Source: Shinella fusca (GTDB lineage Bacteria > Pseudomonadota > Alphaproteobacteria > Rhizobiales > Rhizobiaceae). From it: a DNA stretch of 64,000 bases. Position numbers and translations under genes: made by a program. Under the pieces are notes generated by a model. The model searched no databases. It was not told the origin of the DNA and worked only from the letters and a program-made list of their open reading frames with translations. The stretch is taken from the NCBI RefSeq assembly GCF_014203155.1, contig NZ_JACHIK010000006.1, positions 124,001 to 188,000 of the forward strand. The letters are read 5' to 3'. Shown piece after piece: positions 1 to 64,000 of the stretch. Position 1 is the first letter of the stretch; each line of letters begins with the position of its first letter.

Positions 1-14
1 CCTGTTTTACCTTG

Positions 15-42
15 AGAGCCGCTTTCCGCGGCTCTTTTTTTG
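15..42 (+). terminator. Intrinsic terminator of a gene left of the window
   Basis: A perfect 8-bp inverted repeat (15-22 with 28-35) with a 5-nt loop is followed directly by a run of T residues to position 41. This is a classic rho-independent terminator on the plus strand, ending a transcript that enters from outside the window. Confidence 0.85.
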
Positions 43-88
43 TTTGCCGGCGGCGCGCGGAAAGGGTGTCCCGAAAGAATTGTGGAGA

Positions 89-103
89 TTAACCCTTTCT
101 TAA
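89..103 (+). promoter_or_regulatory. Predicted CtrA-binding site upstream of rcdA
   Basis: TTAACCCTTTCTTAA is a perfect match to the CtrA consensus TTAA-N7-TTAA, about 120 nt upstream of the rcdA start codon. In Caulobacter and Sinorhizobium rcdA belongs to the CtrA regulon (established knowledge), so activation of rcdA by CtrA is the natural reading. Binding itself is inference. Confidence 0.75.
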
Positions 104-221
104 GAATGCCCTTGCGCGAATTAGGTTATGGGATCATCCTCAAGACATAGATCGGTCACCTGGAACACCTCGGGCCGTGTATCCGTTACCTGCAAGTCAT
201 GCGTTCAACAGGGATGAAACC

Positions 222-740
222 ATGTCCGAAAGAGGATTGAATACCGTCAGCTTCGCTGGCCACGTTGCGTCGTCGGCGCAGTTCAAGTCCCTGTACGCAG
301 AGGGCATGGGTCTGGTCGAGGAAACGGCGAGCTATCTCGACGGTGTCGGCCGGCAGGCCTCCAAGGTTCTTCCGCGCATGGCTTCGGTGCTCTATGCGGC
401 CGAATCGATGCGGCTGACCACCCGCCTGATGCAGATGGCCTCCTGGCTGCTGCTCCAGCGCGCCGTCAACAACGGCGAGATGAGCCGCGACCAGGTGCTT
501 TCGGAAAAGAGCAAGGTGCGCCTCGACAGCTTCAACGTCGACAAGACCGCGCCCGGCTGGAACGACCTGCCGGAAGCCTTCCGCGACCTCATCGAGCGCT
601 CGCTACGCCTGCAGAACCGCATCGCGCTCCTCGACCGCGAGATCTACCGTCCGCAGGACGTCCAGACCTTCCAGCCGGACAACGAGAACAGCGTCAAGGC
701 CCAGCTCAACCTGTTGCAGACGGCGTTCGGGAACAACTGA
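222..740 (+). CDS. rcdA: RcdA, regulator of CtrA degradation (DUF1465 family)
   Basis: This 172-residue protein matches the RcdA/DUF1465 family. Typical features are the central helices carrying VEETASYLDG and the strongly conserved ESMRLTTRLMQMASWLLLQR stretch, then DLIERSLRLQNRIALLDREIYRP. In Caulobacter RcdA is a ClpXP adaptor that, with CpdR and PopA, delivers the master regulator CtrA for proteolysis. I place the start at ATG 222 (MSERGLN); an upstream in-frame ATG-like start at 177 would add a poorly conserved tail. A perfect CtrA box lies upstream and a strong terminator follows at 770. CtrA itself is encoded about 46 kb away in this window. Family assignment is firm; the delivery mechanism in this organism is inferred. 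Confidence 0.92.
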   Translation: MSERGLNTVSFAGHVASSAQFKSLYAEGMGLVEETASYLDGVGRQASKVLPRMASVLYAAESMRLTTRLMQMASWLLLQRAVNNGEMSRDQVLSEKSKVRLDSFNVDKTAPGWNDLPEAFRDLIERSLRLQNRIALLDREIYRPQDVQTFQPDNENSVKAQLNLLQTAFGNN

Positions 741-769
741 GCGGCACGCATAGGTATGAGTTGATGACG

Positions 770-792
770 ACCCGGCTTCGGCCGGGTTTTTT
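770..792 (+). terminator. Intrinsic terminator after rcdA
   Basis: A 7-bp G+C-rich stem (770-776 with 781-787) with a TTCG tetraloop is followed by six T residues. It lies 30 nt past the rcdA stop codon. Confidence 0.9.
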
Positions 793-799
793 GTTGGGT

Positions 800-960
800 G
801 CGGGGTGCCCTTGAAACGAAGACCCTCTCTGCCTGCCGGCATCTCCCCCACAAGGGGGGGGGGGAAGGCTGGCAGCACGCTTTTCCCTCGATTTTTGAAC
901 GCCGAGCGTGCCGCGCGTTAAGTCCCTCCCCCTTGTGGGGAGGGGTTGGGGAGGGGACTT
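800..960. repeat. Intergenic palindromic repeat with G-rich arms
   Basis: The gap between rcdA and rpmE holds two facing copies of a motif of the form CTCCCCCACAAGGGG (843-858) and its reverse complement CCCCTTGTGGGGAG (about 929-942), separated by roughly 70 nt. The right arm continues into alternating GGGGTTGGGGAGGGG. An 11-base run of G (854-864) interrupts the left arm. The arrangement looks like a short non-coding mobile repeat of the kind common between rhizobial genes. Short reading frames crossing it are not credible genes. Confidence 0.6.
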
Positions 961-1000
961 GATCAAGCGCGATTGCGTTCGCCGTGGGATATAGGCAACA

Positions 1001-1024
1001 AAAAACCCGGCCGAAGCCGGGTTT
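1001..1024 (-). terminator. Intrinsic terminator after rpmE
   Basis: AAACCCGGC and GCCGGGTTT arms flank a CGAA loop; on the minus strand the hairpin ends in a T-run (the A-run at 1000-1005 on plus). It lies 25 nt beyond the rpmE stop codon. Confidence 0.85.
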
Positions 1025-1049
1025 CTGAAATTCGTCCGAAGCGGGCGGC

Positions 1050-1271
1050 TTAGAGGCCGAGGCCTTCGAAGCGCTTCTTGAACTTGGAGACGCGGCCGCC
1101 GCGGTCCATGAGCTGCTGGTTGCCGCCCGTCCAGGCCGGATGGGACTTCGGGTCGATTTCCAGGTTCATCGTCGCGCCTTCCGAACCCCAGGTAGAGCGG
1201 GTTTCGTACTCGGTGCCGTCGGTCATGACGACCTTGATCGTGTGGTATGCGGGATGAATATCAGCCTTCAT
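1050..1271 (-). CDS. rpmE: 50S ribosomal protein L31
   Basis: This 73-residue protein begins [19 protein letters not shown] and contains [12 protein letters not shown], both characteristic of bacterial L31. L31 binds the central protuberance of the large subunit and bridges to the small subunit. No cysteines are present, so this is the C-minus, non-zinc form usual in alphaproteobacteria; I see no sign that residues have been lost by frameshift. The start ATG (1269-1271) is chosen because the longer open frame upstream is not L31-like. The gene is transcribed divergently from the ABC exporter. Confidence 0.95.
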
Positions 1272-1461
1272 GACAACTTTCCTGCCTGTTCCGGGGGCCA
1301 TTTGTCGCAACCGATTGCGACAGGGCGGCCAAAGACGTAAATGAAGCCGCGGCCGGTCGGACCTGCGGCTTCCCAATTCGATGGCGAGCCTATACATGAA
1401 GGCCGTCTGGATAACAAGAGCCGAAAGACAATTCGTGCCGCAAGGCGCTGGAAACGGGGGT

Positions 1462-3285
1462 ATGGTGTCCACAGACAGACAGACAGTCGCGGCGGAGAAA
1501 ACAGCGCGCCGCAGCATTCGCCCCCTCGGCCGGCTCGGCCCCTATCTCCGACGGTATCGCGGCCTCGTCGTCGGCGCCCTCGTCGCCCTCGTGCTCGCCG
1601 CTGTCACGACGCTCGTGCTGCCGGTCGCCGTGCGGCGGATGATCGACCACGGCTTCTCCAGCGCGGATGCCGGCTTCATCAACACGTATTTCACGATGCT
1701 CTTCGTGCTGGCGGGCCTGCTCGCGCTGGCGAGCGCCATGCGCTACTATTTCGTCATCACGCTCGGCGAGCGCATCGTGGCGGACCTGCGCCGCGAGGTC
1801 TTCGCCCATGTGACGAAGCTCTCGCCCGCCTTCTTCGACGTCAACCAGTCCGGCGAGATCGTCTCGCGGCTGACGGCCGACACGACGCAGATCAAGTCCG
1901 CCGTCGGCGCCACCGCCTCGGTCGCCCTGCGCAACCTCATCCTGTGTCTCGGGGCCATCGCCATGATGGTCTATACGAGCCCCAAGCTCTCCAGCCTCGT
2001 CATCGGCGCCATTCCGATCATCGTCTTCCCGCTCGTCGCCTTCGGCCGCTCCGTGCGCCGCCGCTCGCGCGAGGCGCAGGATACGCTGGCCGCCGCCTCG
2101 GCCTATGCGGGCGAGGCGATCGGCGCCACCCGCACGCTCCAGGCCTTCAACGCGGAAGACGCCGCGCGCGCGCGCTTCTTCGGCTCCGTCGAGAGCGCCT
2201 ACGAGGCGGCCCGCTCGGCGATCCGCGCCCGTTCGCTTCTGACGGGCTTCGCCATCGCCATGATCTTCGGCTCGGTCGTCGCCGTGCTGTGGTTCGGCGC
2301 GCGGGACGTGCTTTCCGGCAACCTTTCGGCCGGCACGCTCGGCCAGTTCCTGCTCTATGCCGTCTTTGCCGCCGGCAGCCTCGGCGCGCTCTCGGAAGTT
2401 TGGGGCGAGCTGTCGCAGGCCGCGGGCGCCGCCGAGCGCCTGACCGAGCTCCTTGCCGAGCCGCCGGCCATCACCGCGCCGGCAAACCCGGTCGCGCTGC
2501 CGGTGCCCGCGCGCGGGGAGCTCGCCTTCCGCGACGTGCATTTCTCCTATCCGGCCCGGCCCGGCTATCGCAGCATCAACGGCCTCAGCTTCACGGTGAA
2601 GCCGGGCGAGACGGTCGCCGTCGTCGGCCCGTCGGGCGCCGGCAAGAGCACGATCCTGTCGCTCGTCCTGCGCTTCTACGATCCCGATTCGGGCGCCGTG
2701 CTGCTCGACGGCGTCGATCTTCGCGCCGCCGATCCGGAAGAGCTGCGCCGCCGCATCGCGCTGGTGCCGCAGGATGTCACCATCTTCGCCGCGACGATCC
2801 GCGACAACATCGCCTTCGGCATGACGGGCGTCAGCGACGAGGCCGTGCACGCGGCGGCACGGGCGGCGCAGGCGGAAGAGTTCATCGCCCGGCTCGACAA
2901 GGGCTACGACACGATGGTCGGCGAGCGCGGCGTCACGCTTTCCGGCGGCCAGCGCCAGCGCATCGCCATTGCCCGCGCGATCCTCAAGGATGCGCCGCTG
3001 CTCCTCCTCGACGAAGCGACCTCCGCGCTCGACGCGGAAAGCGAGACGCTGGTGCAGACGGCGCTCGACGGGCAGATGGGCAAGCGCACGACGATCGTCA
3101 TCGCCCACCGGCTCGCGACGGTCCTGAAGGCCGACCGCATCCTCGTCATGGAGGCGGGCCGCGTGGTGGAGGAGGGCACGCACCAGTCGCTCATCCAGCA
3201 GGGCGGCCTTTATGCCCGTCTCGCGCGGTTGCAGTTCGACCATGGCGGCCAGGCCTTCCTCGGCGAGGAGCGCGCCGCCGGCTGA
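1462..3285 (+). CDS. ABC transporter, fused permease and ATPase (MsbA/LmrA type)
   Basis: The 607-residue protein has an N-terminal six-helix exporter domain (about residues 30-320) and a C-terminal nucleotide-binding domain. Walker [10 protein letters not shown] is near residue 390, signature LSGGQRQR near 493, Walker B LLLLDEAT near 514 and the H-loop IAHR near 547, so it should be an active homodimeric half-transporter exporting a lipid or hydrophobic compound across the inner membrane. The substrate cannot be told from sequence. I chose ATG 1462 (MVSTDRQ), preceded by a G-rich stretch, over an open start at 1381. It is divergent from rpmE. A much longer open frame overlapping this gene in another register is an artefact of high G+C. 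Confidence 0.9.
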
Positions 3286-3359
3286 GGGCGCCTCTTGCCG
3301 CGGCGTGCGGGCGCCCTATCCTGAGGTGGCAGACTTCATGTCACCCGGGAGGAAACAAC

Positions 3360-4352
3360 GTGGCATTTTCGACGATCACCCGCCGCAGCCTGATCGCCCT
3401 CGGCACGAGCGTGCTCGCGTCCCTGGCACTGGGCACGCCTGCCCGTGCCCAGCAATTCCCCGAACGGCCGATCACCCTCGTCGTGCCGTTCGCGGCCGGC
3501 GGATCGACCGACGTGGTCGCCCGCATCGTCGCGCAGAAGATGTCGGAGGGCCTTGGCCAGCAGATCATCGTGGAGAACGTCGGCGGCGCCGGCGGCAGCC
3601 TCGGCGCGAGCCGCGTGGCCCGCGCGGAGCCGGACGGCTACACGATCCTGATGGCGACCGTCGCAACCCATGCGCTGAACCCGCTCATCCTCAAGACCAA
3701 GCCCTATGACGCGGAGAAGGATTTCGCACCCATCTCGCTGCTGGTCATCGTGCCGAACGTGCTGGTGGTCAATCCCGAGCTGCCAGCGAAGAATGTCGAG
3801 GAACTGCTTGCCCTGCTGAAGGCCGATCCGGAGGGCTACAGCTATGCATCCTCCGGCAACGGTACGCCGCTGCATCTTTCCGGCGAGCTCTTCAAGGCGA
3901 TGGCCGGCGTCGACATGCAGCATGTGCCCTACAAGGGCTCCGGCCCGGCGCTGAACGACGTGATCGGCAACCAGATCCCCATCATGTTCGATAACCTGCC
4001 GTCCTCGTCCGGCCATATCAAGGCCGGCACGCTGCGCGCGCTCGCCGTGACCACCAAGGAGCGCGCCGCCTCCTTCCCGGATGTGCCGACGGTCGCCGAA
4101 TCGGGCATTCCCGGCTACGAGACCTATACGTGGAACGCGCTCTTCGCCCCGGCCGGCACGCCGCCGGAGGTGGTCGCGACGCTCAACGCGGCGGCCAACA
4201 ATGCGTTGAAGAATCCGGCCGTCGCCGAGCGGATGAAGGAATTCAGCGCCACCATCGTCGGCTCGACGCCGGAGGAGCTCGGCAAGCATGTCATGGCCGA
4301 GCTTGCCAAGTGGAAGCCGGTGGTCGAGGGCGCGCATATCCAGATGGATTGA
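3360..4352 (+). CDS. Tripartite tricarboxylate transporter substrate-binding protein (TctC/Bug family)
   Basis: The 330-residue protein starts at GTG 3360 behind a good ribosome site (GGGAGG, 3347-3352). It has a signal peptide with a paired arginine (TRRS) and a cleavage-like ARAQQ near residue 30. The mature part shows Bug-family features: FPERPITLVVPFAAGGSTD, a VENVGGAGGS segment and PDGYT. These periplasmic proteins capture carboxylates or similar small molecules for a TctAB carrier. No tctA or tctB lies nearby, so it is an orphan receptor, which is common for this family. Ligand unknown. Confidence 0.9.
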   Translation: MAFSTITRRSLIALGTSVLASLALGTPARAQQFPERPITLVVPFAAGGSTDVVARIVAQKMSEGLGQQIIVENVGGAGGSLGASRVARAEPDGYTILMATVATHALNPLILKTKPYDAEKDFAPISLLVIVPNVLVVNPELPAKNVEELLALLKADPEGYSYASSGNGTPLHLSGELFKAMAGVDMQHVPYKGSGPALNDVIGNQIPIMFDNLPSSSGHIKAGTLRALAVTTKERAASFPDVPTVAESGIPGYETYTWNALFAPAGTPPEVVATLNAAANNALKNPAVAERMKEFSATIVGSTPEELGKHVMAELAKWKPVVEGAHIQMD

Positions 4353-4377
4353 GCCCCGTTCCCGCAGCCGGCGCTGC

Positions 4378-5415
4378 CTACTTCTCCGTGAGCTTCAATT
4401 CGATGCGGCGGTTGGTGGCGCGGGCCGCGTCGTCGTCGCCTTCGGCGATCGGCTGGAATTCGCCGAAGCCGGCGGCGACGAGCCGGTTGGCGGGCACGCC
4501 GTTGGCGATGAGGTATTTCACGACGGAGGTCGCGCGGGCGGAGGAAAGCTCCCAGTTGTCGCGGTAGCGCCCGGTGCCGGAGAGCGGCACGTTGTCCGTA
4601 TGGCCATCGACCCGCAGCACCCAGTTGATCTCGGCGGGGATTTCCTTGGCAAGGTCGATGAGCGCGGCGGCGAGCTTGCGCATCTCCTCCTGGCCGGCCG
4701 GGTTGAGATCGCTGCTGCCGGAGGGGAACAGCACTTCCGACTGGAAGACGAAGCGGTCGCCGACAATGCGGATGTTCTCGCGGTCGGAGAGGATTTCGCG
4801 CAGGCGCCCGAAGAAGTCGGAGCGGTAGCGGTTGAGCTCCTGCACGCGCTGGGCAAGCGCCACGTTGAGGCGGCGGCCGAGATCGGCGATCTTGGCCTGC
4901 GAGTTCTTGTCCTTGGCCTCTGAGGCCTGCAGGGCCTCTTCCACCGCGGCGATCTGGCTGCGCAGCGCGGCGATCTGCTGGTTCAGCAGCTCGATCTGGC
5001 TCATCGCGCGGGCGCTCACCTGCTTTTCGGTGTCGAGCTCGCCTTCAAGCGTGGCGACGCGGGCATTGGCCGCGCCCGCGGCGCCGGCGCCGCTGTCGAG
5101 AAGCTGCTGGAGGCGCGTGCGGTCGCTCTCCGACTGGGCGAGCGAGGCCTGCAGGTTGGCGAGCGCATCTTCCAGATCCTGCTTGCCGCTCTTTTCGAGG
5201 GCCAGAAGCTGCGTCAGCTCGTTGATCTGGCTCGTCAGGCGGTTCAGCACGTCGTCCTTGCCGGAAATCTCGCGGCTAAGGAAGAACTGCGCCAGCACGA
5301 AGACGGTGAGTAGGAACATGATGGCGAGCAGCAGCGTCGACAGTGCGTCGACGAAGCCGGGCCAGTAATCGATGGTGCGGTGGCTCCGCCTGTTGCGCGC
5401 AAGCGCCATCGTCAT
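4378..5415 (-). CDS. MotB/OmpA-like inner-membrane protein with coiled coil
   Basis: The 345-residue protein has one transmembrane helix (about residues 18-44), a long coiled coil (about 50-190) rich in heptads, and a C-terminal OmpA/MotB peptidoglycan-binding domain with VDGHTDNVPL and NWELSSARA. Such proteins anchor a proton channel to the cell wall. The start overlaps the stop of the upstream MotA-like gene (ATGA), so the two are translationally coupled and probably form one complex. No flagellar genes flank it, and TolR is encoded elsewhere, so it is neither MotB nor TolR. The cellular role is unknown. Confidence 0.88.
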   Translation of the reverse strand: MTMALARNRRSHRTIDYWPGFVDALSTLLLAIMFLLTVFVLAQFFLSREISGKDDVLNRLTSQINELTQLLALEKSGKQDLEDALANLQASLAQSESDRTRLQQLLDSGAGAAGAANARVATLEGELDTEKQVSARAMSQIELLNQQIAALRSQIAAVEEALQASEAKDKNSQAKIADLGRRLNVALAQRVQELNRYRSDFFGRLREILSDRENIRIVGDRFVFQSEVLFPSGSSDLNPAGQEEMRKLAAALIDLAKEIPAEINWVLRVDGHTDNVPLSGTGRYRDNWELSSARATSVVKYLIANGVPANRLVAAGFGEFQPIAEGDDDAARATNRRIELKLTEK

Positions 5416-6470
5416 TCGCCCCCGGATGTGTGGGCTTTTTCAGCGGCGGCGCGCTCGGCCTTTTCGCCGCTGCGCGCGGCAAGGCGGTCGAGCGTGCGGC
5501 GAAGGGCCTTCGCCTCCTCCTGCTGCGCCTCGATCCAGTCGCGCAGCATCTGCTGCTCGCTGCGCATGTTCTTGACGAGGCCCTGGATGCCTTCGGCAAG
5601 GCTGGCCATGGCGGCGGTCGAGCGGCTGCTGCCGCCCTCCTGCGCGAGCTTCAGGATCTGCTCGGCGAGCGCCTGCACGTCCGTCCCGGCGCCCTCGACG
5701 GCCGGCTGTAATTCCGAGCCGACATCGGTGACGGAGGAGAGCCAGTTTTCCAGTTCCGTATAGAAGCGGTTCTGCGCGCGGCCGGCCTGCAGGTCGAGGA
5801 AGCCGAGGATGAGCGAGGAGGAGAGGCCGAAGAGCGACGTGGAGAAGGCGGTGCCCATGCCGGTGAGCGGCGCGGAGAGGCCCTGCTTCAAGGCGGTCAG
5901 GATATCGTTCGCCGTGCCGTTGCCGGCGTCGAGCGACTGGATGACCGCGCTGATCGAGCCGATGGTGCCGAGCAGGCCCCAGAAGGTGCCGAGCAGGCCG
6001 AGGAAGACGAGAAGGCCGATGAGGTAGCGGGACGTATCGCGCGATTCGTCGAGGCGCGTGGCGATGGAATCGAGGATCGAGCGCAGCGTCGCCGTCGACA
6101 GCGCCACCGAATGGTGCCGGCCGATCAGCGCGCGCATCGGGGCGAGGAGCACCGGGTCGCGCCCGACCTTCTCGGCGCTTCCGGCCGCGCGGAAGGAGTT
6201 GAACCAGCGCACCTCGGGCCGCAGCGCCAGCACATGGTTGAAGACCAGCAGGATGCCGATCAGCAGCACGCCGAGGATGAGGCCGTTGAGGCCGGGATTG
6301 CTGAGAAAGGCGGCCTGCGCCTGGCGGAAGAGGATCGCGGCGACGAAGCCGACGATGATCAGGAAGATCACCATCGTCCAGAAGAACGCCATGGGGCTCG
6401 AGAGCTTGTGGGGGTAATCGTCCGAGGTCTCGGCCGATCCTCCCCAGCCCGACAGCGCCAGCTTAGCCAT
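5412..6470 (-). CDS. MotA/TolQ/ExbB-family proton channel protein
   Basis: The 352-residue protein shows hydrophobic segments at about residues 27-48, 60-80, 145-170 and 185-225. The third carries the channel-like sequence GLLGTFWGLLGTIGSI and the fourth GMGTAFSTSLFGLSSSLILG, both typical of MotA/TolQ/ExbB proteins. The C-terminal tail (about 270-350) is predicted coiled coil and charged. It is the likely partner of the coupled OmpA-like protein. The pair resembles the ZorA/ZorB core of Zorya defence systems, but no ZorC, ZorD or ZorE gene is adjacent, so I call it a chromosomal channel of unknown function. Confidence 0.87.
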   Translation of the reverse strand: MAKLALSGWGGSAETSDDYPHKLSSPMAFFWTMVIFLIIVGFVAAILFRQAQAAFLSNPGLNGLILGVLLIGILLVFNHVLALRPEVRWFNSFRAAGSAEKVGRDPVLLAPMRALIGRHHSVALSTATLRSILDSIATRLDESRDTSRYLIGLLVFLGLLGTFWGLLGTIGSISAVIQSLDAGNGTANDILTALKQGLSAPLTGMGTAFSTSLFGLSSSLILGFLDLQAGRAQNRFYTELENWLSSVTDVGSELQPAVEGAGTDVQALAEQILKLAQEGGSSRSTAAMASLAEGIQGLVKNMRSEQQMLRDWIEAQQEEAKALRRTLDRLAARSGEKAERAAAEKAHTSGGE

Positions 6471-6580
6471 GTAGTCGCATCTCCGCTTACCCGATGGGGG
6501 CGGAGACTAGAGGAAGATTGCGCCGAATTGAAGGGCCAGCGGGCAACAGCGGCGCGGGAAAACGCCGTCCGTGCCGCGCC

Positions 6581-7381
6581 TTAGCGCGCGGGCACCGGGC
6601 GGTGCAGCACTTCGCGCAGCGCCTTGTGGATATATTCGTTGCCGGCGACGATGGTGCCGGTGTCGAACATGGCGTTGCCGCCCTCGAGGTCGCTGGCATA
6701 GCCGCCGGCTTCGCGAATCAGCAGCACGCCGGCCGCCATGTCCCAGGGCATCAGGTCGCGTTCCCAGAAGCCGTCGAAACGGCCGGCGGCGACATAGGCG
6801 AGATCGAGCGCGACCGCGCCCATGCGGCGCACGCCGGCGACTTCGCCCATCGTGTGGCGCAGCTCGATGAGGAACTTGCCGTGGTTGCCGCGGCCGAGAT
6901 GCGGAACGCCGCAGCCGACGACGGCGTCGGAAAGGTTCTTGCGGGCGGCGACGCGCAGGCGGCGGTCGTTGAGGAAGGCCCCGCCGCCGCGCTCGGCGGT
7001 GAAGAGCTCGTCGGTCGCCGGGTTGAGGACGACGGCGGCGACGATCTCGCCGTTGCGCTCCAGCGCGATGGAGACCGCGAAGAACGGAATGCCGTGCAGG
7101 AAATTGGTGGTGCCGTCGAGCGGATCGACGATCCAGCGGTGCGCGCCGTCCGTGCCGACGATCTCCTCGCTCTCCTCGCCGAGGAAGCCGTAGGTCGGGC
7201 GGGCCTTCATCAGCTCGTCGCGGATGATCTTCTCGGCCTTGCGGTCGGCCTGGGAAACGTAGTCGCCCGGCCCCTTGAGCGAGACCTGGAGGTTCTGCAC
7301 TTCGCCGAAATCGCGCCCGAGCGACTTGCCGGCCTTGAACGCGGCCTGAACCATGACGTTGAGAAGAGCTGAACGGGCCAT
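6581..7381 (-). CDS. suhB: Inositol monophosphatase family protein (SuhB-like)
   Basis: The 266-residue protein has the metal-binding motifs of the family: GEES at about residues 68-71, DPLDGTTNF at 86-94 and WDMAAG in the C-terminal part. These bind Mg2+ and the phosphate ester, so it should hydrolyse inositol-1-phosphate or a related sugar phosphate in the cytoplasm. SuhB homologues in enterobacteria also act in rRNA antitermination; nothing here decides between the two. It stands alone on the minus strand, upstream of the MotA-like gene with about 110 nt between. The symbol is by family resemblance. Confidence 0.9.
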   Translation of the reverse strand: MARSALLNVMVQAAFKAGKSLGRDFGEVQNLQVSLKGPGDYVSQADRKAEKIIRDELMKARPTYGFLGEESEEIVGTDGAHRWIVDPLDGTTNFLHGIPFFAVSIALERNGEIVAAVVLNPATDELFTAERGGGAFLNDRRLRVAARKNLSDAVVGCGVPHLGRGNHGKFLIELRHTMGEVAGVRRMGAVALDLAYVAAGRFDGFWERDLMPWDMAAGVLLIREAGGYASDLEGGNAMFDTGTIVAGNEYIHKALREVLHRPVPAR

Positions 7382-7578
7382 GCTGCTAGAGTTCCTTCGG
7401 GAATGTCCGGTGTTTTATCCGGTGGCCGGGAGACGGCGAAAGCCGCGGCGCGCATGCACCGGGACCGGGATGCGCCTCAAGACCACAAATCCCCCGAAGT
7501 TTCAAGCCTTGAGCGTTGAGAAGGGTGCAAGGCACGCGCGCCGCCGCTGCATAGGGGGGCCTGAACGGGGCAAAAGCA

Positions 7579-7608
7579 AAGGCCCGCCGGGAGGACCGGG
7601 CGGGCCTT
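7579..7608 (-). terminator. Intrinsic terminator after tal
   Basis: Arms AAGGCCCGCC and GGCGGGCCTT flank a short loop. It lies 24 nt beyond the tal stop codon; read on the minus strand, the stem is followed by TTTGCTTTT. Confidence 0.8.
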
Positions 7609-7631
7609 CAAGAAGGGAAGGGGCCTTACTT

Positions 7632-8594
7632 TCAGGCGGCGGCCTTCAGTTCCTTGTCGATCATGGCGCGCAGGCTGCCGAGGTCCTTGGCGAAGGCGCG
7701 GATGCCCTCGGAGAGCTTGTCGCTCGCCATGGCGTCCTCGTTCAGCATCCAGCGGAAGGTCTTCTCGTCGATCTTGACCGGCGAAACCTTGGCGGCCTTT
7801 TCCGGCGAGAGCTTGCGTTCCAGCTTGCCGTCGGCGGCGTCGAGCTCTTCCAGCAGCGCGGGGCTGATCGTCAGGCGGTCGCAGCCGGCCAAAGCCTCGA
7901 TCTCGCCGGTGTTGCGGAAGGAGGCGCCCATGACGATCGTGTTGATGCCGTTGGACTTGTAGTAGTCGTAGATCGAGCGGACCGAGAGTACGCCCGGATC
8001 GTCTTCCGCCGTGAAGGTCTTGCCGGTCGCCTTGACGTGCCAGTCGAGGATGCGGCCGACGAAGGGCGAGATGAGGAACACGCCGGCATCGGCGCAGGCG
8101 ATGGCCTGGGCCTTGTTGAAGAGCAGCGTCAGGTTGCAGTCGATGCCTTCCTTCTGGAGGACTTCGGCCGCGCGGATGCCTTCCCAGGTGGAGGCGAGCT
8201 TGATGAGGATGCGGTCGCGCGAAATGCCGCGCGCGTCATAGGCCTTGATGATCTGGCGGGCTTTGGCGATGGAGCCGTCGAAATCGAAGGAGAGGTCGGC
8301 GTCCACTTCGGTGGAGACGCGGCCGGGCACGAGTTCGGCGAGCGCCGCACCGACGGAGATGGCGAGGCGGTCGGCAACGGCGGCGACGACGCCCTCGCGG
8401 CTGCCGCCCTGCGACTGGCCCCAGCGGAGAGCTTCGGCGACCGTGTCGGCAAAGGCCGGCGTGCCGAGCGCCTTCAGGACGATGGTGGGGTTGGTGGTGC
8501 AGTCGACCGGCTTCAGGCGGCGCACGGCTTCGATATCGCCGGTGTCTGCCACGACGGTCGTCATCGCGCGGAGTTGTTCAAGTTTGGATGCCAT
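7632..8594 (-). CDS. tal: Transaldolase
   Basis: The 320-residue protein matches the TalB class. It has [12 protein letters not shown] near residue 31 and the Schiff-base lysine in [11 protein letters not shown] (Lys132, same number as in E. coli TalB), followed by NLTLLF and [11 protein letters not shown]. It transfers a dihydroxyacetone unit between sedoheptulose-7-P and glyceraldehyde-3-P, giving fructose-6-P and erythrose-4-P, in the non-oxidative pentose-phosphate pathway. It is monocistronic, has its own terminator, and is divergent from a SorC-type regulator, which makes that regulator a candidate controller. It could also dispose of erythrose-4-P formed by the ery genes of this window. 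Confidence 0.96.
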
Positions 8595-8877
8595 GTCCGA
8601 AATCCCGAATGGTTGTTGCTGGGCCGCTTTCTCAGGGAAACGCAGGGCCCTCCTCCATGTTCCTGTGGAAGCGCGGCCGGCGAGCGTGCTTCCGTTTCAC
8701 TCGCCGTCCGCGCTGGCACACCTTGCCTGCCGACGGAAAGCCGCCAGCCGACACGGGTGGACTATCGACGTTCCGCCGGGGAAAAGTCAAGCACTTTTGC
8801 TCATTCTTCTGAACATATGTCGCATTTGCCGCACGATGTGCTAAGCTGTGCGCAAAGATGCAGCAAAGGGAGGCGAC
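8595..8877. promoter_or_regulatory. Divergent control region between tal and a SorC-type gene
   Basis: This 283-nt gap separates two divergent genes. The half nearer the regulator is richer in A+T (about 8780-8850) than the surroundings, as expected for a promoter. I could not pick out a confident -35/-10 pair or an operator by eye. Confidence 0.4.
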
Positions 8878-9864
8878 GTGGCACGGCTTCGGCGCGATAC
8901 GCACACGGCCTATTCGGAATCGGCGGCGCTCCGGCTCCGGGCGGCCTGGCTCTATTACAATCAGGGCCTCACCCAGAAGGATGTGGCGGAGAGGATCGGC
9001 GTCAGCCGCACCACCGTCATCCGCATGCTCGACGAGGCGCTGAAACGCTCCGAGGTGCAGATCTGGATCAACGAGGGCATCGGCGATTGCGTCGAGCTCG
9101 CCGGCCGGCTGGAAAAGGCCTACGGTCTCGACGAGGCCGTGGTGGTGCCGGCGGGCGACACTGCGGAGGCGACGGCAAAGAGCGTCGGCCTGGCGCTCGG
9201 CCAGTTCCTCACCGAGGCGATCCCGGACGATTGCACGGTGGGGGTGGGCTGGGGCCGCACGCTCACGGCCTCGCTCGCCAGTTTTCGTCCCGCGCGGCGC
9301 GAGCGCGTGAAGGTCGTCTCGCTGCTCGGCGGCGTCGTGGAGGCGCACAACATCAACCCCATCGAATATACTTGGCGGCTGGCGAGCCAGCTCGGCGCGG
9401 AATGCTACCTGTTCCTCGCCCCGCTGCTGGTCGATTCGAAGGAGACCAAGCGCAGCCTCATCGAGAAATGCGGGCTGAAGACCCTGTTCGAGATCGCGGA
9501 GAGCATGGATATCGCGGTCGTCAGCTGCGGCGATATCGGGCCTGACGCCAGCTCCCTGTCGCGCGATTTCATCGCCCGGCACGAGCTGGAGGAGCTGATC
9601 GCGGCGGGCTGCGTGTGCGATACGATGTGCAATTTCCTCGATGCCGAGGGCCACACCATCGACCACCCGATCCGCCACCGCGTCATGTCCATCGATCTCG
9701 ATACGGTGAAGAAGGCGCGCCATATCGTGCTCGTCTCGGGCGGGGCGCACCGTGCCCCGGCGATCCGCGCCACGATCCGCCGCGTCGGCTGCAACACGCT
9801 GATCACCGACGAGGGCGCGGCGCAGGCGATGCTGCGGCTTGCGGAGATTTCTTCGGCTGCATGA
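8878..9864 (+). CDS. SorC/DeoR-type sugar-responsive transcriptional regulator
   Basis: I place the start at GTG 8878, right behind a strong ribosome site (GGGAGG, 8869-8874), giving 328 residues; an in-frame GTG at 8848 is less likely. The N-terminus has a helix-turn-helix (YYNQGLTQKDVAERIGVSRT, about residues 27-46). The rest is a SorC sugar-binding domain with GVGWGRTL, VVSLLGG and INPIEYTWRLA. Such proteins bind phosphorylated sugars and repress or activate carbohydrate operons. It is divergent from tal. It is a paralogue in type of EryD at the other end of the window. Effector unknown. Confidence 0.88.
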   Translation: MARLRRDTHTAYSESAALRLRAAWLYYNQGLTQKDVAERIGVSRTTVIRMLDEALKRSEVQIWINEGIGDCVELAGRLEKAYGLDEAVVVPAGDTAEATAKSVGLALGQFLTEAIPDDCTVGVGWGRTLTASLASFRPARRERVKVVSLLGGVVEAHNINPIEYTWRLASQLGAECYLFLAPLLVDSKETKRSLIEKCGLKTLFEIAESMDIAVVSCGDIGPDASSLSRDFIARHELEELIAAGCVCDTMCNFLDAEGHTIDHPIRHRVMSIDLDTVKKARHIVLVSGGAHRAPAIRATIRRVGCNTLITDEGAAQAMLRLAEISSAA

Positions 9865-9867
9865 AGC

Positions 9868-10089
9868 CTAAAGAAGATCGAGGCGTACGGCGCGGGAGAT
9901 CGCGCCCGTCATATTGCGCGCGCCGAGCTTGTCGATGGCGCTGCGCAGCGCCTCGGCGACCCGGGGCATCGCGATATCCGTCTCCAGCACGATATCGGCC
10001 GGCGTCCGGCCGTTGGCGGCGAGTGCTAGGCACCGCCGTTCGATTTCGCTGAGTTCCGGCACCGGGGAAAGATCATCTTTCGAGGACAT
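9868..10089 (-). CDS. Small helix-turn-helix protein, LuxR-C-terminal-like
   Basis: The 73-residue protein is essentially one GerE/LuxR-type DNA-binding fold: LSEIERRCLALAANGRTPAD then a second helix pair ending in IDKLGARNMTGAISRAVRLDLL. There is no sensor domain. It might act as a stand-alone DNA-binding regulator or as a dominant partner of a larger LuxR protein. It converges with the SorC-type gene, separated by only 3 nt. Target genes cannot be predicted. Start ATG at 10087-10089. Confidence 0.7.
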   Translation of the reverse strand: MSSKDDLSPVPELSEIERRCLALAANGRTPADIVLETDIAMPRVAEALRSAIDKLGARNMTGAISRAVRLDLL

Positions 10090-10274
10090 GCGCCCGACTT
10101 AAAGGCTGAGCCGGACAGCGCAAGGACAAGCGCCCCCGATGCTTAACGGCGGGCCTCGGCTTTTCTTCCTCATGTCCCGTTTCGAAACAGGCCGATGCGC
10201 GTCGCAGGGAAACGGGGATTTGCCTTCCGCCGCTGCTAGCTGGTAAGCGGAGCGCAACAGGGCGGGAGAGATCC

Positions 10275-10859
10275 GTGACGAAGAGGGAAGAGAAGGCGGC
10301 GATCCGCAACGAGCGGCTGGCGCTGCGCGATGCGATGACGGCGGAAGCGCGCATCGAGGGCAGCCTTGCCATGGTCGATCACGCCGGCGACCGGCTCGAT
10401 TTTACGCCCGGCACGGTGATTTCCGGTTTCTGGCCGATCCGCTCGGAGGCGGACATCCGCCCGCTGATGGCGCATCTGCGCACGCGCGGGGCGCGGCTCT
10501 GCCTTCCCGTCGTGCTCGACCGCGAGACCATCGTCTTCCGTGAGCTCGTTCCCGGCGCGCCGGTGATCAAGACCGGCTTCGGCACGACCGGGCCGGGGCC
10601 GGAGGCCGCCGTGCTCGACCCGGAAATCCTGCTCGTGCCGCTTTCGGCCTTCGACCGGGCGGGCCACCGCATCGGCTACGGCGCCGGCCACTACGACCGC
10701 GCCATCGACCGCCTCAAGGCGAAAGGCGGTGCGCCGAAACTCATCGGCATTGCGTTCGACTGCCAGGAAGTGGCATCAGTACCGGCGGAACCGCACGACG
10801 TCGCGCTGGACGCGATCCTCACCGAGAGCGGCTTCCGCATGTTCCAACAGGTTTCGTAA
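10275..10859 (+). CDS. fau: 5-formyltetrahydrofolate cyclo-ligase
   Basis: The 194-residue protein has the family signature near the C-terminus: LLVPLSAFDRAGHRIGYGAGHYDR binds ATP and phosphate, and the N-terminal KREEKAAIRNERLALRDAM helix is typical. It converts 5-formyl-THF to 5,10-methenyl-THF using ATP, clearing a dead-end folate. Translation starts at GTG 10275 after GGCGGGAGAG. The next gene begins 9 nt downstream, so they form an operon. In many proteobacteria this gene (ygfA) is preceded by the 6S RNA gene; see the candidate structure upstream. Confidence 0.93.
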   Translation: MTKREEKAAIRNERLALRDAMTAEARIEGSLAMVDHAGDRLDFTPGTVISGFWPIRSEADIRPLMAHLRTRGARLCLPVVLDRETIVFRELVPGAPVIKTGFGTTGPGPEAAVLDPEILLVPLSAFDRAGHRIGYGAGHYDRAIDRLKAKGGAPKLIGIAFDCQEVASVPAEPHDVALDAILTESGFRMFQQVS

Positions 10860-10868
10860 GGCGGGCAG

Positions 10869-11693
10869 ATGCGTTTTCTCTTTCTGGGCGACATGGTGGG
10901 CAAGACCGGGCGGACGGCCGTCTGGGAGCGCCTGCCGGGGCTGATCGGCGACTTCAAGCTGGATTTCGTCGTCGTCAACGGGGAGAACGCGGCCGGCGGC
11001 TTCGGCATCACGGAAGACATCTTCCTGGAGACGATCAATGCCGGCGCCGACGTGGTGACGACCGGCAACCACGTCTGGGACCAGAAGGAGGCGGTAACCT
11101 TCGCAAGCCGTCACGACCAGTTCCTGCGCCCCGCCAACTATCCCGCCGGAACGCCCGGCCGCGGCGCCAATCTCTTCGTCGCCCGCAACGGCGCGCGCGT
11201 CCTCGTCTCCAACATCATGGGCCGGGTGTTCATGCATCCCGAGCTCGACGACCCCTTCACGGCGGGCGAGGCGATCCTCGCCTCCTGCCCGCTCGGCGAG
11301 CAGGCCGATGCCGTGATCTTCGACTTCCACGCCGAGGCGACGAGCGAGAAGCAGTGCTTCGGCCATTTCGTCGACGGGCGCGCCAGCGTCGTCGTCGGCA
11401 CGCACACCCATGTGCCGACCGCCGACTGCCAGATATTGAACGGCGGCACGGCCTACATGTCGGATGCCGGCATGTGCGGCGACTACGATTCCTCCCTCGG
11501 CATGGAGAAGGAGGAGCCGCTCAACCGCTTCATCTCGAAGATGCCGAAGGGCCGTTTCGAGGCGGCCTCGGGGCCGGCGACGATCTGCGGCATGGCGGTC
11601 GAGATTTCCGACCGTACGGGCCTTGCGGAGAAGGTCGCGCCGCTCCGCCTCGGCCCGCGCCTTGCCGAGACGGTGCCGGATTTCTGGCGCTGA
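10869..11693 (+). CDS. YmdB-family metallophosphoesterase (TIGR00282)
   Basis: The 274-residue protein begins MRFLFLGDMVGKTGR and has VVNGENAAGGFGIT, DVVTTGNHVWDQKE, IFDFHAEATSEK and VVGTHTHVPTAD, the full set of metal-binding Asp, Glu, Asn and His motifs of the YmdB family. Bacillus YmdB hydrolyses 2',3'-cyclic nucleotides and affects RNA turnover and cell fate decisions. It lies in an operon directly behind the 5-formyl-THF cyclo-ligase. Biochemical activity is likely; the physiological role here is unknown. Confidence 0.92.
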   Translation: MRFLFLGDMVGKTGRTAVWERLPGLIGDFKLDFVVVNGENAAGGFGITEDIFLETINAGADVVTTGNHVWDQKEAVTFASRHDQFLRPANYPAGTPGRGANLFVARNGARVLVSNIMGRVFMHPELDDPFTAGEAILASCPLGEQADAVIFDFHAEATSEKQCFGHFVDGRASVVVGTHTHVPTADCQILNGGTAYMSDAGMCGDYDSSLGMEKEEPLNRFISKMPKGRFEAASGPATICGMAVEISDRTGLAEKVAPLRLGPRLAETVPDFWR

Positions 11694-11702
11694 GCCAGGC
11701 CG

Positions 11703-12236
11703 TCAGACCATGTGGCGCAGCCGGTCTGCGGGGCCGCCGGTGAAGTCGACATGCGTCTTCACGCCGACATCCGGCTCCTCGTCCGGGTTGAGGTTGGCCT
11801 TGGCGATCTCCCAGCCGAATTTCAGCGTGCTGCCGGTGGAGGCCCAGATCTCCGCGTCCTCCATCTCGAGCGCCAGCAGGGTGAGCTTCGGGTCGTCCTT
11901 GCCGTCGAACCAGGCCTCGATCACCGAGTTCCAGTATTCGTCGATCTTGACGGGGTCGCGGCGCAGGAGGATGCGGCCGGAAATGCAGGCGTGATAGTCG
12001 TGGTCCTTGCCGACCACGCAGAAATGAGCGCGCGCGCCGGGAGCGATCGCCTCGGCGATCTCCGTGTCGGTCTTGGTGAAGAACCAGATCGTGCCCGTCT
12101 GGCGGTCGAGCTGCGGAGCCATCGGCTGCATGTGCATAGAACTGCCTTCGAGGCCGAGCATGCCGGCATGGATGCGGTCGATCTCGTCGAAAAGCTGCTC
12201 TTTGGGGTTTTCACGGGCCTTGGTAAGGTCGGACAT
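11703..12236 (-). CDS. Pyridoxamine-5'-phosphate-oxidase-like general stress protein
   Basis: The 177-residue protein has the split-barrel flavin-binding fold of the general stress protein 26 type: GTIWFFTKTDTEIAEAI, then ARAHFCVV and HACISGRI. Such proteins bind FMN or related cofactors and are often stress induced, but few have a defined reaction. The start ATG (12234-12236) has a ribosome site GAAAGGAAC upstream on the minus strand. A longer open frame reaching past 13000 is not coding. It converges with the YmdB-type gene, separated by 9 nt. Confidence 0.85.
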   Translation of the reverse strand: MSDLTKARENPKEQLFDEIDRIHAGMLGLEGSSMHMQPMAPQLDRQTGTIWFFTKTDTEIAEAIAPGARAHFCVVGKDHDYHACISGRILLRRDPVKIDEYWNSVIEAWFDGKDDPKLTLLALEMEDAEIWASTGSTLKFGWEIAKANLNPDEEPDVGVKTHVDFTGGPADRLRHMV

Positions 12237-12368
12237 GGCTGTTCCTTTCGAGCGTTGCGGTCGATGAAAGGGAACGGAGGGCGAGTGGCAAGGTTCCACC
12301 TTCGGGCGTGGCGCTTGCCGGAGCGGCCGGCCCTGCCTATTCTTCGCCCTTTCAAGCCGGAGCCCGCG

Positions 12369-12860
12369 ATGCGTTTCCTGTCCGCCGTCCCCCTGCTGCT
12401 TTTTGCGACCGCCGCCCTTGCGGCCGGGGCGCCGACGCCCGGCGGGCCCGGCGCCGAATCGGGCAAGCCGCGCGGAACGGAAATGCAGCCGGTGGAAAAG
12501 GCGCCGGTTCGCGTGCTCGGCGTTGCCGAAGAATTCGTCATGCCCTCCGGCAATATCGGCTGCATCTACATTCCCGAGGGCGGCACGGCGACCTACCGGC
12601 CGGCCGACGGCGGGCCGGAGCTTTCCTGCGACCGTGTCGAGCCGAAATACCTGCGCGCGACGCTCGGGCGCGCCGGCAAGGCGGTGGTGCGCACCAATGT
12701 CGGCGACCGGGGCTGCTGCGGCGGCGACAAGGTCATCCCCTACGGCGACGTGTGGTCGGCCGGTCCCTTCACCTGTTATTCGGAGCGTACGGGGCTCACC
12801 TGCAAGCGCGACGACGGCCATTCCTTCCTGCTCAGCCGCGCCCGCGTGACGGCGAACTGA
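12369..12860 (+). CDS. Secreted cysteine-rich protein, DUF6636-like
   Basis: The 163-residue protein begins with a signal peptide (MRFLSAVPLLLFATAALAAG). The mature part has MPSGNIGCIYIPEG, SCDRVEP, GDRGCCGGDKVIPYGD, FTCYSERTGLTCKRDDGHSFLLSRA. The spaced cysteines and the phrase GLTC-x-GH-x-F-LSRA resemble DUF6636 domains, which occur in exported proteins of unknown function. Six cysteines in the mature part suggest disulfide bonds in the periplasm. It is divergent from the stress-protein gene. Family assignment is from memory and moderate. Confidence 0.75.
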   Translation: MRFLSAVPLLLFATAALAAGAPTPGGPGAESGKPRGTEMQPVEKAPVRVLGVAEEFVMPSGNIGCIYIPEGGTATYRPADGGPELSCDRVEPKYLRATLGRAGKAVVRTNVGDRGCCGGDKVIPYGDVWSAGPFTCYSERTGLTCKRDDGHSFLLSRARVTAN

Positions 12861-13025
12861 GCTTTCGCCGCTTTGTTTGCCGGACTGCTGGACGCGCGGC
12901 GGCAATGAAATTATAAGGCGGCATTTCGAAAATCGGGGCATGAGACCGGCGCGCCGGCGCGGCGGGTGCCCTGCCACAGTGACCGGCGACCGAAGGATAA
13001 GGGCGCCAAACGAGACAGGGGTGCC

Positions 13026-13772
13026 ATGGCTGGCCATTCACAGTTCAAGAATATCATGCACCGCAAGGGTCGGCAGGATGCCGTGCGGTCGAAAATGTTC
13101 TCCAAGCTCGCCCGTGAAATCACGGTCGCGGCCAAGACGGGCCTGCCCGACCCGTCGATGAACGCCCGCCTGCGCCTGGCGATCCAGAACGCCAAGGCGC
13201 AGTCGATGCCGAAGGACAATATCGAGCGCGCCATCAAGAAGGCCTCCGGCGCCGACAGCGAGAACTACGAGGAAGTCCGCTACGAGGGCTACGGCCCGGG
13301 CGGCGTCGCCGTCATCGTCGAGGCGCTGACCGACAACCGCAACCGCACCGCCTCCTCCGTCCGCTCGACCTTCTCCAAGGCCGGCGGCGCGCTCGGCGAA
13401 ACGGGCTCGGTCTCCTTCTCTTTCGACCGCGTCGGCGAGATCACCTACAAGCTCTCCGTCGGCAGCGCCGACGACGTCATGGAAGCCGCCATCGAGGCCG
13501 GCGCCGAGGACGTGACGAGCGACGAGGACGGCCACACCATCATCTGCGGCTTCGAGGATATCGGCGACGTCTCCAAGGCGCTGGAAGACAAGCTGGGCGA
13601 AGCCGAGACCGTCAAGGCGATCTGGCGGGCGCAGAACACGGTGCCGGTCGACGAGGAAAAGGCCCAGTCGCTGATGAAGCTCATCGACACGCTGGAAGAC
13701 GACGACGACGTGCAGAACGTCTACTCGAACTTCGAAGTGTCGGACGAGGTGATGGCGAAGCTGTCGGCCTGA
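13026..13772 (+). CDS. YebC/PmpR-family regulatory protein
   Basis: The 248-residue protein begins [19 protein letters not shown], the hallmark of the family, and has [42 protein letters not shown] and [18 protein letters not shown]. Members are cytoplasmic three-domain proteins; some act as transcription regulators, and recent work on YebC-type proteins points to easing ribosome stalling at proline-rich stretches. It sits about 1.3 kb from ruvC, a neighbourhood common in bacteria. Start ATG 13026 is the family start; the open frame extends further upstream but is not conserved. Confidence 0.94.
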
Positions 13773-13792
13773 TCGAGCCACCAGTCTCTCCT

Positions 13793-13835
13793 TCCGTCAT
13801 CCTCGGGCCAAGCCCGACCATGACGAAAAGGGCGA
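13793..13835. repeat. Partial copy of the dispersed CCTCGGG/CCCGACC palindrome family
   Basis: The stretch CGTCATCCTCGGGCCAAGCC followed by CGACCATGACG fuses the left half of one palindrome with the right half of the other palindrome of the repeat unit seen intact at 27871-28441 and 46478-46553. It looks like a deletion derivative of the pair. Confidence 0.6.
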
Positions 13836-13847
13836 CGCTGAAATAGC

Positions 13848-13885
13848 AAAAGGCCGATGCTACCAAGGCGCCGGCCTTCTTCTTT
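13848..13885 (+). terminator. Probable terminator after the YebC-family gene
   Basis: AAGGCCG (13850-13856) pairs with CGGCCTT (13872-13878), with a 15-nt loop, followed by CTTCTTTA. The loop is large, so strength is uncertain. The 3' flank touches the stop codon of the convergent LLM gene. Confidence 0.55.
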
Positions 13886-14885
13886 ATGCCGCCTCAGCCA
13901 GCTCCCGCTGCGCCCCGGCAAACAGCCGCACCGATTTCAGCCGCGCCTCCATGTCGTAGACCGGCATCGACACGATCAGCTCGTCCGCCTTCGTCAGCGC
14001 CAGGAAATCGGCGATGCGGCGCCTGATCGTCTGCGGCCCGCCCACCACGGCATATTGCAGCGTGTGCTCGACCATGATGCGCTCCTGCTCGTTCCAGAAG
14101 GCATCCATATCGTCGACCGGCGGCGGGAAGGCGCCCGGCGTGCCGCGGCGCAGGCGCACGAAGGATTGCTGCATGGAGGTGAAGAGATGGTTCGCCTCGC
14201 CGTCCGTATCGGCCGCCGCACCCATCACGCCGACCATGACATGGGGCCTGTCGAGATATTGCGAGGGCTCGAAGCGCTCGCGGTAGATCTCCAGCGCGCT
14301 CAGCAGCATGTCCGGCGCGAAATGCGAGGCGAAGGCGAAGGGCAGGCCCAGCATGCCGGCCAGATGCGCCGAATAGTGGCTGGAGCCGAGCAGCCAGACC
14401 GGCACGTTGCTGCCTGCGCCCGGAATGGCGATGACCTTCTGGTCGGGGCCCGCCGGCCCGAGGAGCTGCATCAGTTCCACCACGTCCTGCGGGAAGGCGT
14501 TCGCCGCGCTGTCGAGGTTGCGGCGCAGCGCCTGCGCCGTGCGCATGTCCGTGCCCGGCGCGCGGCCGAGGCCGAGGTCGATGCGGTCCGGAAAGAGCGC
14601 GGCGAGCGTGCCGAACTGCTCGGCGATGACGAGCGGCGAATGGTTCGGCAGCATGATGCCGCCGGAGCCGACGCGGATCGTCTTCGTGCCCGCGGCGACA
14701 TGCTGGATGACGAGGGAGGTGGCGGCGCTGGCGATGCCGCGCATGCCGTGATGCTCGGCGAGCCAGAAGCGTTTGTAGCCCTCTGCCTCCGCCTCCTGCG
14801 CGAGGCGGCGGGAATTTTCGAGCGACTGGGCGACGGTGCCGCCTTCGGTGACCGGGGACAGGTCGAGGATCGAGAAGGGCACCAT
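13884..14885 (-). CDS. LLM-class flavin-dependent oxidoreductase
   Basis: The 333-residue protein has the luciferase-like monooxygenase barrel: [15 protein letters not shown] at the start, [45 protein letters not shown] and [10 protein letters not shown]. This subgroup (MsnO8/YhbW-like) uses FMNH2 to oxidise or reduce unknown small substrates. It is a single gene on the minus strand. The substrate cannot be deduced. Start ATG 14883-14885. Confidence 0.9.
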
Positions 14886-15045
14886 GGCGCGGCCTCTTTG
14901 CTAAGGAAATTTGATTGCCCTCCCATGTAGGTTCAGTTTCTTGAAATCCAAGCGAAGATGGTCCGCTTTCCGCAAACCGCTCCTTTGTTTTTGTTTTGTT
15001 CACATTTGACTGGCAGGGTCCGGCCAACGGGACTAGGGTTTTTGC

Positions 15046-15558
15046 ATGCAGGAAACGATTCGCATCATCGGCATCGATCCGGGGCTTCGCCGCACCGGCT
15101 GGGGCATCATCGAGACGCTCGGCAATTCGCTGCGCTTCGTCGCCTCCGGCACGGTGACCTCCGACGGCGAGATGGATCTTGCCTCGCGCCTCTGCCAGCT
15201 CCACGACGGCCTTGCCGAGGTGGTGCACGGCTACAAGCCGGACGAGGCGGCGGTGGAGCAGACCTTCGTCAACAAGGACGCGACGGCGACGCTGAAGCTC
15301 GGCCAGGCGCGCGGCATCGCCATGCTGGTGCCGGCCCGCGCGGGCCTGCGCGTCGCCGAATATGCGCCAAACGCCGTCAAGAAGGCCGTCATCGGCGTTG
15401 GCCACGGCGAGAAGCAGCAGATCCACATGATGCTGAAGGTGCTGATGCCCAAGGCGACCTTCGTCGGCAACGACGCCGCCGACGCGCTCGCCATCGCCAT
15501 CTGCCACGCCCACAACCGCCAGGGCCTTTCCGGCCGCCTCGCCAAGCTCGCCGGCTGA
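15046..15558 (+). CDS. ruvC: Crossover junction endodeoxyribonuclease RuvC
   Basis: The 170-residue protein begins with [15 protein letters not shown], which carries the first catalytic aspartate, followed by [23 protein letters not shown] and a C-terminal [16 protein letters not shown] with the remaining acidic residues. It resolves Holliday junctions as a dimer together with RuvAB. The gene heads the ruv region, but ruvA does not follow directly: a toxin-antitoxin pair sits between them. Confidence 0.97.
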
Positions 15559-15565
15559 TTTGTTC

Positions 15566-15612
15566 TTGACTTGTTCCTGTTGTGCCGGTAAGTAATACTG
15601 TAGAGGTATTAC
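15566..15612 (+). promoter_or_regulatory. Promoter and autoregulatory operator of the toxin-antitoxin pair
   Basis: TTGACT (15566-15571) could serve as -35, with TAAGTA (15589-15594) as -10 at 17-nt spacing. The inverted repeat GTAATAC (15592-15598) and GTATTAC (15606-15612) has a 7-nt centre, ends 1 nt before the antitoxin ATG and overlaps the -10. That layout fits autorepression by an AbrB-type antitoxin, though binding is inferred. Confidence 0.6.
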
Positions 15613-15613
15613 C

Positions 15614-15874
15614 ATGCGCGTGACGGAAAAAGGCCAGGTGACGATCCCGAAGGATATCCGCGAGCGGCTTGCCATCAAGCCGGGCTCGGAGGTCGACTTC
15701 GTCGTGTCGGAGGACGGCGTGATGCTGGTCAAGGCCGGTGACGGTAAGTCCGACTTCAAGGATTTCGAGGATTGGGCGGCGAGCGTCCAGGGGACTTGGG
15801 ACCTCGATGGCATGACGCCCGACGAATATTTCGAATGGCTGCGGGGGCCGCGTGATGACCTCGACCCTCGTTGA
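15614..15874 (+). CDS. AbrB/MazE/SpoVT-type antitoxin
   Basis: The 86-residue protein has an N-terminal swapped-hairpin domain (MRVTEKGQVTIPKDIRERLA, then IKPGSEVDFVVSEDGVMLVKA, about residues 1-42) that binds DNA as a dimer. The acidic C-terminal half (DFEDWAASVQGTWDLDGMTPDEYFEWLRG) would wrap and neutralise the toxin. The stop lies 20 nt inside the following PIN-domain gene, typical of coupled toxin-antitoxin pairs. The perfect inverted repeat just upstream is its likely operator. It lies between ruvC and ruvA. Confidence 0.88.
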   Translation: MRVTEKGQVTIPKDIRERLAIKPGSEVDFVVSEDGVMLVKAGDGKSDFKDFEDWAASVQGTWDLDGMTPDEYFEWLRGPRDDLDPR

Positions 15875-16271
15875 CACGAATGTCCTGATCGACATTCTCG
15901 GTCCGGACCGGCCCCAGCGCGTCTGGTCGCTTGCCGCACTGAAGCGCTGTGCGGAAGAAGGCGAACTCGTTCTTCATTCCGTCGTCTGGTCGGAGCTGGC
16001 GACCTCGCCGCTCAGCGAGCTGGAGCTGAACCTTGCCTTCGGCTGGCTGCGCATGCGGCGCGAACCGATGTCCTACGAGGCGGCATTTTCGGCAGGCAAG
16101 GCGCATTATGCCTATCGCCGGGCGGGCGGGCTTCGCGAGCGCACGCTTCCCGATTTCCTTGTCGGTGCCCATGCGGCCGCCCGGTCCCATCGCCTGCTCA
16201 CCCGCGATGCCGCCCGCTACCGCACCTATTTCCCCGCGCTCGACATCATCTCTCCCGAAACCCATCCCTGA
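15855..16271 (+). CDS. PIN-domain ribonuclease toxin (VapC-like)
   Basis: The 138-residue protein has the acidic active-site residues of PIN domains: [11 protein letters not shown] near the N-terminus, the glutamate in [19 protein letters not shown] and the final [14 protein letters not shown]. VapC toxins cleave tRNA or rRNA. I prefer ATG 15855 over GTG 15852. The gene overlaps the antitoxin gene by 20 nt and ends 11 nt before ruvA, so read-through probably drives ruvAB. All catalytic positions look intact, so the module may be active. Confidence 0.88.
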
Positions 16272-16282
16272 CGGATCCTCCC

Positions 16283-16900
16283 ATGATCGGCAAACTCAAA
16301 GGCGTAATCGACGAGATCGGCGAGGATCATGTGGTCCTCGACGTGCACGGGGTCGGCTATGTCGCCCATTGCTCGGCGCGCACGCTCGGCAGGCTCGGCT
16401 CGGCCGGCGAGGCGGCGGTGCTGTTCATCGAGACCTATGTGCGGGAGGATCAGTTCCGCCTGTTCGGCTTCCTGACGGCGCTGGAGCGCGAATGGTTCCG
16501 CCTTTTGCAGAGCGTGCAGGGCGTCGGCTCCAAGGTGGCGCTCGCCGTCCTTTCCACGCTGACGCCGGGGGAGCTTGCCAACGCCATCGCGCTTCAGGAC
16601 AAGACGGCCGTGTCGCGCGCGCCGGGCGTCGGGCCGAAGGTGGCGGTGCGCATCATCACGGAGCTGCGCAACAAGGCGCCGGCCTTCGCGGGCGAGGCGG
16701 GGGCGTCCATCGGGCTCAAGCAGGAGATCGGCGAAGGGGTCGCTTCCGCCCCGGTTACCGACGCCGTCTCGGCGCTCACCAATCTCGGCTATTCGCGCGA
16801 CCAGGCGGCCAACGCCGTCGCGGCGGCGCTCAAGAACGGCGGGGAGGGGGCCGACAGCGCCAAGCTCATCCGTCTCGGCCTCAAGGAATTGTCGCGGTGA
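16283..16900 (+). CDS. ruvA: Holliday junction branch migration protein RuvA
   Basis: The 205-residue protein begins [26 protein letters not shown] (OB fold). It has the two helix-hairpin-helix motifs [18 protein letters not shown] and [19 protein letters not shown], and a C-terminal domain III ([20 protein letters not shown]) that contacts RuvB. RuvA tetramers hold the four-way junction. The gene follows the toxin gene by 11 nt and precedes ruvB by 40 nt. Confidence 0.97.
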
Positions 16901-16940
16901 TGCGGTTGCCTTCCTCCGTCGACAATGGGATTAGGGCTCA

Positions 16941-17981
16941 ATGAGCGACGAGACCAGACTGCTTTCGCCCGACAAGCGCGGCGAGGACATCGATACGGCC
17001 CTCAGGCCCCAGACGCTGGACGATTTCACCGGCCAGGCGGAGGCGCGGGCGAACCTGAAGATATTCATCGAGGCGGCGAAGAACCGCGGCGAGGCGCTCG
17101 ACCATGTCCTCTTCGTCGGCCCGCCCGGCCTCGGCAAGACGACGCTGGCGCAGATCATGGCCAAGGAGCTCGGCGTCAACTTCCGCTCGACCTCCGGCCC
17201 GGTCATCGCCAAGGCCGGCGACCTTGCGGCGCTGCTCACCAATCTGGAAGAGCGCGACGTGCTCTTCATCGACGAGATCCACCGCCTCAACCCGGCCGTC
17301 GAGGAAATCCTCTATCCGGCCATGGAGGATTTCCAGCTCGACCTCATCATCGGCGAAGGCCCGGCCGCGCGCTCGGTGAAGATCGACCTGTCGAAATTCA
17401 CGCTCGTTGCCGCCACCACGCGCCTCGGCCTATTGACGACGCCGCTGCGCGACCGCTTCGGCATTCCGGTGCGGCTTAATTTCTACACCGTCGAGGAACT
17501 GGAATCGATCGTGCGCCGCGGTGCGCGGCTGATGGGCCTCGGCATGACGGACGAGGGCGCGCGCGAGATCGCGCGGCGGGCGCGCGGCACGCCGCGCATC
17601 GCCGGCCGCCTGCTGCGCCGTGTGCGCGATTTCGCGGAAGTGGCGAGGGCCGAGGCCGTGACGCAAAAGATCGCCGACGAGGCGCTGACGCGGCTCCTCG
17701 TCGACAATATGGGCCTCGACCAGCTCGACCGGCGCTACCTTTCGATGATCGCGCACAATTTCGGCGGCGGGCCGGTCGGCATCGAGACCATCGCGGCCGG
17801 TCTTTCCGAGCCGCGAGACGCCATCGAGGACATCATCGAGCCCTACATGATCCAGCAGGGCTTCATCCAGCGAACGCCGCGCGGGCGCGTGCTGACGGCC
17901 AATGCCTGGAAGCATCTCGGCCTCACGCCGCCGAAGGATATCGAGGCGACGCAGTTCCGGCTGGGGCTGGAGGACGAGTGA
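16941..17981 (+). CDS. ruvB: Holliday junction branch migration helicase RuvB
   Basis: The 346-residue protein has the AAA+ core: Walker [12 protein letters not shown] (about residues 60-70), Walker [11 protein letters not shown], sensor 1 [20 protein letters not shown], arginine-finger region, and a C-terminal winged helix ([20 protein letters not shown]). Hexamers pump DNA through RuvA-bound junctions. The stop is 4 nt before the thioesterase gene, so ruvB and ybgC are cotranscribed. Confidence 0.98.
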
Positions 17982-17985
17982 GGGC

Positions 17986-18468
17986 ATGTCCGTGACCGAA
18001 ACGAACCACCATCTTTCCGGTGAGCTGACGGAAGCGGGCCACCGGCTCGTGCAGCGCGTCTATTATGAGGACACGGATTTCTCCGGCGTCGTCTACCATG
18101 CCCGCTACCTGCATTTCCTGGAGCGCGGCCGCACGGACTACCTGCGGCTCCTCGGCGTGGAGCAGGGCAGCCTCATTCTTGAGGAGGACCGCGAGGGCCT
18201 CGTCTTCGTCGTTCACCGCATGGAGATCGACTTCAAGGCGCCCGCGCGCATGGACGATATCCTGACGATCCTGACGTCCACGGAAAAGGCGGGCGGGGCG
18301 AAGATGATCCTCGACCAGGAGATCCGCCGGGGCGAGCAGGTGCTGATCGCCGCGCGGGTCATCATCGCCGTCATCAATGCGGCCGGCCGGCCGCGCCGGC
18401 TGCCCGAGGCGCTGGCGGCGCGCTTCCTCGCCAAGGTGGCGGCCGTTTCCGGCGGGGCCGGACAGTAA
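17986..18468 (+). CDS. ybgC: Tol-Pal-associated acyl-CoA thioesterase YbgC
   Basis: The 160-residue protein is a hotdog-fold thioesterase with the signature VYYEDTDFSGVVYHARYLHF (catalytic aspartate in EDTD) and FLERGRTDYLRLLG. YbgC hydrolyses short acyl-CoA and in E. coli associates with phospholipid synthesis enzymes at the membrane. It heads the tol-pal cluster as in most proteobacteria. I place the start at ATG 17986, 4 nt past ruvB. Confidence 0.93.
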   Translation: MSVTETNHHLSGELTEAGHRLVQRVYYEDTDFSGVVYHARYLHFLERGRTDYLRLLGVEQGSLILEEDREGLVFVVHRMEIDFKAPARMDDILTILTSTEKAGGAKMILDQEIRRGEQVLIAARVIIAVINAAGRPRRLPEALAARFLAKVAAVSGGAGQ

Positions 18469-18774
18469 CACTCCCTTAACCATAATGATGTCTTACTCGG
18501 CTGGTGAGGATTTTGTGCACTGCACGTCATCCTTTAACCAAAATTGCCGTGAAGAAGGCAGGTTGTAAGCGTTTGACCGGCATGGCGGCCGGCGGCATCA
18601 ACCGGACATTCTTGACGGGTTGCGAAGCGGGTGCGGACGAAAATCCTTCCGGGCGACGCACGTTTTTGAATGCCGAAGCGGGTTTTTCCTCCCAGGGATC
18701 CGTGACGGCGGAATGTTACCCGGTTCGGGCCGCAAGCGCCTGTGCCGGGTGTTTGGATTCGGGGACATAGGTCT
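18469..18774 (+). promoter_or_regulatory. Intergenic region upstream of tolQ
   Basis: The 306-nt gap between ybgC and tolQ contains an A+T-richer part near 18470-18545 and TTGACC/TTGACG hexamers near 18573 and 18613. A tolQ promoter is probable. I could not pair the hexamers with a convincing -10 and see no gene in the gap. Confidence 0.35.
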
Positions 18775-19491
18775 ATGGAACAAGTGGGTTTGGAAGCGGC
18801 AGGCAGCGTGACCCTTTGGGGTCTCTTCATCCAGGCCGGATTCATCGTGAAGCTGGTCATGCTCGGCCTTATCGCCGCGTCCGTGTGGACCTGGGCCATC
18901 GTGGTGGACAAATCGGTGAGCTACGGCAAGGCCCGCCGCCAGCTCGACAGCTTCGAGCAGGTGTTCTGGTCCGGCCAGTCGCTGGAAGAGCTCTACCGCA
19001 CGCTTGCCGACCGCCAGACGAGCGGCATGAGCGCCATGTTCGTGGCGGCCATGCGCGAATGGAAGAAGAGCTTCGAGCGCGGGGCGCGCTCACCCATAGG
19101 GCTGCAGATGCGCATCGACCGGGCGATGGACGTCACGCTCGCCCGCGAATCCGAGGCGCTGGAAGCCCGGCTCGGCTCGCTCGCCACCATCGGCTCGGCG
19201 GCGCCCTTCGTCGGCCTCTTCGGCACGGTCGTCGGTATCATGACCTCGTTCCAGGCGATCGCCGGCTCCAAGCAGACGAGCCTTGCGGTGGTGGCGCCCG
19301 GTATCGCCGAAGCGCTGCTCGCCACGGCCATCGGCCTCGTCGCGGCCATTCCCGCCGTCATCGCCTACAACAAGTTCTCCGCCGATGCCGGCAAGCTGAC
19401 GGCGCGCATGGAAGGCTTCGCGGACGAGTTCTCCGCCATCCTCTCGCGCCAGATCGACGAGAAGCTGCAGCCGCGCGCGGCAGCGCAGTAA
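18775..19491 (+). CDS. tolQ: Tol-Pal system protein TolQ
   Basis: The 238-residue inner-membrane protein has three hydrophobic segments (about residues 18-40, 135-160 and 175-198), with RLGSLATIGSAAPFVGLFGT and IAEALLATAIGLVAAIPAV lining the proton channel. TolQ and TolR use the proton gradient to energise TolA during outer-membrane constriction. Start ATG 18775 (MEQVGLEA) fits homologues; an upstream in-frame ATG does not. It leads tolQRAB-pal-cpoB. Confidence 0.96.
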   Translation: MEQVGLEAAGSVTLWGLFIQAGFIVKLVMLGLIAASVWTWAIVVDKSVSYGKARRQLDSFEQVFWSGQSLEELYRTLADRQTSGMSAMFVAAMREWKKSFERGARSPIGLQMRIDRAMDVTLARESEALEARLGSLATIGSAAPFVGLFGTVVGIMTSFQAIAGSKQTSLAVVAPGIAEALLATAIGLVAAIPAVIAYNKFSADAGKLTARMEGFADEFSAILSRQIDEKLQPRAAAQ

Positions 19492-19570
19492 CCGGCCACC
19501 AGGGTATTTCGCAGTTCCGACGCAAATCCATCGCAGGCTTGCCGGAACTGCCACAGACGGAGACGACGCC

Positions 19571-20023
19571 ATGGGCATGTCAGTCGGAGCGAAGAATGGC
19601 GGAGGCGGGCGGCGGCGCCGCGGAGGCGGCAGGCGCGCGCCGATGAGCGAGATCAACGTGACGCCGATGGTCGACGTCATGCTCGTGCTGCTCATCATCT
19701 TCATGGTCGCAGCGCCGCTGATGACCGTCGGCGTGCCGCTCGACCTGCCGAAGACGCAGGCGAAAGCCCTCAACGCCGATACCCAGCCGATCACCGTCTC
19801 CGTCAAGGCCGACGGCCAGGTCTTCCTGCAGGAAACCGCAATCCCCGTCGAGGAGATCGCCGCCAAGCTCCAGGCCGTCGCGACGACCGGCTATACCGAG
19901 CGCATCTTCGTGCGCGGGGACGGCAATGCGCCCTACGGCGTGATCGCCGACGTCATGTCGCGCATCCAGGCCGGCGGCTTCACCAATATCGGCCTCGTCA
20001 CCGAGCAGAAACCGGACAGGTAA
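19571..20023 (+). CDS. tolR: Tol-Pal system protein TolR
   Basis: The 150-residue protein has a glycine/arginine-rich N-terminus, then MSEINVTPMVDVMLVLLIIF with the membrane-embedded aspartate that takes part in proton transfer, and a periplasmic domain with FVRGDGNAPYGVIADVMSRI. The N-terminal GGGGRRRRGGG tail is longer than in enterobacteria. It follows tolQ by 79 nt and precedes tolA by 9 nt. Confidence 0.95.
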   Translation: MGMSVGAKNGGGGRRRRGGGRRAPMSEINVTPMVDVMLVLLIIFMVAAPLMTVGVPLDLPKTQAKALNADTQPITVSVKADGQVFLQETAIPVEEIAAKLQAVATTGYTERIFVRGDGNAPYGVIADVMSRIQAGGFTNIGLVTEQKPDR

Positions 20024-20032
20024 CCGCACGCC

Positions 20033-21145
20033 ATGAAGGGCAGCCTTGCCACATCCGCCGTGCTTCACGCCCTGGTCATCACCTGGGCGCTGGTCTCGCT
20101 CGGCCGTCCCGAGAGCTTCGACGTCGCCGATGTCGAGGCGCTGCCGGTCGACATCGTGTCGATCGAGGAGCTGACGCAAATCCAGCAGGGCGACAAGAAG
20201 GCCGAGATGAAGGAAAAGGCCGCGCCCATTCCGACCAAGAAGGAAACGCCGGTCGAGAATGCGCAGAATGCCGGCGACAACGAGGTCGACCTGAAGAACC
20301 TGCCGACGCCGGAGGAAAAGCCGCGCGACATCGAGACCGCCGCCTCGCCCGAAAAGGCGGAAAAGGTCGTCCAGACGCCGGACACCAAGCCGGTGGAGGA
20401 GGTTAAGCCCGAAAAGTCGGCAAGCGAGCCCTCCACGGAGGTCGCAGCGCTCCCCGAGGCCAAGCAGGAGGTCAAGCCGGACCCGAAGCCCGAGGCGACG
20501 CCGAGCGAAGACAAGCCCGCCGAGGACCCGGAAGCCGAGGCGCTGCCGGACAAGGTGCCGCTTCCCGAAATGAAGCCGAAGGTCGAGCAGAAGAAGGCCG
20601 AGCCCGTAGAGAAGCCGGAAGAGAAGAAGACGGAAACGGCCAAGGCCCAGACCGCCAAGACGCCCGACCGCAAGAAGGACGAGAAGAAGAAGCAGGAGAA
20701 GGCGAGCTCGCTGAACGACAGCGACTTCAACGCCGACGAGATCGCCGCGCTTCTCAACAAGGAAAAGGCGGCCGGCGGCGGCGCCAAGCGCTCGCAGGAG
20801 CAGGCGGCCCTCGGCGGCAAGAAGACGACGACCGGCTCCAAGCTCTCGATGAGCGAGATGGACGCGCTGCGCGGCCAGATCCAGAACAACTGGTCGATCA
20901 TCCCCGGCCTTTCGGATGCGGCTGACGTGCGCATCCAGGTCAAGATGCAGCTCGACCAGAACGGCGACATCATCGGCGAGCCGGAAGTGACTGCCACGGG
21001 CGGCTCGGAATCCGCGCGCCGGGCGCTTGCCGGCGGCGCGCGCCGCGCCATCATGAAATCGCGGCCCTTCAAGGGCCTGCCGCCGGAAAAATATGACGCC
21101 TGGAGCGAAGTCGTCGTGAACTTCGATCCGAGTCAAATGATGTAG
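20033..21145 (+). CDS. tolA: TolA-like cell envelope protein
   Basis: The 370-residue protein has one N-terminal transmembrane helix (about residues 5-24), a long Lys/Glu/Pro-rich spacer (about 50-240), and a C-terminal TonB/TolA-like domain beginning at SMSEMDALRGQIQNNWSIIP. The layout is that of TolA, which links TolQR to TolB and Pal across the periplasm. The spacer is low complexity and rich in proline rather than the regular alanine-lysine helix of E. coli TolA. Identification rests on position between tolR and tolB as well as domains. Confidence 0.9.
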   Translation: MKGSLATSAVLHALVITWALVSLGRPESFDVADVEALPVDIVSIEELTQIQQGDKKAEMKEKAAPIPTKKETPVENAQNAGDNEVDLKNLPTPEEKPRDIETAASPEKAEKVVQTPDTKPVEEVKPEKSASEPSTEVAALPEAKQEVKPDPKPEATPSEDKPAEDPEAEALPDKVPLPEMKPKVEQKKAEPVEKPEEKKTETAKAQTAKTPDRKKDEKKKQEKASSLNDSDFNADEIAALLNKEKAAGGGAKRSQEQAALGGKKTTTGSKLSMSEMDALRGQIQNNWSIIPGLSDAADVRIQVKMQLDQNGDIIGEPEVTATGGSESARRALAGGARRAIMKSRPFKGLPPEKYDAWSEVVVNFDPSQMM

Positions 21146-21166
21146 AACTAGGGAAGGCCTAGACAT

Positions 21167-22471
21167 ATGTTCAGACGCAATCTCCTCCGCTTGCTGGTCG
21201 TGCTGACCGGCCTTGCAGCCTCGCTGCCGCAGGCCTGGGCGCTTGTCGAAATCAACATCAACAAGGGCAATGTCGAGCCGTTGCCGATCGCCGTCACGGA
21301 CTTCGTCGCCAGCGGAGACCTCGGCCAGCGCATCACCGATGTGATCGCGGCGGACCTCAAGCGCTCCGGCCTCTTCGCGCCGGTCGCCAAGCAGGCCTTC
21401 ATCGAGAAGATCTCCAACCCCGACCAGGCGCCGCGCTTCGAGGACTGGAAGGTCATCAACGCGCAGGCCCTCGTCACGGGCCGCGTGACGCAGGAAGGCG
21501 ACGGGCGCCTTCGCGCCGAGTTCCGCCTGTGGGATACCTTCGCCGGCCAGCAGCTCACCGGTCAGCAGTTCTTCACCCAGCCGGAGAACTGGCGCCGCGT
21601 GGCGCACATAATCGCCGACGCGATCTATGAGCGCCTGACGGGCGAGAAGGGCTACTTCGACACGCGCATCGTCTATGTCGCCGAAAGCGGCCCGAAGACG
21701 GCCCGCAAGCGCCAGCTCGCCATCATGGACCAGGACGGCTTCAACGCCCGCGCGCTGACGAACGGCAACGATATCGTGCTGACGCCGCGCTTCTCGCCGA
21801 ACCGGCAGGAAATCACCTACATGTCCTTCGAGGGCAACCAGCCGCGCGTCTACCTGCTCCAGCTGGAGACCGGGCAGCGCGAGGTCGTCGGCAATTTCCC
21901 GGGCATGACCTTCTCGCCGCGCTTCTCGCCGGATGGCCAGAAGGTCATCATGAGCCTCCAGCAGGAAGGCAACTCCAACATCTACACGATGGACCTGCGC
22001 TCGCGCACCACGACGCGCCTGACCTCCACGGCCGCCATCGACACCTCGCCCTCCTACGCGCCGGACGGCACGCAGATCGTCTTCGAAAGCGACCGGGGCG
22101 GCAAGCCGCAGCTCTACGTGATGGGCGCCGACGGTTCCAACCAGCGCCGCATCTCCTTCGGCGACGGCTCCTATTCGACGCCGGTCTGGTCGCCGCGCGG
22201 CGATCTCATCGCCTTCACCAAGCAGTCGGGCGGCAAGTTCTCCATCGGCGTGATGAAGCCGGACGGCTCGGGCGAGCGCATCCTGACGACGGGCTTCCAC
22301 AACGAGGGCCCGACCTGGGCGCCGAACGGCCGCGTGCTGATGTTCTTCCGCCAGGCGGCGGGCGCGGGCGGGCCGCAGATCTATTCGATCGACCTCACCG
22401 GCTATAACGAGCAGGTCGTGCCGACGAAGGGCTTTGCCTCGGACCCGGCCTGGTCGCCGCTTCTGGAATAG
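21167..22471 (+). CDS. tolB: Tol-Pal system beta-propeller protein TolB
   Basis: The 434-residue protein has a signal peptide ending near AWALVEI, an N-terminal D1 domain ([31 protein letters not shown] in slightly altered form) and a six-bladed propeller of repeated [14 protein letters not shown] / [10 protein letters not shown] / [20 protein letters not shown] blades. TolB binds Pal or TolA in the periplasm. It follows tolA by 21 nt. Confidence 0.96.
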
Positions 22472-22711
22472 CGCCAGTGCGGGCGCGTGCCTGCCGCGAT
22501 CTTGCCGCAAAGTCCTGCAAACAGGCGAAAGGCAGGGCGCGGCGGATGCGCGCCCACCGGGAATGCGAGGGGCCGGGGACGGTCTTTAAAGCAATCGTTA
22601 ACCATAGTCGTTGAACGCCGATTAACCGCTTCGGGTTACAGTCCGGCAACCCTGATTGAAACCCGTGCTTCAACGCACTTGACGCAAGAACTGATGCAAG
22701 GAGACCGGCTC

Positions 22712-23248
22712 ATGAGCCGCATTCATACCCCGGCCGCTGGCCGCATGCAGACCATCGCCCGCAACCCGGTGATGATCGCGCTCGTCATGACGCTTGCCCT
22801 CGCCGGCTGCGCCTCCAAGAAGAACCTGCCGAACAGCGCCGGCGACCTCGGCCTCAACGGCGGCGCGGGCGCCGCGACGCCCGGCTCGCAGCAGGACTTC
22901 ACCGTGAATGTCGGCGACCGCATCTTCTTCGACACCGACTCCTCGTCGGTCCGCGCAGACGCCGCCGCGACGCTCGACCGCCAGGCCCAGTGGCTGCAGC
23001 GCTACCCGAACTACGCGATCACGGTCGAAGGCCATGCCGACGAGCGCGGCACGCGTGAATACAACCTGGCGCTCGGCGCACGCCGTGCGGCCGCGACCCG
23101 CCAGTATCTCGCTTCGCGCGGCATCCCGGCAAACCGCATCAAGACGATCTCCTACGGCAAGGAAAAGCCGGTCGCCGTCTGCGACGACATTTCCTGCTGG
23201 TCGCAGAACCGCCGCGCGGTCACCGTTCTCGGCGGCGCCGGCATGTAA
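22712..23248 (+). CDS. pal: Peptidoglycan-associated lipoprotein Pal
   Basis: The 178-residue protein has a lipoprotein signal with lipobox LALAGC (about residues 28-33), a glycine-rich linker, and an OmpA-like domain with RIFFDTDSSSV, ITVEGHADERGTREYNLALG and RRAAATRQYL. Pal is anchored in the outer membrane and binds peptidoglycan and TolB. ATG 22712 is chosen because AAGGAG lies 8 nt upstream. Two cysteines near the C-terminus (VCDDISCWSQNRR) are typical of alphaproteobacterial Pal. Confidence 0.96.
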   Translation: MSRIHTPAAGRMQTIARNPVMIALVMTLALAGCASKKNLPNSAGDLGLNGGAGAATPGSQQDFTVNVGDRIFFDTDSSSVRADAAATLDRQAQWLQRYPNYAITVEGHADERGTREYNLALGARRAAATRQYLASRGIPANRIKTISYGKEKPVAVCDDISCWSQNRRAVTVLGGAGM

Positions 23249-23270
23249 TTCCTTGCCCGCAGGCAAGTGT

Positions 23271-23302
23271 GAAAGGCGGCCGCAGGGCCGCCTTTCTTTT
23301 TT
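23271..23302 (+). terminator. Intrinsic terminator after pal
   Basis: An 11-bp perfect stem (23271-23281 with 23286-23296) with a GCAG loop is followed by six T residues. It would end or attenuate the tol-pal transcript before cpoB. Confidence 0.92.
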
Positions 23303-23401
23303 CAACACACTTTGGCCGAACTCCGTTGCTTTTTGAGTGTATTTGGAAAACTCTTGCGCCCCGCGCTTCGGCGCACAACAGGACCAACAGGACGAAGATA
23401 G

Positions 23402-24400
23402 ATGAAGAAACTTGTCGCGGCAGGCGTTCTCAGTCTCGCAGCGGTGGTGGGCACGGTCGGGCCGCTCAACGCGTCGCCGCTTTCGACGCTGATGAACGAC
23501 CTTTTCCCGGCCAAGGGCGGGCACGCCCAAAACGGCGGCGTCGTTCTCGCCCAGGCGATGGACCCGCGGGTCGGCCAGCTCGAAGAGCAGATCCGCACCC
23601 TCAACGGGCGCATCGAGGAGATGAGCTACCAGCTCCTGCAGATGCAGGAACAGCTCCGCAAGACGCAGGAAGACAACGAATACCGCTTCCAGGACCTTGA
23701 AAGCGGCAAGGGCAAGGCGAGCGGCAAGAGCGGCGCGCTCGACAAGCCGGTGGACGGCGGCACCGCCGACCGGCAGACGGCATCGAACGCGGTTCCGGCG
23801 GATCAGACCGCCGGGGCCGACGCCGCCACCGGCGGCGAGGGGCTCGGCGCGCAGCCGCAGGAGCTCGGCAGCATCCAGTTCGACGAGAACGGCAACCCCA
23901 TCGGCGCGGAGGCCAACCCGAACCTCGACAACCAGAGCGCCTCCACCGGCGGCGATGCGCTGCCCGGCGTCGACGACAACCTGCCGCAGGCCTCGCAATC
24001 CTCGACCGCCTCGCTCGACAAGCCGGAAGACCTCTACCAGTCCGCCTACGGCCATGTGCTTGCCGGCGACTATCAGGTCGCCGAGCGCGAATTCCGCGAC
24101 TACCTCGATATCTTCCCGAACAGCGAGAAGGCGGCGGACGCCAATTTCTGGCTCGGCGAGGCACAGTATTCGCAGGGCAACTACAACGACGCGGCCAAGA
24201 CCTTCCTCAACGCGCACCAGACCTACGGCAAGTCGAAGAAGGCGCCGGAAATGCTGCTGAAGCTCGGCATGTCGCTCGCCGCCCTCGACAACCGCGAAAC
24301 CGCCTGCGCGACGCTGCGCGAAGTCACCAAGCGCTACCCGAACGCCTCCAAGGCCGTGAAGAGCAAGGTTTCTTCCGAACAGAGCCGCCTGTCCTGCTGA
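23402..24400 (+). CDS. cpoB: Tol-Pal system protein CpoB (YbgF)
   Basis: The 332-residue exported protein has a signal peptide (about 1-26), a coiled-coil trimerisation segment (MDPRVGQLEEQIRTLNGRIE, about 56-100), a low-complexity linker, and a C-terminal TPR domain starting at DLYQSAYGHVLAGDYQVAEREFRDYL and running through LGMSLAALDNRETACATL. CpoB coordinates peptidoglycan synthesis with Tol-driven constriction. It closes the tol-pal cluster, with 13 nt to tilS. Confidence 0.94.
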   Translation: MKKLVAAGVLSLAAVVGTVGPLNASPLSTLMNDLFPAKGGHAQNGGVVLAQAMDPRVGQLEEQIRTLNGRIEEMSYQLLQMQEQLRKTQEDNEYRFQDLESGKGKASGKSGALDKPVDGGTADRQTASNAVPADQTAGADAATGGEGLGAQPQELGSIQFDENGNPIGAEANPNLDNQSASTGGDALPGVDDNLPQASQSSTASLDKPEDLYQSAYGHVLAGDYQVAEREFRDYLDIFPNSEKAADANFWLGEAQYSQGNYNDAAKTFLNAHQTYGKSKKAPEMLLKLGMSLAALDNRETACATLREVTKRYPNASKAVKSKVSSEQSRLSC

Positions 24401-24413
24401 TCGCGGGCGGACG

Positions 24414-25685
24414 ATGACCGTGGCCTTCGACGATCCCGTCCTTGCGGCCGCCGACCGTTTCCTCAAGACCTTCCAGCGCCCCGCACGCCTTCTTGCCGCC
24501 GTTTCCGGCGGAAGCGATTCGACCGGGCTCTTCATCGCCTTCGCCACCCTCCTGAGCGCGGGCCGCCACCCCCACATCACGTTCTGCGCCGCTACGGTCG
24601 ACCATGACCTGCGCGCCGGTTCGGCTGAAGAAGCCGCCGCGGTCGCCGTGCTTTGCGCGCGCCACGGAATCGCGCATGCCACCCGCCGCTGGAAAGGGCC
24701 GAAACCGGCCTCCGGCCTTCAGGCCGCCGCCCGGGCGGAGCGCTACCGCCTGCTTGTCGATGCTGCCCGCGAGATGGGCGCGGACGCTATCCTCGCCGCC
24801 CATACGCGGGACGACCAGTCCGAGACCGTCGCCATGCGTGCGGCGCGCGCGCCGGAAGGGATCGGCCTTTCCGGCATGGCGGAGGGCGTCCTTCTCGACG
24901 GCGCCGTCTGGCTGCTGCGGCCGTTCCTCGCCGTCGGGCGGCAGGATATCCGCGCCTTCCTCGCCGCGCGGGGAGAGGGCTGGATCGAGGATCCGAGCAA
25001 TCTCAACCCGCGCTTCGAGCGGGTGCGGGTCCGCGAGGCGGGCGAGGGACCGGAAGCGGCCGCCGGCCGCTTGTGGTTGTCGCAGCATGCCGCCGCGTTC
25101 CTGGCTGCGAACGTTGCCGCTGAAGGCCCACTCTTCACGCTTCCGGTGCCGGCCATCGGGGCTGCGCTCGCCGACCCCGCGGCCTGGCGCGGCCTTCTCG
25201 TGCTTGCTGCGGCAGCGGGCGGGCGGGCCCATGGGCTCGAAGCCCGCTCGGCCGCGCGTTTGCGCACCTTCCTTGCCAGCGGCACACTGTCGCGGCTGAC
25301 GGCGGGGCGCGTCGTCTTCGACCGCCGCCGCGACGGCCTTTACCTCTACCGCGAATGCCGCGGCATTGCCCCGCTTGCGGTTCCGTCGGGCGCAATCGCC
25401 GTCTGGGACGGCCGTTGCCGTGTGGCGAACCGGACGGAGCGGACGTTCGTGGTTTCCGCCGCCGGCGATGCGCTGGGGGAAGGGCTGCGCGGCCCCGCCC
25501 AGCGGGCGGCGCGCGCCGCACCGCGCCTGAATTTCGAGGATGGCGGGCTCGTACAGGAGGGAGCGGATGCCGCGCTGGTGATCGCGCCCTATGCGCATTT
25601 CCTGCCGCGCTTCGACCTGCCGCTGGCACAGGCGCTCGCGACGCTTTTCGGCTGCGCGCCCTTCCCGTCTCCGCCGAACGAATGA
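24414..25685 (+). CDS. tilS: tRNA(Ile)-lysidine synthetase TilS
   Basis: The 423-residue protein has the PP-loop ATP-binding motif SGGSDSTGLF (residues 31-40), then DHDLRAGSAEEAAAV, ILAAHTRDDQSETVAMRAAR and WLLRPFLAVGR. TilS converts cytidine-34 of tRNA-Ile(CAU) to lysidine so that AUA is read as isoleucine. It lies between cpoB and ftsH, a neighbourhood usual in alphaproteobacteria. Essential in most bacteria. Confidence 0.95.
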   Translation: MTVAFDDPVLAAADRFLKTFQRPARLLAAVSGGSDSTGLFIAFATLLSAGRHPHITFCAATVDHDLRAGSAEEAAAVAVLCARHGIAHATRRWKGPKPASGLQAAARAERYRLLVDAAREMGADAILAAHTRDDQSETVAMRAARAPEGIGLSGMAEGVLLDGAVWLLRPFLAVGRQDIRAFLAARGEGWIEDPSNLNPRFERVRVREAGEGPEAAAGRLWLSQHAAAFLAANVAAEGPLFTLPVPAIGAALADPAAWRGLLVLAAAAGGRAHGLEARSAARLRTFLASGTLSRLTAGRVVFDRRRDGLYLYRECRGIAPLAVPSGAIAVWDGRCRVANRTERTFVVSAAGDALGEGLRGPAQRAARAAPRLNFEDGGLVQEGADAALVIAPYAHFLPRFDLPLAQALATLFGCAPFPSPPNE

Positions 25686-25885
25686 GGGCGCGGGCGGGCG
25701 CGGTGTGCTAGACTATGCCCACGGCGCGGCGCCGGGCGGCCTTTCGGCACTCCGGCCGTTGACGATAGTTTGACAAAAGCCCGTGGGAGCGCGCGCTTTG
25801 CCTTGGCAAGGCCGCATGGCGACCCTATGTTAGGCGACAAGAAACGGCCGGGAAAGCCCGGCCGGGAAAGTGCCCGGAAAGTTCG

Positions 25886-27808
<1,923 letters not shown>

Positions 27809-27836
27809 CGCGCCTCCATCCGCAGAAAACAGCGAG

Positions 27837-27868
27837 CGGCCGGGAAGAAATTCCCGGCCGTCGGTTTA
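27837..27868 (+). terminator. Hairpin after ftsH, terminator-like
   Basis: A perfect 10-bp inverted repeat (27837-27846 with 27851-27860) with a GAAA tetraloop lies 28 nt after the ftsH stop. The following TCGGTTTATC is only weakly T-rich, so it may be an RNA-stabilising or weak terminating hairpin. Confidence 0.6.
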
Positions 27869-27870
27869 TC

Positions 27871-28441
27871 GGCAGGGCCCGCCTCCCTCTCCTCCGTCGT
27901 CCTCGGGTCTGATCCGAGGATCCAGGAGACAGGCATGGCCGGGCCGTGGAGCATGGATGGTCGGGTCAAGCCCGACCATGACAGAGAGGGTGAGGGAGAA
28001 CGAGAGCGAGAGCGGAAGCAGGCTCGCGAGCAGCCCGATGCACCGGAAATTCTCGGCTGTTGCTCGCCGGCAGGCCCCGCCTCCCTCTCCTCCGTCGTCC
28101 TCGGGCCTGACCCGAGGATCCACGCCACAGGCAAGGCCGTGCCGTGGAGCATGGATGGTCGGGTCAAGCCCGACCATGACGGAGAGGGTGAGGGAGAACG
28201 AGAGCGAGAGCGGAAGCAGGCTCGCGAGCGCCCGATGCACCGGAAATTCTCGGCTGTTGCTCGCCGGGAGGCCCCGCCTCCCTCTCATCCGTCATCCTCG
28301 GGCCTGACCCGAGGATCCGGGTCACAGGCGAGGCCGGGCCGTGGAGCATGGATGGTCGGGTCAAGTCCGACCATGACGGAGAGGGTGAGCGCAAGGGAAA
28401 CGGCGGCAGTCCGGCTCGCCGGCGCTTCCCGGCCGTTTTCT
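27871..28441. repeat. Tandem array of a ~197-bp palindrome-bearing unit, about 2.9 copies
   Basis: Three units begin at 27871, 28069 and 28266, each opening with a GGCAGGGCCCGCCTCCCTCT-like block. Each holds two palindromes: CCTCGGGCCTGACCCGAGG and GGTCGGGTCAAGCCCGACC, about 40 nt apart. Units one and two run 198 and 197 nt and end in GCTGTTGCTCGCC; unit three diverges after its second palindrome (about 28390) and stops near 28441. Open frames on both strands simply mirror the repeat and show no codon bias or start signals, so I treat the array as non-coding. It fills most of the 865-nt gap between ftsH and glmM. Confidence 0.9.
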
Positions 28442-28673
28442 TTCGGTAACGGGCTGTAACGAATTCTGATGTCAGGGTGGATGCTCTTTTCGCGCTTTTG
28501 TGGCAAAGAAGCGCGATTGCTGCACGTCTTTAAGGTTAGGGTTACGCGGGAAGGCGTAGAATATTTCCCCATCCGGTGCCCTGATATATGGCGCCGGGGA
28601 CGCGGCAGATGGAACGCGTATGCGCGAGGGCGCGGCGGAAGGTGCCGCAGACCCGGCGAATTCAGGAGCGAAC
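28442..28673 (+). promoter_or_regulatory. Unique sequence upstream of glmM
   Basis: Past the repeat array lies a 232-nt stretch, A+T-richer at 28440-28570, that must carry the glmM promoter if ftsH read-through is blocked by the repeats. I see no certain promoter hexamers. The glmM ribosome site CAGGAGCG lies at 28663-28670. Confidence 0.35.
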
Positions 28674-30026
28674 ATGAAACGTCGTTATTTCGGCACGGAC
28701 GGCATCCGGGGTCAATCCAACCTCTTTCCGATGACGCCGGACCTTGCCATGCGGGTCGGCATCGCGGTGGGCACGATCTTCCGGCGCGGCGCGCACCGCC
28801 ACCGCGTCGTCATCGGCAAGGACACGCGCCTTTCCGGCTACATGCTGGAAAACGCCATGGTGGCGGGCTTCACGGCGGCCGGCATCGACGCCTTCGTCCT
28901 CGGCCCGATCCCGACGCCCGCCGTCGCCATGCTGACGCGCTCGCTGCGCGCGGATATCGGCGTCATGATCTCGGCCTCGCACAACCCGTTCTACGACAAC
29001 GGCATCAAGCTCTTCGGCCCGGACGGCTACAAGCTCTCCGACGAGCTGGAGATGGAAATCGAGGACCTGCTTGAAAAGGACATGATGGCGCAGCTCGCCA
29101 AGGCTGCCGAAATCGGCCGGGCCAAGCGCATCGACGGCGTGCACGACCGCTATATCGAGCATGCCAAGCGCACGCTGCCGCGCGATGTCACCCTGCAGGG
29201 CCTGCGCGTCGCCATCGACTGTGCCAACGGCGCGGCCTATCGCGTGGCGCCGGCGGCGCTGTGGGAGCTCGGCGCCGACGTCGTGACGATCGGCAACGAG
29301 CCGGACGGCGTCAACATCAACCTCGACTGCGGCTCCACCCATCCGGCCGCGCTCCAGCGCAAGGTGCACGAGGTGCGCGCCGATATCGGCATCGCGCTCG
29401 ATGGCGATGCCGACCGCGTGCAGATCGTCGACGAGAACGGCAAGATCATCGACGGCGACCAGCTGATGGCCGTGATCGCCGAAAGCTGGGCGGCCGACGG
29501 CGTGCTGCGCGGCGAGGGGATCGTGGCGACCGTCATGTCCAATCTCGGCCTCGAACGGTTCCTCACCGGCAAGGGCCTCGGCCTGCAGCGCACCAAGGTC
29601 GGCGACCGCTACGTCGTCGAGCACATGCGCCAGAACGACTACAATGTCGGCGGCGAGCAGTCGGGCCACATCGTGCTCTCCGATTTCGGCACGACCGGCG
29701 ACGGCCTCGTCGCCGCGCTGCAGATCCTCGCCTGCGTCAAGCGCTCCGGAAAGACGGTGAGCGAGGTGTGCAACCGCTTCGAGCCCGTGCCGCAGGTGCT
29801 GAAGAACGTCCGCATCAAGGCCGGCGCGCCGCTGGAGGACGCCGTCGTGCGCCAGGCGATCGCCGATGCCGAAAGCGAGCTTGCCCGCAACGGCCGCCTG
29901 CTCATCCGTCCGTCCGGCACGGAACCGCTCATCCGCGTCATGGCGGAAGGCGACGACCGCGCGCAGGTGGAACGCATCGTCGACGAACTCGTCGGCGTCA
30001 TCGGCTCTGTGCGCAACGCCGCCTGA
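28674..30026 (+). CDS. glmM: Phosphoglucosamine mutase GlmM
   Basis: The 450-residue protein begins [16 protein letters not shown]. It has the phosphoserine loop [20 protein letters not shown] near residue 100, the metal loop [16 protein letters not shown] near 243, the sugar-binding GGEQSGHIV and the phosphate-binding [12 protein letters not shown]. It interconverts glucosamine-6-P and glucosamine-1-P for UDP-GlcNAc, peptidoglycan and LPS. Start ATG 28674 follows a clear ribosome site; an upstream in-frame ATG (28620) would add unconserved residues. Confidence 0.97.
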
Positions 30027-30048
30027 CGGGGGCGTGATCCTCTTCTTG

Positions 30049-30080
30049 AAAGGCCGGGGCATTGCTCCGGCCTTTTCTTT
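30049..30080 (+). terminator. Intrinsic terminator after glmM
   Basis: AAAGGCCGG pairs with CCGGCCTTT (30067-30075) around a 9-nt loop and is followed by TCTTT. It lies 22 nt past the glmM stop. Confidence 0.85.
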
Positions 30081-30164
30081 GTGTGCCAAGTCGAGCTCGG
30101 AGCTTTATTTAAAAGTTTACCGGATTCGTGAACGCCGGTTAACAAATAGGGTAAATCTTCGTAG

Positions 30165-30179
30165 TTAATCGGGCCTTAA
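30165..30179 (+). promoter_or_regulatory. Predicted CtrA-binding site upstream of an outer-membrane gene
   Basis: TTAATCGGGCCTTAA matches TTAA-N7-TTAA exactly and lies 86 nt upstream of the barrel-protein start codon, in an A+T-rich promoter region (30100-30190). CtrA controls several surface genes in alphaproteobacteria, so a cell-cycle link is plausible but inferred. Confidence 0.6.
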
Positions 30180-30265
30180 CTATTCCCCGCCATTATCCTG
30201 CCTGATCGAAGGACTTGGGGACCGGCGTGCCGGCCGTGCCAAGCACAGCCTATTGGAGTGAGGCC

Positions 30266-31105
30266 ATGAGGAAAGTTTTGAGTGGCGTCGTTGCCGTCCT
30301 GCTGACAGGCACGTCGGGTTACGCGGCCGATCTGTATCAGCCGCAGGTCATCGAGGCCCCGGTGCAGGAAGCGGCCATCGTCGAGACGGGCGGCTGGTAC
30401 CTGCGCGGCGATGCGGGCTGGTCCTACAACAAGATGCGCGGCGCGCATTATTTCCAGGGGTCGAACGACCTCGATACCGATTTCGATACGGCAAGCCTGA
30501 AGAACGGCTTCACCATCGGCGGCGGTGTCGGCTACCAGATCAACGACCACTTCCGTACGGACGTGACGCTCGACTATATGTTCAAGTCTGATTTCCACGG
30601 CTCGACTTCAGGCACATGCGGCTTCAACACAAGTCTGGCTTGCACGTCCCGGGATGTTGCTTCTCTGACTGCTCTCAGCCTTCTCGCCAACGCTTATGTC
30701 GATATCGGGACATATGGCTCCTTTACGCCTTATGTCGGTGCCGGTATCGGTGGCACCTATGTGAAGTGGAACGATCTCACGAACACTTCTTGTGCCGACA
30801 ATGGTTCGGGTTGCGATGATACCTACGTCCACGGCGGCAGGAAGAGCTGGCGCTTCACCTATGCCCTCATGGCAGGTGCAGCCATCGACGTGACCTGCAA
30901 TCTCAAGGCCGACGTCGGTTACCGCTTCCGTCACGTCACCAAGGGCGACATGTTCGGCTACAATGAGGGCGGCGGCCCCGGCTACGACAAGGGCTTCTAC
31001 AGCCACGAGGCCCGTGCGGGTCTGCGTTATTCCTTCAACGGCTGCGAAACGGCGTCCTATATCCCGCCGGCCGAAATTCCGATCGAGCAGCCGGTCTACA
31101 AGTAA
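30266..31105 (+). CDS. Outer-membrane beta-barrel protein (Omp25/RopB-like)
   Basis: The 279-residue protein has a signal peptide (MRKVLSGVVAVLLTG, cleaved near YAADLYQP). The mature barrel repeats alternating strands such as GGWYLRGDAGWSYNK, FTIGGGVGYQINDHFRTDVTLDYMF, FTPYVGAGIGGTYVKW and ADVGYRFRHV, typical of the rhizobial/Brucella Omp25-Omp31 class. Four cysteines in inserted loops (CGFNTSLAC, CADNGSGC) suggest surface-loop disulfides. A paralogue follows at 31287. Start ATG 30266 has GGAGTGAGG upstream. Part of the loop-coding stretch (30600-30840) has lower G+C and less biased codons than neighbours, hinting at variable surface loops. Confidence 0.88.
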   Translation: MRKVLSGVVAVLLTGTSGYAADLYQPQVIEAPVQEAAIVETGGWYLRGDAGWSYNKMRGAHYFQGSNDLDTDFDTASLKNGFTIGGGVGYQINDHFRTDVTLDYMFKSDFHGSTSGTCGFNTSLACTSRDVASLTALSLLANAYVDIGTYGSFTPYVGAGIGGTYVKWNDLTNTSCADNGSGCDDTYVHGGRKSWRFTYALMAGAAIDVTCNLKADVGYRFRHVTKGDMFGYNEGGGPGYDKGFYSHEARAGLRYSFNGCETASYIPPAEIPIEQPVYK

Positions 31106-31127
31106 GCCGGCTCTCCGGTTCCCCTTC

Positions 31128-31153
31128 AGGGCCGCCCTTCGGGGCGGCCTTTT
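31128..31153 (+). terminator. Intrinsic terminator after the first barrel gene
   Basis: A 10-bp G+C-rich stem (31128-31137 with 31142-31151) with a TTCG loop is followed by a short T-run. Confidence 0.85.
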
Positions 31154-31286
31154 GCGTTCGCGGCAAGGCTTAACGGTTTCTTCATTCCTTAAGAAATATG
31201 GTTAACCAAGGGTATAGGCGGCCGTCCTGCGGCCTGCCGCGCCCGTGCGCAACCGCCGGATTGTCCGGGCCGCAGGGAACGAAGAG

Positions 31287-32015
31287 ATGAGCCGCCGTAT
31301 CGCATCGCTTGGCATTGCCGCCCTCGCCGGCCTCGTGGCGACGGCTGCCGCGGCAACCGATCTCGACATCATCAACGCGCCGGAGATCGACGTGTCCGGG
31401 AGCGCGGCGGCGCAGGGCTGGTACGTTCGCGGCGACCTCGGCTATGCCGGCTGGACCAAGGCCGGGCGGGCGAGCGTGACGCAGTCCGGCGTGTCGACGG
31501 ATTTCGACGAGGGGCGATTCTCGCATCCCGTCTCCTTCGGCGCGGGCCTCGGCTACCAGTTCGGCGATATCGTGCGCGCGGACCTGACGGCCGACTTCTC
31601 CCGGGACGATTTCGAGGGCAGGGCGGCCTGCGCCGGCGGGGCCTGCGCCTTCAAGGCCGACTATTCCACCGTCGGCCTCATGGTGAACGGCTATGCCGAT
31701 CTCGGCACGTTCGCCGGCTTCACGCCCTATGTCGGCGCGGGGCTGGGGGCGACCTATCTCGACTGGCGCGATGCCGCCTGCTCCGGGGCGGGCTGCACGA
31801 GCGCCGGCCTCGAAGGCAAGGACGATTTCCGTTTCACCTACGCCCTGATGGCGGGCGCTTCCGTGGACCTCGCCCCGCGCGTCAAGCTCGACGTCGGCTA
31901 CCGCTTCTCCGACACCGCCGGCGGCGCGGCCTTCGGTGCCGGGGCCATGGATGTGCGGGACGACGGCCTTCGCAAGCACGAATTCCGCATCGGCCTTCGC
32001 GTTCCCCTCTGGTAG
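31287..32015 (+). CDS. Outer-membrane beta-barrel protein, paralogue of the preceding gene
   Basis: The 242-residue protein has a signal peptide (MSRRIASLGIAALAGLVATAAAA) and the same barrel landmarks as its neighbour: QGWYVRGDLGYAGW, FGAGLGYQFGDIVRADLT, FAGFTPYVGAGLGATYLDW, FRFTYALMAGASVDL, LDVGYRF. Loops carry two cysteine pairs (CAGGAC, CSGAGC). Although the two genes are side by side and clearly related, the second is uniformly high in G+C, so they have diverged in composition. ATG 31287 is chosen because signal-peptide residues begin there. A separate promoter likely lies in the A+T-rich gap before it. Confidence 0.86.
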   Translation: MSRRIASLGIAALAGLVATAAAATDLDIINAPEIDVSGSAAAQGWYVRGDLGYAGWTKAGRASVTQSGVSTDFDEGRFSHPVSFGAGLGYQFGDIVRADLTADFSRDDFEGRAACAGGACAFKADYSTVGLMVNGYADLGTFAGFTPYVGAGLGATYLDWRDAACSGAGCTSAGLEGKDDFRFTYALMAGASVDLAPRVKLDVGYRFSDTAGGAAFGAGAMDVRDDGLRKHEFRIGLRVPLW

Positions 32016-32104
32016 GCCGGCCACCGTTTCCATTGCGCCGGATTATTTTTCATTTCCGACATATCGCGCTTGACTTCCAGCAAGCCCTCCCATATCCACG
32101 GCGG

Positions 32105-32154
32105 CGGGACACCCTTCCCCAACGAAGGGCTTTCTATCTGGAAGGATAGCCATC
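32105..32154 (+). ncRNA. serC leader element, two hairpins abutting the start codon
   Basis: Immediately before serC, CCCTTC (32112-32117) pairs with GAAGGG (32124-32129) and CTATC (32134-32138) pairs with GATAG (32145-32149), leaving CCATC before the ATG. This position and two-hairpin form match the serC RNA motif described in alphaproteobacteria by comparative genomics. The second hairpin could mask the ribosome-binding site (GGAAGGA, 32140-32146), suggesting control of translation. Ligand, if any, is unknown. Confidence 0.65.
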
Positions 32155-33336
32155 ATGACGAAGACCGTCACCCCGCCGGACGTGCGTCCGAACAATACCC
32201 ATTTCTCTTCTGGCCCGTGCTCGAAGCGTCCCGACTGGTCGCTCGAAGCGCTTTCCGATGCTCCGCTCGGTCGTTCGCACCGCGCCAAGATCGGCAAGAC
32301 CAAGCTCAAGCAGGCCATTGATCTCACCCGCGACGTCCTGGAAGTGCCGGTGGATTACCGCATCGGCATCGTGCCGGCCTCCGACACCGGCGCCGTCGAG
32401 ATGGCGCTGTGGTCGCTGCTTGGGCCCCGCGGCGTCGACATGGTCGCCTGGGAGAGCTTCGGTTCGGGCTGGGTCTCGGACGTCGTGAAGGAGCTGAAGC
32501 TCCCCGACACCCGCAAGATCACCGCCGACTATGGCCTTCTTCCCGACCTTTCCACGATCGATTTCGACCGTGACGTGGTCTTCACCTGGAACGGCACGAC
32601 CTCGGGCGTGCGCGTGCCGAACGCCGACTTCATCCCGGCCGGCCGCAAGGGCCTGACGATCTGCGACGCCACTTCGGCCGCCTTCGCGCAGAACCTCGAT
32701 TTCGCCAAGCTCGACGTCGTCACCTTCTCCTGGCAGAAGGTGCTGGGCGGCGAGGGCGCGCACGGCGTCATCATCCTCAGCCCCCGCGCCGTCGAGCGGC
32801 TGGAGAGCTACACGCCTTCCTGGCCGATGCCGAAGATCTTCCGCATGACGAAGGGCGGCAAGCTCATCGAGGGCATCTTCCAGGGCGAGACGATCAACAC
32901 GCCCTCCATGCTCTGCGTCGAGGACTATATCGATGCGCTCCTCTGGGCAAAGCAGGTCGGCGGGCTCACGGGCCTGATGGCCCGCGCCGACGCCAATGCC
33001 AAGGTCATCTTCGATTTCGTCGAGAAGAACGACTGGATCGCCAACCTCGCCAGGGACCCGGCGACGCGCTCCAACACCTCGGTCTGCCTGACGATCGTCG
33101 ACAAGGACGTGCTGGCGCTCGACGCCGAGGCGCAGGCAGCCTTCGCCAAGGGCCTCGTCTCGGCTCTCGACAGAGAGGGTGTCGCCTACGACATCGGCGC
33201 CTACCGCGATGCTCCCTCGGGTCTTCGCATCTGGGCCGGTGCCACCATCGACACCGCCGATCTCGAGGCGCTGATGCCCTGGCTGACCTGGGCCTTCGAG
33301 ACCCAGAAGGCGACGCTTTCCAAGGCTGCGGCCTGA
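32155..33336 (+). CDS. serC: Phosphoserine aminotransferase SerC
   Basis: The 393-residue protein has [14 protein letters not shown] at the N-terminus and the PLP lysine in [17 protein letters not shown] (near residue 197). It belongs to the alphaproteobacterial/archaeal-type SerC group. It converts 3-phosphohydroxypyruvate plus glutamate to phosphoserine, and in pyridoxal synthesis acts on the erythronate branch. The next gene, serA, makes its substrate, so the two form a serine operon headed by the leader hairpins. Confidence 0.95.
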
Positions 33337-33412
33337 TTTCGCGACCGGCTTCGTCCGCAGGGCGAAGCCACCTTTATCTCCATCTCCCCAGACCGATTTA
33401 AGGAGGCCTCTC

Positions 33413-35008
33413 GTGGCACCTCGCGTACTCGTATCCGACGAACTCTCGGAAACCGCCGTCCAGATCTTTCGCGATCGCGGCGTCGAAGTCGATTTCCAGC
33501 CGAAGCTCGGCAAGGACAAGGAAAAGCTCGCCGAGATCATCGGCAACTATGACGGCCTTGCCATCCGCTCCGCCACCAAGGCGACCGAGAAGCTGATCGC
33601 GGCGGCGACCAACCTCAAGGTCATCGGCCGCGCCGGTATCGGCGTCGACAATGTGGATATCCCGGCCGCCTCGCGCCGTGGCATCATCGTCATGAATACG
33701 CCCTTCGGCAACTCGATCACCACCGCCGAGCACGCCATCGCGCTGATGTTCGCCGTCGCCCGCCAGCTTCCGTCCGCGGACGCCTCGACCCAGGCCGGCA
33801 AGTGGGAGAAGTCGAAGTTCATGGGCGTCGAGATCACCGGCAAGACGCTCGGCGTCATCGGCGCCGGCAATATCGGCTCCATCGTCTGCTCGCGCGCCAT
33901 CGGCCTCAAGATGCGCGTTCTGGCCTACGACCCCTTCCTTTCCAAGGAACGGGCCGAGGAGATGGGCGTGCAGAAGGTCGAGCTCGACGAGCTGCTGGCG
34001 CAGGCCGATTTCATCACGCTGCATGTGCCGCTGACCGACAAGACCCGCAACATCCTCAATGCCGAGGCGCTGGCCAAGACCAAGCCGGGCGTTCGCATCG
34101 TCAACTGCGCCCGCGGCGGTCTCGTGGACGAGGCGGCGCTTGCCGAGGCCATCAAGTCCGGCCATGTCGCCGGCGCCGGCTTCGACGTGTTCGAGGTCGA
34201 GCCCGCCACGGAAAGCCCGCTCTTCGGCCTGTCGAACGTCGTGTGCACGCCGCATCTCGGCGCCTCGACCACGGAAGCGCAGGAGAACGTCGCCCTCCAG
34301 GTCGCCGAGCAGATGTCGGACTACCTCGTCAAGGGCGCGGTCTCGAACGCCATCAACATGCCGTCGATCACGGCGGAGGAAGCGCCGATCCTGAAGCCCT
34401 TCATCCGCCTTGCCGACGTGCTCGGCGCCTTCGTCGGCCAGGTCACGGAAAGCGCGATCAAGGAAATCGAGATCCTCTATGACGGCTCGACGGCGGGCAT
34501 GAACACCAAGGCGCTGACGAGCGCGGCGCTCGCCGGCCTCATCCGCTCGCAGGTCGCCGACGTCAACATGGTCTCCGCGCCCATCATGATCAAGGAGAAG
34601 GGGATCATCCTCTCCGAGGTGAAGCGCGACAAGTCGGGCGTCTTCGACGGCTATATCCGCCTCACGGTGAAGACCGCCAACCAGACCCGCTCGATCGCCG
34701 GCACGGTCTTCTCCGACGGCAAGCCGCGCTTCATCCAGATCAAGGGCATCAACCTCGACGCCGACGTCGGCAGCCACATGGTCTACATCACCAATACCGA
34801 CGTTCCCGGCATGATCGGCTTCATCGGCACGACGCTGGGCGGTGCCGGCGTCAACATCGCCAACTTCCAGCTCGGCCGCGACAAGCAGGGAGGCGATGCC
34901 ATCGCGCTGCTCTATGTCGACGGCGCGGTCTCGGACGCGGTGCTGGACAAGCTGCGCGCCAACGAGGCGATCCGCCAGGTCAAGCCGCTGGTCTTCAACG
35001 TCGACTGA
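33413..35008 (+). CDS. serA: D-3-phosphoglycerate dehydrogenase SerA
   Basis: The 531-residue protein starts at GTG 33413 with a very strong ribosome site (AAGGAGG, 33400-33406). It has the NAD-binding GVIGAGNIGSIV, the catalytic Arg in NCARGGLVDEAAL, Glu in VEPATESPLF and His in CTPHLGAST. The C-terminal 220 residues add an allosteric substrate-binding domain and an ACT domain (TNTDVPGMIGFIGTTLGGAGVNIA), so serine feedback inhibition is likely. It begins serine synthesis from 3-phosphoglycerate. Confidence 0.96.
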   Translation: MAPRVLVSDELSETAVQIFRDRGVEVDFQPKLGKDKEKLAEIIGNYDGLAIRSATKATEKLIAAATNLKVIGRAGIGVDNVDIPAASRRGIIVMNTPFGNSITTAEHAIALMFAVARQLPSADASTQAGKWEKSKFMGVEITGKTLGVIGAGNIGSIVCSRAIGLKMRVLAYDPFLSKERAEEMGVQKVELDELLAQADFITLHVPLTDKTRNILNAEALAKTKPGVRIVNCARGGLVDEAALAEAIKSGHVAGAGFDVFEVEPATESPLFGLSNVVCTPHLGASTTEAQENVALQVAEQMSDYLVKGAVSNAINMPSITAEEAPILKPFIRLADVLGAFVGQVTESAIKEIEILYDGSTAGMNTKALTSAALAGLIRSQVADVNMVSAPIMIKEKGIILSEVKRDKSGVFDGYIRLTVKTANQTRSIAGTVFSDGKPRFIQIKGINLDADVGSHMVYITNTDVPGMIGFIGTTLGGAGVNIANFQLGRDKQGGDAIALLYVDGAVSDAVLDKLRANEAIRQVKPLVFNVD

Positions 35009-35033
35009 TCTTCGTCCTCCCAAGACGGAATGG

Positions 35034-35067
35034 AAAAGGCCCGCCGGAATCCTCCGGCGGGCCTTTT
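35034..35067. terminator. Bidirectional terminator between serA and the EamA gene
   Basis: A 14-nt arm (35034-35047) mirrors 35054-35067 with flanking A and T runs, so the hairpin can end transcripts from both the serA side and the convergent transporter gene. Confidence 0.9.
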
Positions 35068-35071
35068 CGCG

Positions 35072-35959
35072 TCACGCCTTCTTCGGCCGGCCCCATTCGG
35101 CGACCGCGATGCCGCCGAGCACGAGCAGCAGCGCGACGATGTGGAACGGGTGCAGCGTCTCGCCGATCAGGAACACCGAAAGCAGCGTGCCGAAAACGGG
35201 AATGGCGTTGATGAAGAGGCCGGCGCGGTTGGCGCCGATCATCTCGACGCCGAACACGTAGAGCACCTGCGAGAGCAGCGAGGGGAAGATGCCGGCATAG
35301 ACGACGATGGCCCAGCCGGTCGCATCGGGAAAGATCGTGGCGCCGCGCGACAGTTCCCATAAGAGGAGGGGAACGGCGCTGACGAGCGCGCCGACGACGG
35401 GCGCGGCGATGAAGCTCTGCCAGTGCAGTTCCGGCTTCCAGCGCAGCGAGACCGTGTAGCCGGCATAGACGATGCAGGCGAGCAGCATCAAGAGATCGCC
35501 GAAGTTGAACTGCAGTTCGGCAAGCGCCGAGAACTCGCCGTGCGCGGCCGTCACCAGCACGCCGACGAGCGTGACGGTGAAGCCGAGGATCTGGGCGAAC
35601 GAGGCCTGGATGCGGAACAGCAGGAAATTGAAGACGAAGATCAGCATGGGAATGCCGGCCTGCTCGATGACGGCATTGATGGCGCTGGTATAGCCGAGCG
35701 CCGTATAGAGCAGGGCATTGAAGGCGGTGAAGCCGAAGACGCCGTAGAGCAGGAGCTGGAGCCAGTGCCGGCGGATGACCGGCCAGTCGCGCCGCACCTG
35801 CGGGGCCATGAAGGCAAGCACGAGGAGAAGCGCGATCGTCCAGCGGAACGTGGTCAGCGCCATCGGGCTCACATGGCCGACGGCGAGCTTGCCGGCGACC
35901 GAATTGCCACCCCAGAAAAGCGATGTGATGGTCAGGTACAGATAGGCTCTGATGTTCAA
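35072..35959 (-). CDS. EamA-family (DMT superfamily) transporter
   Basis: The 295-residue protein has about ten transmembrane helices in two EamA repeats, starting with AYLYLTITSLFWGGNSVAGK and ending in HIVALLLVLGGIAVAEWG. Homologues export amino acids or metabolites; substrate unknown. The start is a TTG (35957-35959) giving M-NIRAYLYL, which matches how family members begin; the only in-frame ATG is 108 nt upstream and would add an unconserved, non-hydrophobic tail. No clear ribosome site precedes either candidate, so the start remains uncertain. Confidence 0.85.
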   Translation of the reverse strand: MNIRAYLYLTITSLFWGGNSVAGKLAVGHVSPMALTTFRWTIALLLVLAFMAPQVRRDWPVIRRHWLQLLLYGVFGFTAFNALLYTALGYTSAINAVIEQAGIPMLIFVFNFLLFRIQASFAQILGFTVTLVGVLVTAAHGEFSALAELQFNFGDLLMLLACIVYAGYTVSLRWKPELHWQSFIAAPVVGALVSAVPLLLWELSRGATIFPDATGWAIVVYAGIFPSLLSQVLYVFGVEMIGANRAGLFINAIPVFGTLLSVFLIGETLHPFHIVALLLVLGGIAVAEWGRPKKA

Positions 35960-36180
35960 GGGCGGGTCGTCCGGATGGAGGGATGGTTCGGGCGGGGTGC
36001 CGGCGGGCGCTCCACATAAGGCGAAAAACCATGCGGTGTCATGCAAAAACCGGAGAGCGCCCGCCATAACAGGGTCGCATTCCCATAGACAACACAGTAT
36101 AGATGCGCGGGTTTCAAGCCCGGCGCATCTCCATGCGCCTCAACGGTAAAGCGCTCGTGCGCGAAAACGGGAAAGATGAA

Positions 36181-37485
36181 ATGACGAACGTGGTGGTTGT
36201 CGGATCGCAATGGGGTGACGAAGGCAAGGGCAAGATTGTCGACTGGCTTTCCGAACGCGCCGATATCGTTGTGCGCTTCCAGGGCGGTCACAATGCCGGC
36301 CATACGCTCGTCATCGACGGCGTGAGCTACAAGCTCTCGCTGCTGCCGTCCGGCGTCGTGCGTCCGGGCAAGATGGCCGTCATCGGCAACGGCGTCGTCG
36401 TCGACCCGCATGCGCTGATCGCCGAGATCGACAAGCTGGAAAAGCAGGGCGTCAAGATCTCGCCGGAGAACCTGCGCATCGCCGACAACGCGACGCTTAT
36501 CCTCTCGCTGCACCGCGAGCTCGACGGCATCCGTGAGGACGCTGCTTCCAGGTCCAATTCCGGCGTCAAGATCGGCACGACCCGCCGCGGCATCGGCCCG
36601 GCCTACGAGGACAAGGTCGGCCGCCGCGCGATCCGCATCATGGACCTTGCCGACCTCGACACGCTGTCCGGCAAGGTCGAGCGCCTGTTGACCCACCACA
36701 ACGCCCTTCGCCGGGGTCTTGGCGAGGCGGAGATCGCGCATGAGACGATCATGCAGGAACTGACCTCGGTGGCCGATCGCGTGCTGCCCTACCGCGACAC
36801 GGTCTGGGTGCTGCTCGACCAGGAGCGTCGCCGCGGCGCGCGCATCCTGTTCGAAGGCGCGCAGGGCTCGCTCCTCGATATCGACCACGGCACCTATCCG
36901 TTCGTCACCTCCTCCAACACCGTCGCCGGCCAGGCCGCCGCCGGTTCCGGCATGGGCCCGGGCTCGCTCGGCTATATCCTCGGCATCACCAAGGCCTATA
37001 CGACCCGCGTCGGCGAAGGCCCGTTCCCGACGGAACTGACCGACGAGATCGGCCAGTTCCTCGGCGAGAAGGGCCGCGAGTTCGGCACGGTGACGGGCCG
37101 CAAGCGCCGCTGCGGCTGGTTCGACGCCGCGCTGGTGCGCCAGTCGGTCGCCACCAACGGCATCACCGGCATCGCGCTCACCAAGCTCGACGTCCTCGAC
37201 GGCCTCGACGAACTGAAGATCTGCGTCGGCTACAAGCTCGACGGCAAGGAGATCGACCACCTGCCGGCAAGCCAGGGCCAGCAGGCCCGCGTCGAGCCCG
37301 TCTACATCACGCTCGAAGGCTGGAAGGAATCGACCGTCGGCGCACGGAGCTGGGCGGATCTGCCGGCCCAGGCGATCAAATATGTGCGCCAGGTCGAGGA
37401 GCTGATCGGCGCGCCCGTCGCCCTGCTTTCGACCAGCCCGGAGCGCGACGACACCATACTTGTGACCGACCCGTTTGAGGACTAA
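36181..37485 (+). CDS. purA: Adenylosuccinate synthetase PurA
   Basis: The 434-residue protein begins [20 protein letters not shown], the GTP-binding signature, and has [29 protein letters not shown] and [15 protein letters not shown]. It joins IMP and aspartate with GTP in the first committed step to AMP. An open frame continues 78 nt upstream but the conserved protein starts at ATG 36181, preceded by GGGAAAGATGAA. Confidence 0.98.
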
Positions 37486-37554
37486 TCTCAAGCTCAACAC
37501 CAGTTCCGTGACGTATTCCAATGGGATAGCGAGCGGACACGACGGAAAGTTCTG

Positions 37555-39669
37555 ATGGCGGATTTTGTAGCAGTCATTCGAAGGGCCGTGGACGGCCTCT
37601 CGGACAACAATGCCGAGATGCGGCAGAAGGTTTACGAGAAGGCCCGCGGCGCCGTCCGCCGGCAGCTCGAATCCATGAACCCGCGCCCTTCCGATGAGCT
37701 CATGAAGCGCCAGCTCGACAAGCTCGAGGCGGCGATCGGCGACGTCGAGACCGAACACGCCGAAGCCTTGCCGGCCGAAGAGCCGGTGGAGGCGCTGCCG
37801 GTCGAGGAAGAGACCGTCGCCGTCGTCGAGCCGGAGCCCCAGCCCGTCGAAACCGAACCGGAAGAGCACGTCGAGCCCGCCGAGGAAGCGGTGCCGGCCG
37901 TCGGGGAAGAGCCCGTTGCCGAGCCGGTGGCGGAAGCCAAGCCGGTCGTCGTCGTGGACGAACCCGTTCACGAGGAGCCGATTGCCGAAGAGCCTGCCGT
38001 CGAGGAAGCTGTCGCCGAGGAGCCCGTCGCCGAGGAAAGCGTCGTCCACGAAGAGGTGGTCGCCGTGGAGGCGCATACCGAGCCGTCCTGGCAGGTAGAG
38101 GCCGAACCGGCCGAAGACTACGTGCCGTCCTGGCACGAACCGGAACAGGCTGCGGCGGCTGCGGACGTCCATCCCGAACTGCCTGTCGAGCCCGAACAGC
38201 AGGTCTATCCGGTCCACGACGCCGTCGTGCCCGAGGCGGAGCCGGTCGCCGATGCCCGCATGCCGGCATCCGAAGCCGAGTGGGACTGGCAGGAGGCCGT
38301 ATCCGTCACCACCCCGGCCGAAAAGCCGGAAGAGGCCGTGCCGGCGGACGATCCGCTCGCCTGGGAATGGCCGGACGAGAAGGCGACCCGGTCCGACGCC
38401 GCGCAGGCTGCGCCCGCCAGGACGAACGAGTGGGGCGATCTCGAAGACCTGATCGGCTTTACCCCGAAGACCGCGGCAGGTGTGGCCGCTGCGACGACGC
38501 CCGCGGCGGATGCCGGGCTTGCCGCTGCCGCGGCGGAGCCGGCCCGTGCGCCGCAGCGTTCCTTCCGCGCCGAACCGCGCAAGTCGCGCTTCAGCCTTGC
38601 GGCCCTTGCCGCGACCGTCGCGGTCCTTGCCGTCGTCGGCGGAGCGGGGGCGGCCTACTGGTTCAACCGTGATGCGGTGAACGGCTGGGTCGACGCGCGC
38701 ATCGCCTCCTTCACGGCGCCTTCCGAAAAGCCTGTGGAGACCTCCAAGGCCGGGGATACGGCCGAGGGCAGCCGCAGCCTGCCGGCGAATGCGGGCTCCG
38801 GGACGGGCGAAGCGGCGGGCAAGGGCAACGGCACCGAAGTGGCGTCCGCATCGCCCGCAAGCGGCGGCAAATTCACCCAGCGCCTGCTGGAGGACGGTTC
38901 GGAAGTGGACGAAGGCCCGGCGCCGGCGCTCGACGGCGCGAGCGAAGAGGGCAAGTCCGTCTCCGCACAGACGACGGCCGATGCCGGCGGCGTGGCGGCA
39001 GGCGCCACCGAGGGCGCGGCGCAGACGCCGGCCGGCGGCGAGACCGCCACGACCACCGGCGCCGCAACGACCGCTGCGGCAAGCGGCGATCAGGCCGCTG
39101 CCGGCGTGGCGCAGAAGATGTTCCTTTACGAGGAGCGCCTCGGCCAGACGTCGCCGACGGCCATCGAAGGCACGGTCGCCTGGTCGACCGCGGAGGAATC
39201 GCCGGGCGGCGACGCCAAGCCTGAGCCCGTGGTGCGCGCGCAGATCAACGTGCCCTCCAAGGGCCTGACGGCGCTGATCACCTTCCGCCGCAACACCGAC
39301 AAGTCGCTGCCGGCGAGCCATATCGTCGAGCTGGTCTTCTCGCTGCCGGAGAATTTCGAGGGCGGCGGCATCGAGAGCGTCCAGCGCGTGGCGATGAAGC
39401 GCACCGAGCAGGACCGCGGCGACGCGCTGATCGCCGTGCCGGCGAAGATCACCGACGATTTCCACATGATCGCGCTCAACGATTTCCCGGAAGCCATCGC
39501 CAAGAACACCGAGCTCCTGCGTACGCGGAGCTGGATCGACATTCCGATCACCTACCGCAACGGCCGCCGTGCCCTGCTGACGCTCGACAAGGGCAAAGCC
39601 GGCGCGGAAGCCTTCGACAAGGTGATGAAGGCCTGGGCGAGCCTCGGCGGCGGGGCGGCCAATCGGTAA
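37555..39669 (+). CDS. Large acidic single-span membrane protein, unknown function
   Basis: The 704-residue protein has three parts. Residues 1-65 form a charged helical head (MADFVAVIRRAVDGLSDNNA, then EMRQKVYEKARGAVRRQLE). Residues 65-340 are a disordered stretch dominated by Glu, Pro, Val and Ala. A single transmembrane helix (about 347-370) precedes another low-complexity segment and a folded C-terminal domain (about 515-704) with IEGTVAWSTAEES, GLTALITFRRNTDKSLPASH and IPITYRNGRRALLTLDKG. So the head is cytoplasmic and the folded domain periplasmic, if the helix inserts positive-inside. It follows purA by 69 nt in the same direction. I do not recognise a named family; I recall that similar proteins sit beside purA in other rhizobia. 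Confidence 0.8.
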   Translation: MADFVAVIRRAVDGLSDNNAEMRQKVYEKARGAVRRQLESMNPRPSDELMKRQLDKLEAAIGDVETEHAEALPAEEPVEALPVEEETVAVVEPEPQPVETEPEEHVEPAEEAVPAVGEEPVAEPVAEAKPVVVVDEPVHEEPIAEEPAVEEAVAEEPVAEESVVHEEVVAVEAHTEPSWQVEAEPAEDYVPSWHEPEQAAAAADVHPELPVEPEQQVYPVHDAVVPEAEPVADARMPASEAEWDWQEAVSVTTPAEKPEEAVPADDPLAWEWPDEKATRSDAAQAAPARTNEWGDLEDLIGFTPKTAAGVAAATTPAADAGLAAAAAEPARAPQRSFRAEPRKSRFSLAALAATVAVLAVVGGAGAAYWFNRDAVNGWVDARIASFTAPSEKPVETSKAGDTAEGSRSLPANAGSGTGEAAGKGNGTEVASASPASGGKFTQRLLEDGSEVDEGPAPALDGASEEGKSVSAQTTADAGGVAAGATEGAAQTPAGGETATTTGAATTAAASGDQAAAGVAQKMFLYEERLGQTSPTAIEGTVAWSTAEESPGGDAKPEPVVRAQINVPSKGLTALITFRRNTDKSLPASHIVELVFSLPENFEGGGIESVQRVAMKRTEQDRGDALIAVPAKITDDFHMIALNDFPEAIAKNTELLRTRSWIDIPITYRNGRRALLTLDKGKAGAEAFDKVMKAWASLGGGAANR

Positions 39670-39692
39670 GCGCGAAAAGCAATTTTATCATG

Positions 39693-39724
39693 AAAAAGGC
39701 CCGGCATCGCTGCCGGGCCTTTTT
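39693..39724. terminator. Bidirectional terminator between the acidic membrane protein and rpoH
   Basis: AAAAAGGCCCGGCA pairs with TGCCGGGCCTTTTT around a TCGC loop. It serves both the plus-strand gene and the convergent rpoH. Confidence 0.92.
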
Positions 39725-39747
39725 CATGTCTGTTCGGTCGCCTGCGG

Positions 39748-40653
39748 TCAGGCGTCTTCGATGACGCGCACGGCGCGGGCCTGTTCGGCCGCGTATTTCT
39801 GCACGGCTTCCTGGACCTTCTCGAAGGCGCGCACCTCGATCTGGCGCACCCGCTCGCGGCTGATGTCGAACTCGGAGGAGAGCTCTTCCAGCGTCACCGG
39901 ATCCTCGGCGAGGCGGCGGGCCTCGAAGATGCGGCGCTCGCGGTCGTTGAGGACGCCCATGGCCCGGGCCAGCATGGCGCGGCGCGTGTCCAGTTCGTCC
40001 TGCTCGATGAGCGTTTCTTCCTGGCTGTCATGGTCGTCGACGAGCCAGTCCTGCCACTGTCCGCTGTCGCCTTCGGATGCCTTGATCGGGGCATTCAGCG
40101 AGGCGTCGCCGGACAGGCGGCGGTTCATCGAGACGACTTCGTCTTCCGAGACGTTGAGCTTGGTCGCGATCTCCTTGACCTGGTCGGGGCGCAGGTCGCC
40201 GTCCTCGATGGCTTGGATCTTGCCCTTCATGCGGCGAAGGTTGAAGAACAGGCGCTTCTGGTTGGCGGTCGTGCCCATCTTGACCAGCGACCACGAGCGC
40301 AGGATGTATTCCTGGATCGAGGCCTTGATCCACCACATGGCATAGGTCGCAAGGCGGAAGCCGCGCTCCGGGTCGAACTTCTTGACGGCCTGCATCAGGC
40401 CGACATTGCCCTCGGAAACGACTTCGCCGATCGGCAGGCCGTAGCCGCGATAGCCCATCGCGATCTTGGCGACGAGGCGAAGGTGGCTTGTGACGAGCTG
40501 ATGGGCGGCGTTGCGGTCGCCGTGCTCCTGGTAACGCTTGGCGAGCATGTATTCCTGCTGCGGCTCAAGCATGGGAAACTTGCGGATCTCATCGAGATAG
40601 CGGTTGAGACCGCCTTCTCCGGCCGTGATCGACGGCAGCGTGTTACGGGCCAT
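39748..40653 (-). CDS. rpoH: Heat-shock sigma factor RpoH (sigma-32)
   Basis: The 301-residue protein has sigma region 2 (LVTSHLRLVAKIAMGYRGYG, GLMQAVKKFDPERGFRLATY, AMWWIKASIQEYILRSW), the RpoH-box-like NQKRLFFNLRRMKGKI, and region 4 (LEELSSEFDISRERVRQIEV). It directs RNA polymerase to heat-shock promoters. Rhizobia usually have two rpoH genes; this one lies next to an RluD-type gene as rpoH1 does in Sinorhizobium. FtsH, encoded in the same window, degrades RpoH in E. coli. A 235-nt gap upstream should hold its promoter. Confidence 0.95.
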   Translation of the reverse strand: MARNTLPSITAGEGGLNRYLDEIRKFPMLEPQQEYMLAKRYQEHGDRNAAHQLVTSHLRLVAKIAMGYRGYGLPIGEVVSEGNVGLMQAVKKFDPERGFRLATYAMWWIKASIQEYILRSWSLVKMGTTANQKRLFFNLRRMKGKIQAIEDGDLRPDQVKEIATKLNVSEDEVVSMNRRLSGDASLNAPIKASEGDSGQWQDWLVDDHDSQEETLIEQDELDTRRAMLARAMGVLNDRERRIFEARRLAEDPVTLEELSSEFDISRERVRQIEVRAFEKVQEAVQKYAAEQARAVRVIEDA

Positions 40654-40888
40654 TCAGCACCCCTTTCTGAGACGGCTTCCTTGCGGCAAGCCTTGGCACG
40701 GAGCTCGATCCCGAAACCGGATCCCCGCCGGAACCATGCTCCCCGTGGGTCATGGCGACCCCACGATCCTACAGATAGGTATGGCGAAACAATGTTTCAA
40801 GGTGCCGCAGGGCTTCACGGCTGCGTGAAGGCGGTGGTGGAGACGGATTGTGCGACACAGGCTTGAGATGGGGACGCCGCCCGGAAAA

Positions 40889-41932
40889 TCAAGGGTCCGT
40901 GGGGGCGTCCATCGTGCGCAGCGCTTCGATGAGGCGTTCCATGTCGGCCGGCGGCGGGGCCTCGAAATGCATGGTCTCGCCGGTCGAGGGGTGCTCGAAC
41001 TGCAGGAGGAAGGCATGCAGCGCCTGGCGGCGGAAGCCGTTCACCACCTTGCGCGCATCCTCCGGCAGGCGGTTCGCCTTGGTCTTGAAGGCTGCGCCGT
41101 ATTCCGGGTCGCCGATCAGCGGGTTGCCGATATGGGCCATGTGCACGCGGATCTGGTGCGTGCGGCCGGTCTCCAGGTGGCATTCGACCAGCGAGGCGAG
41201 GCTGATGGCATCCTCGCCTTCGCCGAAGCGCTCGATGACTTCGTAGTGCGTGATGGCCTCGCGGGCGTCCTCGGCATCCTCGCGCTTGACGGCGCGCTTG
41301 GTGCGGTCGGCGCCGCGGCCGAGCGGGGCGTCGATCGTGCCGCGAAGCTGGCGCGGGCGGCCCCAGACGACGGCCTGGTAGGCGCGCTCCAGCGGGCCGG
41401 AGCGGCCGTGGTCGGCGAACTGGTCGGAGAGGTGGCGGTGGGCCGCGTCGTTCTTGGCGACGACCATGACGCCGCTCGTCTCCTTGTCGAGCCGGTGCAC
41501 GATGCCGGGGCGCCGCACGCCGCCGATGCCCGACAGGCTTTCCCCGCAATGGTGGATGAGCGCATTGACGAGCGTCCCCGTCCAATTGCCGACGGCCGGA
41601 TGCACGACGAGGCCGGCGGGCTTGACGAGCACGATGAGGTCGTCGTCCTCGTAAAGCACGTCGAGCGGGATGTCCTCGCCCTTCGGCTCGGGATCGCGCG
41701 GGGCGGGCATGGTGAACTCGACGACGTCGCCGGGGCGCACCTTGCGCTTGGGCTCCAGCATCGGCGCGCCGTTGACGAGGGCCGCGCCCTCCTCGATCAG
41801 CGCCTTGATGCGGCTGCGCGAATAATCGCCGGCCAGCGTGGCGGCGAGCCAGGCGTCGATGCGCCCTTCGGCGTCTTCCGGCACCGTCAGGACTTTTCTT
41901 GTGGCGTCGGCTTCTTTAAAGGGGTCGCTCAT
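40889..41932 (-). CDS. rluD: RluA-family 23S rRNA pseudouridine synthase (RluD-like)
   Basis: The 347-residue protein has an S4 RNA-binding domain (GRIDAWLAATLAGDYSRSRI, LVNGAPMLEPKRKVRPGD) and the catalytic block GIVHRLDKETSGVMVVAKND with the invariant aspartate, then LETGRTHQIRVHMAHIGNP. RluD makes pseudouridines in helix 69 of 23S rRNA. I use ATG 41930-41932 (MSDPFKEAD); a TTG 12 nt upstream is possible. It is upstream of rpoH on the same strand and divergent from the small membrane protein gene. Confidence 0.92.
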   Translation of the reverse strand: MSDPFKEADATRKVLTVPEDAEGRIDAWLAATLAGDYSRSRIKALIEEGAALVNGAPMLEPKRKVRPGDVVEFTMPAPRDPEPKGEDIPLDVLYEDDDLIVLVKPAGLVVHPAVGNWTGTLVNALIHHCGESLSGIGGVRRPGIVHRLDKETSGVMVVAKNDAAHRHLSDQFADHGRSGPLERAYQAVVWGRPRQLRGTIDAPLGRGADRTKRAVKREDAEDAREAITHYEVIERFGEGEDAISLASLVECHLETGRTHQIRVHMAHIGNPLIGDPEYGAAFKTKANRLPEDARKVVNGFRRQALHAFLLQFEHPSTGETMHFEAPPPADMERLIEALRTMDAPTDP

Positions 41933-41967
41933 CGTCTCACTCAAAACGCATTGCCGGAAGGGCCGAC

Positions 41968-42357
41968 ATGTCCAACATCGAAACCGACGATCAGGAAGAA
42001 AAGCCGCTCGATCCGGTGATGGAGAATGTGCGGCGCAAGATGATCCGCCTCCAGCTCGTCTCGGGCGGCATCATGCTCCTGATGTTCATGGCGGTGCTCG
42101 CGGCCATTGTCTATAAGATCACCACGCGGGATGGCAAGCCGCAAGCGGCAGGCGTTGCCTCCGGCGTCGCGGTGCCGAGCGATGCGCCCGTCAAGGCGAC
42201 CGCGGCGCTGCCGGACGGTTTCGCCGTCTCGGCGGTCTCCCAGTCGAACGGTCAGATCCTCTTCTACGGCGTCATGGCCGACGGCGCGCGCCGGGCCTTC
42301 CTCTTCGATATCGCCTCCGGCCGCACGGTCGCCGAGATCGATATCAAGGGCAACTGA
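41968..42357 (+). CDS. Small single-span membrane protein, unknown function
   Basis: The 129-residue protein has an acidic cytoplasmic start (MSNIETDDQEEKPLDPVMEN), one transmembrane helix (about residues 30-50: VSGGIMLLMFMAVLAAIVYK), a short linker, and a C-terminal domain with LPDGFAVSAVSQSNGQILFYGV and FLFDIASGRTVAEIDI, which reads like a small beta sheet in the periplasm. The gene is 5 nt upstream of a TrmH-type methylase, so the two are cotranscribed. I cannot assign a function; it may be one of the DUF6476-type proteins. Confidence 0.75.
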   Translation: MSNIETDDQEEKPLDPVMENVRRKMIRLQLVSGGIMLLMFMAVLAAIVYKITTRDGKPQAAGVASGVAVPSDAPVKATAALPDGFAVSAVSQSNGQILFYGVMADGARRAFLFDIASGRTVAEIDIKGN

Positions 42358-42362
42358 CCGCC

Positions 42363-43193
42363 ATGGCGGCCGATCCCGTCCGCATCGAGGACCCCGCGGA
42401 CCCGCGTATCTCCGGTTTCGTGTCGATCCGCGAGCGGGACCTGACCGGCCGCGACGGGCTGTTCATCGCCGAAGGCACGGTGGTGCTGCGCATGCTCGGG
42501 CAGGCGGCGGCGCGGGCGAACGGCTTTGCCGCCGAGGCGATCCTGCTTCTCGAAAACCGCCTTGCCGGCATCGCCGACCTGCTGGAGGCCTTTCCGCCGG
42601 GCGTGCCGGTCTATGTCGCCTCGGCCGCGGTCTTCGATGCCATCGCCGGCTTCAACATGCATCGCGGCGTGCTGGCGCTCGGCCGCAAGCCGGCGGCGGA
42701 AGCGGAGGCCGGCCTTCTCGGCCGCTTGCCCGAAACGAGCCTCGTGCTCGCAGGCTGCGGGCTTTCCAACCACGACAATGTCGGCTCGATCTTCCGCAAC
42801 GCCGCCGCCTTCGGCGCCGACGCCGTCTTTCTCGACGAGACCTCCTGCGATCCGCTCTACCGCAAGGCGATCCGCGTTTCCGTCGGCTCGGTGCTGGCCG
42901 TGCCGTTTGCGCGCAGGCTCCCGGCGCAGGCCATGCTGCACGGGCTTGCCGATGCCGGCTTCGATATCTGGGGGCTTTCGCCGCGCGGGGAGGTGCTCGT
43001 CTCGGCCATTCCCGCGGCGCGGCGCATCGCGCTGGTGCTCGGGACGGAAGGCGAGGGACTGCCGCAAGGCATCCTCGCCTCGTTCCGCACCGCCCGCATT
43101 CCCCAGCGGCCGGGGCTCGACAGCCTCAACGTCGCGACGGCAAGCGGCATCGCGCTTTACGAGATCGCCTCGGCGATGGGGCGGATCGGCTAG
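42363..43193 (+). CDS. TrmH/SpoU-family RNA 2'-O-methyltransferase
   Basis: The 276-residue protein has the knotted SPOUT motifs: motif 1 GLSNHDNVGSIFRNAAAFGA, motif 2 ALVLGTEGEGLPQ, motif 3 IPQRPGLDSLNVATASGIAL. An N-terminal segment (VSIRERDLTGRDGLFIAEG) resembles the substrate-binding domain of rRNA 2'-O-methylases. It should methylate a ribose in rRNA or tRNA using SAM; the target nucleotide is not predictable. Its stop codon overlaps that of the convergent coiled-coil gene in the shared CTAG. Confidence 0.92.
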   Translation: MAADPVRIEDPADPRISGFVSIRERDLTGRDGLFIAEGTVVLRMLGQAAARANGFAAEAILLLENRLAGIADLLEAFPPGVPVYVASAAVFDAIAGFNMHRGVLALGRKPAAEAEAGLLGRLPETSLVLAGCGLSNHDNVGSIFRNAAAFGADAVFLDETSCDPLYRKAIRVSVGSVLAVPFARRLPAQAMLHGLADAGFDIWGLSPRGEVLVSAIPAARRIALVLGTEGEGLPQGILASFRTARIPQRPGLDSLNVATASGIALYEIASAMGRIG

Positions 43194-44335
43194 CTTTCCT
43201 CGCCGTTGAGGCGCTCGCGCACCCGCCGGGCGAGGCTGCGCTCGTCGCCGTCGAGGGTGGGGTCGATGGTGGCGATCAGCTCGTGCACGGGGGAATTGGC
43301 GCCTTCGCGGGCGGCGGTCAGCACGATCATCTTGCTGGCGAGATCGGCCATCTCCTCGCGCAGCGCCGTGTCGTTCGTCGTCGAGCCCGCCGCAAGCAGG
43401 CGCTCCGTCAGCGCGGTGCCCTGGTTGCGCACGTCCTCTTCCAGCGCGGCGATGTCGAGCGGCGGCTGGGGCTTTTCCGTCCGCCGCGCGGCGATGCGGT
43501 TCGTCGCGATCGTGCGGGCAAGGCCGGTCGCGCGGGTTGCCTTGGCCACTTCCTTGTTTTCCGCCGTCAATGTCTTCACCTTGTCGCGCAGGCGGTTGAT
43601 CTCCGCTATGCGCCGTTCGATCGCGTTGTCCTTGTCGGCGTTGCCGGCAAGCTCGCGCGTCAGCCTCGTTTCGAGCTGGCGCACGCGGCCTTCCTCGCGC
43701 GAAAGGCGCAGTTCCAGCCCCTTGGCCTTCTCGATCGCCGCCTTCAGCTCCTCGCGCAGCTTTTCCCGCTCGTCGCGAAGGTTGCCGGCGCGGCTCTTGA
43801 TGTTCTCCACCGCCGTGTCGCGCGTGGCGAGCTCGATCTTCATGTTGTCGAGGTCGGCATTGAGGTGGTTGATGATGCCGTTCAGCTTCTCGATATCGGC
43901 GAGCCGGGCGCGCAGCTCCCGGTCGGCGCCGGCAAGCGCCGCCTTCAACTGCTCGCTCTTCATTTCCTCCCGGCGCAGCAGGGAGCGCATGTCGCCGGCC
44001 TCGATGTTCATGTCGGCGATCTGGGCGTGAAGCTCGGCGTTCTCCGTGCCGATCGCCGCGGCCTCGGCGAGGAGCTTCTCGTTGCGCACCATGGTCAGCG
44101 TGTGCTTTTCCCGCTCCTGGCGCACGCTCTCGCTGAGGCGGGCGTTTTCCGCGGCGAAGGCGGCGCGCGCCATGTCCTTCTGCGCGCGCACTTCCTGCGG
44201 GCTCAGCGGCATGGTGGCCAGCATGCGGTTTTCGGTGAACTTGACGATGCGCTTCTGGATGACCGGCGCGAGAAGCAGGCCGGTCAGCGTGGCGGCCAGG
44301 AAGCCGAGCGTGAACAGAAGGGCGTACTCGATCAC
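43190..44335 (-). CDS. Membrane-anchored coiled-coil protein, unknown function
   Basis: The 381-residue protein has a single N-terminal transmembrane helix (MIEYALLFTLGFLAATLTGLL region) followed by a very long charged coiled coil (about residues 35-270) and a less ordered C-terminal part ending in RSLARRVRERLNGEES. Such architecture suits a structural or scaffold protein at the inner membrane. Translation appears to start at GTG 44335. No enzyme motif is visible. Function unknown; possibly envelope or division related. Confidence 0.8.
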   Translation of the reverse strand: MIEYALLFTLGFLAATLTGLLLAPVIQKRIVKFTENRMLATMPLSPQEVRAQKDMARAAFAAENARLSESVRQEREKHTLTMVRNEKLLAEAAAIGTENAELHAQIADMNIEAGDMRSLLRREEMKSEQLKAALAGADRELRARLADIEKLNGIINHLNADLDNMKIELATRDTAVENIKSRAGNLRDEREKLREELKAAIEKAKGLELRLSREEGRVRQLETRLTRELAGNADKDNAIERRIAEINRLRDKVKTLTAENKEVAKATRATGLARTIATNRIAARRTEKPQPPLDIAALEEDVRNQGTALTERLLAAGSTTNDTALREEMADLASKMIVLTAAREGANSPVHELIATIDPTLDGDERSLARRVRERLNGEES

Positions 44336-44481
44336 GGGTTACTCGTTCCAAAACATGGCCCGAACGGGCGCGGACGAGCGCACTATAGCGGCTCGTCCGG
44401 CCTTGCGGGAGAGGGTGCCTGTGCGAATTCGGCACGCGGTTAATGGACGGGCGGGGCCGGCCGTTCATTCGCCTTTGAGGA

Positions 44482-45063
44482 TCAGAAGGGGTTCCAGGTC
44501 GGCTGGCGCGTCAGCTTGAGGTAGCCGGCATTGATGCCGATGCGGGCGCCGATGCCGGTGCGGATCGGCACGAGCACGATGTCGCGGTTGACATGGACCT
44601 GCATGCCGAAGCCGGCGATGACATAGGCCGAGCCCGAGACGCCGCCGAAACGGTCGTAGAGGGCGTTCACGTCCGGCAGGTTGTAGACGAGCATCATGGT
44701 GCGGCTGCCCTGTCCGCCCCAGTCGAGGCCGAGCGAGGGGCCCTGCCAGAAGACGGGATGCTGGCCGGCATTCTTGGTGTTGAGCGTGCCTTCGCCGTAG
44801 GTCAGGCCCGCGAGGAAGGCGCCCGAGCCCTCCTGGCCGAGGATATAGCCGTTCGGCAGGCCGTAGGATTCGAAGGCGCGCTCGACGAGCTTGGCAAGCC
44901 CGCCCGAGGTCTCGCCGAAGAAGCCGTGGCCGGCATCGATGATCTCCTGCAGGGAATATTGGCCGTTGTTCTGCTGTGCGCTTGCCGGCGCGGCCAGAAG
45001 GAGCGCCAGAAATGCCGCAATCGCGAGCCTGACTGTCGCCGTGACCAGATTTGAAACACTCAT
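44482..45063 (-). CDS. eipA: EipA, envelope integrity protein A (DUF1134)
   Basis: The 193-residue protein has a signal peptide (about residues 1-31, ending PASAQQ) and a DUF1134 domain with YSLQEIIDAGHGFFGETSGGL, GLPNGYILGQEGSGAF, LTYGEGTLNTKNAGQ and FWQGPSLGLDWGGQGSR. In Brucella abortus the DUF1134 protein EipA is a periplasmic protein needed for envelope stress resistance and virulence. In Brucella it has been linked to CtrA control; here a near-consensus CtrA site lies between eipA and chpT. Start ATG 45061-45063. Confidence 0.9.
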   Translation of the reverse strand: MSVSNLVTATVRLAIAAFLALLLAAPASAQQNNGQYSLQEIIDAGHGFFGETSGGLAKLVERAFESYGLPNGYILGQEGSGAFLAGLTYGEGTLNTKNAGQHPVFWQGPSLGLDWGGQGSRTMMLVYNLPDVNALYDRFGGVSGSAYVIAGFGMQVHVNRDIVLVPIRTGIGARIGINAGYLKLTRQPTWNPF

Positions 45064-45123
45064 GTCCCGTTCGCCTTCCCTGTGTTCGGCCTCCGTTCCA
45101 TGAGCCAATTTGACCTTAGGGTC

Positions 45124-45138
45124 TTAACAATCGGTTTA
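45124..45138. promoter_or_regulatory. Near-consensus CtrA site between eipA and chpT
   Basis: TTAACAATCGGTTTA matches TTAA-N7-TTAA at 7 of 8 positions. It lies 61 nt upstream of eipA and 144 nt upstream of chpT, so it could act on either divergent gene. Confidence 0.45.
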
Positions 45139-45281
45139 CCAAATGTGGTGTCATTATGGCTGTCTTCAAATCGGGCACGCCTCGCGCAATCGTGGCGTGC
45201 TATGCGTCGCGCGGAATGTACCCGCGTGCGCCTTCACTAGGCGTCCCGCGATGAATGAATGCGTGGATCTGGGAGAATTTT

Positions 45282-45935
45282 ATGGCGAAAAATCCGAACC
45301 TTACGCTCACGGGTCCCGACCTGGCGGCGCTGCTTTGCAGCCGTGTCTGCCATGACGTCATCTCGCCCGTCGGCGCGATCAACAACGGGCTGGAACTGCT
45401 CGACGAGGGCGGCGCGGACACCGAGGCGATGGACCTCATCCGCACCAGTGCGCTCAACGCCTCCGTCCGGCTGAAGTTCGCCCGCCTCGCCTTCGGTGCT
45501 TCAGGCTCCGTCGGCGCCTCGATCGATACGGGCGAGGCGGAAAAGGCCGCGCGCGACTTCGCCGCCGCCGAAAAGAAGACGGAAATCACCTGGGCGGGCC
45601 CGCGCGCCATCGTCGCGAAGAACCGGGTCAAGCTGCTGCTCAACCTGTTCCTCATCGCCTACGGCGCCATTCCGCGCGGCGGCTCGATCGACGTGACGCT
45701 GGAAAACCCGGAATTCGACGCGGTCTTCAAGCTCGCCGTGAAGGGCCGCATGCTGCGCGTGCCGCCGAAGTTCACGGAAATCCTCTCCGGCACGCCGGAA
45801 GAGGCGGTCGACGCCCATTCCATCCAGCCCTACTACACGGTGCTGCTCGCCGACGAGGCGGGCATGGAGCTGGACGTTTCGGCAAGCCCCGAGGAAATCG
45901 TCTTCTCGGCCCGCACGGTTCCGGCCTCCGAATGA
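45282..45935 (+). CDS. chpT: Histidine phosphotransferase ChpT
   Basis: The 217-residue protein has the phospho-accepting histidine in SRVCHDVISPVGAINNGLEL (His24), the defining motif of ChpT, and a degenerate kinase-like C-terminal fold (VKLLLNLFLIAYGAIPRGGS). ChpT passes phosphate from the hybrid kinase CckA to CtrA and CpdR. Start ATG 45282 has GGGAGAATTTT upstream. It is followed by a receiver-domain gene and then by ctrA on the other strand, grouping the phosphorelay. Confidence 0.93.
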   Translation: MAKNPNLTLTGPDLAALLCSRVCHDVISPVGAINNGLELLDEGGADTEAMDLIRTSALNASVRLKFARLAFGASGSVGASIDTGEAEKAARDFAAAEKKTEITWAGPRAIVAKNRVKLLLNLFLIAYGAIPRGGSIDVTLENPEFDAVFKLAVKGRMLRVPPKFTEILSGTPEEAVDAHSIQPYYTVLLADEAGMELDVSASPEEIVFSARTVPASE

Positions 45936-46051
45936 TTCCGGCTGGCGGCCGTGGACGTTAACCATGGCCGCTAACGCTTTGTTTGCCAGGCGTCGGTAGA
46001 GTTGGTCCCGTATCGTTCCCGCTTTTCGAGCGGGAGACCTAGGAGCAGCTC

Positions 46052-46414
46052 ATGCAGCGGTTGATGATCGCCGACGGTTCCGATGTCGTCCGGAAGGTCG
46101 GCAAGCGTATTCTTTCCGGTTTCGATTTCCTCGTGCTCGAGGCGTCGAGTTCGCTCGAGGCGCTGGTGCGCTGCGAGGCGGAGCTGCCCAATATCCTCAT
46201 CGTCGATTCCACCATGGATGGCGCGCTCGAGCTGATCGGCAATGTGCGCAACCTGCCGCAGGGCAAGTCCGTGCGCATCTACTACTGCGTGGTCGAGGCG
46301 GACCTGAAGAAGATGATGATGGGCAAGCGCGCCGGGGCGGACGATTTCCTGCTCAAGCCCTTCGACCGCAAGATCCTCACCCAGGTCTTCGGCAACCTGT
46401 CGATCGCCGCCTGA
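46052..46414 (+). CDS. Degenerate single-domain response regulator
   Basis: The 120-residue protein is one CheY-like receiver. It keeps the phospho-acceptor Asp52 (ILIVDSTMDG) and Lys102 (FLLKPFD), but the acidic pair has become Asp8-Gly9 (MIADGSD) and the conserved Thr/Ser of the switch is a valine (YYCVVEA, about residue 80). It may bind partners without normal phosphotransfer, or accept phosphate weakly. It is 116 nt after chpT, in the same direction, and faces ctrA. It is not a typical CpdR by sequence. Confidence 0.85.
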   Translation: MQRLMIADGSDVVRKVGKRILSGFDFLVLEASSSLEALVRCEAELPNILIVDSTMDGALELIGNVRNLPQGKSVRIYYCVVEADLKKMMMGKRAGADDFLLKPFDRKILTQVFGNLSIAA

Positions 46415-46477
46415 GGCAGGACGAGACCGGCTCGCGCCGTACTCACTTGGGCGGGCAAAACCCGCGAATCCCTCTTT

Positions 46478-46553
46478 CGTCATGATCGGGCTTGACCCGA
46501 CCATCCATCGCCGTTGCGGAAAGTGGATCCTCGGGTCAAGCCCGAGGATGACG
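46478..46553. repeat. Dispersed palindrome pair, inverted copy
   Basis: CATGATCGGGCTTGACCCGACC (as 46483-46504) and GGATCCTCGGGTCAAGCCCGAGG (about 46526-46548) reproduce, in reverse order and orientation, the two palindromes of the array at 27871-28441, with a short unrelated spacer. It sits between the receiver gene and ctrA, 3' of both. Confidence 0.85.
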
Positions 46554-46600
46554 ACAGTGTGCGTGTGTGCGTGGGGGATGGCATGACGTTTAACCGCCCA

Positions 46601-46628
46601 AAAGAAAACCCGCCGGCAAGCGGCGGGT
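46601..46628 (-). terminator. Intrinsic terminator after ctrA
   Basis: ACCCGCCG (46608-46615) pairs with CGGCGGGT (46621-46628); on the minus strand the stem is followed by TTTTCTTT. Confidence 0.85.
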
Positions 46629-46653
46629 CGAGTTCTTGAGCGGGGCAGGGGGA

Positions 46654-47355
46654 TCAGGCGCTTTCGGCGTAGTCGCCGCCGTCGGGTTCGCGCAGCACGT
46701 AGCCGCGGCCCCAGACCGTCTCGATATAGTTCGCGCCGCCGGCGGCGTTGGCCAGCTTCTTGCGCAGCTTGCAGATGAAGACGTCGATGATCTTCAGTTC
46801 CGGCTCGTCCATGCCGCCGTAAAGGTGGTTCAGGAACATTTCCTTGGTGAGCGTCGTGCCCTTGCGCAGCGAGAGCAGCTCGAGCATCTGGTATTCCTTG
46901 CCCGTCAGGTGCACGCGCTGACCGCCGACTTCGACCGTCTTGGCGTCGAGGTTGACGATGAGCTCGCCCGTGGCGATGACCGACTGGGCATGGCCCTTGG
47001 AGCGGCGCACGATGGCGTGGATGCGGGCAACGAGCTCGTCCTTGTGGAAGGGCTTCGTCATGTAGTCGTCGGCGCCGAAGCCGAGGCCGCGCACTTTGTC
47101 CTCGATGCCGGCCATGCCGGAGAGGATCAGGATCGGCGTCTTGACCTTGGAAAGGCGCAGCGTGCGCAGGACTTCGTAACCCGACATGTCGGGCAGGTTG
47201 AGATCGAGCAGGATGATATCGTAATCATACAACTTGCCCAGATCGACACCTTCCTCGCCGAGGTCGGTGGTATATACATTGAAGCTTTCGGACTTCAGCA
47301 TCAATTCGATGCTCTGCGCCGTCGCGCTGTCGTCCTCAATGAGTAGAACCCGCAT
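46654..47355 (-). CDS. ctrA: Cell-cycle master response regulator CtrA
   Basis: The 233-residue protein is an OmpR-type regulator with receiver ([20 protein letters not shown]; phospho-acceptor Asp51 in [12 protein letters not shown]; Lys in [13 protein letters not shown]) and a winged-helix DNA-binding domain ([44 protein letters not shown]). The sequence is that of CtrA. It controls cell division, motility and envelope genes through TTAA-N7-TTAA sites. The C-terminus ends in Glu-Ser-Ala rather than the Ala-Ala of Caulobacter CtrA, which matters for ClpXP recognition. The upstream region has five GAnTC methylation sites. Confidence 0.97.
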
Positions 47356-47836
47356 ATCTGTCCCCTTTTCCGCCGCTCAAGGTACCTGGCCCCCTACGCG
47401 ATACGGATCCAGTCGTTGCCTGATTTGGAGGCTGCCACGAAATGGTTAACAAATCCTGATTCACTTTGGCAAGGTGTATCGATCTGTTAATTATTGTAGG
47501 CAGACTCCTGATTTCATACATGAATCGGAAATGTGTCTCTTAATCTTTCACATTAAGGAGCACGGCTAACCGACTCTTTCGACTCATCAATGCAGCCACC
47601 CTGTTTTTTGTGAACTGCATTTACCGAGCCTTAAATCATCCTCCCTATGATTAACGATGCCCGTAAACGAAAGGTTACCAGCGGTAGGATTTCATTAATC
47701 TCGCTGAATTTTTTTGAAAGATCCGGCCGTGTTTGCCGGATTGCGGGCGGAAATGCCGGCTTGCGGCGTGCGGTGGATGCCGCGCACGCAGGCTGATTTG
47801 AATGCCGGGGTCTCGCTATCCACGGGAGTATTGCGT
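47356..47836. promoter_or_regulatory. ctrA control region with five GAnTC sites
   Basis: This 481-nt A+T-rich gap separates divergent ctrA and the FliJ-like gene. GAnTC occurs at 47458, 47503, 47522, 47572 and 47581, five times within 128 nt, the CcrM methylation sequence. A perfect inverted repeat CTTAAT-N7-ATTAAG lies at 47539-47557. Several TTAA half-sites occur (47446, 47487, 47631, 47652), but none forms an exact TTAA-N7-TTAA. Methylation-dependent ctrA promoters are known in Caulobacter and inferred in rhizobia. Confidence 0.7.
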
Positions 47837-48187
47837 ATGAAGTCGCGTGAGAGCCTAGTTCGCCTGAAGGAATTTCAGGTGAAAGACAAGAGACGGCAAC
47901 TGGCCCAGCTCCAGCTTATGATGTCCGAATTCGAACGGATGTCGAAGGAGCTGGAAAGCCAGATCGCCATCGAGGAAAAGAAGTCGGGGATCACCGATCC
48001 CAACCACTTCGCCTATCCGACCTTTGCCAAGGCGGCGCGCCAGCGCTCCGACAATCTCCAGGTCTCGATCCGGGAGCTGAAGGTGCAGCAGGATGCGGCG
48101 GAACTGGCGCTGGAAGAGGCGGAGGCGGAATTCGCCAAGGCTTCGGCGCTGGAAGAGCGCGACAACGCGGTGCGCATGCGCGCCTGA
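47837..48187 (+). CDS. fliJ: FliJ-like coiled-coil protein
   Basis: The 116-residue protein is almost entirely a charged coiled coil (MKSRESLVRLKEFQVKDKRR then QLAQLQLMMSEFERMSKELE), with the N-terminal basic helix typical of FliJ, the flagellar type III export chaperone-like stalk that contacts FliI and FlhA. Start ATG 47837 follows GGGAG by 8 nt. No other flagellar gene lies nearby; FliJ-like genes next to ctrA are known in rhizobia. Low-complexity coiled coils make the name less certain than the fold. Confidence 0.72.
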   Translation: MKSRESLVRLKEFQVKDKRRQLAQLQLMMSEFERMSKELESQIAIEEKKSGITDPNHFAYPTFAKAARQRSDNLQVSIRELKVQQDAAELALEEAEAEFAKASALEERDNAVRMRA

Positions 48188-48265
48188 CCCGACAAAGGTT
48201 CTGGAGGACCCTCGCGAGCGGCCGGAAGACCGCTCACGAGGGCTCTTCGCGTTTGTCGCGGCCTC

Positions 48266-48547
48266 TTAAAGATTGACGACGTCCTGCCAGTCCTTGTGGC
48301 GCATGGCCTGCGCGCGGAAGAAGGGGCAGAGCGGCATGATCTTCCAGCCGCCCTTGCGCGCCTCGTCCACCGCGTGGGCGGCGAGCGCCTGGCCGACGCC
48401 CTTGCCGCGCAGCGCATCCGGCACGCCGGTATGGTCGACGATGATCAGGTGAGGGGAGGAGCGGGAATAGGTCAGTTCCGCCTCGTGCCCTTCGATGACG
48501 GTGAAGTAGCGCCCCTTGGCGCCGTTTTCCTCATGCCGGATGTCCAT
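48266..48547 (-). CDS. YjdJ-type GNAT N-acetyltransferase
   Basis: The 93-residue protein is a compact acetyltransferase: GRYFTVIEGHEAELTYSRSS, LIIVDHTGVPDALRGKGVGQ (acetyl-CoA pyrophosphate loop RGKGVGQALAAHAV) and PLCPFFRAQAMRHKDWQDVV. The short length and C-terminal CPF motif fit the YjdJ/GCN5-like small GNAT group; acceptor substrate unknown. ATG at 48545-48547 has GAGGAGC upstream; longer open frames start earlier but are not conserved. Confidence 0.88.
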   Translation of the reverse strand: MDIRHEENGAKGRYFTVIEGHEAELTYSRSSPHLIIVDHTGVPDALRGKGVGQALAAHAVDEARKGGWKIMPLCPFFRAQAMRHKDWQDVVNL

Positions 48548-48709
48548 GCGATGCTCCTCGCTTCGTTGCGTCGGAGCCATCCTTTCCCCTCGCGGCCGAT
48601 CCCGCAAGCCGCAGGGCGGTGAACGCTGTGTTCCCGCCGGACACTGTCCCAAATACAACTGCGGCCGCGCAAGGCGCGGCCGCAGGGTCTTGAACGAAAC
48701 GGAAAAAGC

Positions 48710-48985
48710 CTAGTGGCGGTACTGCTGGATGCGCGTGGTGCGCAGGCCGGCAAGGCCGTGGTCATTGATGGAGGACTGCCAGGACAGGAATTCTTCGACC
48801 GTCAGCGTATAACGCTCGCAGGCTTCCTCGAGGCTGAGAAGCCCGCCACGCACGGCAGCGACGACTTCGGCCTTCCGGCGAATCACCCAGCGCCGCGTGT
48901 TGGCCGGCGGCAGATCGGCGATCGTCAGGGGGCTGCCATCGGGGCCGATGACGTATTTAACGCGGGGTCGTATCAGATCGGTCAT
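48710..48985 (-). CDS. sciP: SciP, CtrA inhibitory protein (DUF1153)
   Basis: The 91-residue protein has the DUF1153/SciP sequence: VKYVIGPDGSPLTIADLPPA, NTRRWVIRRKAEVVAAVRGG and LLSLEEACERYTLTVEEFLSW, a small helix-turn-helix fold. In Caulobacter SciP binds CtrA at its promoters and blocks RNA polymerase recruitment, and is itself induced by CtrA. Two CtrA-like sites lie just upstream. Start ATG 48983-48985. Confidence 0.93.
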   Translation of the reverse strand: MTDLIRPRVKYVIGPDGSPLTIADLPPANTRRWVIRRKAEVVAAVRGGLLSLEEACERYTLTVEEFLSWQSSINDHGLAGLRTTRIQQYRH

Positions 48986-49510
48986 TGGACTCTCTACATA
49001 AACTCAAGACCATATGAGCGGACTGTAGCCCGCCACATTTAAGATTTGCCTAAGCGCACGCTAACAATTTTCTAATCTTTTGAGCGGCTTCGCCTGTACT
49101 GTCGCAGGGCGCAAGCCCCTGCTTTCCGTTACGTAGGGCTGTTTGCGGCTACCGCCCGAACGCAGGACAGGCCTGCAAATATTTCATTTCCATTTTATTC
49201 AAATACTGCTAATACGCGCCAAAATTTGGAGGCGGCATCGGGTCGATGCTACCGGAAACCTCCAGGAAGCATCCACATGAAGACTAGGGCGCCGCGCGCG
49301 AAGACGTGCGAGGAGCGCCGTAGCATTGGGAATTTGCCGGGCCGCAATCCACGCGATCGAGGCCGGCGGAGCGCCGCAAGCCGTTTGCCTTCGGGATACG
49401 GCTCTCGCGGCGTTTCCGACATCACCCGTGGGACGGGTGCTCCCAAGAAATTTCCGGACCGAGAATGCACACGAGCCCGGCGTTCGCGCCCGGCTGCTGG
49501 AAAACGGAAA
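48986..49510. promoter_or_regulatory. sciP/LuxR intergenic region with CtrA-like sites
   Basis: This 525-nt gap contains TTAA-N7-CTAA (49039-49053, 7 of 8 to the CtrA consensus) and CTAA-N7-CTAA (49061-49075, 6 of 8). Both lie 54-90 nt upstream of sciP. The rest (49090-49510) is a long leader to the LuxR gene; an open frame through it continues into that gene, but its composition looks non-coding and no conserved domain is visible. Confidence 0.5.
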
Positions 49511-50260
49511 ATGAGAGATCCAGACAACATGCTCCTGCAGCAGGGTTGGTCGCCGGAAATCCTGTCCTCGGCCAATCTCGAAACCGTGCAGACCGAATAC
49601 GAGGTGCTGCACCTCATGCGCCAGTGCGCCAACCATTTCCGCTTCAGCCATTTCCTGGTGGCGCGCTATCCGGCGAACGAGCAGCAGCGGTTCGCCGAGC
49701 GCCTGATGGTCAGCAACTGGCCGGCCGAGCTGGTGCGCAAATACGACGCGATGAACCTCTTCCACATCAGCCGGCTGGCGGTGGAGACCGGCATGACCAA
49801 GCTGCCGGTGCAGGGCGACAGCGCGCTCTTTTCGCCCGCCGACTGGGAAAGCGGCCAGTCGGGCGAGGCGATCGCGCTTGCCGAGATGCACGGGCTTGCC
49901 GCCTCCACGGCCTTCCTCCTGCACTCCACCACCTCCGATCCCTATCTCATGGTGTTTTCCGGCAAGCGCCTGCCGCTCGCCCGCCCGGAGCTGACGGAGC
50001 TCCATTTCTCCGCGCTCCAGCTTTTCGAATGTCTCGAAAAGACCTTCGCCGCGGCGACGGCGAGCCGGGAAAAGCTCTCCACCCGCGAGGTCGAATGCCT
50101 GCGCTGGGCGGCGGCCGGCAAGAGCAGCGACGAGATCGCAATCATCCTCGGCATCTCGGTCTATACGGTGAGCAGCTACTTCAAGAGCGCCACGCGCAAG
50201 CTGCAGGCCGTCAACCGCATGCAGGCGATCGCCGTCGCGCTGCGCCTCCGGCTCATCTGA
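49511..50260 (+). CDS. LuxR-family regulator with autoinducer-binding-like domain
   Basis: The 249-residue protein has an N-terminal autoinducer-binding-like domain (about 25-165: [42 protein letters not shown]) and a C-terminal GerE helix-turn-helix ([40 protein letters not shown]). No luxI-type synthase is present, so it is a LuxR solo. Start ATG 49511 fits the domain; the open frame extends 285 nt further upstream. Ligand and targets unknown; the neighbourhood with sciP and ctrA suggests a link to motility or cell-cycle control. Confidence 0.85.
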
Positions 50261-50441
50261 GGGTCCGGAGCGCCGCGCCTGCGGGCGCCCGGCTTCTCTT
50301 GCTCTCGGGGCGGCAAGTTTCTATATGTCGCCCCGAAGGCGCTCCACAGGCAACGGGGCGCCGCAACGGCCGGTTTCGGCCCCAATTGACAGGTGCCTGC
50401 ACTCCAGCCCTGCGGCGAGGCGGCACCGGAACGGACCTCGC

Positions 50442-51638
50442 GTGAACAGTCTCGATTTCGATCGCAAGCCGGAAGATACGCGCGTCGTCGTCGCCATGTC
50501 GGGCGGCGTCGACAGCTCCGTCGTGGCCGGCATTCTCAAACGCGAAGGCTACGACGTTCTCGGCATCACCCTGCAGCTCTACGACCACGGCGCGGCCGTG
50601 CACCGCGCCGGCTCGTGCTGCGCGGGCCAGGACATCGACGATGCGCGCCGCGTCTGCGAGACGCTCGGCATCCCGCACTACGTGCTCGACTACGAGAAGC
50701 GCTTCCGCGAGACGGTGATCAATCCCTTCGCCGAGAGCTATGTCGCGGGCGAGACGCCGATCCCCTGCGTTGCCTGCAACCAGACCGTCAAGTTCGCCGA
50801 TCTCCTCGCGACCGCCAAGGATCTCGGCGCCGATGCGCTGGCGACGGGCCATTACATCCGCTCGCGCCCGAACCCGGTGCCGGGCGCGCCGCATCGCCGC
50901 GCGCTCTACCGGCCGGTCGATGCCGAGCGCGACCAGAGCTATTTCCTCTTCGCCACCACGCAGGAGCAGATCGATTACCTGCGCTTTCCGCTCGGCCATC
51001 TCTCCAAGGCCGAGACCCGGGCGCTTGCCGAGGAGATGGGCCTCGTCGTCGCCAGGAAGGCGGACAGCCAGGACATCTGCTTCGTGCCGCAGGGCAAGTA
51101 TTCCGACATCGTCAACAAGCTGAAGCCGAATGCGGCGCTGGCGGGCGAGATCGTCCATATCGACGGGCGCGTACTCGGCCGCCACGAGGGCATCCTGCAC
51201 TATACGATCGGCCAGCGCCGCGGCATCGGCATCGCGACGGGCGAGCCGCTCTATGTCGTCTATCTCGATGCCCGCTCGCGCCGCGTCATCGTCGGCCCCA
51301 GGCAAGCGCTGGAAACGCGCCGGCTCTACCTGCGCGACATCAACTGGCTCGGCGACGGCGAGCTTGCGGCGGTCGCCGCCGGCGGCTTCGATTGCTTCGC
51401 GAAGGTCCGCTCCACCCGCCCGCCGCGCCCGGCGCGCCTTGCTGCCAGCGAGGGCGGCATCTACGTGGAGCTTGCCGAGGGCGAGCCCGGCGTCGCCCCC
51501 GGCCAGGCCTGCGCCCTCTATTCCGGAGAAGGCGAGGACGCGCGCATCTACGGCGGCGGCTTCATCCTGCGCTCCGAGCGCGAGGCCGAGGCCGAGGACG
51601 CGCTGAAGCGCATCCTTTCCACCCCCGCGGCGGCCTGA
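50442..51638 (+). CDS. mnmA: tRNA-specific 2-thiouridylase MnmA
   Basis: The 398-residue protein has the PP-loop [19 protein letters not shown] (near residue 16), the catalytic cysteines in [16 protein letters not shown] and in [13 protein letters not shown], and the C-terminal beta-barrel (GLVVARK to [13 protein letters not shown]). It thiolates U34 of tRNA for Glu, Gln and Lys. Start GTG 50442 (MNSLDF) is preferred over earlier open codons. It lies upstream of tRNA-Met and might share no regulation with it. Confidence 0.95.
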
Positions 51639-51773
51639 GGCGCCCCGCCCGGCAAGGCCTTTGCGGACAAGGCGATTTTTCCTGCGAACGTCGCTTGACA
51701 CCCGCGGGAACAGCACCTTATAAGCCGCGCACCGGACGGAAACGGGTGATCGTTCTCGATCGTCCCTTCGGGC

Positions 51774-51850
51774 GGCGGAGTAGCTCAGTAGGTTAGAGCA
51801 GAGGAATCATAATCCTTGTGTCGGGGGTTCGAATCCCTCCTCCGCTACCA
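51774..51850 (+). tRNA. tRNA-Met (CAU), elongator type
   Basis: The 77-nt gene folds as a full cloverleaf: acceptor GGCGGAG pairs with CTCCGCT, D-arm AGCTCAGTAGGTTAGAGCA, anticodon loop ATCATAA carrying CAT, T-arm GGGGGTTCGAATCCCTC, and an encoded CCA end. The CAU anticodon is shared by elongator Met, initiator Met and lysidine-modified Ile; the A-box and lack of an initiator C1-A72 mismatch point to elongator Met. Lower-confidence alternative is tRNA-Ile2. Confidence 0.92.
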
Positions 51851-52209
51851 CCGCTCCACACACCATTCATGTGGAGCGACGAAGACGGTCTCCCGCTACC
51901 ATTAGACCCCCCATAAAATCCGGGTGGGGGGATTGACCAGATCGGACCTCCGCTACCAGCCGGCCTTCCCGATAGGAAGTTGCTGGCAGGGCATTGTGGC
52001 AAGCGCCAGCCATAGAACGCGCTTATTCTTTCCCAATTTCATAGCGAAAACGTGCCCGGATGGTTCGATGCCGGTGTCACGTTCGTGCAGCCGTTGACTG
52101 CAATTATTTTGCGCTGTCGGCGCATTTAATTCCGTTTGCGTTCCATTCATGAGGTGCACACACTTCTTTCGGTCTGCCGGCCCGGGCGGCGGCGGCGGGG
52201 AGAAACGTG
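51851..52209. repeat. Partial tRNA-Met 3'-end copies and hairpin in the tRNA-ctaD gap
   Basis: The tRNA 3' end CCTCCGCTACCA (51839-51850) recurs exactly at 51947-51958, and a 9-nt version CCGCTACCA occurs at 51893-51901. An 8-bp perfect hairpin GCTCCACA/TGTGGAGC lies at 51853-51877. The remainder of this 359-nt gap shows no gene. The duplicated ends look like relics of site-specific integration or of a duplicated tRNA. Confidence 0.6.
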
Positions 52210-53805
52210 ATGTCACATACAAGCGAAGCTACAACGCATCCGCGGCCGGGGTTTGCCGGCCGATGGCTGTTTTCCACCAATCACAAGGACATCGGCACGC
52301 TCTATCTGCTGCTCTCCATGCTGTCGGGCATTCTCGGCACCGGCCTTTCCGTCGCGCTGCGCATGGAACTGCAGGAGCCTGGCATGCAGATATTCTCCGA
52401 TCCGGGCGTCTTCAACGTCGTCGTCAGCGCGCACGGGCTTGTGATGATCTTCTTCGTCATCATGCCGGCGCTGATCGGCGGCTTCGGCAACTGGTTCATC
52501 CCGATCATGATCGGCGCGCCGGACATGGCCTTCCCGCGCATGAACAACGTCTCGTTCTGGCTGCTGGTCGCCTCGCTCGTCCTGTTCATCCTGTCGATGT
52601 TCGTGCCGGGCGCCATCGGCGTGAACGGCCATGGCGGCGGCTGGACGCTCTATCCGCCCTATTCGAGCGGCGGGCAGCCGGGACCGGCGGTCGACCTCGT
52701 CATCCTGTCCATCCACCTTTCCGGCGCCTCGTCGATCCTCGGTGCGATCAACTTCATCACGACGATCCTCAACATGCGCGCGCCGGGCATGACGCTGCAC
52801 AAGATGCCGCTCTTCGCCTGGGCGATGCTCGTCACCGCCTTCATGCTGCTCTTCTCGCTGCCGGTGCTGGCGGGCGCCGTCACCATGCTCCTCACCGACC
52901 GCAACTTCGGCACCACCTTCTTCGCGCCGGAAGGCGGCGGCGACCCGATCCTCTACCAGCATCTCTTCTGGTTCTTCGGCCACCCGGAAGTCTACATCAT
53001 GATCCTGCCGGCCTTCGGCATCGTCAGCCATGTGATCTCGACCTTCTCGCGCAAACCGATCTTCGGCTATCTCGGCATGGCCTATGCCATGGTGGCGATC
53101 AGCGTCATCGGCTTTGTCGTGTGGGCGCACCACATGTTCACGGTCGGGCTGTCGCTGGATTCGCAGCGCTATTTCGCCTTTGCCTCCATGGTCATCGCCG
53201 TGCCGACGGGCATCAAGGTCTTCTCCTGGCTTGCCACGATGTGGGGCGGGTCGATCCGTTTCGCGACGCCGATGCTGTGGGCGACCGGCTTCGTGCTGCT
53301 CTTCACCATCGGCGGCGTCACCGGCGTGGTGCTCGCCAATCCGGGCCTCGACCGCGAACTGCACGATACCTACTACGTGATCGCGCATTTCCACTATGTC
53401 CTGTCGCTCGGCGCCGCCTTCGCCATCTTCGCGGCCTGGTACTACTGGTTCCCCAAGATGAGCGGCTACTTGATGAGCGAGACGCTCGGCAAGGTGCATT
53501 TCTGGCTGACCTTCATCGGCGTCAACCTCGTCTTCTTCCCGCAGCATTTCCTTGGGCTTGCCGGCATGCCGCGCCGCTATGCGGACTATCCGGACGCCTT
53601 CGCCGGGTGGAACTTCGTCTCCTCGACGGGCTCCTACATCTCCGCCGCCGGCCTTCTCGTCTTCTTCGTCGCCGTCGCGGAAGCCTTTGCGCGGAAGCGC
53701 GTGGCCGGCGACAATCCCTGGGGGGACGGGGCCACCACGCTCGAATGGTCGCTCTCCTCCCCGCCGCCCTTCCACCAGTTCACGTCGCTGCCGCTGATCA
53801 AGTAG
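52210..53805 (+). CDS. ctaD: Cytochrome c oxidase subunit I, unlinked
   Basis: The 531-residue protein has about 12 transmembrane helices with the haem-copper signatures: [33 protein letters not shown] (D-channel aspartate), [17 protein letters not shown] (cross-linked Tyr and Glu), VWAHHMFT and [15 protein letters not shown] (K-channel lysine), and [10 protein letters not shown]. It is a proton-pumping A-type terminal oxidase subunit. It is unusual that no subunit II, III or assembly gene is adjacent. ATG 52210 or GTG 52207 may serve as start. Likely a second, orphan copy. Confidence 0.92.
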
Positions 53806-53899
53806 GGGCGGCGGCGCCCCGCGCCGTCTCTTCTCTTTGCGCACGGACAAACGGGCATCCGCAATCTGTTCGCAACCGCCCCGGGGAGATTGACGCGCC

Positions 53900-54110
53900 C
53901 GGTGCCCGTGACTAGGGTCCGCGCTGGAAACGGCTCCGCCCGAAAGGCGGATTAAAAGGGAACACGGTAAGGCCGATGGACGGCCGAAGCCGGGACTGCC
54001 CCCGCAACTGTGACCGTCGAGTCTTCTTCCATTTGCCACTGGCCGCATTCGGCGGCCGGGAAGGCGGAGGAAAGACGTAGAAACGGAAGTCAGGAGACCT
54101 GCCGCTCCAG
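53900..54110 (+). ncRNA. Cobalamin (B12) riboswitch
   Basis: The leader contains the invariant B12 box GCCGGGACTGCCCCCGCAAC (53989-54008 plus TGT), AAAGGGAACACGGTAA earlier, and the terminal GTCAGGAGACCTGCCG. These features define the cobalamin riboswitch and read in the direction of btuB. The expression platform should lie in the 180 nt before the btuB start. High adenosyl- or methylcobalamin would repress the downstream uptake operon. Confidence 0.95.
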
Positions 54111-54287
54111 TCACCCATGCCCGGTACGAGGGGTGCCGAGGCGCGGACGTCCGTAGCGGTGACACATTGTGTTGCCGTGTGCCGGGCGGACCGGGGTGGA
54201 CCTTCTTTCGCTCCCAGTTCCAAGCCGGATCGCGGTTCGTAGCGAACCAGGGCGCCCACGCGCCCGCACTTGCCTTGGGGGCAGATT

Positions 54288-56198
54288 TTGAAGACCATCC
54301 TTATCACGACGGGCATCGTCACCCTGGCGGTGGCGGGGCTCACCCGCACGGCCGCCGCGCAGGACGCTGCCGGCGACGGCGTCACGCAGCTCGAAAGCAT
54401 CGTCGTCACGACGCCGCTCCGCCGCGAAACGAGCCTGGAGCGCTCGACGTCTTCCGTGACGATCGTCACCGAGGAGGAGATCCGGCGGTCCGCCGCGTCC
54501 GACCTCACCGCGCTGCTCAGGGGATATCCGGGCGTCACCATCACCTCCAACGGCGGCATGGGCGCCGATTCCACCGTCTCGCTGCGCGGCACAACGCCGG
54601 TGCAGACGCTGGTCCTCGTCAACGGCGTTCGCGCCAGCTCGGCGACGGCGGGAACCGTCAATCTCTCCGCGATCCCGCTTGCCTCGATCGAGCGCATCGA
54701 GATCGCCAAGGGCGGGCATTCGGCGCAGTACGGTGCGGATGCCATCGGCGGCATCATCAACATCGTCACCCGGCAGGGCGGCGCCTGCGCCGACGGCAGC
54801 ATGCGCTGCGGCACGGCCACCATAGGCATCCTTCATCCCTGGGGCGGCTACGCTTCGGGCAATGTGCAGGGACAGAGCGAGGACGGCGTCGACTATTCCG
54901 CCGGCGCCCAGCTGTTCGGGACCGAGGGATACGACTTCACCCTGCCTTCGACATACGGGCACGAACCCGATAAGGACGGCTTCCGCCGGGGCTCGTTCAC
55001 CGCCTCGCTGTCGAAGGATTTCGACTGGGGACGCCTCTATGCCGACGGGCACTATGCGCGCGGCCGCAACCAGTACGACCGCCAGCCGGCGAACGCCGTC
55101 GACACGGACAATTTTTCCGGCCGCCTCGGTGCGCGTATCGACCATTCCGATAGCTGGTCGTCCACCGTGGAGATAATGAGCGCGCTCGACTATTCCGCGA
55201 ATTTCGGGCCGGGCGTCACCGGCGACACGTTCGATACGGTGCGTTACGGCCTTCTCGCCTCGACGCGGAAGACCATCGAGACGGACGAGGCGAAGCACAC
55301 GCTGGTGGGCGGGGTGGAAGCCTATCGCGACACGGTAGGCGGCTCGTCCGTCTCGAATGTCGGCTATGCCACGACGGAGCGCGACCTTGCCGCCGTCTTC
55401 GGGCAATACTCGTTCGAATATGAGGGGCTGACGGTGGACAGCGGCCTGCGCTACGACCACGACGAACAGTTCGGCGGCGCCACCACCTACAATATCGGCG
55501 CGAGCTACGAATGGGCGGAGGGCTTGGTGACGCGCGCCTCCTACGCGACGGGCTTTCGCGCGCCGACCTTCAACGATCTTTATTATCCGGACCCCTACCT
55601 GTCCGGCAATCCGGACCTGAGGCCGGAACGGTCACGTTCCTACGAGGTGGGGCTGAACTGGCGGTTCACGGACGAAACGAGCCTCGACATGGCGGTCTAC
55701 CACACGCGCGTGAAAGACCAGATCAACTGGGCGCCGGTCGATCCGGCCAATACATTCGGCGCCTGGCATCCGGACAATGTCGAGAACGTGCAGATCACCG
55801 GCTTCGAGGCGACCCTCATGCATCGGTTCGATGCGGAATGGAGCGGCAATCTCGGCATCGACATCCGCGAGCCGCTGAACAAGAGCCCGGGCACGCACGG
55901 CAAGTATGTTTCCTACAGCGAGCGCTTCAAGGGCACGGTGGGGCTCGCCTACAAGCCGACGGCGGATCTCGAATTCTCCGCCGCCGTCCTCTATGGCGGC
56001 TCGCGCTATGCCGATGCCGCCAACACCCGGAAACTGCCGCACTACGTCACGGCGGATTTCACCGCGCTCTATGCGCTCGACGGGCAGTCGCAGTTCAAGC
56101 TTTCGGTGGCCAACATCCTCGACGAGCAGTATCAGACGAAGGAAGGGTACAGGGCTCCGGGCCGGACCGTCGATTTCAGCTTCACGCGGTCGTTCTGA
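54288..56198 (+). CDS. btuB: TonB-dependent vitamin B12 receptor BtuB
   Basis: The 636-residue protein has a signal peptide (about residues 1-24), a TonB-box-like segment (QLESIVVTTPLRRETS), a plug domain (LTALLRGYPGVTITSNGGMG, TVSLRGTTPVQTLVLVNGVR, IERIEIAKGGHSAQYGADAI) and a C-terminal barrel ending VDFSFTRSF. Translation seems to start at TTG 54288, 6 nt after a GGGGG ribosome site; a TTG 18 nt upstream is the other option. The riboswitch and downstream btuFCD genes support cobalamin as ligand. Confidence 0.93.
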   Translation: MKTILITTGIVTLAVAGLTRTAAAQDAAGDGVTQLESIVVTTPLRRETSLERSTSSVTIVTEEEIRRSAASDLTALLRGYPGVTITSNGGMGADSTVSLRGTTPVQTLVLVNGVRASSATAGTVNLSAIPLASIERIEIAKGGHSAQYGADAIGGIINIVTRQGGACADGSMRCGTATIGILHPWGGYASGNVQGQSEDGVDYSAGAQLFGTEGYDFTLPSTYGHEPDKDGFRRGSFTASLSKDFDWGRLYADGHYARGRNQYDRQPANAVDTDNFSGRLGARIDHSDSWSSTVEIMSALDYSANFGPGVTGDTFDTVRYGLLASTRKTIETDEAKHTLVGGVEAYRDTVGGSSVSNVGYATTERDLAAVFGQYSFEYEGLTVDSGLRYDHDEQFGGATTYNIGASYEWAEGLVTRASYATGFRAPTFNDLYYPDPYLSGNPDLRPERSRSYEVGLNWRFTDETSLDMAVYHTRVKDQINWAPVDPANTFGAWHPDNVENVQITGFEATLMHRFDAEWSGNLGIDIREPLNKSPGTHGKYVSYSERFKGTVGLAYKPTADLEFSAAVLYGGSRYADAANTRKLPHYVTADFTALYALDGQSQFKLSVANILDEQYQTKEGYRAPGRTVDFSFTRSF

Positions 56199-56212
56199 AA
56201 GGGCTTGCCGTC

Positions 56213-57070
56213 ATGATCCCTGCCCGAATGCGCAGAACCGGGGCCGCCGCCGTTGCGGCGGGCCTCCTCGCGCTGGCGCCGGCCGCGGCATTGGCCGGGC
56301 CGGCGCCGCAGCGGGTCGTTTCCATCAACCTGTGCACCGACCAACTCGCGATGCTGATGGCGGCGCCCGGCCAGCTCAGGTCGGTCTCCTCGCTCGCGAG
56401 CGAGGAGGGCACCTCCGTGATGGTGGAGGAGGCCGCGCACTACAAGCCGAATGGCGGCCAGGCGGAGGAAATCTTCCTCATGCAGCCGGACCTCGTGCTT
56501 GCCGGCACGTATACGGCCAAGGCGACGGTCGCCCTGCTGCGGGAGCTCGGCTTCCGGGTCGAGCAGTTCACGCCGGCCGCATCCTTCGACGATGTCCGCG
56601 AAAACCTCACGCGCATGGGCGGCCTGCTCCACCGCGAGCAGCGGGCCGCCGAACTCGTGGCCGAGCTGGACCGGGGTCTTGCGGATCTTGCAAGCCATCG
56701 CCCGCCAAGCAAGAGCGTCGCCATCTACTACGCCAACAGCTACACGTCGGGCTCCGGTACGCTCGCCGATGCGATCGTGCAGGCGGCGGGGCTTACCAAT
56801 ATCGGCGATACGCTCGGCTTTACCGGCATGACGCGTCTGCCGCTGGAACTGCTGGTTTCCGCCGATCCCGACATCATCCTCGAAGGCGACAGCCAGTACA
56901 GTGCGCCCGCGCTCGCCAAGGCGAATTTCTCGCATCCCGCCTTCAGGGCGCTTTCCGGCCGGACCGTCGCCATTCCCGACAAGTACACGATCTGCGGCGC
57001 TCCCTTCACGCTGGAGGCCTCGCGCATGCTCCAGCGCGCGGCGTTCGGCGGAAAAGGCGGTACGCCATGA
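56213..57070 (+). CDS. btuF: Periplasmic cobalamin-binding protein (BtuF-like)
   Basis: The 285-residue protein has a signal peptide (about residues 1-28), then RVVSINLCTDQLAMLMA and QPDLVLAGTYTAKATVALLRELG, the bi-lobed class III binding-protein fold of BtuF/FhuD. It would pass B12 from BtuB to BtuCD. It ends in an ATGA overlap with the permease gene. Assignment rests on the operon context together with the fold. Confidence 0.9.
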   Translation: MIPARMRRTGAAAVAAGLLALAPAAALAGPAPQRVVSINLCTDQLAMLMAAPGQLRSVSSLASEEGTSVMVEEAAHYKPNGGQAEEIFLMQPDLVLAGTYTAKATVALLRELGFRVEQFTPAASFDDVRENLTRMGGLLHREQRAAELVAELDRGLADLASHRPPSKSVAIYYANSYTSGSGTLADAIVQAAGLTNIGDTLGFTGMTRLPLELLVSADPDIILEGDSQYSAPALAKANFSHPAFRALSGRTVAIPDKYTICGAPFTLEASRMLQRAAFGGKGGTP

Positions 57071-58068
57071 CGGATGCGATGCGTTTCCGGCTGGTGCTTG
57101 CCGGGCTCGGCCTCCTCACTCTTCTCCTGTTCTTCCTGTCGCTGATGACCGGCCCGGCGGCGGTGGCCTTCGGCGACAGCCTGCATGCGCTCTTTTCCGA
57201 CAAGGGCGATACCGTCGCCCTCGTCATGCAGGAGATCCGGCTGCCGCGCGCGATCCTCGGCCTGATGATCGGCGCCACGCTGGGGCTTTCGGGGGCGGTG
57301 CTGCAGGGCTGGCTGCGCAATCCGCTCGCCGAGCCGGCGCTTCTCGGGGTGAGCGCTTCGGCCTCGCTCGGCGCGGTGATCGCCATCTATACCGGCTTTT
57401 CCGCCCTGTTCCCGCTCGGCCTGCCGCTCGCCGCGCTTGCAGGGGCGGTCGCCGCGGTTCTTGTGGTGCAGGCGATGGCCGGGCTTCGCGGCGGGGCGCT
57501 TGCGGTCATCCTCGCCGGCATCGCCGTCTCGAGCCTTGCGAGCGCCATGACCGCGCTTGCGCTCAACCTGTCGCCCAATCCCTTCGCGGCGCTGGAGATC
57601 ATGTTCTGGATGCTGGGCTCGCTCAGCGATCGCTCGATGACCCATGTCTGGCTGGCGGCCCCGTTCATGGTCGCCGGCTGGGTCATGCTGGCAAGCCTCG
57701 GCCGCGCGCTCGATGCGCTGACGCTGGGCGGCGATGCGGCGGCGAGCATGGGCGTCGACATGCGCCGGGTGCAGTTCCTCGCCGTCTTCGGCACCGCCGC
57801 CAGCGTGGGGGCGGCGACGGCGGTCGCCGGCGTCATCGGCTTTGTCGGGCTGGTGGTGCCGCACATGCTTCGCCCGCTGGTCGGTGCGCGCCCGTCCCGG
57901 CTGCTGCCGGCCAGCGCGCTCGGCGGGGCCTGCGTGCTCCTTGCGGCCGATACGCTGGTGCGGCTCATCGCGCCTGAACGCGACCTCAAGCTCGGCGTGC
58001 TGACGGCCATCGTGGGGGCGCCGTTCTTCCTGTGGCTGGTCTACAAGACGCGGAGGAGCATGCTGTGA
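57067..58068 (+). CDS. btuC: Cobalamin ABC transporter permease (BtuC/FecCD family)
   Basis: The 333-residue protein has about nine to ten transmembrane helices and the FecCD landmarks IRLPRAILGLMIGATLGLSG, GAVLQGWLRNPLAEPALLGV, GVIGFVGLVVPHMLRPLVG and DTLVRLIAPERDLKLGVLTA. It forms the inner-membrane channel for B12. The start overlaps the binding-protein stop (ATGA) and the stop overlaps the ATPase start (GTGA), so the three are tightly coupled. Confidence 0.94.
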   Translation: MTDAMRFRLVLAGLGLLTLLLFFLSLMTGPAAVAFGDSLHALFSDKGDTVALVMQEIRLPRAILGLMIGATLGLSGAVLQGWLRNPLAEPALLGVSASASLGAVIAIYTGFSALFPLGLPLAALAGAVAAVLVVQAMAGLRGGALAVILAGIAVSSLASAMTALALNLSPNPFAALEIMFWMLGSLSDRSMTHVWLAAPFMVAGWVMLASLGRALDALTLGGDAAASMGVDMRRVQFLAVFGTAASVGAATAVAGVIGFVGLVVPHMLRPLVGARPSRLLPASALGGACVLLAADTLVRLIAPERDLKLGVLTAIVGAPFFLWLVYKTRRSML

Positions 58069-58850
58069 CGCTGCTTTCGGTAAAGGCCCTCAGCGCCTCT
58101 CTCGCCGGCAAGGAAATCCTGAAGGACGTGTCGTTCGACCTTCCCGCCGGGGAGTTCGTCGGCCTGATCGGGCCGAACGGCGCGGGCAAGTCGACGCTGC
58201 TGCGCACCGTGCTCGGCCTGACGCCCCATCGGGGAGAGGTCGCCATCGAGGGCCGCGCCGTCGCATCGATGAGCGCGCGCGAGCGGGCGCGCCATGTCGC
58301 CTACCTGCCGCAGGAGCGCGATATCGCCTGGCCCGTTCCGGTCGAGATGATCGTGGCGCTCGGCCGCGACGTCCATCGCCCGGTCTTCTCCAGGCAAGGC
58401 GTGGCCGACCGGGAGATCATCGACCGCGCCATGCGGCGCATGGAGGTCGAGGCGTTCCGCGACCGCCCGGCGACGGAGCTTTCGGGCGGCGAGAAGGCGA
58501 GGGTGCTGATCGCGCGTGCGCTTGCGCAGGATGCGCCGCTGCTTCTTGCCGACGAGCCGGCGGCTGGGCTCGACCCCTCGCACCAGATCATGCTGATGAA
58601 GACCTTCGCGGCGCTTGCAGGCGAGGGCCGCAGCGTCGTCGCCTCGCTGCACGATCTCGGGCTTGCCGCGCGCTGGTGCTCGCGGCTGATCCTCCTGGAC
58701 AAGGGACGGATCGTGGCTGACGGCCCGCCGCAAACGGTGCTGACGCGGGAGCGCCTGCGCTCGGTCTACGCCGTCGATGCCCATCTCGGCGAGGCCGGGG
58801 GGAAGCCGGTCGTCATGCCGCTCGACCTTGCGGATCGAAACGGCCCATAG
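58065..58850 (+). CDS. btuD: Cobalamin ABC transporter ATPase (BtuD-like)
   Basis: The 261-residue protein has Walker A GPNGAGKSTLLRTVLG (about residues 38-45), the signature LSGGEKARVLIARALAQ, Walker B LLLADEPAAGLDPSHQ and the H-loop ASLHDLGLAARWC. It powers B12 import. It starts at GTG 58065 within the btuC stop. It is the last gene of the riboswitch operon and converges with rpiB. Confidence 0.94.
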   Translation: MTLLSVKALSASLAGKEILKDVSFDLPAGEFVGLIGPNGAGKSTLLRTVLGLTPHRGEVAIEGRAVASMSARERARHVAYLPQERDIAWPVPVEMIVALGRDVHRPVFSRQGVADREIIDRAMRRMEVEAFRDRPATELSGGEKARVLIARALAQDAPLLLADEPAAGLDPSHQIMLMKTFAALAGEGRSVVASLHDLGLAARWCSRLILLDKGRIVADGPPQTVLTRERLRSVYAVDAHLGEAGGKPVVMPLDLADRNGP

Positions 58851-58896
58851 GCCGCGGCAGGACCGGGGCGGTCCCGCCACGGGCCGGCACAGGCAA

Positions 58897-59355
58897 TTAT
58901 TTCCCGGCGTTGTACTTGGCGTCGACCTCGTTGATCGCCTGGACGTTGCCGGCCGAGCGGCCCTTCTCGTCGAAGGTCTGGGCGAGATAGGCGTCGGCGA
59001 TGGCTTTTGCCAGTTCCGAGCCGATGACGCGGGCGCCCATGGTGATGATCTGCGCATTGTTGGAGAGCGCGGCGCGTTCGGCCGAATAGGTGTCGTGCGT
59101 CAGCGCGGCGCGGATGCCGGGCACCTTGTTGGCGGAGATGCAGACGCCGATGCCGGTGCCGCAGACGAGGATCGCGCGATCATATTCGCCTGCGACGACG
59201 GCGGAGGCGACGCGGTCGGAGAGATTGGCGTAGAAGGCATCGGGGCCCGCGTCGGTGCGCGAGACCTCGTGCACCTCGTGGCGGTCCTTCAGGTGGTCGG
59301 CGAGAACCTTTGCAAGGCCTTCGCCCGCGCTGTCACCGGCAATAGCGAGTTTCAT
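58897..59355 (-). CDS. rpiB: RpiB/EryI-type sugar-phosphate isomerase
   Basis: The 152-residue protein has the LacAB/RpiB fold: [40 protein letters not shown] (active-site Cys and Thr/Gly loop), [19 protein letters not shown] and ITMGARVIG. In the Brucella ery pathway the homologue EryI isomerises a tetrulose-4-phosphate to D-erythrose-4-phosphate. Start ATG 59353-59355. It is the last gene of the minus-strand operon, 13 nt after tpiA2. Confidence 0.92.
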
Positions 59356-59368
59356 GGGAGATCTCCTT

Positions 59369-60139
59369 TCAGATTGTGGCGGCTGAGCGCGCCAGGATGT
59401 CGAGATAGCCTTCAACCTTCCAGGCTGAGCGGCCGATGAAGAGCCCGTCGATGTTCGGGCAGGCGATCAGTTCCTCGCAGTTCTGCGGGTTCACCGAACC
59501 GCCGTAGAGGCAGGGGATGCGCCGGCCGAGGACGTCTTCCGCCACCCTGGCGATCTCGGCATGGCGCGCATCGGCATAGTCGGCGGTCGCGGGAATGCCC
59601 TTCTCGCCGATCGCCCAGACGGGCTCGTAGGCAAGGAGGATCTCGGCGTCCTTCTCAGCGCCTTCGAGCTTGCCGAGGGCGCCGCGCACCTCGCGGGCAA
59701 GCACGTCGTCGGCGCGGCCGCTCTCACGGTCGGCCAGCGTCTCGCCGATGCAGATCAGCGGCACGAGGCCGTGGCGCACGGCGGCCTTCGTCTTGAGGCC
59801 GACCGTCTCGTCCGTCTCGCCGAAATGCTCCCGGCGCTCGGAATGGCCGAGCTCGACGAGGTCGAGATTGCAGTCCTTCAGCATGACGGGCGAGATTTCG
59901 CCGGTCCAGGCGCCTTCGTCGGCCCAGTGCATGTTCTGCGCGCCGACCTTGACGGAGGTGCCGGCAAGCATCGCCTTGACCTCGCGCACGGCGGTGAACG
60001 GCGGAATGACGAAGCGCTGGATGCGGGGATCGCGCCCGCCGTCGGCGGCCTTCAGGCCCTCGGTGAAGACCCTTGCCTCGGCCAGCGTCTTGTTCATCTT
60101 CCAGCTCGTGCCGACCCAGAAATGGCGGTCCTCGCTCAT
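59369..60139 (-). CDS. tpiA2: Triose-phosphate-isomerase paralogue of the ery locus (EryH-like)
   Basis: The 256-residue protein has the TIM motifs: [61 protein letters not shown] (catalytic Glu) and [11 protein letters not shown]. The N-terminal Asn-Trp-Lys-Met of typical TIM is Ser-Trp-Lys-Met here, as in the ery-associated paralogues. In Brucella this paralogue (EryH/TpiA2) acts on tetrulose phosphate rather than triose phosphate. Its start codon overlaps the eryR stop. Confidence 0.9.
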
Positions 60140-60909
60140 GTCGTCGTCTCCTTGGCGATGCGCACCACGGTCTTGCCGCCGCCAAGCTCGGCGGCCGTGT
60201 CGTGGGGCAGGGGTTTGTCTGAAATGACCGTGTCGAATTCGGCAAGGTCGGCCAGCACATGCAGCGCCGTGTGGCCGAAGCGCCGGCTGTTGACGAGAAG
60301 GCAGGTCTGGCGGCTGGCGGCCATCATCGCCCGCTTGGTGCGCACGACGGCCTCGTCCATGTGATAGGAGAGGCGGCCGGAGGCGGCCGGGGCGGAGATG
60401 AAGGCGATGTCGGCGCGAAGGCGCGACAGGGCCTCTTCCGTGACGATGCCGAAATAGGCGTTGAACTTGGCGGAATAGACGCCGCCGAGGGCGATCAGCG
60501 TGACGCCGGAAAGGCCCTTGGCGCGCTCCATGATCGCGGCATTGTTGGTGACGATGGTGATCGGCTTTTTTTCCGCCAGCACGTCGCCGAGGACGGAGGC
60601 CATCGAGCCGTCGTTGATCATCACCGTCATGCCGGGCTCGACGAGGCCGGCGGCCTCCTCGGCCAGTGCCCGCTTCACGTCCGCCTCCTGCAATTCGCGG
60701 AAGCGGAAATCGCTCTCGAACTGCGTGCCGGCATCGATGGTCGCGCCGCCGCGCACCTTGCGCAGCACGCCGGCCCGTTCGAGGTCGTCGAGGTCGCGGT
60801 GGACGGTCATTTTCGAGACGCCGAAGCGCGCCGCGATGTCGTCGAGTTCGACGGCCCGGCTTTCGACGAGAAGATTGATGATCTCCTGCCTGCGCTCTTC
60901 CCGTTTCAC
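60136..60909 (-). CDS. eryR: DeoR/GlpR-family transcriptional regulator (EryR-like)
   Basis: The 257-residue protein has an N-terminal DeoR helix-turn-helix (MKREERRQEIINLLVESRAV, FGVSKMTVHRDLDDLERAG) and a C-terminal sugar-phosphate sensing domain (EPGMTVMINDGSMASVLGDV, TIVTNNAAIMERA, CLLVNSRRFGHTALHVLADL). Starts at GTG 60907-60909 with GGGGGAG upstream. It lies between eryD and tpiA2 as in other rhizobial ery clusters. Name by context. Confidence 0.87.
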   Translation of the reverse strand: MKREERRQEIINLLVESRAVELDDIAARFGVSKMTVHRDLDDLERAGVLRKVRGGATIDAGTQFESDFRFRELQEADVKRALAEEAAGLVEPGMTVMINDGSMASVLGDVLAEKKPITIVTNNAAIMERAKGLSGVTLIALGGVYSAKFNAYFGIVTEEALSRLRADIAFISAPAASGRLSYHMDEAVVRTKRAMMAASRQTCLLVNSRRFGHTALHVLADLAEFDTVISDKPLPHDTAAELGGGKTVVRIAKETTT

Positions 60910-60993
60910 GGCTTCTCCCCCGCGTTTCCGCTATGGGTGTTTCATAACATCGTTTCCGATAAAATGTAACATGAAAAATGTGATTTTGTTATG
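60910..60993 (-). promoter_or_regulatory. A+T-rich gap with inverted repeats upstream of eryR
   Basis: CATAACA (60943-60949) and TGTTATG (60987-60993) form a 7-bp inverted repeat around an A+T-rich core holding ATGTAACATG. This stands out from the G+C-rich neighbours and could be an internal promoter and operator for eryR-tpiA2-rpiB. Regulator identity is inferred. Confidence 0.45.
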
Positions 60994-61933
60994 ATGAACC
61001 TTGCAGGAGCAGGCGGGCCGTCCGCTCGTCCGTGATGAGGCCGTGCAGCTTGTTGCTGTGCAGAACGGCGCGGATGGCCTCGGTCTTGGCGGGGCCGCCG
61101 GCAATGGCGACGATCCGGTCGCCGCCGGTCTCCGAGAAGGAGGCGGCAAGGGTGCGGGCCGTCACCGAGGTTTCGAGGATGCGGCCCTTGCCGTCGAAGA
61201 AATGGCCGAGCAGTTCGCCGACGCCGCCGAGCGCGGCGATCTCCTCCAGTTCGTCCGGCTGCAGCATGCCGGAGGTGACGAGATGGGCCTGGTTGTCGAC
61301 GGTGCCTATGCCGACGATCTTGAGGTCGGCGCTGCGGGCAAGGTCGAACACCTCGCTGACGCCGCGCTGGGAAAGCAGCACCTCGCGGTCCTCCTCCGTA
61401 TTGGCGAAGAAGGGCACGGGCATCACATAGGCCTGCGTGCCCGTCTTGGCCGCGAGGCGGTGCATGACGTCGTAGGGGTTGGCCGCATAGTTGCGGGTGA
61501 GGCCGCCGAGCAGGGAGACGAAGCGTATGTTGCCGGCGCCGATGCGCGGCAGGTGACGGACGGCGGCCGAGAGCGTGCGGCCATGGCCGAAGCCGATGAC
61601 GGCGGCTTCCCCGCGCTCGATCTCGCGGCGCAGGAAATCCGCGCCGACATGGCCGAGCGTCGTCAGCGCCAGCGCGTCGTCGTCGACATCGGGCGCGACC
61701 TCGCAATAGTCGAGCCCGTAGCGCTCGGAAAGCGCCACCTCCAGGTTGACGCATTCGGCGATATCGCCGTCGATGCTGACCTTCACCACGCCCTCGGCGA
61801 CCGCGCGCGCGATCAGCCGGTGCGCCTTCACCGAGGGAATGCCGAGCCGCTTGGCGACGGCGGACTGGGTGAACCCCCCGATATAGTGCAGCCAGGCGGC
61901 GCGGACGGCGAGGGAATCTTCGTTGTCGGTCAT
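60989..61933 (-). CDS. eryD: SorC-family regulator EryD
   Basis: The 314-residue protein has a helix-turn-helix (HYIGGFTQSAVAKRLGIPSV, about 17-36) and a SorC sugar-binding domain (AAVIGFGHGRTLSAAVRHLP, FVSLLGGLTRNYAANPYDVM, VGIGTVDNQAHLVTSGML). EryD represses the ery operon in Brucella and erythritol relieves repression. It follows eryC by 60 nt. Context and family both support the name. Confidence 0.88.
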   Translation of the reverse strand: MTDNEDSLAVRAAWLHYIGGFTQSAVAKRLGIPSVKAHRLIARAVAEGVVKVSIDGDIAECVNLEVALSERYGLDYCEVAPDVDDDALALTTLGHVGADFLRREIERGEAAVIGFGHGRTLSAAVRHLPRIGAGNIRFVSLLGGLTRNYAANPYDVMHRLAAKTGTQAYVMPVPFFANTEEDREVLLSQRGVSEVFDLARSADLKIVGIGTVDNQAHLVTSGMLQPDELEEIAALGGVGELLGHFFDGKGRILETSVTARTLAASFSETGGDRIVAIAGGPAKTEAIRAVLHSNKLHGLITDERTARLLLQGSS

Positions 61934-61993
61934 CGGCGATGTCCTGTCTTGCGCTCCCGGTTGGGCTGTCCTAGCCGCCGCGGGTGGAGACGA

Positions 61994-62929
61994 TCAACCT
62001 ATATTGAGATCGGCCGCGCCGGTATCGATATGCGGGGCCCAGAAGGCGATGCTTTCGGCGATCTGCGGAATGACCTCGCGGTCGTTCGGCTCGCGCTCCT
62101 TGAAGGAGAGCTCGAGGCAGATCTCGTTGTCGGCGGCCCCGCCCTCGGCGAAGGCCTTCAGCAGCGGTTCCGGCTGGATGCGCCCCCTGGCGTTGAAGGC
62201 GGCGGTGAAGGGCCGGTGCCCGCCCTTGTCCATCAGGCTCTGCTTGATGTGGATGATCGGCGAGACCTTCGGCACCGCGCGCGCCCAGGCATAGGGATCG
62301 TAGTCGTCGGGATTGTCGGAGGTGACGTCGCCGTGGTCGATGTCGGCCATCATCCACATGGGGACGGCCATGCCGGCGGCGGTCAACCGGTCCTGGAGGG
62401 CAAGACAGCTTTCGATCGTCTCGCCGAATTCGCGGCCGATGCTCATCGGCTCCCAGAAGACATAGGAAAGGCCGGCATCCTTCGCGTGCTCGGCCACCTC
62501 GGCCCAGCAGTCGATGGCGATGCGGATCAGGTCCTCGCGGCGGGCCGGGTCGTCGTAATCCCTGTAGGTGAAGATGGCGAACTGGGTGCCGACGGAGGCG
62601 CCGCCGAGGTCGCCGATGATGTCGGCGAAGGTCTTGAACCAGTCGACATAGTAGCGCCGCACATCCGCATCCGGATGGCCGAAATGGTTGAGGCGGCCAT
62701 AGGGGCCGGTCATGCCGGAGGTGACGCGAACGCCCGTGCGCCGGAGGGCTCGTCCCATCTGCCGCGTCAGCCGGCGGATCGTCGCGCCGTTCCAGCTCGG
62801 ATTGATGAATTCGTGGGTGAGCTGGAGGTCGCGCAGCTTGAGGTCCCGCGCGACGGTCTCGATCAGGTCGTCGGGATCGGCGAAGCGGTTGACCAGCGGA
62901 TTGGTGTTGAGCGAGAGCGTCAGCGGCAT
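61994..62929 (-). CDS. eryC: Sugar-phosphate isomerase/epimerase EryC
   Basis: The 311-residue protein is a TIM-barrel of the AP-endonuclease-2 type: LTLSLNTNPLVNRFADPDDL, LQLTHEFINPSW, VTSGMTGPYGRLNHFGHPD, YVFWEPMSIGREFGETI, MMADIDHGD and IHIKQS carry the metal-binding Glu, Asp and His. In the ery pathway this isomerase acts on the keto-tetrose phosphate made by EryB. It begins 8 nt after the eryB stop, so the two are coupled. Confidence 0.88.
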   Translation of the reverse strand: MPLTLSLNTNPLVNRFADPDDLIETVARDLKLRDLQLTHEFINPSWNGATIRRLTRQMGRALRRTGVRVTSGMTGPYGRLNHFGHPDADVRRYYVDWFKTFADIIGDLGGASVGTQFAIFTYRDYDDPARREDLIRIAIDCWAEVAEHAKDAGLSYVFWEPMSIGREFGETIESCLALQDRLTAAGMAVPMWMMADIDHGDVTSDNPDDYDPYAWARAVPKVSPIIHIKQSLMDKGGHRPFTAAFNARGRIQPEPLLKAFAEGGAADNEICLELSFKEREPNDREVIPQIAESIAFWAPHIDTGAADLNIG

Positions 62930-62937
62930 GGTCGTCC

Positions 62938-64000
62938 TCAGGCCGCGGCGAGCCGGGCGGCGTTGAACCAGTCGGCGAAGGCCGCGCGCTCGCCTTCCGT
63001 CAGGTGGAGGTAATGTTTCGTGCGGCGGTAGAGGATGTCCTCCGGCGTTTCCGCCCATTCGCTGGCGACGAGATAGCGCGCTTCCGCCTCGTAGAACCGG
63101 CCGCCGAAATGCCGGCCGAGCCCTTCGAGGCTCGCGGCGCTGCCGACGACCGCCTTCGTGCGGGTGCCGTAGAGGCGGCCGTAGTGATGCACCAGACTGC
63201 GCGGCATCCACGGGTAATTGTCGCGCAGGCTGTTGGCGAAGGTCTCGTAGTCGGCGTTCGGCATGTCGCCGCCGGGAAGCGGGGCCTTCTCCGTCCAGTC
63301 GCCGCCCATGGTCGGGAAGATGTGCTTGAGCCGATGCATGCCGCGCTCGGCAAGCTCGCGGAAGGTGGTGATCTTGCCGCCGAAGACGTTGAGCAGCGGC
63401 GCGCCGCCCGTCTCGTCGAGGTCGAAGACATAGTCGCGCGTGACGGCCGAGGGGTTGCCCTTGCCGTCGTCGAAGAGCGGGCGCACGCCGGAGAAGGAAT
63501 GCAGCACGTCCTGCCGGCGCAGCTTCTCCTTGAAGTAGCGGTTCACGGCCTTCAGCAGGTAGTCGATTTCGCTCTCGTCGGCCGAGACGTCCTCGGCGCG
63601 GCCTTCGTAGGCGATGTCGGTGGTGCCGATCAGCGCCTTGTCGCCCTCGTAGGGGTTGATGAAGATGACGCGCTTGTCGTGGTTCTGCACGAGATAGGCG
63701 TTCGCCCCCGCCCAGAACTTCGGCACGATGATATGGCTGCCCTTGACGAGGCGCACGTTGCGCGTGGAATTCGAGCCGGCGACGCGGTTGATGACGTCCG
63801 ACACCCAGGGGCCGGCGCAGTTGACGAGGCATTTGGCGCGGAAGGTGCGGGTCTCGCCGGTCACGCTGCTCTTCGTCGTCACGGTCCAGCCGCCGTTCTC
63901 GCGGCGGGCGGAGACGGCGGGCGAGCGGGTCAGCACAAGGGCGCCCTTCTCGGCGGCGCCGACGGCGTTGAGCGTGACGAGGCGGGCGTCGTCCACCCAG
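62938..64000 (-). CDS. eryB: FAD-dependent erythritol-phosphate dehydrogenase EryB, 5' part cut off
   Basis: About 354 C-terminal residues of a GlpD-family flavoprotein are present: VDDARLVTLNAVGAAEKGA, CLVNCAGPWVSDVINRVAG, RLVKGSHIIVP, KRVIFINPYEGDKALIGTTD, SFSGVRPLFDDG and FGGKITTFRELAERGMHRL. In the ery pathway it oxidises erythritol-phosphate to a keto-tetrose phosphate and passes electrons to quinone. The coding frame is open to the window edge; the FAD-binding N-terminus and the expected eryA kinase lie beyond it. Distinguishing it from glycerol-3-phosphate dehydrogenase relies on the ery neighbours. Confidence 0.88.
   Translation of the reverse strand, partial: WVDDARLVTLNAVGAAEKGALVLTRSPAVSARRENGGWTVTTKSSVTGETRTFRAKCLVNCAGPWVSDVINRVAGSNSTRNVRLVKGSHIIVPKFWAGANAYLVQNHDKRVIFINPYEGDKALIGTTDIAYEGRAEDVSADESEIDYLLKAVNRYFKEKLRRQDVLHSFSGVRPLFDDGKGNPSAVTRDYVFDLDETGGAPLLNVFGGKITTFRELAERGMHRLKHIFPTMGGDWTEKAPLPGGDMPNADYETFANSLRDNYPWMPRSLVHHYGRLYGTRTKAVVGSAASLEGLGRHFGGRFYEAEARYLVASEWAETPEDILYRRTKHYLHLTEGERAAFADWFNAARLAAA

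Follow-up and report, generated by a model that had tools for sequence, protein, structure and literature searches.

Does a toxin–antitoxin (TA) pair located between ruvC and ruvA bring ruvAB under its control, and how does such a pair come to lie inside a recombination-repair operon? The original prediction for this locus described the pair as an isolated insertion into ruvCAB that may place ruvAB under TA control. We analyzed the window, i.e., the whole 64,000-nucleotide stretch of DNA, which is part of a 4.85-Mb genome; the closest named relatives of its toxin are those of Shinella.

The genes of the locus are encoded on the + strand. ruvC encoding the Holliday-junction resolvase (15046..15558; PF02075, 151.4 bits; TIGR00228) is followed by a gene for an 86-aa AbrB/MazE-type, VapB-like antitoxin (15614..15874; PF04014, 51.6 bits against a cut-off of 24.7; TIGR01439 [AbrB], 54.5 against 28.3) and a gene for a 138-aa PIN-domain, VapC-like toxin (15855..16271, with an alternative GTG start at 15852; PF01850, 37.6 bits against 23.6). 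ruvA (16283..16900; TIGR00084, 195.2 bits) starts 11 nt past the toxin stop, and ruvB (16941..17981; TIGR00635, 453.5 bits) and a YbgC-like thioesterase gene come next on the same strand. The ruv genes, the antitoxin domain, and the PIN domain all scored above curated Pfam or NCBIfam cut-offs; the match of the toxin to the NCBIfam VapC equivalog NF047959 was below its cut-off (29.6 vs. 80 bits). ruvA does not directly follow ruvC as in a plain ruvCAB operon, because a 724-nt gap with two genes separates them. Elsewhere in the window, Rfam/ARAGORN placed a cobalamin riboswitch at 53914–54120, a serC leader at 32102–32154, and a tRNA-Met at 51774–51850.

The antitoxin and toxin genes share 20 nt, with the small antitoxin gene upstream, as is typical of type II vapBC. 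The toxin combines the PIN domain with the conserved acidic residues of VapC-type toxins (D7, E47, D100, and D118), each of which was kept in 64–65 of 65 toxins from ruvC–ruvA gaps. No solved relative of the toxin emerged from a search with its sequence alone; a profile built from 42 toxins matched solved VapC structures (best, VapC15, 4chg; E 1.4e-5), and the AlphaFold2 model of the toxin was confident (pLDDT 94.1, pTM 0.88). By its domains and arrangement, the pair between ruvC and ruvA is a VapBC-type TA with a presumably toxic VapC. The gene identities, the distance to ruvA, and the intact catalytic residues given in the original prediction agree with these data.

Occurrence of the pair in Rhizobiaceae

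We compared the ruv regions of 100 GTDB-Rhizobiaceae genomes, one per genus, from 109 genera; the nine omitted genera (G001/G110, G005, G006/G111, G044, G076, G087, G091, G093, and G095) mostly have reduced or fragmentary genomes, so that the frequencies given here may be slight overestimates. ruvC precedes ruvA in 96 of the 100 loci, and the ruvC–ruvA gap holds a toxin of the window's family in 35 of these 96 genus-representative loci (TA+ loci). In the remaining (TA−) loci, the gap is ≤50 nt in 45, 51–250 nt in 10, and 251–600 nt in three, and longer in three, in which no toxin was found. Among the same-genus genomes drawn, the window's own included, the pair occupies the gap in all eight. 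The outgroup consisted of 40 loci of other alphaproteobacterial families, chosen from genomes with a RuvA match (136/152). No TA relative was detected in these 40 loci by tblastn, and the ruvC–ruvA gap is ≤34 nt in 38 of them; the two larger gaps (L274 and L277; 406 and 539 nt) gave no match to iterated toxin/antitoxin profiles. The ruvA–ruvB gap is ≤38 nt in all 38 measurable outgroup loci (two of 40 were unmeasurable). As control gaps in the 100 Rhizobiaceae loci, tolQ–tolR (0/35) and ybgC–tolQ (0/44 measurable) never exceeded 600 nt, while ruvB–ybgC, which is not a tight operon, did so in 34 of 65 loci. The statement that ruvC and ruvA are usually contiguous in relatives therefore describes the outgroup well, but within Rhizobiaceae it has to be set against the 35 occupied gaps. 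Presence of the same genes in every relative, which the original prediction named as grounds for its refutation, was borne out in part: many relatives carry them and others do not.

In 36 of the 100 Rhizobiaceae genera (L124–L223), the ruvA–ruvB gap holds at least the toxin of another, distinct VapBC-like pair; one of the 36 (L125) has a partial toxin frame only. This second VapBC often has its own palindrome, of the TCCTTACTATT...GTAAGGA type. Both gaps are occupied by TAs in 17 of the 100 loci, and the presence of the two TAs was not significantly correlated across the tree (median p 0.219). In a toxin tree of 157 rows, which has few columns, one long branch (L216), and "elsewhere" rows found using the window toxin as the query, toxins of the ruvC–ruvA gap, toxins of the ruvA–ruvB gap, and homologues elsewhere split almost cleanly, with four label changes against a least possible two and a shuffled mean of 72.6. 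On the RuvA+B+C tree (94 loci), presence was patchy: at least 25 changes were required for each gap, about as many as shuffled labels gave (27.8 and 26.7). Since the toxin lineages are true to their place and their presence is patchy, each lineage seems to have been often gained and lost. The ruvC–ruvA VapBC is likely a long-term, position-faithful resident of this gap in Rhizobiaceae that was repeatedly gained and lost, and the idea of an isolated insertion is contradicted by the 35 genus representatives and eight same-genus genomes that carry it.

A search of the TA− loci with the toxin 3′-end motif detected remnants in two, so that toxin remains are shown for few loci: L169 keeps the antitoxin and lacks most of the toxin, and L193 has the toxin 3′ end only. 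Co-descent of the toxin with the ruv genes was rejected, as the Mantel signal was weak for both the 34 ruvC–ruvA toxins (r 0.21; 3 of 2000 permutations as high) and the 31 ruvA–ruvB toxins (r 0.14; 133 of 2000).

Carriage by phages was also considered and rejected; a search of 50,697 phage records gave nothing at E 1e-5, and none of 11 pattern matches was confirmed in viral contigs. The same applies to plasmid cargo, because 141 of the 143 plasmid records with relatives showed less than 60% identity. A 96% identical toxin is present on NZ_CP069303.1, a 4.6-Mb Shinella record that is filed among plasmids but, judging from its size, is probably a chromosome. A betaproteobacterium (L090, Rhodoferax MAG, 4125–8261) has a TA relative between ruvA and ruvB, apparently an independent case.

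LexA-type box, promoter, and coupling to ruvA

The gap between ruvC and the antitoxin gene opens with GTTCTTGACTTGTTC (15562..15576, + strand), which matches the alphaproteobacterial LexA motif perfectly and was overlooked in the original prediction. It fits both GTTC-N7-GTTC, described as the alphaproteobacterial LexA motif (PMC3323433), and the Caulobacter LexA consensus (T/A)TGTTC-N6-TGTTC (PMC13384398). The box overlaps a −35-like CTTGAC (15565–15570), and a predicted −10 element, GTAAGT (15588..15593, + strand), is located 17 nt past it. An inverted repeat, GTAATAC-N7-GTATTAC (15592..15612, + strand), likely the VapBC operator, extends over −10/+1. Alignment of 63 sites shows a TA-rich −10-like element 17 nt past the CTTGAC of the box (T at box offset 27 and A at offset 28 in 92% each, T at offset 31 in 84%), and palindromes lie over this element, just before the antitoxin start, in many TA+ loci. 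The arrangement resembles a rhizobial consensus, CTTGAC-N17-CTATAT; a generic consensus promoter scan made no call at 15562. Conservation thus indicates that the promoter/operator region proposed earlier is real, except that its proposed start, 15566, cuts into the main element, the box.

The strict motif GTTC-N7-GTTC is present just past ruvC in 34 of the 35 TA+ but in seven of the 61 TA− genus-representative loci, and base shuffling left a box in a mean of 0.06 of 35 gaps (maximum 2) against the 34 observed. When named loci, which had been found via the toxin, were added, the strict box was present in 63 and the identical 15-mer in 54 of 64 ruvC–ruvA TA loci; removal of two duplicates left 61 and 52 of 62 distinct loci. 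L210 is the single TA locus without a box. In the seven boxed TA− loci, the gaps are 72–353 nt long and remnant-like, the box remains upstream of ruvA, and the bases TA are found near the −10 position in five. The strict box was absent between the ruvA stop and the toxin start in all 36 ruvA–ruvB TA loci (0/36), upstream of homologues outside the ruvC–ruvA gap (0/49, 200–420 nt before the toxin, with L090 in the ruvA–ruvB gap), and at the other PIN loci of the window's genome (0/11). The exact 15-mer occurs once in the 4.85-Mb genome. It is also carried by the ruv copies of the same-genus G219 and G157, whereas the additional toxin copy that G219 has at another site is box-free across its 6-kb stretch.

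As expected of a member of the alphaproteobacterial LexA regulon, GTTC-N7-GTTC is located in the core promoter and is conserved in relatives. One-mismatch boxes were not enriched in the whole window (46 vs. 46.2 expected), so that the case for LexA rests on position and conservation, and part of this conservation could reflect promoter strength because the 15-mer includes the −35-like element. The wider pattern GTTYNNNNNTTGTTC occurs 15 times in the window's genome, against once for the reversed control. It was found upstream of uvrA, uvrC, dinB, a UvrD/PcrA-type helicase gene, a ComM/YifB gene, ruvC, and the TA, while several of the 15 sites precede genes of unknown or non-repair role. At the lexA locus, a one-mismatch box on the + strand and a strict box on the − strand are located 37 and 63 nt, respectively, before the LexA match start. 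We regard the box at 15562–15576 as a candidate LexA site, through which DNA damage is likely to be the main input by way of presumed LexA binding and induction. A candidate new SOS gene encodes a putative secreted protein and has, close to its start, two LexA-type boxes that overlap each other (L240/L241, G000:C13:61159-61184).

ruvC has a LexA-type box of its own, GTTT-N7-GTTC (14987..15001, + strand), with one mismatch to the strict motif and 59 nt before the ruvC ATG; a similar box is located at about −58 to −61 before ruvC in many relatives. A relaxed pattern (GTTN, five bases, two pyrimidines, GTTC) was detected upstream of ruvC in 26 of 35 TA+ and 50 of 59 TA− loci (p = 0.28). The ruvC box is therefore about equally kept, and replacement of it by the internal box was rejected.

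Between the toxin stop and the ruvA ATG, the distance in 64 loci is −4 nt in 24, 0 in three, and 7 to 15 nt in 37; it never exceeds 15 nt, which leaves no space for a separate ruvA promoter outside the coding sequence. A simple scan found no terminator-like site on the + strand between 15600 and 16300. In Rhizobium leguminosarum 3841, the TA RL3987–RL3988 is placed immediately upstream of ruvA, and transposon insertion sequencing assigned vapC, ruvA, and ruvB to one class, required at every stage (PMC11406972). This shared class is the pattern that polarity onto ruvAB would give, and it is the strongest outside hint of the proposed mechanism. The text of that paper credits the TA in its own right and lists vapB in a different class, attachment-progressive (PMC11406972).

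Divergent alleles of the pair

We scanned DNA identity in 60-column blocks between the window and a second group of loci, consisting of L034, L036, L054, and L056 (Shinella or the window's genus) and L040 (another genus). Block identity was 76–100% in ruvC, 71–93% in the promoter and antitoxin start, and mostly 81–97% in ruvA. From 15657 to about 16133, seven of eight blocks dropped to 36–68%; the block at 15834 (antitoxin end/toxin start) stayed at 73–85%, so that the divergent part is interrupted, and identity regained 83–93% from 16194 onward. Between the groups (without L040), toxin residues 1–30 and 31–60 are 46% and 38% identical, respectively, and RuvA is 96% identical. Loci of other genera are among the nearest relatives of the second group (L126 at 88%). 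The genus also contains a third allele, L286 from G157, whose toxin shares 42% identity and whose RuvA shares 96% identity with that of the window. For 198 locus pairs with RuvA identity ≥92%, toxin identity was two-peaked (103 pairs below 0.65, eight at 0.65–0.80, and 87 above), although these pairs are non-independent and the upper peak is inflated by loci from the same genome. Such strong allele divergence between close relatives suggests cassette swapping.

Fourfold-site identity between the groups was 0.42–0.56 in the divergent part and 0.61–0.72 in the flanks, calculated from few sites. Within the groups it was also low in the TA (0.43–0.65 in the second group and 0.54–0.74 in the first). 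Since within-group identity is about as low and fast change fits too, these sites were rejected as proof of allele swapping.

L126 contains two tandem TA units, each with its own exact box. Immediately before the second of these units, 86 nt are 76% identical to the ruvC 3′ end plus the box; the ruvC-derived part alone is 59 nt with 71% identity (E 7e-4). In L177, an antitoxin unit without a toxin match precedes a complete TA, and each again has its own exact box; the AbrB-type antitoxin-like gene lies at about 3000–3300 after reorientation, directly before the complete TA. The stretch resembling the ruvC end in L126 and the box of each unit in L126 and L177 fit spread by homologous recombination through the ruvC end. 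It is conceivable, though in our judgment rather unlikely, that the pair is a position-faithful, SOS-driven TA cassette that swaps specificity alleles by homologous recombination, with the conserved ends as handles and the second part of the antitoxin moving together with the first two thirds of the toxin between species. Just as doubtfully, the handles would be the ruvC 3′ end, the LexA promoter, and the DNA-binding end of the antitoxin and, beyond the exchanged part, the toxin 3′ end and ruvA. If this were the case, the repair operon whose products resolve recombination would be home to an addiction allele for which recombination is the route of spread, loss, and return.

Regulatory model, rival explanations, and known systems

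From its sequence features, the locus probably has an SOS-controlled, VapBC-autoregulated internal promoter that drives vapB–vapC–ruvA–ruvB, with the TA as a long-term resident of the gap. LexA would occupy the −35 element, and the palindrome over −10/+1 would be bound by the antitoxin, either by itself or within the VapBC complex. DNA damage would lead to LexA cleavage and free the promoter for a single vapB–vapC–ruvA–ruvB transcript, and translation of the toxin and ruvA would be coupled via the 4-nt stop–start overlap or the gap of ≤15 nt. This would make the TA an SOS gene and provide ruvAB, in addition to the promoter at ruvC, with another SOS promoter inside the operon. The suggestion that ruvAB is under TA control keeps part of its force, because the TA pair has its own promoter and is closely linked to ruvAB, so that coupling of expression is likely. 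Control by the TA alone is unlikely, since the conserved LexA-type box adds a second control. As a counterpoint, the ruvA–ruvB TAs precede a ruv gene and yet are box-free; downstream ruv genes are therefore not always box-dependent.

The box could instead serve ruvAB alone, with the TA as a selfish passenger that is stable because its removal harms the repair operon and whose induction is a by-product. We give this explanation a sizeable chance, somewhat short of even: seven toxin-less loci keep the box upstream of ruvA, the presence of the TA is patchy (at least 25 changes on 94 loci), and the TA family has further members on plasmids and outside ruv loci. However, the TAs that precede ruvB lack the box (0/36), and the separate boxes of each tandem TA in L126 and of both units in L177 make the box seem a property of the TA unit. 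That the locus is an ordinary autoregulated VapBC, whose 15-mer is a strong −35 region unbound by LexA, is improbable. CTTGAC does lie within the 15-mer with a −10-like element 17 nt later, but 63 of 64 loci retain both GTTC half-sites although CTTGAC covers only one base of the first, VapBC promoters in the ruvA–ruvB gap are without GTTC half-sites (0/36), and the same wider pattern marks uvrA, uvrC, and dinB in the genome. Least probable, and very much so, is a recent insertion in the window's lineage that placed ruvAB under TA control alone, as the original prediction implied. The outgroup, with 38 of 40 gaps within 34 nt and none with a TA, fits an insertion, but its presence in 8/8 same-genus genomes and 35/96 family representatives contradicts "recent", and the LexA-type box speaks against sole control.

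Type II TAs under SOS control are known as single cases; here, a VapBC lineage with its own LexA-type site is found at one and the same place in a core recombination-repair operon across a family, and a second VapBC lineage occupies the adjacent ruvA–ruvB gap. The locus makes directly testable the disputed question of whether chromosomal TAs serve the stress response of their host operon or persist as passengers. Retention of the box where the toxin is gone favors service to ruvAB, whereas its presence in each TA unit and absence from ruvA–ruvB TAs suggest that it belongs to the TA.

LexA-controlled TAs, VapBC, genes inserted into ruvCAB, and one vapBC beside ruvA are already in print separately. 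Among the matches listed from the open-licence literature, which leaves subscription journals mostly outside, we found no description of a LexA site at a ruv-linked VapBC, and none of the combination of a family-wide fixed place, a LexA-type box, and a paired second lineage. The vapBC RL3987–RL3988 of R. leguminosarum 3841 shares with the window the AbrB antitoxin, the overlapping PIN toxin, and the order followed by ruvA and ruvB; in the main text of that paper, "LexA" occurs 0 times, and the passages compared here contain neither a survey of relatives nor a ruvA–ruvB TA (PMC11406972). Transposon phenotypes of rhizobial vapBC beside ruvA should be read with caution, as they may reflect polar effects on ruvAB. 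In Vibrionaceae, too, inserted genes interrupt ruvCAB, LexA sites precede ruvC and/or ruvAB, and the internal promoter has a second LexA site, but "antitoxin" occurs 0 times in the main text of that report (PMC3323433).

In E. coli dinB–yafN–yafO, a TA shares an operon with an SOS repair gene; the TA family and the gene order are different, and the LexA site is located before the repair gene. HigBA of Caulobacter crescentus presumably belongs to a TA family different from the VapBC of the window. Like the window's pair, higBA is a type II TA of an alphaproteobacterium that has a perfect LexA consensus and is directly followed by another gene; its promoter is under dual repression by LexA and the antitoxin, as would be the case in the window. 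Unlike the window's pair, it is toxin-first, lies upstream of higX, and is found in few Caulobacter genomes and outside repair operons (PMC13384398). The window's locus is instead a VapBC, position-faithful in ruvCAB across the family, where repression by LexA would follow from the sequence of the box.
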